IMG/VR virus record: IMGVR_UViG_3300042565_000981 | Span: 1-24,415 of that record | DNA from: a virus | Direction: 5' to 3' (one strand) | DNA: 24,415 nucleotides | In this document: positions 1-24,415 of the stretch, one piece after another | Layout of the letters: every line of letters begins with the position of its first letter | How positions within the stretch are numbered: position 1 is the stretch's first letter | The notes under the pieces: generated by a model | What the model saw: the letters and a program-made list of their open reading frames with translations, nothing else | Database searches by the model: none | What the model was told of the DNA's origin: nothing | Made by a program: the position numbers and the translations under genes

Positions 1-1
1 G

Positions 2-289
2 CTGGAGGAGTTTTATCTGCCTGACTGTATTGCTGGGCAGCTAACGCTTAAGTCGAGTCGTGCCAGGGAGGGTATTGAGCATTTGCTGGCGGGGTATGTC
101 GATCCTGGTTACAAGGGGCGGCTGACCTTGGAGCTGCAGAATGCGCGGACTATGCACCCGGTTCCGCTTTGGCCGGGGATGCGGATAGCTCAGCTGGTGT
201 TCCACAGATTGTCGATGTTGCCAAGTAGGGACTACTCGGTGACGGGGCGGTATTACGGCGACACAACTGTGCAGGGATCGAAGGGATGA
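2..289 (+). CDS. dcd: dCTP deaminase / dUTPase-fold protein, C-terminal part
   Basis: Open at the left edge; only the last 95 codons are present. The readable part has the Dcd/dUTPase trimer-fold signature: an SSRAR segment (counterpart of the SSxxR substrate loop), then VDPGYKGRLTLELQN, which holds the DPG turn and the Glu that activates water in dCTP deaminases, then PGMRIAQLVF and a C-terminal YSVTGRYYGD tail of the kind that closes over the nucleotide. In the known family these enzymes make dUMP or dUTP from dCTP, or hydrolyse dUTP, and so supply dUMP to a thymidylate synthase; thyX lies two genes downstream. The N-terminus is missing, so deaminase and dUTPase cannot be separated with certainty, though the segment order fits Dcd better. 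The stop overlaps the next start as ATGA. Confidence 0.82.
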   Translation: MEEFYLPDCIAGQLTLKSSRAREGIEHLLAGYVDPGYKGRLTLELQNARTMHPVPLWPGMRIAQLVFHRLSMLPSRDYSVTGRYYGDTTVQGSKG

Positions 290-525
290 GTGATTCCGTA
301 GATCATCCGATTCATTACAACAGCGGTCAAGTTGAGGTCATTGATGTAATTGAGGATTGGGTGAAGGCGGCTCCAGACGCTGTGGTTGGTGGGCTGCAGT
401 GGCAGGTTATTAAGTACGTCAGCAGGGCGTGGCTTAAGAAGGATCCGCTGGAGGATTTCATGAAGGCTCGCTGGTATTTGAACCGGCTGATTAACAAACT
501 TGCTTGTGCTCCTTACAAAGACTGA
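286..525 (+). CDS. DUF3310 family small protein
   Basis: 79 aa. The N-terminus has DHPIHYNSGQVEVIDVIEDW, then a central QVIKYVSRAWLKKD segment and a C-terminal EDFMKARWYLNRLI helix. This HP-x-HY ... EVIDVIE ... KY-x-xRA-x-xK ... DxxKAxWYL pattern is the DUF3310 (SaV-like) family, common in phages and usually found among nucleotide metabolism and replication genes. Some members are annotated as nucleotide kinases, but no P-loop is visible here, so I assign no reaction. It starts at the ATGA overlap with the dcd-like gene and ends in a TGATG overlap with thyX, so translation of the three is probably coupled. Confidence 0.8.
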   Translation: MSDSVDHPIHYNSGQVEVIDVIEDWVKAAPDAVVGGLQWQVIKYVSRAWLKKDPLEDFMKARWYLNRLINKLACAPYKD

Positions 526-1157
526 TGACTGTTTCTTTTGTGCATTGCACGCTTGATGCGGAGCGGCTGATTGTTCGTATGGCCAGGGTGTCTAATCCTG
601 AAAATGCGGACAACGACAAGACCGCTCCAAAGCTGTTGCGGTATTTGATTAAACACCAGCACTGGAGCCCGTTTGAGATGGCTTCGATGTGCGTGCAGAT
701 TGACACTGAGCGCGATATTGCTGCCCAGATCTTGCGGCATAGGTCGTTCTCGTTCCAGGAGTTTTCGACTCGTTACGCGCAGACTTCACCGGCAGAGATT
801 CCACACCAGCGATTGCAAGATGCTACGAATCGGCAGAACAGTATTGATGGTGTAGATCCTGTGCGCCAGCAGCAGTGGGCGGAGACGATTGGGGAAGTGT
901 TGTCTGACAGTTATCGGGTGTACCAGATGCTGTTGGATGCGGGTATGGCTAAGGAGACGGCACGTAGAGTTTTGCCGCTGTGTACGCCGACCACGATGTA
1001 CATGCACGGTACTTTGCGTAGCTGGATCCACTACATTCAACTGCGGAGTGCGAACGGGACGCAGCTGGAGCACCAGCAGATTGCACTGGAATGTCAGCGG
1101 ATTTTTGCGCGGCAATTTCCTGTTATTGCGGAGGCTGTGTTCGATGCAATGTCCTGA
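525..1157 (+). CDS. thyX: Flavin-dependent thymidylate synthase ThyX
   Basis: 210 aa from the ATG that overlaps the upstream TGA (TGATG); a start 21 nt earlier is possible but would overlap the previous gene further. The ThyX signature RHRx7S is complete at residues 71-81 (RHRSFSFQEFS, followed by TRYA). Residues 45-52 (QHWSPFEM) match the conserved region that helps hold FAD and substrate. The C-terminal half has a helical LPLCTPTTMYMHGTLRSWIHYIQLR stretch typical of the family, in which the Arg residues bind dUMP. ThyX makes dTMP from dUMP with methylene-tetrahydrofolate, NADPH and FAD. It would use the dUMP produced by the upstream deaminase-fold protein. Length is normal for a phage ThyX. 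The next gene starts inside its last codons. Confidence 0.95.
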   Translation: MTVSFVHCTLDAERLIVRMARVSNPENADNDKTAPKLLRYLIKHQHWSPFEMASMCVQIDTERDIAAQILRHRSFSFQEFSTRYAQTSPAEIPHQRLQDATNRQNSIDGVDPVRQQQWAETIGEVLSDSYRVYQMLLDAGMAKETARRVLPLCTPTTMYMHGTLRSWIHYIQLRSANGTQLEHQQIALECQRIFARQFPVIAEAVFDAMS

Positions 1158-1359
1158 GTGTGGGTCGTCAAGGCTTGGTGTATATCGCACCTGTCATGAC
1201 ACGGCGGAATCAGTATTGCGCCAGCGGAAGTGTCTTATTTGCGGGCACAGATTCTTCACGGTAGAAGTGGAGTTGCCTGACGGAGCTGCAAAGCACGCGC
1301 GGGACAAAAAAGAGAAGATGCAACGGCTACCTGGATTTCTACGAGTTGTTTTCTCCTGA
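1144..1359 (+). CDS. NrdR-type zinc-ribbon protein without ATP-cone
   Basis: 71 aa, starting 14 nt before the thyX stop in another frame. It begins MQCPECGSSRLGVY and continues to RQRKCLICGHRFFTVE, so four cysteines (3, 6, 30, 33) form a zinc ribbon closely matching the N-terminal domain of the ribonucleotide reductase repressor NrdR. NrdR goes on for about 100 residues as an ATP/dATP-sensing cone; here the protein ends with about 30 mostly charged residues. A stand-alone zinc ribbon could still bind NrdR-box DNA, act as a partner or decoy for host NrdR, or bind other nucleic acid; that is inference. It ends in a TGATG overlap with the next gene, inside the dcd-thyX-polA unit. Confidence 0.72.
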   Translation: MQCPECGSSRLGVYRTCHDTAESVLRQRKCLICGHRFFTVEVELPDGAAKHARDKKEKMQRLPGFLRVVFS

Positions 1360-1631
1360 TGGGCGCATCTAAGAACAGCAGGTTGTGTGCTACCTGCAGC
1401 AAGTCCATAACGGGCGCTCTTTACTGCTTCAAGTGTTATCGCTCCAGTGAGGCTGGTAGGGCGGAGTTACGGCTGGAGGCCATGCTCAACAGTTACAAGC
1501 GGTGTGAGGATGGGGGGTTGTGCCGCCAGTGTGTGCATTGGTATCACCGTTGCACGCTGGGGATTCCTGAGGCTGGCACGGTGATGGCGGAGTTGTGCTC
1601 GGCGCGGGAGGTTGACAGTGTGCTAGAGTGA
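1359..1631 (+). CDS. Cysteine-rich putative zinc-binding protein
   Basis: 90 aa, function not recognised. It carries CATC (10-13) and CFKC (23-26), which make one plausible zinc finger. A second cluster has CRQC at 55-58, then Cys65 and Cys80 in an arrangement CxxC...C-TLGIP...C. The second cluster resembles small cysteine modules often found in phage proteins. The start overlaps the previous stop (TGATG). The polymerase start lies 22 nt beyond this stop, keeping the gene inside the replication operon. A role in nucleic acid or metal binding is the most that can be inferred. Confidence 0.68.
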   Translation: MGASKNSRLCATCSKSITGALYCFKCYRSSEAGRAELRLEAMLNSYKRCEDGGLCRQCVHWYHRCTLGIPEAGTVMAELCSAREVDSVLE

Positions 1632-1653
1632 CACAGTACACGCCTGACCAGGC

Positions 1654-3480
1654 ATGGAAATTCTCTTTGGCATTGAGCACCTTCCGACTTTGGAGGGTGC
1701 GACCACTGTTGCATTTGACGTTGAGACCACCGGGCTCCAGCCGACTTTTGGAGGGCTGCGGCTGCTCCAGTTGGCGACGTATGGGAAGACGCCGGTGGTC
1801 ATTGACTGTTTTCAGCTGGACGACAACGACTGGATTGACCTGGAGGAGTTCTTCAGTGTTGAGCGCCGGTGGATCGCGCACAACGCTGTTTTTGATCTCG
1901 GGTGGCTCCAGGAGTATGAGATTTATCCGGCGGGCACGGTTCTTTGCACCATGCTGTCTAGCCGGGTGCTGACTAATGGGATGCCCAACCTCAAGCATGG
2001 TCTGCAGCATGTGGTGCGGCGGTATCTGAAGCTGGACATCTCGAAGGAGCAGCAGCGCAGCGACTGGTCGGGTGATCTGACTAGGGATCAGATGGAGTAT
2101 GCCGCCAATGACGTGGTGGTTCTAACCGCACTGGAGCGGGAAATTGCTGAGCGGATGGCGATTGGGGGGCTGTACCCTGCGTGGTATCTGGAATGCAATG
2201 CGCTCCAGGCGATGGCGCAGCTGTGGAGGACCGGGCTACCGTTCAACAAAAAAGCGCTGGAGCAGTTGATCGAGGATCTGGACATTGAGCATAAGGAAGT
2301 GGGGGATAAGTTCATCGAGGATTTTGATGCCGCGTTACCTAAGAATTTCAAGCTGTACCGGGGGATTGACGGGCGACTGAAGTTCCAGACAAAGCCGGGG
2401 CCGAAGGGTAAAAAGCCGGATCCCCAAGTGTTTAACCTCAACAGTCCGGCGCAGCTGTTGGCCAAGTTTTCGGCTTTGCTAGGGCAGGCGCCAGTCGATC
2501 CAAAGACGAATAAGCCGAGTGCTAGTCGTGCTGCGCTGCAGGAGTATGTGGGCGATCATAGGATTATCGCGGATTATCTGCGCTGGAAGAAAGTAGAAAA
2601 GCGGCGACAGATGGCAGAGACGTTGTTAAAGAATGTGGCGAACGATGGGTATATTCGCGCCAGCTATTTGCAGATGGGAGCTGATACGGGGCGTATGTCG
2701 TGCATGTCGCCAAATCTCCAGCAGATTCCTAGGGACCAGCGGTTTAGGGCTTGTGTGCAGGCTCCAGCGGGGTGGAAGTTTGTGGTGGCGGACTTCGCGC
2801 AGATGGAGCTGCGGCTGGCGGCGGCAGAAGCTCAAGATGAGCTTATGACTCGGGCGTTCCAGGAGGGGAAAGACTTGCATACGATTACAGCGATGCAGAT
2901 TTATGGGGTTAGTGAGGATGAAGTTACAAAAGAACAGAGGCAAATTAGTAAATCAGCCAACTTCGGATTGTTGTATGGAAGCGGTGCAAAAGGGCTCAGG
3001 AATTATGCGGCAACAATGGGAATCCAGATGGATCTTGATGAGGCGGCGGAAGTCAGGCAGAAGTTCCATGCTGCATATAAAGGGATCAGCAAATGGCAGC
3101 GTACAAATGCTGCACTTGCTGATGCGCCTGCGAAGAATCCATCTGTCGCCATCCGTGTTTCGGGGCTCCGGCGGTTTCTTCCGGGAGAGAATAACAAGCT
3201 CACCACGCGCTGCAATACTCCCATCCAGGGAGCTGGTGCAGCCGTGCTCAAACTTACGCTCAGCAAGTTGTGGCCTGCCCTTAGATCCGACACAGAAGAA
3301 GTTGTGCGCTTGGCCGGCGTGGTGCATGACGAAATCATTTTGCTCGTCGTAGAGGAACACACGGAGGTCTGGGCGCACCAGCTCCAGGCAGTGATGCAGG
3401 ATGCAGAGGCTCGGTGGTTGGGGGAGATTCCGCCGCTGGCTGAGGCTAAGGTCGGGGATAGCTGGGATCAGGCCAAGTAA
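1654..3480 (+). CDS. polA: Family A DNA polymerase with 3'-5' exonuclease
   Basis: 608 aa replicative polymerase of the Pol I family. The N-terminal exonuclease (about 15-165) shows Exo I FDVETTGL (D22, E24), Exo II HNAVFDLGWL (D81) and Exo III YAANDVVVL (Y149, D153), a DEDDy set. The polymerase domain (about 180-608) has TGRMSCMSPNLQQIP (345-359), motif A VVADFAQMELRLAA (D380, E385), motif B RQISKSANFGLLYG (R429, K433, F437, Y441) and motif C VVHDEI (H558, D559). All catalytic residues are present. Phe437 aligns with E. coli Phe762, a position known to affect dideoxynucleotide discrimination and used to sort viral PolA types. No 5' nuclease domain is present, as is usual for phage enzymes. 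An in-frame stop at 1645 fixes 1654 as the first good ATG. The stop overlaps the next start (TAATG). Confidence 0.96.
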   Translation: MEILFGIEHLPTLEGATTVAFDVETTGLQPTFGGLRLLQLATYGKTPVVIDCFQLDDNDWIDLEEFFSVERRWIAHNAVFDLGWLQEYEIYPAGTVLCTMLSSRVLTNGMPNLKHGLQHVVRRYLKLDISKEQQRSDWSGDLTRDQMEYAANDVVVLTALEREIAERMAIGGLYPAWYLECNALQAMAQLWRTGLPFNKKALEQLIEDLDIEHKEVGDKFIEDFDAALPKNFKLYRGIDGRLKFQTKPGPKGKKPDPQVFNLNSPAQLLAKFSALLGQAPVDPKTNKPSASRAALQEYVGDHRIIADYLRWKKVEKRRQMAETLLKNVANDGYIRASYLQMGADTGRMSCMSPNLQQIPRDQRFRACVQAPAGWKFVVADFAQMELRLAAAEAQDELMTRAFQEGKDLHTITAMQIYGVSEDEVTKEQRQISKSANFGLLYGSGAKGLRNYAATMGIQMDLDEAAEVRQKFHAAYKGISKWQRTNAALADAPAKNPSVAIRVSGLRRFLPGENNKLTTRCNTPIQGAGAAVLKLTLSKLWPALRSDTEEVVRLAGVVHDEIILLVVEEHTEVWAHQLQAVMQDAEARWLGEIPPLAEAKVGDSWDQAK

Positions 3481-3647
3481 TGCGGCAGGACTTCGAGTAT
3501 CGGGTCAGGATGTACCGGCTTCATGGGCCGATGCTCGATGTCTTTGTGGTGGCGCCGGATGCGTTCCAGGCGCACCAGCAGGCACGGAAGGAGTATCCGG
3601 GGTGTGCGGTTCAGTCGATCATGCGAGTCTCAGAGTTGGACTCATGA
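3480..3647 (+). CDS. Small YPG-motif protein (55 aa)
   Basis: 55 aa, starting on the last base of the polymerase stop (TAATG) and ending in an ATGA overlap with the next gene. The sequence begins MRQDFEYRVRMYRL and has FVVAPDAFQAHQQARKEYPG followed by CAVQSI. The apparent pattern is beta-strand, beta-strand, helix, then YPG and a final strand. The same pattern, with Y-V, G, V-A, A-x3-AR and YPG-x2-V in register, recurs at the N-terminus of the protein at 4474-4884, so the two are probably paralogues. Function unknown. Support comes from tight overlaps on both sides and the shared pattern. Confidence 0.62.
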   Translation: MRQDFEYRVRMYRLHGPMLDVFVVAPDAFQAHQQARKEYPGCAVQSIMRVSELDS

Positions 3648-3853
3648 GTCGCAGCCGCACGGGGAGGGAGCTGGTAATGGAGTGGCTCCAGCGGGAAATT
3701 CGGCTGGCGAAGACAGCGGATTTGCAGAGGGCGGCGGCTTTTTTGGAGTGGGCGCGGGCCGTTAGGAAGGGGTGCTCCAAGCAGAGGGGTGGGGCGCGGG
3801 TGGCGCAGTCGAATGCGTGGAGGAAAAGGGTGGATGAGGATGTGCGGTGGTAG
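3644..3853 (+). CDS. Small basic helical protein, unknown
   Basis: 69 aa, starting at an ATGA overlap with the preceding gene. It is rich in Arg, Trp and Ala, with likely helices at about 5-25 (RTGRELVMEWLQREIRLAKT) and 26-43. The tail is basic (RGGARVAQ...WRKRVDEDVRW). No domain recognised. Composition would suit nucleic acid or protein binding, but nothing specific supports a role. It is the last gene of the overlapping replication series: its TAG is followed by a 49-nt gap holding a promoter-like element for the next gene. Confidence 0.55.
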   Translation: MSRSRTGRELVMEWLQREIRLAKTADLQRAAAFLEWARAVRKGCSKQRGGARVAQSNAWRKRVDEDVRW

Positions 3854-3874
3854 GTCTAGTGTGTCGCAGTATGC

Positions 3875-3880
3875 TATTGT
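3875..3880 (+). promoter_or_regulatory. Putative -10 element (GCTATTGT) before RHH gene
   Basis: TATTGT, preceded by GC, lies exactly 22 nt before the ATG at 3903 in the gap after the replication operon. It fits the CTANNNT pattern seen 20-22 nt before other unit-starting genes in this window. No -35 box is evident. Confidence 0.4.
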
Positions 3881-3902
3881 GTAGGAGATTAGATACGGGA
3901 TC

Positions 3903-4178
3903 ATGCCGCTGCGTCACGGACAGAAGGTGTACTGCCAGCTGCTGTTGGACATGCACAGATACAAGCTGGCCGAGGAACTGGCGGCACGAGAAGGGAAGAA
4001 AGTGACGGGGATGCTGCGGGAGATGGTGTATGCGGCGCTGGAGAAAAACCTGCCAGCATCGGACTACAAAGCAGCAGAGGCGGCTGATAAGGCGTCGTGG
4101 GCGGAGTCGGTGCAGCGAAGGGTGCAGGGAAGAATGCGCTCGAAGCAGCAGCCAGGTGTGTCAGAAACTGACGCATGA
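3903..4178 (+). CDS. Putative ribbon-helix-helix DNA-binding protein
   Basis: 91 aa. The first 50 residues fit a ribbon-helix-helix fold: a strand at about 8-15 (KVYCQLLL), helix A at 17-29 (HRYKLAEELAARE), a GKKVTG turn, and helix B at 35-47 (TGMLREMVYAALEKNL). The C-terminal 40 residues are charged and probably disordered or an extra helix. RHH proteins bind DNA as dimers and commonly act as repressors or partition factors. The gene has its own putative -10 element (3875) and is followed by a hairpin with a T-run (4231-4254), so it appears to be a single-gene unit, which suits a regulator. The fold call rests on pattern only. Confidence 0.6.
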   Translation: MPLRHGQKVYCQLLLDMHRYKLAEELAAREGKKVTGMLREMVYAALEKNLPASDYKAAEAADKASWAESVQRRVQGRMRSKQQPGVSETDA

Positions 4179-4230
4179 GTCCCAGTCAGATTTCTTCATA
4201 GTCTGGCTGGTTGGGCAGGAGGGGTAGTAG

Positions 4231-4254
4231 GGTTACACAGTAACCTGCTTTTTT
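4231..4254 (+). terminator. Intrinsic terminator after RHH gene
   Basis: GGTTAC-ACA-GTAACC is a perfect 6-bp inverted repeat with a 3-nt loop, extendable by one G-T pair, followed by TG, C and six T. It lies 53 nt after the RHH gene stop. The stem is short and not GC-rich, so termination may be partial. Confidence 0.5.
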
Positions 4255-4258
4255 GATT

Positions 4259-4474
4259 GTGACGCGCTACGTGGTGATGACCGGGGACCGCTGGGTCACG
4301 GCGGTTTACGGGCCGGGGAATGGTGTGGGGTTTACGCAGACCAAGGAGGATGCGTCAAGCTGGGTCACGTATGAGTGTGCGGTGGCGGCGGCCAAGGTTG
4401 TGATGCGCCAGGTGGATACGCCGGTGTTTGTCCACAGTGTTGAGGAGCCTGCGTTTCCGAGGTCGTGGAATTGA
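4259..4474 (+). CDS. Small unknown protein (71 aa)
   Basis: 71 aa from the GTG at 4259; a TTG at 4253 (inside the terminator T-run) and later GTG/ATG codons at 4271-4277 are also possible, and no Shine-Dalgarno decides between them. The sequence has TRYVVMTGDRWVTAVYG, GVGFTQTKEDASSWVTYECAVAAAKVV and a short C-terminal strand. This looks like a beta-hairpin followed by a helix and resembles small phage proteins of unknown role. It ends in a TGATG overlap with the following gene, which supports it being real. No function assigned. Confidence 0.55.
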   Translation: MTRYVVMTGDRWVTAVYGPGNGVGFTQTKEDASSWVTYECAVAAAKVVMRQVDTPVFVHSVEEPAFPRSWN

Positions 4475-4884
4475 TGGAGTTCTACGAAGTGCAGGTGTGG
4501 CTGGCGGGGCGTGGGGCGCTGCGCCAGCTGGTTAAGGCGACGTCGCTGGATCACGCGCTGGTGGTTGCGCGGTGCAAGTATCCGGGGAGTCAGGTGGATG
4601 TGCCGCCGCCTGTGGCGGGGAAACCTGCCTTGGTGCGGTCGCACACCAGCCCTAGTCTTGCGGCGAATGCACGATTAAAGGCGGCGAGGGCGAAGCGCAT
4701 GAAGAAACCGGCGGCGTGGGCACAGAAAGCGTGGGCGCGTGTGCAAGCTGACCAGGCTAGGACCGATCTACTGGAGCGCCTCTACCTGGAGGATTCGCGG
4801 GATAAGCCGGGGCATCCGTTGCGCGGGTGCTACACCGGGTTGTACCAGCAGATGGTTGAACGCACTAGCGCAGAGCCGGTCTAG
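4474..4884 (+). CDS. YPG-domain plus YTGLYQ-module protein, unknown
   Basis: 136 aa, starting on the last base of the upstream stop (TGATG). The N-terminal 45 residues (MEFYEVQVWLAGRG ... ATSLDHALVVARCKYPGSQV) repeat the pattern of the 55-aa protein at 3480-3647. A basic, Ala-rich middle (about 60-100) leads to a C-terminal module LLERLYLEDSRDKPGHPLRG followed by CYTGLYQQM. From memory, HP-x(4)-YTGLYQ endings occur in stand-alone small proteins of Synechococcus and Prochlorococcus phages, so this may be a fusion of two modules. Function unknown. Its TAG shares a CTAG with the stop codon of the gene converging from the other strand. Confidence 0.65.
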   Translation: MEFYEVQVWLAGRGALRQLVKATSLDHALVVARCKYPGSQVDVPPPVAGKPALVRSHTSPSLAANARLKAARAKRMKKPAAWAQKAWARVQADQARTDLLERLYLEDSRDKPGHPLRGCYTGLYQQMVERTSAEPV

Positions 4885-5102
4885 GCAGAGTCGCGGTTGA
4901 GGCCAAAACGTTCCGTGAGGTTGTTCGCGGCTTCGCGGATGGCCCAACGGCTTTTTGTTTGCTCCAGTTGGTGGAGGGTGTTGAGGATGAGGGCGGCTTC
5001 AAGAAGGCCCCGGTAGTCGCCGGAGTTGAAGCGGTCCACCAGCCACTTGTCGGTAGAGGCTTTGTTGAACTGGGATTCGAGGCTGTGTTCGATGGGATTC
5101 AT
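4881..5102 (-). CDS. Small unknown protein beside endolysin (73 aa)
   Basis: 73 aa, MNPIEHSLESQF ... ERFGLNRDSA. It is mostly helical and charged, with likely helices at about 15-27, 30-47 and 53-68, and no membrane segment or cysteine. It starts 2 nt after the endolysin stop, so it is the last gene of the minus-strand unit and is probably translated by re-initiation. Its stop codon occupies the CTAG that also contains the stop of the plus-strand gene. I do not recognise a domain; position suggests an accessory to lysis, but that is only context. Confidence 0.6.
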   Translation of the reverse strand: MNPIEHSLESQFNKASTDKWLVDRFNSGDYRGLLEAALILNTLHQLEQTKSRWAIREAANNLTERFGLNRDSA

Positions 5103-5104
5103 CG

Positions 5105-6232
5105 CTACTTGGGGCGGACTTTGATGAACCAGCCGGTGTCGTTGCCATCGACGAGCCAGCGAGGCAGCCAGTTCTTGCGGGAGTATGGGATTTTTGCGCC
5201 GCCTTTGTGGCTCACGTAGCCACCGTTTACCAAGTTGGCCTCGCCGTTCGGGTCGTTGAAGACGAAGTGCGTGGGGGTGAAGCCGATGACGACGCTCCAG
5301 TGGCCGCTGCCGGTGGGATTGGAGGCGGTGCCGTGGTGGAGCCAGCCGACCGGGACGGGGTGGCCGCCGATGATCTCGTTTTCGAGGTCTTCGGCAGTGC
5401 CGTCCATCTCAAAAGTGGCGGTAAGGCCCAGCGCTTTGAGGGCAGCGAGCTGGGCCTTAGGGTCGGTGGTATCTCCGAAGCGGGCGCGGAGTTTGTTGTA
5501 TTCGTAGTCGCCCGAGATTTTTCCGTAGTAGCGGGCCACCATGGCGCAGCTTGAACTAAAGCACTGGCGATAACCAGTGGCGCCATCGTCAGGGCCTAGC
5601 TGGTATTCATAAGGAACTTTGAGGATTTTTTCCTGCGGCTTGATGGCCGGATTAGTTCCAGCGTGCTGATCCATCAGGGCGATCAGTTTGCCCGCGTAGT
5701 TGGGGTCTGTTGCGTATCCTTCTTTGACCAGCCACTTAGCGGCTTCTTCGCGGTTGACTGCGTTGTTGCAACCTTTGTATTGTTTGTAGTCTTTGTACCA
5801 GTGGTCTACAAGGTATATGACGCAGGAGAGAAGATCGGGAAAGTCAATAAAGCTGTCGGTAATAGTGATCCACTGGTTATTGATGAACTCTTGGGTTTTG
5901 GTGTTGGTGCCGGTGCCTTTGAGGCCGAAGAAGTTGTTGCGGCCGGAGACGATTTTGCCGTAGCCGGATTCCAGGGCCCACTGGGCGGCGACCAGTTCGG
6001 GGAATTTGGCGCCAGCGACGCGGGCGGCTTCTAGAACACCTTCCCATGTATTGGGGAAGTTGGTTTGTTTGCCTGCAACGCTCCAGGTTTTGAACCAGCC
6101 CCGGTCGCGGTTTAGCAGGGTCGGGTCTGCCTTGAGGAGGGCTTGCTCCAGTTCGGTGATGGCCGCGAGCTGGTGAGGGAGGCCCTTGTAGAAGCGGAAT
6201 AAATCCGCCAGGCGGACGGGAGTCGAGGCCAT
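5105..6232 (-). CDS. Two-domain endolysin: glucosaminidase plus C39-like peptidase
   Basis: 375 aa. Residues about 60-190 resemble the glucosaminidase (FlgJ/LytG-like) fold: VAAQWALESGYGK holds the likely catalytic Glu88, followed by NNFFGLKG (99-106), a YLVDHWYKDY segment, and a GYATDPNYAGKLIALMDQ end typical of this family. Residues about 204-375 resemble C39-like cysteine peptidases: Gln223-Cys224 in YRQCFSSSCAMVARYYG, His311 in GHWSVVIGF and Asp327 in FNDPNG complete a Cys-His-Asp triad. Together the domains would cut the glycan chain and a peptide bond of the wall. There is no signal peptide, so a holin would have to release it. It lies among small putative lysis genes. A virion-associated role in wall penetration is an alternative because the tail genes lie directly upstream. 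Confidence 0.82.
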   Translation of the reverse strand: MASTPVRLADLFRFYKGLPHQLAAITELEQALLKADPTLLNRDRGWFKTWSVAGKQTNFPNTWEGVLEAARVAGAKFPELVAAQWALESGYGKIVSGRNNFFGLKGTGTNTKTQEFINNQWITITDSFIDFPDLLSCVIYLVDHWYKDYKQYKGCNNAVNREEAAKWLVKEGYATDPNYAGKLIALMDQHAGTNPAIKPQEKILKVPYEYQLGPDDGATGYRQCFSSSCAMVARYYGKISGDYEYNKLRARFGDTTDPKAQLAALKALGLTATFEMDGTAEDLENEIIGGHPVPVGWLHHGTASNPTGSGHWSVVIGFTPTHFVFNDPNGEANLVNGGYVSHKGGAKIPYSRKNWLPRWLVDGNDTGWFIKVRPK

Positions 6233-6261
6233 CGGGGTGCTGCGTTGGGGCAGGGGAGCGC

Positions 6262-6405
6262 TCAGCGGCGCTTTGGGAAAACGGCTTTGGCCACCATCAG
6301 CAGAGCTTGGATGATGCCGTTGGCGCGGATTCCGGGGTACAGGCTCAGGGCTTCGGAAATAGCGGCAACCGCGATAGCGATGGCGGCAGCTGTAGTGGGG
6401 TCCAT
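6262..6405 (-). CDS. 47-aa hydrophobic protein, holin candidate
   Basis: Short ORF: MDPTTAAAIAIAVAAISEAL, then a middle SLYPGIRANG, then a second hydrophobic part IIQALLMVAKAVF and a basic PKRR end. Two hydrophobic stretches (about 4-20 and 27-43) around a Pro-Gly turn, with a positive C-terminus, would suit a small membrane protein. It lies 29 nt upstream of the endolysin on the same strand and has a strong promoter-like element (GCTACACT) ending 21 nt before its ATG. Holin is inferred from size, hydrophobicity and position only. The first segment is Ala-rich, so an amphipathic helix is also possible. No Shine-Dalgarno is present. Confidence 0.6.
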   Translation of the reverse strand: MDPTTAAAIAIAVAAISEALSLYPGIRANGIIQALLMVAKAVFPKRR

Positions 6406-6418
6406 GTGAGTAGGGAGG

Positions 6419-6428
6419 CTTCTAGAAG
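6419..6428. repeat. Perfect 10-bp palindrome at a predicted start site
   Basis: CTTCTAGAAG overlaps the last bases of the minus-strand -10-like element (AGTGTA on plus, 6427-6432) and the expected transcription start region of the 47-aa gene. It could be an operator, or chance. Confidence 0.3.
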
Positions 6429-6432
6429 TGTA
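6427..6432 (-). promoter_or_regulatory. Putative -10 element (GCTACACT) for lysis genes
   Basis: On the minus strand TCTAGTACAGCTACACT ends 21 nt before the ATG at 6405. Nearly the same string, TCTAGTCCGCTACACT, precedes the tail chaperone gene at 21243 by 22 nt. No -35 consensus at 16-18 nt spacing. Confidence 0.55.
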
Positions 6433-6475
6433 GCTGTACTAGACAAGAGCGCCAGCGCATGAACTGCTGACTGTC

Positions 6476-6492
6476 GCTACCTTTTGGGTAGC
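6476..6492. repeat. Stem-loop before the HNH gene
   Basis: GCTACC-TTTTG-GGTAGC is a perfect 6-bp inverted repeat whose left arm contains the plus-strand -10-like element. It ends 11 nt before the HNH start codon. It could be an operator or an mRNA leader hairpin; there is no T-run after it, so it is not a typical terminator. Confidence 0.35.
6478..6483 (+). promoter_or_regulatory. Putative -10 element (GCTACCTT) for HNH gene
   Basis: TACCTT preceded by GC lies 20 nt before the ATG at 6504, consistent with the spacing of the other elements. The divergent minus-strand element lies 45 nt away. Confidence 0.38.
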
Positions 6493-6503
6493 CACGCCTG
6501 GGT

Positions 6504-6824
6504 ATGGACCATCAGATTCAAGATGGCGAATACTTAAACAAAAAGCAGGCAAAGTTAAGGTTTAGGCAAGATATTCTGTGGCGCTGGCGGAACAGGTGCG
6601 CTTACTGCGATTGTGATTTGGGCCGGTCTGCGACCTTAGATCATGTGGTGGCAAAGAGCAGAGGCGGTCATACGCATCCGCGGAATCTGGTTCCAGCGTG
6701 CTTGGCGTGCAATGTGCAAAAGGCCAGTTCGCCGTGGAGGGACTGGTTCAGAGCACAGGTGTTTTGGGATGAGCGACTGGAGGCGGAGATTGAGGATTGG
6801 ATCAATCCGTCGGAGGTTGTGTAG
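6504..6824 (+). CDS. HNH endonuclease
   Basis: 106 aa. The HNH nuclease core is complete at residues 32-73: CAYC (32-35), LDHVVAKSRGGHTHPRNLVP with Asp46-His47 and Asn61, then CLAC (66-69) and Asn70. The two CxxC pairs bind a structural zinc, and the DH/N/N set makes the metal-dependent nicking or cleaving site. The basic N-terminus (KKQAKLRFRQDILWRWRNR) may contact DNA. It is the only plus-strand gene between 4884 and 24239, sits between probable lysis genes, and its end overlaps the converging gene by 23 nt. A lone small HNH gene in the wrong orientation is typical of a free-standing homing-type endonuclease. A packaging-related HNH is less likely, since no terminase is next to it. Confidence 0.88.
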   Translation: MDHQIQDGEYLNKKQAKLRFRQDILWRWRNRCAYCDCDLGRSATLDHVVAKSRGGHTHPRNLVPACLACNVQKASSPWRDWFRAQVFWDERLEAEIEDWINPSEVV

Positions 6825-6987
6825 GATCCCAGCCCATGCCTTCGAGGTACATGCGGGCGATGTATTCGTCTTCGGCGTAGCGGCAGATGCTGTTGTGGCA
6901 GGCGCGGTAGAAGATTTCGCCGCGCTCGTTTTCCAGCTGCTCCAGGGCGTATCCCTCAGGGTACGAGGTGGATCGGATGACGGGCAT
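6802..6987 (-). CDS. Small acidic unknown protein (61 aa)
   Basis: 61 aa, MPVIRSTSYPEGYALEQLEN ... SICRYAEDEYIARMYLEGMG followed by WDPTQPPTD. Acidic, with two Cys (30, 35) and a predicted helix near 37-50. It starts in a TGATG overlap with the membrane coiled-coil gene, so the two are cotranscribed and probably translationally coupled. Its 3' end overlaps the HNH gene by 23 nt on the opposite strand. I do not recognise it. Confidence 0.55.
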   Translation of the reverse strand: MPVIRSTSYPEGYALEQLENERGEIFYRACHNSICRYAEDEYIARMYLEGMGWDPTQPPTD

Positions 6988-7229
6988 CAGGAGCGGACCT
7001 CTAATTTTGTTACGCGCTGTTCGACGCTGTTGAGGCGGGTAAAGGTTTCTTTGCGGTCGTCTTTGATGTCGGTGTGGAGCACTTCGAGTTGGGTGGCGAT
7101 ATGCTCCACTGCAGATGTGAGGCGTATTACCGCCTCTCGGGCTTCGTCGCTGCGGCGACTAAACCCCATAGCACCCATGGCCGCCACAGATATGGATGCG
7201 CCAGCGACGGCGGCAATCACTTCGATCAT
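6987..7229 (-). CDS. Membrane-anchored coiled-coil protein (80 aa)
   Basis: 80 aa. Residues 3-22 (EVIAAVAGASISVAAMGAMG) form one hydrophobic segment, followed by FSRRSDE as a positive stop-transfer. Residues about 30-78 form a heptad-like helix (AVIRLTSAVEHIATQL ... DDRKETFTRLNSVEQRVTKLE). An N-terminal membrane anchor with a coiled coil resembles inner-membrane spanin subunits in topology if the coil is periplasmic; if cytoplasmic, it is closer to XhlA-type accessory proteins. The RR right after the segment favours the coil being cytoplasmic by the positive-inside rule, so the spanin reading is weak. Neighbours suggest a lysis or membrane role. Confidence 0.65.
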   Translation of the reverse strand: MIEVIAAVAGASISVAAMGAMGFSRRSDEAREAVIRLTSAVEHIATQLEVLHTDIKDDRKETFTRLNSVEQRVTKLEVRS

Positions 7230-7250
7230 GGCGGCTGGCGCTACCTAAGT

Positions 7251-7256
7251 AGACTA
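7251..7256 (-). promoter_or_regulatory. Putative -10 element (GCTAGTCT) before 7229 gene
   Basis: On the minus strand GCTAGTCT lies 21 nt before the ATG at 7229. Its TAG is also the stop codon of the 45-aa gene. Same spacing as the other elements, but the stop codon constrains it, so confidence is lower. Confidence 0.33.
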
Positions 7257-7391
7257 GCGGCCTTGCCCACGAAGACGCTTCTTGCCGCGACGCTGTGGGC
7301 GGCTGTGTTGGCCGAAGCCTTGGCGGGTAGTTTTCGGCGGCCCCGGCTGATGGTCAATGCGGGCGGTACCGACCTTGGCTTTTACTGTCAT
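7254..7391 (-). CDS. 45-aa basic peptide ending RGQGR
   Basis: MTVKAKVGTARIDHQPGPPK, then TTRQGFGQHS and a very basic end RRGKKRLRGQGR. It has 12 Lys/Arg and no hydrophobic core, so it is probably disordered or binds nucleic acid or another phage protein. From memory, small proteins with PGPPKxTRQG and K/R-RGQGR endings are widespread in cyanophages, usually beside tail or structural genes; this supports it as a real gene despite its size. It starts in an ATGA overlap with the tail fibre stop. Function unknown. Confidence 0.72.
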   Translation of the reverse strand: MTVKAKVGTARIDHQPGPPKTTRQGFGQHSRPQRRGKKRLRGQGR

Positions 7392-9586
7392 GCCGTACCA
7401 CAGACAAGGTAGGCAACACGGTGGGTTTTGTTGGCCATTCCAGAAGTAGAACTGTACCTAATTTTGACCGAATTGACTGTCAAGAAGTCTAAATCAATGG
7501 CGGGAAGGTTGTAACCAATGGTATCAGCAGTGTCCGCATCGTTAAATTGCACTTGGATAAAAGGATCAACAGTGCTTAGCAGACCACTAGGCCAAGTAAC
7601 GGTAGCTTCGCGGTTACTATCTGTGGTTAGCAGATTTTGACCCATGATGAACACTTTGCCGTATTCGTCACAAGTAATACGGGCGTCGCCGGTGTTGTAA
7701 GAAAGGGCGTGCGTTTGACTAAAGCAGTTTGTCGCCCCAGCCTGTCTGGTGAAGATAGCTGGCTGGTTTGTGTATGTTGCCAAGACTGTTGCAAGCTCTT
7801 TGATGTTGCTGCTTTGCGACCCCACGTACATGCCGCCGCTGATATCGGCACTGGCCAGTTCTTGAATTGTCCAGCGCGTGGAGTCAATCACGCAGCTTTT
7901 GTTCGTCATCCCGGTCGTGCCGTTTGCAAAATTGAAACAGTATCCTTTGGTGCCCGAATAGCCGGAGATGGCGCCGACCGTAAAGAACACCACAAGTTCC
8001 GAACCTTTTGTAACTACGTTTTCGCAGTTAACGAACTTGAGCAGGTCGTAGTTGATGTTTTCCCCGGTAGGGACATTGCCCTTCTCGCCGCCATTGAAGA
8101 GGAACGTGCCGCCTTCAATACTTACGTTACTTACACCTGCTAGGTCAAAAGCGTAACCACTCAGCTCGGCGTTGCAGTTAATGAATTTGAACGACAGTCC
8201 TTTTTGTGATGTGTTTGTAGATCGCCAGATGTTATTCGTGTGGCTGCAGAAATGGTGTCCGCCGGCTTCGACCGAATCGAATACAATGCCCTCCAGGCCG
8301 TGCGTTTCGTCGGCAGTGATGACTTCTTGCTGCTCAGAACAAAGTTCAATGGCCTTTGCCCAGTAGTTCAACTGCATGTTCTTGAACTTGGAGTTGTAAG
8401 CACCGTCTACAGCTCCAGACGTGCCGGTTGCTTGGGATGAGTAAGTTGTCAGCTTTATGGCAACGCAATCGGTCGGTGGCCTTTCCGCGAAACTGTTTCG
8501 GCCAAGCATGGTGACGTTTGACCAATAGACACCCGTGGGGCCATAGATAATTGCACCACGGTTCCAGCCGTTACTGCCATTAGCGTTCCAGCCCATAACA
8601 AGAACGTCGTTCCATGTAGACGTGTATGGGCCGTTGCCTTCTAGGGCAATTACAAATGCTGTGCCGCCTTTGATGTCGGCTGTGCCGCCTGGAAGCTGTC
8701 CAGCCTTGACGGCGATGCCTTCTATGCTGATCGCCCTGGCGTAACTTGGAGTAATAAACCCCGTCTGCTGCGCTGGGGTAGTTGTGCCGCTTGCAACTGC
8801 AAAAGTAAATACAGTTGGGGATACCACGACGATCGTCTTTGGTCCCAAGAAAGCTTTAGGTAGAGCAGAAACAGGGCCTTTATTCAGTGGTAGGGAAATG
8901 GTACTGCTACTAAAACCGTGTGCATAAGTGCACGTGACTGTGCAGGTTGTACCAGCGACCGAAACGGTTACGGGATTGTAGTTGTGCTCAATGCCGTTAG
9001 CAGATGCGGTTGACTGTACGATTGTGGAGTGGAGTGAACCGTCTCCGATAATTTTGAAAGCTGGACCGGCCTTACCTGTACGCAGCGGAGACGTAATTCG
9101 ATAGGTGCCGGAAGGGATGTAAAGGGCTTTTTCGGCGGTGGCGGCTGCGTCGATTGCTAGCTGCAGGGCAGCTGTGTCATCCGTCGTGCTATTGCCTGCG
9201 GCACCAAAATCTTTAGCGTTGACCGAATCCTTCAGTCTGCTATCAATCGTTCTGGCAACAGCTCCTGTACCAGCCTGTGTAAATGACAGTTTGCTAGCAA
9301 CGATACCGGCACTTGCATTGACATCAGCATTAACAATGCTGCCGATGCCGGCCTGCAAATTAGCCGTATCCAGCTGGCCAATCGTGATCCAGGCGTTATT
9401 CGCTGCGTTGCGCTGCTTCAGCGTTGCGGGGCTGGTGCTGGTGTCAACCCAGTATTGGTAGGCGAAGGTGGTGCTAGGGGCCGATGCGCCACTGTTCTGG
9501 CTAACGATCGCAGCTAGTGCGTTGTTCAGGTCACCACGAAACGCCTGGCCAGACTGGTTGGCGATGTTGTAGTCGTGCTGAGCCAT
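7388..9586 (-). CDS. Tail fibre/spike with pectate-lyase-like beta-helix
   Basis: 732 aa. The N-terminal part (1-115) is a typical virion-attachment region: NNALAAIVSQNSG (21-33), YQYWVDTSTSPATLKQRNAA (43-62) and a linker. At about 121-170, SVNAKDFGAAGNSTTDDTAA leading to LQLAIDAA and ALYIPSGTYRI is the signature of the pectate-lyase-3/GDSL-spike right-handed beta-helix; the following 400 residues (many GNxF, IEGG, FVNCEN rungs) fit such a helix. The C-terminus (about 640-732) is a beta-rich domain ending in VAYLVCGTA. Such proteins bind or cut surface polysaccharide. It follows the J homologue directly (TGATG overlap), where lambda-like phages keep side-tail-fibre genes. No obvious C-terminal self-cleaving chaperone. 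Confidence 0.87.
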   Translation of the reverse strand: MAQHDYNIANQSGQAFRGDLNNALAAIVSQNSGASAPSTTFAYQYWVDTSTSPATLKQRNAANNAWITIGQLDTANLQAGIGSIVNADVNASAGIVASKLSFTQAGTGAVARTIDSRLKDSVNAKDFGAAGNSTTDDTAALQLAIDAAATAEKALYIPSGTYRITSPLRTGKAGPAFKIIGDGSLHSTIVQSTASANGIEHNYNPVTVSVAGTTCTVTCTYAHGFSSSTISLPLNKGPVSALPKAFLGPKTIVVVSPTVFTFAVASGTTTPAQQTGFITPSYARAISIEGIAVKAGQLPGGTADIKGGTAFVIALEGNGPYTSTWNDVLVMGWNANGSNGWNRGAIIYGPTGVYWSNVTMLGRNSFAERPPTDCVAIKLTTYSSQATGTSGAVDGAYNSKFKNMQLNYWAKAIELCSEQQEVITADETHGLEGIVFDSVEAGGHHFCSHTNNIWRSTNTSQKGLSFKFINCNAELSGYAFDLAGVSNVSIEGGTFLFNGGEKGNVPTGENINYDLLKFVNCENVVTKGSELVVFFTVGAISGYSGTKGYCFNFANGTTGMTNKSCVIDSTRWTIQELASADISGGMYVGSQSSNIKELATVLATYTNQPAIFTRQAGATNCFSQTHALSYNTGDARITCDEYGKVFIMGQNLLTTDSNREATVTWPSGLLSTVDPFIQVQFNDADTADTIGYNLPAIDLDFLTVNSVKIRYSSTSGMANKTHRVAYLVCGTA

Positions 9587-12500
9587 CAGATAATCTCCCG
9601 GCCGTAGCCGATGGCAGTGTAGGTGAACTGGCGGCTCACAGCGGTGCCGGCACTGTCCCTAAAGGTTACTTGGAATCCAGTGCGTGTCACGGTAGCTACT
9701 GAGAAGTAGTCGCCTGTGCCCATGTTGAAGCCGGTTACTCCGATGCTGGGGGCTTCATAGAAGGCATTGGCGAAAGTAACCGAGTAAGTGCCAGCGCCGC
9801 TGGTCAGCGTGGCTGATTGCTCAGTTCGTTGCTGCAGTTCGACCACGCAGCCGAGTTCGTCAATCAGGATGTTCACTGATGGGTCGCTGCTGCTGGCGAT
9901 CGTTTTGAACTGGAAGCCTTGGCCGCGAACGATGGCGTTGGCAAATTCGCGCCAGCTGCTCCAGGTCGGGGTTCCTGCCGGGTTGTCCTGGGTAGAACGC
10001 ACGTAAAGTGTGGCATTCACCGAGTCAAGGTTGCCTTCATCAATAAGCGACCACGAATCTATCAGCTCTGATTTATCGTCCCAGAGGCCGTTGACGAGAT
10101 AGGCACGTGTTAATAGTCTGCGTTGCAGGTTTACGTCAAACACGCCACCCATATCCAAGGTTGAGCCGAACTCATACTCACCCGAATTGAGCACACTACC
10201 CACGCTGTCGATTGTAGTTAAACTGTCCCATAAACCCATATCATCGACAAGCGTTCCGGTGCTTATGGTAAGCGCATCTAAATCTGCGCTGTAAAACATA
10301 TCGATAGAGTTACCGTTGAATGGCGGGGTTTCTTGGTCTTCAGCGTAAGTTTGAACAAGAAAGCGAGGTAGCGGCGTAGGCAAGTCCGCCACTATTAAGG
10401 TCGCGTTCAATGATTTACGCCCACCGTCATCCTCAAACTTAAGTAGGTATGTTCCCTCCAGTAGCGGAACTTGCTTTTGCGTTTGATTACCTGATGCCGC
10501 TGGTACGATCTCGATGCTATTTTCCCACGTAACGCCCGTAAGATTTGGCGTGTGGCGGATTAGTACCTTACCCCCGATTTTAACGTCAAGCTCCGTAGAT
10601 GCCTCCCAGCTGATGATGGCACTGGCTTGGTCGATGGGGACTAGCGATACGCCAGTAACGTCAGCTGGTAGCCCGGTTTTTCCGACTACATTGAATGAGA
10701 GCTGCGCTGGCAGCACCGAAGATTTAAGGCCCGCATTAACGCTATATACTTCTACTTCGTAAATCCCCGGCGTAGTATCAAAAATTTCAAGATCTAAACG
10801 CGATTGTACATTTGTTTGCCAGTTACCGTATTTGACACGCCAACGATAACGGTACTGATTTATGCCAGATACAGCCTGCCATGTAACTAGCAGTTTGGAG
10901 AGCGCACGACCGTTGTTTTCGTAAAGCGTTTCGACGGCCTGCAGGTTGCTGGGTGCCGGTGGGATCTCGTTTAGATCGGTAATATCACGTTCTGTAAGTG
11001 CCCGACCACGTTCGATGTAGTCATATTTTGATGCGTTGTACGCCAACGCAGTGACCTGGTACTGTGTTTGGTCTTGCTCGGTTACGCTAAGTACACGCCA
11101 AGTAGAGGACTGTAGGTTTGATGTTTGGTAAATCCAGACACTATTAGGGTTAGGTGCGGCCGGAAAGGCTGAATCTAGCGTAAGTACGGGTCCAACAATA
11201 CTTACTACTGTGCGTGAAGCAACCGTACCGTCTGGCAAAATTACCGACAATGCGCCACCGACTGGCGTTAGGTCAACTGTATTGTCCACGGTTACTGTAT
11301 TTGTTGTCGCCGTTTTAAGCCGTCCGCCACGACGAGTGCCGGAGCGTACTGGATCACTGATTTCAATGATCTGGCCAGGGCGTACCAGCAAACCGGCGTC
11401 AACTGAGGCAGTAAAACTTACTACTTCAGACTCGTTTTGTTCGGAATACAGTAGCCATTCACCGATTCTTCCGGCTTGACTACGGCTAGTGCAAGCAAAG
11501 GCTGATATTTCGGTGGTTACAACACCGTACTTGGCAATCGCTGCTTGGTCTTCAACTACTTCGCGGGCAATATCACGCAGACTCAGATCAAGATAACTAA
11601 CGATTACAACTGTTGGCCTAGTTTTCAGGCTGCCGCCGGAGTAGCTGAAACCTTCCTCTGACACGTTGGCCAGCGTGAACAGGTAGGCAGGGTCACTGGG
11701 CTTGTCTTGGCTGATCGTTAGTGCGCCAGTGCTCCAGTAGGGCATCGCCCGGAAAGTGGAGCATAGGTCATTGATCAGCTTGTAGGCTTCCTCTTGCGTC
11801 TGGATGTTGATATTGCAGGAGAAGCGTGGTTCGGTACCACCAAAGCCGTCTGGTACCAGCTCGTTGGCGTACTGACTGGCGGAATAAAATGCCCACTTGT
11901 CAAGACGGGAGGCGCTACCAGTAAAGCTTTGCTTTTCTTGGTCGGTAAGTATATGATCACCGAAGCCGTAGCGGGTTGAGGTGAGTAAATCCCAGAGCAC
12001 CATCGCAGGATCACTGCACCATTGAGCAGCTTTCCAGGTGCCGTCCCACGTACCTGTGTAGATCAATCGCCCGGTAGTCGAGTCAACAGTGGCATTGGAG
12101 GGGATGCGGATTTTTATGCCACGAACTAAGTACGAACGACGTGGAATTGAATTGAACTGTTCGGCACCTATGCGTAGGCCAACTAGGGCGCTGTTAGGGT
12201 AACGCAGTTTTGCGTACACAATTTCAGTGTAACTAAGCCAACTAAAGGCGTTAACAATTTTAGAAGACGCGCCTCCTACATCTTGTTCAGAATTATCATT
12301 CGTGATGCGTGTAAGCTTGATATTGACTGGTTTAGCGCCCTGTAGATTTACTAGGTACTCGCGTTGATAGGCGTCGGCAGTTCGCCCGTTAACTGTATCA
12401 TCTATTGCGACTGTGTACCCGCCTCCGGCGTATTGAACTGAAATCTGAAATCTAAAAACGCTACCGACAATATCCCCTTGGTCGGTAAATCTTTGCAGAG

Positions 12501-12906
12501 CAGGAATGTTTATTGTTACACGAACTGCATCGACCGTTATGTCTGAAATGGTACGGACTACCGGAGTTGATTGCTCTACAACAACGCCAACGCCGATCTC
12601 ATCTTCAACTTCTGAGAATCCTGGAATCGCTGGCTGTTCTTGCGTACCATTGCGAGCGTACGCAATAACATTGTTAAAGTTGTAAATACCGTCTTCACCT
12701 TGAAGCGGGGTATTATCGATGAAAATTGATTTTGCGCCGTTCTTTAGTCCCTCAATTTCTCCTTCGCTGATTAAGTCAATTATGCTTGCGTACTGCGTTG
12801 AATTGAGGCCGTCGGCGGCTTCCGTAGGTGAATAGGTGGCTTGACTACCTCCGCCTCCCTTGCCCCCGCCACCAGCACTTCCACCAGCACCAACAATCCG
12901 TTTCAT
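9586..12906 (-). CDS. J: Tail tip host-specificity protein (gpJ-like)
   Basis: 1106 aa, close to lambda J (1132 aa). The N-terminus [20 protein letters not shown] followed by TYSPTEAADGLNSTQYA and IDLISEGEIEGL is the classic gpJ opening. The N-terminal 600 residues make the tail hub and tip (for example WDLLTSTRYGFGD, INDLCSTFRAMPYW, EVVSFTASVDAGLLVRPGQ). Two fibronectin-type-III-like domains follow at about 650-850 (IPPAPSNLQAVETL; LPADVTGVSLVPID). The last 80 residues (QSATLTSGAGTYSVTFANAF ... IGYGREII) are a beta-rich tip that probably contacts the host receptor. It starts in an ATGA overlap with the I homologue and ends in TGATG with the fibre. Confidence 0.93.
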   Translation of the reverse strand: MKRIVGAGGSAGGGGKGGGGSQATYSPTEAADGLNSTQYASIIDLISEGEIEGLKNGAKSIFIDNTPLQGEDGIYNFNNVIAYARNGTQEQPAIPGFSEVEDEIGVGVVVEQSTPVVRTISDITVDAVRVTINIPALQRFTDQGDIVGSVFRFQISVQYAGGGYTVAIDDTVNGRTADAYQREYLVNLQGAKPVNIKLTRITNDNSEQDVGGASSKIVNAFSWLSYTEIVYAKLRYPNSALVGLRIGAEQFNSIPRRSYLVRGIKIRIPSNATVDSTTGRLIYTGTWDGTWKAAQWCSDPAMVLWDLLTSTRYGFGDHILTDQEKQSFTGSASRLDKWAFYSASQYANELVPDGFGGTEPRFSCNINIQTQEEAYKLINDLCSTFRAMPYWSTGALTISQDKPSDPAYLFTLANVSEEGFSYSGGSLKTRPTVVIVSYLDLSLRDIAREVVEDQAAIAKYGVVTTEISAFACTSRSQAGRIGEWLLYSEQNESEVVSFTASVDAGLLVRPGQIIEISDPVRSGTRRGGRLKTATTNTVTVDNTVDLTPVGGALSVILPDGTVASRTVVSIVGPVLTLDSAFPAAPNPNSVWIYQTSNLQSSTWRVLSVTEQDQTQYQVTALAYNASKYDYIERGRALTERDITDLNEIPPAPSNLQAVETLYENNGRALSKLLVTWQAVSGINQYRYRWRVKYGNWQTNVQSRLDLEIFDTTPGIYEVEVYSVNAGLKSSVLPAQLSFNVVGKTGLPADVTGVSLVPIDQASAIISWEASTELDVKIGGKVLIRHTPNLTGVTWENSIEIVPAASGNQTQKQVPLLEGTYLLKFEDDGGRKSLNATLIVADLPTPLPRFLVQTYAEDQETPPFNGNSIDMFYSADLDALTISTGTLVDDMGLWDSLTTIDSVGSVLNSGEYEFGSTLDMGGVFDVNLQRRLLTRAYLVNGLWDDKSELIDSWSLIDEGNLDSVNATLYVRSTQDNPAGTPTWSSWREFANAIVRGQGFQFKTIASSSDPSVNILIDELGCVVELQQRTEQSATLTSGAGTYSVTFANAFYEAPSIGVTGFNMGTGDYFSVATVTRTGFQVTFRDSAGTAVSRQFTYTAIGYGREII

Positions 12907-13505
12907 CCGGTTACCTGCACGGTATCGGTGCCCGCTGAGATCACAATAGATCCCACTAAGGTTTCACCATAGACAATCGGCACCGGAGTACCCTGACGAC
13001 TTGTGTTCTGGATACCACTGAAGCTATAAGACTTGCGTGGATCGTTAGGCGAATCGGTACCTAGGGAGAGGCGGGGTGTGGGGGTAATTAGTTGTGAAAC
13101 GCCGCCAAGGATGAGGCTGGCGCCGATGCTTCCGATACCAAGAGCTAGCGACGAAAATTGAGTGCCGAAAATTGTGGCGGCAACGCCGCCGCCAAGGCCG
13201 GGGAGTGCAATAGCCAAGGCCACTAATGCCACTCCCGCGATGATTCGGCCCGTGGCACCGGCACCAGTCACAACGGGAACGAATTTTATGATCTGCCCAC
13301 CGGCGGGGTCGTGCAGCTCGTCTTCACCGAGGTCGTAGTCGCCAAGACTTACGCGGTAGTGCTGGTCCGCCATGTGACGTTCCAGGTCTGGCCAGTTGGC
13401 GAGCAGGAAGCGTACGGCCTCGGCGGCGCTGCTTACGTCGGCTTCAAGCACACGCTTGCCGATGAACTTCGCCAGGCGTCCGTAGAGCTTGATCTTACGC
13501 AGCAT
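12903..13505 (-). CDS. I: Tail assembly protein (gpI-like)
   Basis: 200 aa. The N-terminal 80 residues are a ubiquitin-like domain ([45 protein letters not shown]) as in lambda I. Two Gly/Ala-rich hydrophobic segments follow (about 87-105 and 115-142), then a conserved C-terminus with [21 protein letters not shown] and [12 protein letters not shown], which occurs in I-type proteins next to J. Lambda I is needed for assembly of the tail tip but is not clearly found in the virion. It overlaps K by 11 nt and J by 4 nt. Confidence 0.88.
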
Positions 13506-14196
13506 GGCGAAGTCTCCTTCCCGTGCATTTTAGTAGCCATCCGCCGTAGAGGTCACGGCTGCTGAGGCGGCCTTGGAGATGGTGGAGCAGGAGCTGGTCG
13601 CCAAGGTAAACGCCGACATGGTTGAGGCCGGTGCTATTGATTGCCATGAGTATGGCGTCACCGGGTTGCAGCTCCTCGTCGTCGCGTAACTCGCGGAAAC
13701 CTGTGTCGCGCCAGCAGGCATCGAACATCGGGTCTAGGCGGAAGCTTTCTGCGTGCAGGGGGCGCTGCCAATCGCGTAAGTGGATGCCCTGTTCGGCGTA
13801 GTAGTCGCGTACCAGTGTCCAGCAGTCCGTTATGCCCCAGACCCACTGGCGGCCGACGAGCGGGGCAGTGTAGCCTTCAGGCTTGCATTCGCCCCACGTT
13901 TCGGTTTTGGGGTTGACGACGTACCAAGGGAGATTCGTTTTTTCGCAGGCCAGACGGTCCGCCTGGGACGGGAAGGGAGGCGTGGTTGGGTGACTGTGGA
14001 TGATTGCAGTGATCTCGCCCGCATCCTCGGCAGCGGCGTAGTCGGCGGGATCGAGGGCGAAAAATTCGTCTGGATCTGTTGCCAAGTTCTTACAGGGCCA
14101 GTAATGATCGCGGCCTTTTACGACGACCAACAGGCCGCACGCCTCTTTAGGGTCTTCCGCCTTGGCGTGCGTTAATGCTGCATCGCGCCAGGGCAT
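13495..14196 (-). CDS. K: Tail tip peptidase (gpK-like, JAMM plus NlpC/P60)
   Basis: 233 aa from the ATG at 14196, preceded by a good Shine-Dalgarno-like AAGGTGG and 10 nt after the L stop; a longer frame to 14268 would overlap L. The N-terminal domain (1-110) is a JAMM/MPN metalloprotease fold: Glu18 in PKEACGLL and [15 protein letters not shown] with His67, His69, Ser77 and Asp80. The C-terminal domain (about 115-233) is NlpC/P60: Cys125 in [12 protein letters not shown], His193 in LNHVGVYLG and His205 as likely third residue. Both active sites look intact. In lambda K is part of tail tip assembly; the P60 domain may open peptidoglycan during infection. Confidence 0.92.
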
Positions 14197-14206
14197 GTCA
14201 ACCACC

Positions 14207-15250
14207 TTACGCGAAGAACGCTCCAATGCCAGGGAATGAGCCGAACGGAAGCTCCGCAGTTGCTCCAAAGCGTGCCTTGCAACTGCTCAGCCGCTTACCG
14301 CAAACATCGAGCACCTGACTGTTCACACCTTGATCAGATTCGTCGAAATAAACAACGCTGTTTAGATAAGGGTAAGTGGATAAGTAGTAAGTGGCATTAA
14401 ACCCGCCCCCGGTATTACCTTGGCGTCCTTCCCATATTCCATAGTCGCGGTAGTGCTGGTTTGCAGTAGAAAGAGTATAAAGAGCCGCGACGTCTGGATA
14501 GGTTGCCAGATAGTATGTTGCGTCGAACTGCCCCGTGCTGTTGATGTTCAGATTTTCTGTGTAACCAAATGCGACGTAGTGCTCGCGTAATGGCCTTGCT
14601 GCGGGACCGGTCGGGGTGTAACCGCATTCAGCTGACTTGTAGACCCACTGGCAGATGTTGCTGATGCACTGGCGCTTTGGTGCGCGAACGCCGGCTAGGT
14701 CAAATGCCGCGCATAGCTCTAGCTCAACAATGTCGCGTGTTTCAACAGACTTACGGTCCACGTAATAGATTTCACGCGGAAACTCAGCTGTTGGATCTGG
14801 GGTGCCGTAAGGGTTGACATTACCGGGAAAGTTGGCGGCGTCCAGGTAACGGGCTAACGTGCGGATGCGCGTGACCTTGGCGCCTTCAAGCCCTCTGGGT
14901 AATCCCAGCATGATGGCTGTGATTGTGCCCATGATGTTGCTACAGCGGATCCGTGGTCGCGGCAGCGTGCCCTTGCCTTCGTAGGAGAAACCATCGGCTT
15001 CTACTGGAAACTGTAGATAGGTGTTACCGACCCAAATGACCTCACCGCTATTGTTTAGGTTGGTGCCGGCGTGGAAACGGTAAATATCGGCGGCGCCGTG
15101 TTGTAGTACGTTGAGTTGTAGTTCAAATAGCTCGATGACAGCGCTGGGCGCTGCTAGTTGTACTTCAGTTTCAAGTTGATAAAAGCCGTCACCCTCGGCG
15201 TAGCCGGTGTCCCAGTATCCAGGGACAACATACGGGGTGGTGACGGCCAT
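14207..15250 (-). CDS. L: Minor tail protein gpL-like with insert in the Fe-S loop
   Basis: 347 aa against 232 in lambda L. Residues 1-210 follow the L family ([45 protein letters not shown]). Fe-S ligands are recognisable as Cys200 and Cys209 ([13 protein letters not shown]) and Cys317 and Cys324 ([15 protein letters not shown]). The 9- and 7-residue spacings match those I recall for lambda Cys173/182 and 205/212, but the gap between pairs is 108 rather than 23 residues. The extra segment has one full [13 protein letters not shown]...[11 protein letters not shown] unit (242-276) and a partial [11 protein letters not shown] copy (284-293). gpL forms the tail tip hub and, in lambda, binds an Fe4S4 cluster. 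Confidence 0.9.
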
Positions 15251-15256
15251 TGTTTA

Positions 15257-15565
15257 TCAAGCCCAGGGGAGGCCGGATGCCTTGCTCGGCGCGTGCTGTT
15301 CATCCAGCTGCGCTTGCAAAGCAGCTTCAATCTCTGCGACCTTTTCCTCGGTCAGCTTGTCTTTGACCCAGCCGATCAGGATTTCAGGGGTCAGGTCGGA
15401 GAATGGAGTCATGTCGCCTTCAGGGCGCTCAAGGCCAATAGATCCGTAGGCGCCGGCTGAGTATGTGTCGTCTTTGGCGTCCACCGTGTAGTGGACCGCA
15501 AACACGAAACCATCAGCGGTCTCCCGCTCAAGGTTGGCGATGTTCCAAGTGAAGGTGGCGGTCAT
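15257..15565 (-). CDS. Small conserved cyanophage-type protein next to fibre gene
   Basis: 102 aa: MTATFTWNIANLERETADGF, then HYTVDAKDD, YGSIGLERPEGDMTPFSDL and a helical TPEILIGWVKDKLTEEKVAE segment ending in AALQAQLDEQHAPS. The N-terminal half is probably a beta-sandwich; the C-terminal half is helical. From memory, proteins starting with TFTWxIxNLER and containing VIGWVK near the C-terminus sit next to fibre or tail genes in cyanophages, with no established role. A fibre-associated or chaperone role is inference from position. It starts 25 nt after the repetitive fibre gene, has GGAG upstream as a possible Shine-Dalgarno, and ends 6 nt before L. Confidence 0.68.
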   Translation of the reverse strand: MTATFTWNIANLERETADGFVFAVHYTVDAKDDTYSAGAYGSIGLERPEGDMTPFSDLTPEILIGWVKDKLTEEKVAEIEAALQAQLDEQHAPSKASGLPWA

Positions 15566-15590
15566 TGAGGAAGAATCTCCGTTGGTGAGG

Positions 15591-17696
15591 TCAGGTCAAA
15601 CGGTAGGTGACCCATGTGGTCGCTGCCGTTCTGCGGGAAAGGAAGCGCTGTGAGTTGTTGGCAGCAACAGTACCGGAGCCCACGACGGTGTGGCCGGCGC
15701 CGCCTTGGACTGTCACAGCGTTTGTGGCGCCTGTGTTGATGACGCTCCACTCAAAGGCCATGTTGTTGTAGAGGCCGAAGAAACCGCCATCCATCAGTGT
15801 GCCAGTGGGCAGTGTCATTGTGACAGCTGCAGCAGTGGATGAGGTGATGATCTTGGCAGTGAGGTTGGCGACCGTCAGTGTGGCGGTGGTGTCTACGGCT
15901 GCCGGTGCGGGCTGGTTGTAGATGACGGTGCCGCCGTTGGAGATGCGGAGTTGCTCAGTAGCCGATGAAGCACCATCAGCAGTAGTACTGAACACCAAAC
16001 GGGCTGGCATGTCGTTGGTGCCGGGGGTGCCGTCTACTTGGGCGCGAATATTGGCGCCGTTTGTCATGTTTGCGCCGTCGTAGCCGCTAAAAGTAAAATC
16101 TCCTAGGTTATCGTCGGCAGCGACAATGGTGGGGGATGCGCCGGTCCCACGTCCTTTTTGAAGATGGAGTCTAGAGCTATTACTGTCCGCCGCCCATCTC
16201 GTAATTGACTGGGCAGCTTCTGCATCTGATTCAATTTGCAAAAGTGAATTAAAACTATTGGTACCAATGCGCGAGGGCCTGTTACTACTCGTCCCCACCA
16301 GCAGCCTGCCCGAGGAGTCGATGCGGGCGCGTTCAATCGTCGGATTTAGAAAAACAATGCTGCCGTTATTAGTACCAATGTATGAACTATTAGCTGAATC
16401 AGTAAATTGTACATACGATCCGGTGCCTGTTGATAATGTCTGGATTGAAGTATCTGCACTTGAGCTAACACTTAAGGTCCTGCCAGGATTTGTGATGCCA
16501 ATCCCTACGTTGCCGTTGGAACTAATCCGCATCCGCTCAGTAGGCGATGCGGCCCCATCGGCCGTGGTTTTAAAGACCAAACGACCCGGCAAATCAGTGG
16601 TGTCACCGCCACTAAATGGCGTACCATCAACCAAAGCCTCTATAGATGCTGCGATATTGCTCAGGTCAGTGCCATTTGCACCAGCAAAAACAATGCTGCC
16701 CAAGACGTCATCTGCTACTACAGCCGTTGAACCACCGATTACGCCAGCGCGAGATTTTGCTAAGACAAAGAAAGGCCCTGAGGGATCAGCTTTATTTCCT
16801 ACTGCTGTGAACGAAGCAATGTCGACAGTTTCAAAAAGTACCTGATTTGTCGTAGCCCCGAAGTTACCCCCGGCTGCGCGGGTGCTACTCGTCCCCACCA
16901 GTAGCCTGCCGGAGCTGTCGATGCGGGCTTGTTCTGCTCCATTTATTTGAGCGATAAAAGGTGCTGTTGCTGCAGCAGAATTTAGCGTGGTTGTGCCTGC
17001 GCTGCTGATAATAAGTCTTGATACTCTCCGATCAGTTGAACGGTCGCCAGCGGGCGTTGTAGCAATAATGGCGCTGGATCCGCCAGTGGTTAAATGCTCT
17101 ATAAATAAATGGCCATCTATTGTGCCCAAATTATTACTAGCATCAAAAAAGCTAGTGGTTGTAGCAACAGAGCTGTCGTTGTCATTTCTAACGTTAATAC
17201 CCGCAAAAGTGGAGGCTTGTTGTATTCTGCACGTTCCATTAACATTTAACGTCGAAGCAGGGCTACCCGTGCCAATCCCCACCCTCCCACTGGAATTAAT
17301 CCGCATCCGCTCAGCGCCACCCGTGCTCAGCGCCAGCTGGTCCGCGCCGGGGCTGTAGATGCCGGTGTTGGGGTCGCTTACGAAGCTCCACGCCGGTGCC
17401 GCAGCAGTGCCGAGGCTGACAGCCTCGACCTGGCCGGCGGCGTCAATCCGCAGCCGCTCAGTGCCGCCCGTCGTGACCGATAGCTGGTCCGCGCTTGGGG
17501 AGAACAGGCCGGTGTTCAGGTCGCCCGTGATCGTGACCGAAGGCGCTGCAGCAGTCCCGGCTGCCACCTTCACCTGCCCAGTGAACGTCGGCGCGGCGGT
17601 TTCCGCCTTGTCCGTGTTCAGGTTGGTGAAGTTGGCATCAACCTCCGCGTGGGTCAGAGGTGTACCTTTTGCAGCGCGGGTGGTGATGCTTGCCAT
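15591..17696 (-). CDS. Repetitive tail fibre inserted between M and L
   Basis: 701 aa. The N-terminus MASITTRAAKGTPLTHAEVDANF followed by TNLNTDKAE is a usual fibre start. The body consists of recurring beta units: GLFSPSADQLSVTTGGTERL, GIYSPGADQLALSTGGAERM, ARIDSSGRLLVGTSS (three times), RISSNGNVGIGITNP and RISNGGTVIYN. These are typical of trimeric fibres of siphoviruses and myoviruses. The C-terminus ends with AVTVQGGAGHTVVGSGTVAAN, NSQRFLSRRTAATTWVTYRLT. No peptidase S74 chaperone is seen. Placement inside the M-L pair, instead of after J, is unusual. The unit starts 23 nt after the M stop, and a weak promoter-like TAGACT lies 20 nt before its ATG. Confidence 0.82.
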   Translation of the reverse strand: MASITTRAAKGTPLTHAEVDANFTNLNTDKAETAAPTFTGQVKVAAGTAAAPSVTITGDLNTGLFSPSADQLSVTTGGTERLRIDAAGQVEAVSLGTAAAPAWSFVSDPNTGIYSPGADQLALSTGGAERMRINSSGRVGIGTGSPASTLNVNGTCRIQQASTFAGINVRNDNDSSVATTTSFFDASNNLGTIDGHLFIEHLTTGGSSAIIATTPAGDRSTDRRVSRLIISSAGTTTLNSAAATAPFIAQINGAEQARIDSSGRLLVGTSSTRAAGGNFGATTNQVLFETVDIASFTAVGNKADPSGPFFVLAKSRAGVIGGSTAVVADDVLGSIVFAGANGTDLSNIAASIEALVDGTPFSGGDTTDLPGRLVFKTTADGAASPTERMRISSNGNVGIGITNPGRTLSVSSSADTSIQTLSTGTGSYVQFTDSANSSYIGTNNGSIVFLNPTIERARIDSSGRLLVGTSSNRPSRIGTNSFNSLLQIESDAEAAQSITRWAADSNSSRLHLQKGRGTGASPTIVAADDNLGDFTFSGYDGANMTNGANIRAQVDGTPGTNDMPARLVFSTTADGASSATEQLRISNGGTVIYNQPAPAAVDTTATLTVANLTAKIITSSTAAAVTMTLPTGTLMDGGFFGLYNNMAFEWSVINTGATNAVTVQGGAGHTVVGSGTVAANNSQRFLSRRTAATTWVTYRLT
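16285..16328. repeat. Fibre internal direct repeat, copy 1
   Basis: 44-nt segment starting CTACTCGTCCCCACCAG; the copy at 16885-16928 lies exactly 600 nt (200 codons) away with about four mismatches. It encodes the RIDSSGRLLVGTSS unit of the fibre. Confidence 0.7.
16885..16928. repeat. Fibre internal direct repeat, copy 2
   Basis: Second copy of the 16285-16328 segment, 600 nt apart and in the same reading frame. A possible site of recombination that lengthens or shortens the fibre. Confidence 0.7.
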
Positions 17697-17716
17697 GGGG
17701 GTGCTCTCGTAGGGGC

Positions 17717-17722
17717 AGTCTA
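17717..17722 (-). promoter_or_regulatory. Weak -10-like element (TAGACT) before fibre gene
   Basis: TAGACT on the minus strand lies 20 nt before the ATG at 17696 and includes the TAG stop of M. It lacks the GC before the TA, so only spacing and the ACT end support it. Confidence 0.22.
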
Positions 17723-18061
17723 AGGCTCGAACACTTGCTTAAATGTCACTTCAATTTTGCTGCGCTCAAACTCAAATAGTTCACGGGTCCAGGTAGGGCA
17801 GATCCACCTGTAGCTGGTTGTTTCGTTTGGTGGCGTCCACCCAAAAGAATCCGCATCTGCGGCACGCGCATCTAGGAATGCTTCAATGATGTCGGCATCA
17901 TCGTCGCTAACGCTAAAAGAAAGCCGCCATTCTTTCGGGTTTTGATTGAGCCCAAAGGTGATGCGCTGTTGGTAACCGTCCCCGAATTGTGCAGTGCGTA
18001 CCTTAGGCTGGCTGGTCTTTGCGGCCGAGTATGTCGGCTTGTAGCTGGGGAAGTCGGCCAT
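17720..18061 (-). CDS. M: Minor tail protein gpM-like
   Basis: 113 aa, close to lambda M (109 aa). It has MADFPSYKPTYSAAKTSQPK, VRTAQFGDGYQQRITFGLN (the family's FGDGYxQR motif), PKEWRLSFSVS, ADIIEAFLDARAADADSFGW and the end FERSKIEVTFKQVFEP. This is the phage minor tail protein M family, which in lambda forms a ring at the tail tip next to L. It starts with a TAATG overlap with the tape measure stop, as expected from the lambda H-M order. Confidence 0.92.
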   Translation of the reverse strand: MADFPSYKPTYSAAKTSQPKVRTAQFGDGYQQRITFGLNQNPKEWRLSFSVSDDDADIIEAFLDARAADADSFGWTPPNETTSYRWICPTWTRELFEFERSKIEVTFKQVFEP

Positions 18062-20667
18062 TACACCAGTAAACCTCCGGGGCGTTTTTGTTTGATGAGT
18101 TCCTGCTGGACTGCGGCGGCGATGACGCGACCCAGCTGGTTGCCCTGTTGATCGTCGCCCTGTACTTTACTGCCGCTGGCATCGACGTTCACTACGACAC
18201 TGGTGCTGCCGCCGCCCAGCTTGTTGTTAGGCACGATAGTGCCGCTACGGCCAGGCACAAATAGTTCGGGGCCGCGTTCGCCAACGATGTAGGGCGAGCC
18301 ACTGGTTACAGGGCCGCCGGCAGCTCGCCTACCTAAACCGCCCGTAAGGAAGCTGAAGAAACCCTTACCATCGTCGCCTGCAAGTAAACCAAGGCCGGCT
18401 TGGAAGAGGACGTTGGCCAAGGCATTAAGTGCGTTAGTCAGACTATCTGCCCAGCTATCTGTGCTGAAAATGAGTTGCTGGAATACATCGCCAGTCGTTT
18501 GCCCGACTTGGTTGATGGTGTCTTGGATTTGCTTTTGAAGGCTGACTTGCCGTTCAAGTTTCTGGTTTAGTTCGTCGGCTACTTCTACAGTGTTGCGGGC
18601 ATCTTCCGCTGAAACGCCTTGCCTAATGAGATCGTCGATGGCAAGCTGGAGTGTGTATTCACGCTCTTTACCTTGCAGTTTTGCAGCGAGCAGGTTGACT
18701 TCTGCCTGGGCTTGTCCGAGCGGATCGTCACTGCCCATAAACTTTTTGATGTTATCCTGCATCAACTTATTTGCTTTTTCTTCTGCGTCTACGAGTTTAA
18801 GTTGTAAGTTTAGAGAAATGCTTTTCGCTTGGAAGCGGAGCTTTTCCAGTTCATTTACTTTTGCTTGTGCGGGAAGTTCTTTGTTAGCCAAGATGTCATT
18901 TCCTTTGCTACGAATTTCTAGAAGGTCTAGTTGTGCTTGGCGTGTAAGTTCCAGTGCGGTGTTTTCCTCTTTGCGTGCAGTAATTAGACGTTGTTCGATC
19001 TTGAAAGCTTCCTTTGCTACATCAAGACTTCTTCCGCTTTTAGCGATAAGCTCCGCAGCCCTTTCTGCCTCCTTGCGTGCTTTGTCTGAAGACTTGTCGG
19101 CTTTTCCCGGTAGTTGCCCCAAGCCTGAGACGTCAATTCGTTTGATGGGCGCGGGCGTTTGGAGGGTGCCCATAGCCTTGCTGCGGAGCTGGTTGTAGCG
19201 ATTGAGTTGCTCGGGGGTTAGCTGACCGGTCGCTCCAACGGCAAGGGTGTTGTTTTGTACTAGGGCTTTGCCTGCGCGGCCGCCCATGCGCTGGGAGCGG
19301 AGTTCGGGGAACTCTTTGACGAGTTGGGCGCCGGCCATGGCGGAGGCGGCGACGTCTGTTTGGCTGCCGCCGCTAATCATCCGGGCAACGGCTTGGACGC
19401 CTTGGGCGGCGAGGTTGATGATGCCGGCGATCTTTCCGGCGAGCCACTCCAGTGCCGGAGAAAGCGCGGTGACGATTGCCCCAGCGAGTTGTTGGAAGGC
19501 GCCGCCGAGATCTTTGGTTGCGGTGCTTAGTTGGGTGAAGCCGTTGCTGGTTTTGGTGGCGGCAGTTACGCCCTGATTACCAACTTCGACGAGGGTGTCG
19601 GTCAAGTCTTGGACGGAGATTTTGCCGTCCTTGGCCATTTGCAGCAGGGCGCTGCGGCTGACGTTGTATTTGTCCGCCAAGGCCTGTTGGATTGGGATGC
19701 CTTGGCTGGTTAGTTGGTTGAGAGTGGCTTGAGATACCTTGCCGGATTCGAGGGCTGAGGTAAAAGCGTTGGTGACTTTATCAATGGTGCCACCGTATTT
19801 TTCGGTGAGCGTGCTGACGAGTTTGATGGCTTCGGCTTGGGCGTCGATTTCGAGTCCCAGGCCGCGAATGTTCTGGACGGATGCTTGGAACTTGTCGAAT
19901 TCGCGGCCGGCTTGTTTGAAGGCTGTTTCGAGCGTGCGCGTTTGCTCGGCGGAGAAGCCGATGTCTTGGCCCAGCTGTTTGACTACGTTGCCTTTGGCGG
20001 CGATGTCGCCAAGGATGGTGCCGACGAGGCTGCCGGCAAAACTGCCGCCTGGTCCGAGCAGTCCGCCGGCCAGACCGCCGATGGCGCCACCGGCAGCTGC
20101 TCCAGCGCTTTGGCCGAACAGCAGCGGGAAGGCACCACCGATTGCCGCGCCGCTAACGGCGCCACCAAGCCGGCTGGCGAGTCTGCCACCTCTTCCGCCA
20201 GCGGCGGCGCGTAAAGCTGCGGGCGATCCGGGCATGTTGACTGTACCGCCGATAGGGGATGCGGGGCCTCTGCCGGGACGAATGGGTGCGGCCTGCGGGC
20301 CTTGGATACCAAAACCAGCATCCGCAGTCGCTTGTACGCGGCGGCGATTAGCTACTTCTTGAGCGATTAAACGCTCTCTACGCGCTCGGGCGTTATTTTC
20401 TAGTTCGATCGCAGTAACAAGTGCTTTTACCGCAAGAGTTTCCTGTTGTGTGCCAGCTGCAGCTCGGTTAAGTGCGCTGGTGGCTTTGTTTACAGCACGG
20501 CTATAGTTTTCCATGCTAGCTACATTAAAACCGCGCCCTTCAAGTAACTTTGCGTTTCTATTGACTACGTTAATAGAATTGTTTAACCTGTTTACACCTT
20601 TAATAAGGCCGTCAATTTGACGCCCGCCGCGCACAGCAATCTCAATGTCGGCGGTGTATTTGGCCAC
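18061..20667 (-). CDS. H: Tape measure protein (gpH-like)
   Basis: 868 aa from a GTG start. Residues 1-115 are helical. A Gly/Ala-rich hydrophobic part at about 165-225 (GGAVSGAAIGGAFPLLFGQS, GLLGPGGSFAGSLVGTILGD) is the region that tape measures are thought to insert into the host membrane. Residues 295-365 (NAFTSALESGKVSQATLNQL, IPIQQALADKYNVS, GKISVQDLTDTL) match the conserved tape-measure N-terminal domain. A charged coiled coil covers about 530-720. The C-terminus has SGSPYIVGERGPELFVPG and SGTIVPNN, typical of tape measures. At about 0.15 nm per residue it predicts a tail near 130 nm. No Shine-Dalgarno is clear; a -10-like TAAACT lies 22 nt upstream, after a terminator. Confidence 0.94.
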   Translation of the reverse strand: MAKYTADIEIAVRGGRQIDGLIKGVNRLNNSINVVNRNAKLLEGRGFNVASMENYSRAVNKATSALNRAAAGTQQETLAVKALVTAIELENNARARRERLIAQEVANRRRVQATADAGFGIQGPQAAPIRPGRGPASPIGGTVNMPGSPAALRAAAGGRGGRLASRLGGAVSGAAIGGAFPLLFGQSAGAAAGGAIGGLAGGLLGPGGSFAGSLVGTILGDIAAKGNVVKQLGQDIGFSAEQTRTLETAFKQAGREFDKFQASVQNIRGLGLEIDAQAEAIKLVSTLTEKYGGTIDKVTNAFTSALESGKVSQATLNQLTSQGIPIQQALADKYNVSRSALLQMAKDGKISVQDLTDTLVEVGNQGVTAATKTSNGFTQLSTATKDLGGAFQQLAGAIVTALSPALEWLAGKIAGIINLAAQGVQAVARMISGGSQTDVAASAMAGAQLVKEFPELRSQRMGGRAGKALVQNNTLAVGATGQLTPEQLNRYNQLRSKAMGTLQTPAPIKRIDVSGLGQLPGKADKSSDKARKEAERAAELIAKSGRSLDVAKEAFKIEQRLITARKEENTALELTRQAQLDLLEIRSKGNDILANKELPAQAKVNELEKLRFQAKSISLNLQLKLVDAEEKANKLMQDNIKKFMGSDDPLGQAQAEVNLLAAKLQGKEREYTLQLAIDDLIRQGVSAEDARNTVEVADELNQKLERQVSLQKQIQDTINQVGQTTGDVFQQLIFSTDSWADSLTNALNALANVLFQAGLGLLAGDDGKGFFSFLTGGLGRRAAGGPVTSGSPYIVGERGPELFVPGRSGTIVPNNKLGGGSTSVVVNVDASGSKVQGDDQQGNQLGRVIAAAVQQELIKQKRPGGLLV

Positions 20668-20689
20668 AACTCGGGTTTAGTGGTACTTC

Positions 20690-20695
20690 AGTTTA
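20690..20695 (-). promoter_or_regulatory. Putative -10 element (TAAACT) for tape measure
   Basis: TAAACT on the minus strand lies 22 nt before the GTG start and 6 nt after the T-run of the upstream terminator. Spacing equals that of the GCTACACT element before the chaperone gene. Confidence 0.42.
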
Positions 20696-20701
20696 CGCCG
20701 T

Positions 20702-20727
20702 AAAAAAGCCGCCGGGTTAGCGGCGGC
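20702..20727 (-). terminator. Intrinsic terminator at end of GT gene
   Basis: On the minus strand GCCGCCG-CTAACC-CGGCGGC is followed by six T. The 7-bp stem is all G-C. The GT stop codon TAA lies in the loop, and the upstream arm is made from the final Arg codons of GT, so the terminator is partly coding. Confidence 0.85.
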
Positions 20728-21243
20728 GTTTGGCGTTGTCGATCTCCCTCTGTTGGTCTTCGTTGAGGATGCTGAAGTAGGCGCTCCAGCCGAGGAGTTC
20801 TTCGGCGGTCATGGTGTTGCGGACTTCGCTCAGACTCAGGCCCAGCTCTTTGGCGACGCCAAATTGGAGCATGAGCCAGTTGTCTTTGCGGAGTTCGGCG
20901 CTCAGGGCTTTGGGTCGATGGGCTCGGCGTCGTCGGTCAGGATGGCCAGCATCAGGGTTTGGAGGTCTTTGTCCTTGACCTCGTTCTTCAGGACGTCGAT
21001 TTCGCCGGCACTGAAAAGTTTGGCGCCAGATTCGTCGAGGGCTTTGGTGATGAGGAGTTGGAGGGCGAAGGCGTTGGCGTCGTCAGACTTGGCCTGCTTC
21101 TGGGCGCGTTCGCGTTCGGCCATCGTCAGCGGCGTCACCCACATCTCAAATTCGCTGCCATCGGAAAGTTCGATGGTCTTTTTGGTGGGCTCCAGGTTGG
21201 CGGCCTGTTTAAGGCGGTCAATGGCGCGGACCGGAACGGGCAT
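20717..21243 (-). CDS. GT: Tail assembly chaperone G-T fusion (-1 frameshift)
   Basis: 175-aa product predicted from a -1 frameshift on C CCA AAG at 20908-20914. The first 112 residues are those of the G protein; the next 63 start ALSAELRKDNWLMLQFGVAK, continue ELGLSLSEVRNTMTAEELLG and WSAYFSILNEDQQ, and end NAKRRR. That tail matches the T part of phage tail chaperones, where mTAEELLGWxAYF is the recognisable piece. In lambda G coats the tape measure and GT brings in the major tail protein, with a low frameshift rate setting their ratio. The T frame has no suitable start of its own at the join, and the -1 relation is exact. The frame relation and heptamer are read directly; the actual shift is inferred. 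Confidence 0.85.
20902..21243 (-). CDS. G: Tail assembly chaperone gpG-like
   Basis: 113 aa: MPVPVRAIDRLKQAANLEPT, then IELSDGSEFEMWVTPLTMAE, RERAQKQAKSDDANAFALQL, LITKALDESGAKLFSAGEID and a TLMLAILTDDAEPIDPKP end. The region with a short beta part (SDGSEFEMWVTPLTMAE) and helices, ending in an acidic C-terminus before the slippery site, fits the G-type tail assembly chaperone located between the major tail protein and the tape measure. It is a scaffold-like protein not kept in the virion. It begins 22 nt after a GCTACACT element that directly follows a terminator, and no Shine-Dalgarno is visible. Confidence 0.87.
   Translation of the reverse strand: MPVPVRAIDRLKQAANLEPTKKTIELSDGSEFEMWVTPLTMAERERAQKQAKSDDANAFALQLLITKALDESGAKLFSAGEIDVLKNEVKDKDLQTLMLAILTDDAEPIDPKP
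20908..20914 (-). promoter_or_regulatory. -1 ribosomal frameshift slippery site C CCA AAG
   Basis: In the G frame the end reads GAC CCA AAG CCC TGA. The heptamer CCCAAAG is of X XXY YYZ form, two codons before the stop, and slipping back by one joins the T frame that ends at 20717. I see no obvious strong pseudoknot by eye; a weak TGAGC/GCTCA pairing follows. Confidence 0.82.
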
Positions 21244-21265
21244 AGAGGTTGGGTGTTCTCGATCT

Positions 21266-21271
21266 AGTGTA
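21266..21271 (-). promoter_or_regulatory. Putative -10 element (GCTACACT) for G/GT genes
   Basis: Minus strand TCTAGTCCGCTACACT, 22 nt before the ATG at 21243 and directly after the T-run of the terminator at 21285-21310. It is near-identical to the element before the 47-aa lysis gene. Confidence 0.55.
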
Positions 21272-21284
21272 GCGGACTAGAAAT

Positions 21285-21310
21285 AAAAAACCCCGGCGGG
21301 GAGGCCGGGG
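21285..21310 (-). terminator. Intrinsic terminator after major tail protein
   Basis: On the minus strand CCCCGGC-CTCCCC-GCCGGGG is followed by six T (plus strand AAAAAA at 21285-21290). Perfect 7-bp GC stem, 28 nt after the major tail protein stop. Confidence 0.9.
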
Positions 21311-21338
21311 TGCTGAATCTGACTGCGCCAGCAGATTA

Positions 21339-22109
21339 TCAGGCGGTGGTCAGGAAGTCGAAGGTGGGGGTGGTGGCGGGGCGGAAGGCGATGTCGATGC
21401 TCTGGGCGTTGTCAGGATCCACCGAGAGGGCGGCGCTAGTGAGGATGGCCTCCAGCGTGATGGAACGGCTCTTGGTTTCATCAACGGTGCTGCCGGTGAT
21501 GATGCGGTTGGTGTACAGCTTGAAGGCTGCACCGCCCTGCTGGCGTTGGAGCACGTCTTCCACCATGCGGTTGGCCACGGCGAAGTCGTCGTCGGCCATG
21601 TACACAGTGCAAGTGCCGTTGCCATCGCCAAAGCCGGAGATGTAGCTGCGGAAAGGGACGTACTGGCCGGGGGTTTGGCCGATGGTGGTGACGTCGATTT
21701 CAGCGCGGCTGATGTCGAAGTTCCAGCTGCGGACCTGGCCCACAACAACGAAATCGGCGTAAAACACCTCGAACGTGTTGGGGCTGACAGCCGTACCTTG
21801 GGTGGTGATCGTGATGACCGTGCCGCCGAGGGTGGCGGAAACCGTCAGGGCGCCGGTGGCGGCGTTGTAGCCGATTACGAAGTAGGTGGTACCAGCGACT
21901 ACACCGGCAGGGAGTGTGCCGGTGGCAGTGCCGCCGGCTTGGTTGACGACCCGGAAACGGACGGGATCGCCAACTTTGAAGTTGAAAAAGCTGCCGACGT
22001 TGAAGATGGCGCCAGCAACGGTGACGTCGGTGGGACGGAAAGCTGCAGTGGTGCCAGCGGGTTTGTAGTAGAGGGCACCGGACGTGCCGGACAGAACGGT
22101 GGTGGCCAT
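21339..22109 (-). CDS. V: Major tail tube protein (gpV-like)
   Basis: 256 aa. The core is a tail-tube fold: MATTVLSGTSGALYYKPAGT at the start, GQVRSWNFDISRAEIDVTTI (125-144), YISGFGDGNGTCTVYMADDD (156-175), a long helix ANRMVEDVLQRQ, and KSRSITLEAILTSAALSVDP near the end. Residues about 40-108 (VGDPVRFRVVNQAGG, TLPAGVVAGTTYFVIGYNAA) look like an inserted all-beta module of the type often seen in phage tail and fibre proteins, probably displayed on the outside of the tube. It sits between the tail terminator and the chaperones as lambda V does. It has a 78-nt upstream gap with GCTAACCT 52 nt before the ATG, and a strong terminator after it, consistent with high separate expression. Confidence 0.9.
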   Translation of the reverse strand: MATTVLSGTSGALYYKPAGTTAAFRPTDVTVAGAIFNVGSFFNFKVGDPVRFRVVNQAGGTATGTLPAGVVAGTTYFVIGYNAATGALTVSATLGGTVITITTQGTAVSPNTFEVFYADFVVVGQVRSWNFDISRAEIDVTTIGQTPGQYVPFRSYISGFGDGNGTCTVYMADDDFAVANRMVEDVLQRQQGGAAFKLYTNRIITGSTVDETKSRSITLEAILTSAALSVDPDNAQSIDIAFRPATTPTFDFLTTA

Positions 22110-22161
22110 AGGGGCGTACCAGGAGGGCGGGGTTCGGGGCGGGCACTGCCCGGCTTAATAC

Positions 22162-22167
22162 AGGTTA
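22162..22167 (-). promoter_or_regulatory. Possible -10 element (GCTAACCT) for major tail gene
   Basis: GCTAACCT on the minus strand, 52 nt before the ATG at 22109, in the 78-nt gap. It shares GCTANNCT with other elements but has a longer leader that includes a 5-bp hairpin (22140-22152). A TTGACG lies 23 nt upstream, too far for a usual -35. Confidence 0.3.
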
Positions 22168-22187
22168 GCGCTTGTGTGAAATCTGAT

Positions 22188-22619
22188 CTACGTCAACACT
22201 GTGGCGACGTAGGAGGTTTCGATACGTCCCACAAAATGCGGGGAGTCTTCTGTGCTGGAGAATGTTGGGCCGTCGATAGTTCCAACGCGAAAGAATACGC
22301 CGGTGGCGGGTTTGCCGGTGGCGTTCAATGTTTCAAGTACATCTACAGCGGTGGTTACAAGAGCTTGGGTGCGGGCGGGGCCGCGGCCTTTTTCCGTGAA
22401 AATGCGGATAACAACGGCGCCACGCGCGTTGTCCACGCTGGAGGTAAGCGTGGGATCGTTGGTAGCGCCGAAAGTAACATTGACGCGGACGTACTCGGTG
22501 GTGGAGTTAGCTGGGGCGGCTGTGATGTTGTCGAAGTAGACCGGTACTGCGGGTACCAGTGAGCCGAACGCGGAAAGCAGCGGATTCTCAACGGCGGCGC
22601 GAATGGCTTGGTAGTTCAT
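22188..22619 (-). CDS. U: Tail terminator protein (gpU-like)
   Basis: 143 aa: MNYQAIRAAVENPLLSAFGS, VPVYFDNITAAPANSTTEYV, RVNVTFGATNDPTL, GAVVIRIFTEKGRGPARTQA, ALVTTAVDVLETLN and a strand-rich end GRIETSYVATVLT. This matches the tail terminator fold: an N-terminal helix, NxxxPxxTEYVRV strand, then a V-I-x-I-F strand and a long helix. The protein caps the tube and joins it to the head. The U-like place between Z and V agrees. It starts in an ATGA overlap with the Z-like gene. Confidence 0.82.
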   Translation of the reverse strand: MNYQAIRAAVENPLLSAFGSLVPAVPVYFDNITAAPANSTTEYVRVNVTFGATNDPTLTSSVDNARGAVVIRIFTEKGRGPARTQALVTTAVDVLETLNATGKPATGVFFRVGTIDGPTFSSTEDSPHFVGRIETSYVATVLT

Positions 22620-23149
22620 CGGCGGGCCTCGCGGAAAGCTTCATCCATATACAAACGTATCGTGCTATCTATCTGTTTTCCTCGTAGATAGGTGGTGTAC
22701 CAGTCAAGTTCTGCCGTACGTCGATTGGGGCCAGTCCCTGTGTTTGGTACGTCGCCTCGAATGCCAGAGCGTCGAATACCTTGTACAGCCGCTTTGCGGG
22801 GTTCAAAACCTGGGTATCTAAAGGATCCTTCGCGCAAGTCAAGTGCGACATCGGCGTAAGGCGCGGTGTTAGTTATGCGGTACTTGACCTCGGGTTTGAA
22901 CTTGACTTCGTTAGGCAGAAGTACGGGGGCGCGTAGAGGTATGGGGAGGTCTGCCTGTCCTGCTCCGGTTACGGTGTTGCTCGGGCTGCTGATTTGCCAA
23001 GAGTTGGAAAATTTGCCGCTCCAGATGGGGCCTTTGACTTGGAGGTCGCGGACAATCGCTTCGGCGCTCCGGCCCATGCCAATAGCGATAGGAGCAAGGG
23101 CTGCTGCTTCAAGATCGCGGATTAGGTTTTTTAGAGGCTTAAAGACCAT
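22616..23149 (-). CDS. Z: Tail completion protein (gpZ / HK97 gp10-like)
   Basis: 177 aa. An N-terminal helix (PLKNLIRDLEAAALAPIAIG) precedes RSAEAIVRDLQVKGPIWSGK and FSNSWQIS, the sequence type found in HK97 gp10 / lambda Z proteins (SGKFxNSW with a nearby amphipathic helix). Then ITNTAPYADVALDLREGSFR is the typical N-x-APYA-x2-xxGS segment. The C-terminal helix is MDEAFREARR. The family sits at the neck and completes tail attachment. Starts TAATG after the upstream gene and overlaps U by 4 nt. Confidence 0.82.
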   Translation of the reverse strand: MVFKPLKNLIRDLEAAALAPIAIGMGRSAEAIVRDLQVKGPIWSGKFSNSWQISSPSNTVTGAGQADLPIPLRAPVLLPNEVKFKPEVKYRITNTAPYADVALDLREGSFRYPGFEPRKAAVQGIRRSGIRGDVPNTGTGPNRRTAELDWYTTYLRGKQIDSTIRLYMDEAFREARR

Positions 23150-23526
23150 TACTGGGGCCTCACGATGAGGGTGTGGTAGATGGGGTTGTCGCCGCGATAG
23201 CTGGTGACGGAGAGGATTTTCGCCTCACGGGTTGCTCCAGCCTGGGGGTATTGGATGCGATCGGCTTCGGTTGGGTAGTAGCCGCCGAGTTCCGCGGCGC
23301 CGATGATGATGCGGAGGTCGGTGGTTTGGTATAGACCTTCGGATTCGCGTGAGTTGAGGTTTGTGATGAGGCCGCGAACGGTGATAGATACGTCGGCACC
23401 GTTGACGGTCCCAGTCGTGGGGTTGTAGTCGCGGGGGGTGGAGGTTTTGATGAACGTCAGCGGTTGGCCCCAGTCCGCTAGGAGAGCGGTGGGGAGGGCG
23501 GCGAAGGTGTCGTCTACGAGGCTCAT
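23149..23526 (-). CDS. Head-tail connector / stopper protein (FII-like)
   Basis: 125 aa: MSLVDDTFAALPTALLADWG, FIKTSTPRDYNPTTGTVNGA, DVSITVRGLITNLNSRESEG, TDLRIIIGAAELG and a tail KILSVTSYRGDNPIYHTLIV. This is a small beta-rich protein with YNPxTGxV and a C-terminal YRGDxxIYHTLIVR strand, as in head completion or stopper proteins (lambda FII / HK97 gp7 class). It lies directly between the adaptor and the Z-like gene, which is where the stopper is encoded in siphovirus neck modules. The assignment uses position plus pattern. Confidence 0.72.
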   Translation of the reverse strand: MSLVDDTFAALPTALLADWGQPLTFIKTSTPRDYNPTTGTVNGADVSITVRGLITNLNSRESEGLYQTTDLRIIIGAAELGGYYPTEADRIQYPQAGATREAKILSVTSYRGDNPIYHTLIVRPQ

Positions 23527-23527
23527 G

Positions 23528-24064
23528 TCAACCTCTGAATAGGCGGACGGCGTGGTTGCTAGCGCCGCCCATGCAGTAAGAGCCGAGGTAGGACTGGAGC
23601 CAGGGGTAGACGTCGAAGACGTTGTTGATGACGCCGGAGGTGGTGGAGCTGGATTTGTATTTGACCTGGAGGTCGCCTAGTTGCACTTCGTCGTAGATGC
23701 CGGTTGTGCCAGTGCTGCCGGTGATGGCGTTGGTGTCGTTGGCGAGGGCGCGGGCGAGTTCGTAGGTAGCAACCTTGATACCTTCGGGGATCAGGGTGCA
23801 GGCGAGGTCAACGCCGTCGACGGTGTAGTCGTCGCGGGGCCATTTCAGGGCTTGGGTGGTGGTGCAGCGGTCGCCGTAGAAGCTGAGGCCGTCGATCCAG
23901 CGGGTGGCGGAGATCAGGGCGCGGTTTTTGGCGTCGGTGCTTTTGTCGATCCAGTCGCTGCTGTCGGGGACGGTCTCGAAGTAGGTGTCGGCAGCAGCCA
24001 GCGTCACATAGCTGTTAGCCGAGGCTCCGCTAAGAGTGGCGTCAACGACTGCAGGCACGGTCAA
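23528..24064 (-). CDS. Head-tail adaptor protein (gp6-like)
   Basis: 178 aa from a TTG that overlaps the upstream stop (TTGA), with AAAGG 6 nt before it; a GTG six bases later is an alternative. It has ANSYVTLAAADTYF, WIDKSTDAKNRALISATRWI, DGLSFYGDRCTTTQALKWPR, IPEGIKVATYELARAL and DVYPWLQSYL. Helical N-terminal half with W-P-R and IPxxIKxATYELA is characteristic of head-tail connector adaptors; similar proteins are often named DnaT-like ssDNA-binding in databases, a label without support here. It would bind the portal and receive the stopper protein encoded next. Confidence 0.75.
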   Translation of the reverse strand: MTVPAVVDATLSGASANSYVTLAAADTYFETVPDSSDWIDKSTDAKNRALISATRWIDGLSFYGDRCTTTQALKWPRDDYTVDGVDLACTLIPEGIKVATYELARALANDTNAITGSTGTTGIYDEVQLGDLQVKYKSSSTTSGVINNVFDVYPWLQSYLGSYCMGGASNHAVRLFRG

Positions 24065-24240
24065 TAAAGCCTTTGTTTGAGTCTACTGCGCGTGGGGCGG
24101 GTGCTTGTTTTGGGCAGGATGCTGGCGTGATAGACGGTGCCGCCCTCCAGTTCGATGTCGGCGGCGCGTTCTAGGTGTTGGCCATAAGGGACATCCTCGT
24201 GCCAGTGGCGACTATCCTGTAACACGTAGAGACGTACCAT
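24061..24240 (-). CDS. Small unknown protein at start of neck operon
   Basis: 59 aa from the ATG at 24240 (ATG at 24246 and TTG at 24258 are alternatives). Sequence MVRLYVLQDSRHWHEDVPYG, ERAADIELEGGTVYHASILP, then a basic tail KTSTRPTRSRLKQRLY. The first 45 residues look like a small beta domain. It is translationally coupled to the adaptor gene (TTGA). It starts two bases from the divergent plus-strand gene. Position and size invite comparison with lambda W, but I see no sequence reason for that name. Confidence 0.5.
   Translation of the reverse strand: MVRLYVLQDSRHWHEDVPYGQHLERAADIELEGGTVYHASILPKTSTRPTRSRLKQRLY
24213..24218 (+). promoter_or_regulatory. Putative -10 element (CTATCCT) for divergent gene
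   Basis: CTATCCT lies 20 nt before the ATG at 24239 on the plus strand, inside the minus-strand 59-aa gene. It fits CTANNCT and the common spacing. Confidence 0.35.
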
Positions 24241-24415
24241 GCTCATGCCCGCTCGCAAGTCAACTGAGGCCAGCGTAGAAGCCGAGGCCCAGAAAGAAAA
24301 TTCTGCATTGCCTAGTAATGCAGTGAGGAAGTTGGAGGAGGTGGCGCTGGAGGTGCGGCGGCTGCAGGTCGAGGAGGGGCTGGGTACGCAGGAGATTTCT
24401 ACGCGGCTTCAGGTC
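24239..24415 (+). CDS. Unknown protein, possible HTH, N-terminal part
   Basis: Open to the right edge; 59 codons visible. It begins MLMPARKSTEASVEAEAQKE, then NSALPSNAVRKLEEVALEVR and RLQVEEGLGTQEISTRLQV. The last stretch, with GLGTQEISTRLQ, looks like the first two helices of a helix-turn-helix. Small terminase subunits and phage regulators both have such N-termini, so either is possible; nothing decides it. ATG at 24245 is an alternative start. It runs opposite to the neck genes and overlaps their first start codon by two bases. Confidence 0.55.
   Translation, partial: MLMPARKSTEASVEAEAQKENSALPSNAVRKLEEVALEVRRLQVEEGLGTQEISTRLQV

Follow-up and report, generated by a model that had tools for sequence, protein, structure and literature searches.

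What is already known about domain insertion into the tail tip? The gpL hub protein, its Fe-S domain and the insertion of domains into tail-tip proteins are all established. In phage lambda, gpL (PF05100/TIGR01600, PDB 8iyk) combines an HDI domain with an Fe-S domain that lies at the outer surface of the tail tip, and its cluster cysteines are Cys173, 182, 205 and 212, with a middle distance of 23 (PMC10721106). In the skunaviruses, adding the insertion of an evolved Dit restored infection and adsorption on an exopolysaccharide-bearing host (PMC10688798). A 2026 study of the LSH1/Jersey hub described the C-terminal region of gpL as hypervariable and as presumably near the cell wall (PMC13243795). 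Finally, the gpL of cultured Synechococcus phage S-CBS4, gp36, is annotated only as a phage tail protein or minor tail protein, and we find in it an insert in the loop between the cysteine pairs.

The gpL homologue described here shares with lambda gpL the HDI and Fe-S domains, the cysteine spacings of 9 and 7 and the M-L-K-I-J gene order; it differs in having 85 extra loop residues and in the DUF7936 and fibre-like genes that stand between M and L. Like evolved Dit, it carries a foreign domain in a tail-tip structural protein, with a patchy distribution among close relatives. However, the carrier is the Fe-S domain of the gpL hub, the gpM-type distal tail protein (17720-18061) being separate, and the module is an unnamed, predicted helical repeat that matches no carbohydrate-binding module in Pfam, NCBIfam, PHROGs or the PDB. 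As in the LSH1/Jersey hub, the C-terminal domain is the place of variation, presumably near the cell wall, but there the fold is lost or changed, whereas here an intact Fe-S domain bears exchangeable inserts. S-CBS4 gp36 uses the same cysteine loop, and its 260-residue loop differs in consisting of coiled-coil-like arms with an unrelated middle.

The window, by which we mean the whole stretch of DNA analysed, is a 24,415-base IMG/VR virus record. Among cultured phages, window positions 12000-16000 have DNA matches only to Synechococcus phages (67-73% identity), and the host is therefore likely a picocyanobacterium of the Synechococcus type. The tail operon lies on the minus strand in the lambda order, comprising tape measure, gpM, a fibre-like gene, DUF7936, L, K, I, J and a tailspike (Table 1). 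The C-terminus of the gpJ homologue has a tail-fibre/lectin-like match that is weak and below the cut-off, and the tailspike is encoded by a separate gene. The fibre-like gene stands in an unusual place, between gpM and L. Near its start (approximately 17439-17669) it is 96-97% identical to relatives L019 and L022, against 70-88% in the surroundings, which suggests a recent exchange.

Table 1. Features of the tail gene cluster and of the gpL homologue in the window
Feature	Position	Strand	Evidence or remark
Tape measure	18061-20667	minus	
gpM homologue (gpM-type distal tail protein)	17720-18061	minus	PF05939, E 3e-27
Fibre-like protein, 701 residues	15591-17696	minus	phrog_18345, phrog_9942
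DUF7936 protein adjoining L	15257-15565	minus	PF25590, E 2e-34
gpL homologue, tail-tip hub protein, 347 aa	14207-15250	minus	PF05100, TIGR01600, 8iyk_L fold match
HDI tube-like beta-sandwich domain, approximately residues 30-190	14681-15163	minus	AlphaFold2 model; alignment of hub/tube proteins from other phages
First Fe-S cysteine pair, C200 and C209	14624-14653	minus	invariant in 54 aligned gpL
Insert, residues 212-299	14354-14617	minus	replaces a few residues of a 22-residue loop; net +85
Repeat unit 1, R219-Y258	14477-14596	minus	internal alignment and bacterial profile
Repeat unit 2, S261-Y301	14348-14470	minus	internal alignment and bacterial profile
Second Fe-S cysteine pair, C317 and C324	14279-14302	minus	invariant in 54 aligned gpL
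gpK homologue (JAB + NlpC/P60)	13495-14268	minus	true start probably an ATG inside the ORF
gpI homologue (tail assembly protein)	12903-13505	minus	phrog_32, E 2e-46
gpJ homologue (central tail fibre)	9586-12906	minus	phrog_31, E 2e-235; GpJ FNIII-A

An earlier sequence-only reading of this DNA had taken the ORF at 14207-15250 for a gpL homologue, and this is upheld by matches to PF05100 (Phage_tail_L; E 9.3e-52), phrog_18 (E 4e-75) and TIGR01600 (E 4.1e-61, 206 bits against a cut-off of 71). The cysteine spacings it gave are likewise correct, as C200, C209, C317 and C324 lie 9, 108 and 7 residues apart. In the nearest relatives that lack an insert, L019 and L022, 22 residues separate the cysteine pairs, which is the lambda distance, and the net difference of 85 residues agrees with the insert of about 85 residues first described. 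A 22-residue loop is also found in 81 of 83 more distant gpL proteins, a sample that favours insert-free proteins since its matches were ranked by E-value; the survey of L proteins in other phages thus indicates that a normal L keeps a short loop. The invariance of the four cysteines across the 54 aligned gpL proteins holds for those with and those without the insert, and on the strength of these ligand cysteines we assign a putative [4Fe-4S] cluster to the window protein. At its other end, the window gpL has an N-terminal extension (15185-15250, minus strand) that is common to L019, L022, L025, L039, L064 and L078 and absent from the gpL of many close relatives.

What is the insert? It had been described as one full and one partial repeat unit; we correct this to two full units of the YYL-YPDV / HY-G-EGR type, read in the register HY..G..E(G/N)-F.A.YYL..YP. 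The first half-unit was probably overlooked because the EGR of unit 1 reads as a degenerate TEN in the window phage; it is EGR in L087 and L090. Alignment of unit 1 with unit 2 gives a score of 80, compared with a mean of 23 for shuffled sequences, and none of 5000 shuffles scored as high. Furthermore, a profile built from bacterial copies only matches residues 224-295 (E 1.9e-12) and matched no other ORF in the window. The repeat is therefore not a chance resemblance. A circular permutation of the repeat was considered because the insert begins and ends mid-motif; it was set aside, as two whole units in the HY-EGR-F-YYL register describe the insert better. Pfam, PHROGs and NCBIfam, searched with the insert alone, returned no family, and a PDB sequence search, run with a profile that combined repeats from phages and bacteria, gave only a chance match (E 0.87). 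In the literature searched, outside which stands the Tam 2013 paper on the gpL Fe-S cluster, neither modules between the gpL Fe-S ligands nor the EGR repeat as a phage tip domain have been described, and a search with the motif string was also empty.

The insert is predicted to fold on its own. A whole-chain AlphaFold2 monomer model built from an alignment of 54 sequences (mean pLDDT 81, pTM 0.50) replaced an earlier model from a shallow alignment, in which the core was poor (mean pLDDT 57). In the later model the pLDDT is approximately 94-98 in the insert and mostly 75-93 in the core, the linker at residues 187-195 is of low confidence, and how the domains are oriented to each other is uncertain, as the pTM indicates. 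The model matches lambda gpL (8iyk_L) with a Z score of 17.3 over 217 of its 232 residues; the rmsd of 11.2 presumably reflects a differing orientation of the two domains. Since nearly all of lambda gpL is aligned, the match leaves no room for the insert, which the model places outside the normal L core as a separate fold. This fold is predicted to be helical with short strands, which does not fit an Ig-like phage decoration domain with its beta-sandwich. Fold searches were run with the whole chain, and the match lists were filled by the gpL core and so are uninformative on the insert's own fold.

Where else does the repeat occur? When bacterial genomes were scanned, it turned up in a giant Methylobacterium protein of secreted type, which has six HY-EGR motifs, and in a protein of glycosyltransferase type from a Beijerinckiaceae. 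Among the tandem arrays, L102 has six HY-EGR motifs and L106 is similar. A two-unit consensus matched 142 plasmid records, mostly from alphaproteobacteria, with annotations that include M10 metallopeptidase, calcium-binding, Ig-like, glycosyltransferase, GH99-like and rhamnan synthesis F proteins, and a cyanobacterial copy lies in an RTX protein of Trichormus. The module is thus of bacterial type, as had been proposed, and the earlier statement that its motif occurs in secreted or surface proteins of cyanobacteria and other bacteria is confirmed by the RTX and M10 proteins and by Trichormus. The phage and bacterial copies share the F-YYL-DV and HY-G-E-R anchors; the bacterial repeats often form longer tandem arrays, whereas the phage insert stops at exactly two units, has a longer linker and follows a YYLxTYP consensus. 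Among viral loci, the gpL-type insert itself is in gpL in all 23 that were found. At least one EGR unit is also present in other phage or prophage proteins (L369, L370, L371, L372, L375, L378 and L380); judged by eye, L369 and L370 resemble internal virion proteins, the proteins of L375 and L380 are larger, and two further proteins with repeat units are oxygenase-like (L383) and methyltransferase-like (L384).

The loop is variable in content among relatives. A natural pair with and without the insert is L087 and L037, which align as two colinear blocks with 85% and 88.5% DNA identity over 4983 and 4976 bases flanking the loop and with a single gap, a net difference of 255 bases, at the loop itself; the aligned part of J is unchanged between them. 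Other relatives fill the same loop with one to three HGL-type beta modules (L020, L032, L059), with coiled-coil-like arms of approximately 180 residues (L065, L111, L114, L257), or with coiled-coil arms of 245-275 residues that enclose a middle part, as in S-CBS4. One beta insert in the loop weakly resembles an endosialidase beta-barrel, below the Pfam cut-off, and in some relatives the cysteine loop is only 8 residues long. A second site, after the second cysteine pair, holds approximately 230-250 residues in about 20 sequences, several of which are cut by contig ends. On a tree of the N-terminal core, the nine dereplicated EGR-bearing gpL proteins fall into more than one clade (AU p 0.0004; eight changes), although the tree was built quickly, many of its forks are weak, and gain is indistinguishable from loss on it. 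The frequency of inserts within the clade is also skewed by the choice of queries.

Several of these relatives show further variation. The second-site inserts (L043, L068, L225, L234 and others) consist of GTxVSS-type repeats and are probably beta. The gpL of L100 (2889-4370) has two insertions, EGR repeats in the cysteine loop and approximately 170 residues in the HDI domain at NFP/NPYG. At that HDI site, the gpL of L109 (3977 onwards, Marine virus AG-345-A17) has a cupredoxin-like stretch, HPLRIKSDA...YYCSTHGNSMG, and it appears to be without most of the Fe-S domain; L109 is a possible chimera, since it is a single-cell amplified record. The gpL of L246 (2492-3427) carries a C-terminal lectin domain of the mannose type (monocot-agglutinin-like), beyond the second cysteine pair, and that of L244 (2105-3169) has N-terminal mannose-type lectin repeats with a QxDxNxVxY-type motif. 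Both lectin domains lie outside the cysteine loop and below Pfam's own cut-off, although the PDB match of L246 is strong (1jpc agglutinin, E 2e-15).

The pattern of substitutions indicates that the insert is under purifying selection. In pairs drawn from the window phage, L087, L085, L088 and L090, synonymous differences are 0.55-0.99 per site, which is near saturation and makes dN/dS ratios unreliable, so that only the contrast between synonymous and non-synonymous differences was used. Non-synonymous differences are 0.04-0.16 in the insert in most pairs and 0.11-0.19 in the core, and only in the window-L087 pair is the insert above the core. Among close relatives the insert is conserved at least as well as the core, and between L085, L087 and L088 it is not hypervariable; L101 is more divergent in the insert, with non-synonymous differences of 0.33-0.37. 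In L087, L085 and L088 the insert has a lower third-position GC than the core, a difference that L090 and L100 do not show.

We propose, as the reading we consider somewhat better than even, that the Fe-S loop of gpL is an exchangeable display site and that the module it displays here serves accessory adsorption by way of cyanobacterial surface polysaccharide. In this lambda-type hub, a two-repeat module with its own predicted fold sits between the cysteine pairs of the C-terminal Fe-S domain, and with three gpL copies the tail tip would be ringed by three modules on its outer side, an outward position that we infer from lambda gpL. The modules might make weak contacts with cyanobacterial surface polysaccharide and so hold the tail near the envelope, after which gpJ would engage its receptor, in analogy to evolved Dit insertions. 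Both the glycan binding and the part in adsorption are inferred. They are favoured by the occurrence of the repeat in secreted RTX/M10 proteins and in polysaccharide glycosyltransferases, and a sugar is the leading guess for the ligand, given the lectin domains that sister gpL proteins carry. Against adhesion count the conservation of the insert and the position of those lectin domains elsewhere in gpL. Moreover, since the repeat also occurs in cytoplasmic-type glycosyltransferases and in other phage proteins, glycan binding is not required. More speculatively, the YYL-PDV/EGR repeat could be a new glycan-binding family, spanning bacterial secreted, polysaccharide-building and virion proteins, with the gpL Fe-S loop of cyanophages as a dedicated cassette site where such modules are exchanged to track changes of the host envelope; we hold this to be possible but doubtful.

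Could the module instead be the primary receptor-binding domain that decides host range? The sequence-only reading had suggested a receptor-binding module displayed at the tip. In favour of such a module are its bacterial type, its separate predicted fold and the outer location of the carrier domain in lambda; the main host-range role fits less well, and we regard it as improbable. The likely outer position and the presence/absence polymorphism would suit it, but the phage has both a gpJ with its weak, sub-threshold lectin-like C-terminus and a separate tailspike, relatives with an empty loop are common, and the insert is not hypervariable in close relatives. An insert that is conserved, that is missing in near relatives although the aligned part of J is unchanged, and whose units recur singly in other phage proteins fits better an accessory adhesion role against a constant ligand. 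Conservation would also suit a purely structural decoration, in which the module binds no host molecule and either lends stability to the gpL-gpJ cone or keeps it apart from the fibres next to it, as would a helical repeat with no recognised ligand that recurs in other phage proteins. However, relatives with 85-88% identical surroundings manage without the insert and unrelated sequences fill the loop, which implies that the tip needs no such support, and we consider this explanation unlikely, if the least so of the alternatives.

The location of the insert exactly between ligand pairs whose cysteines are invariant raises the further idea that it modifies how accessible or how strained the [4Fe-4S] cluster is and, by this route, adjusts what triggers the tip to open. 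A tuned mechanical role is hard to reconcile with a place where loop length ranges from 8 to 275 residues and unrelated sequences occur, and we give this idea little credence. Smaller still is the chance that the insert is a neutral passenger, a tolerated loop without function: frequent presence/absence changes on the core tree and the lower third-position GC of some inserts point that way, but strong purifying selection over a saturated synonymous distance and the confident predicted fold point the other.

The adhesion-site proposal, which we continue to favour, would flag a likely point of attachment in cyanophages, whose receptors are mostly unknown. More generally, the Fe-S domain in these phages accommodates complete folded modules right between the cluster ligands and swaps them repeatedly, which points to a role for it as a surface scaffold, and the natural pairs with and without an insert allow this role to be tested. 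For the EGR repeat, unnamed and widespread among bacteria, the tail tip provides a context in which to search for a ligand. Finally, we note that the window also encodes an endolysin with glucosaminidase and C39-like peptidase domains (5105-6232) and, on the plus strand, a ThyX-type thymidylate synthase (504-1157) and a family A DNA polymerase (1654-3480).
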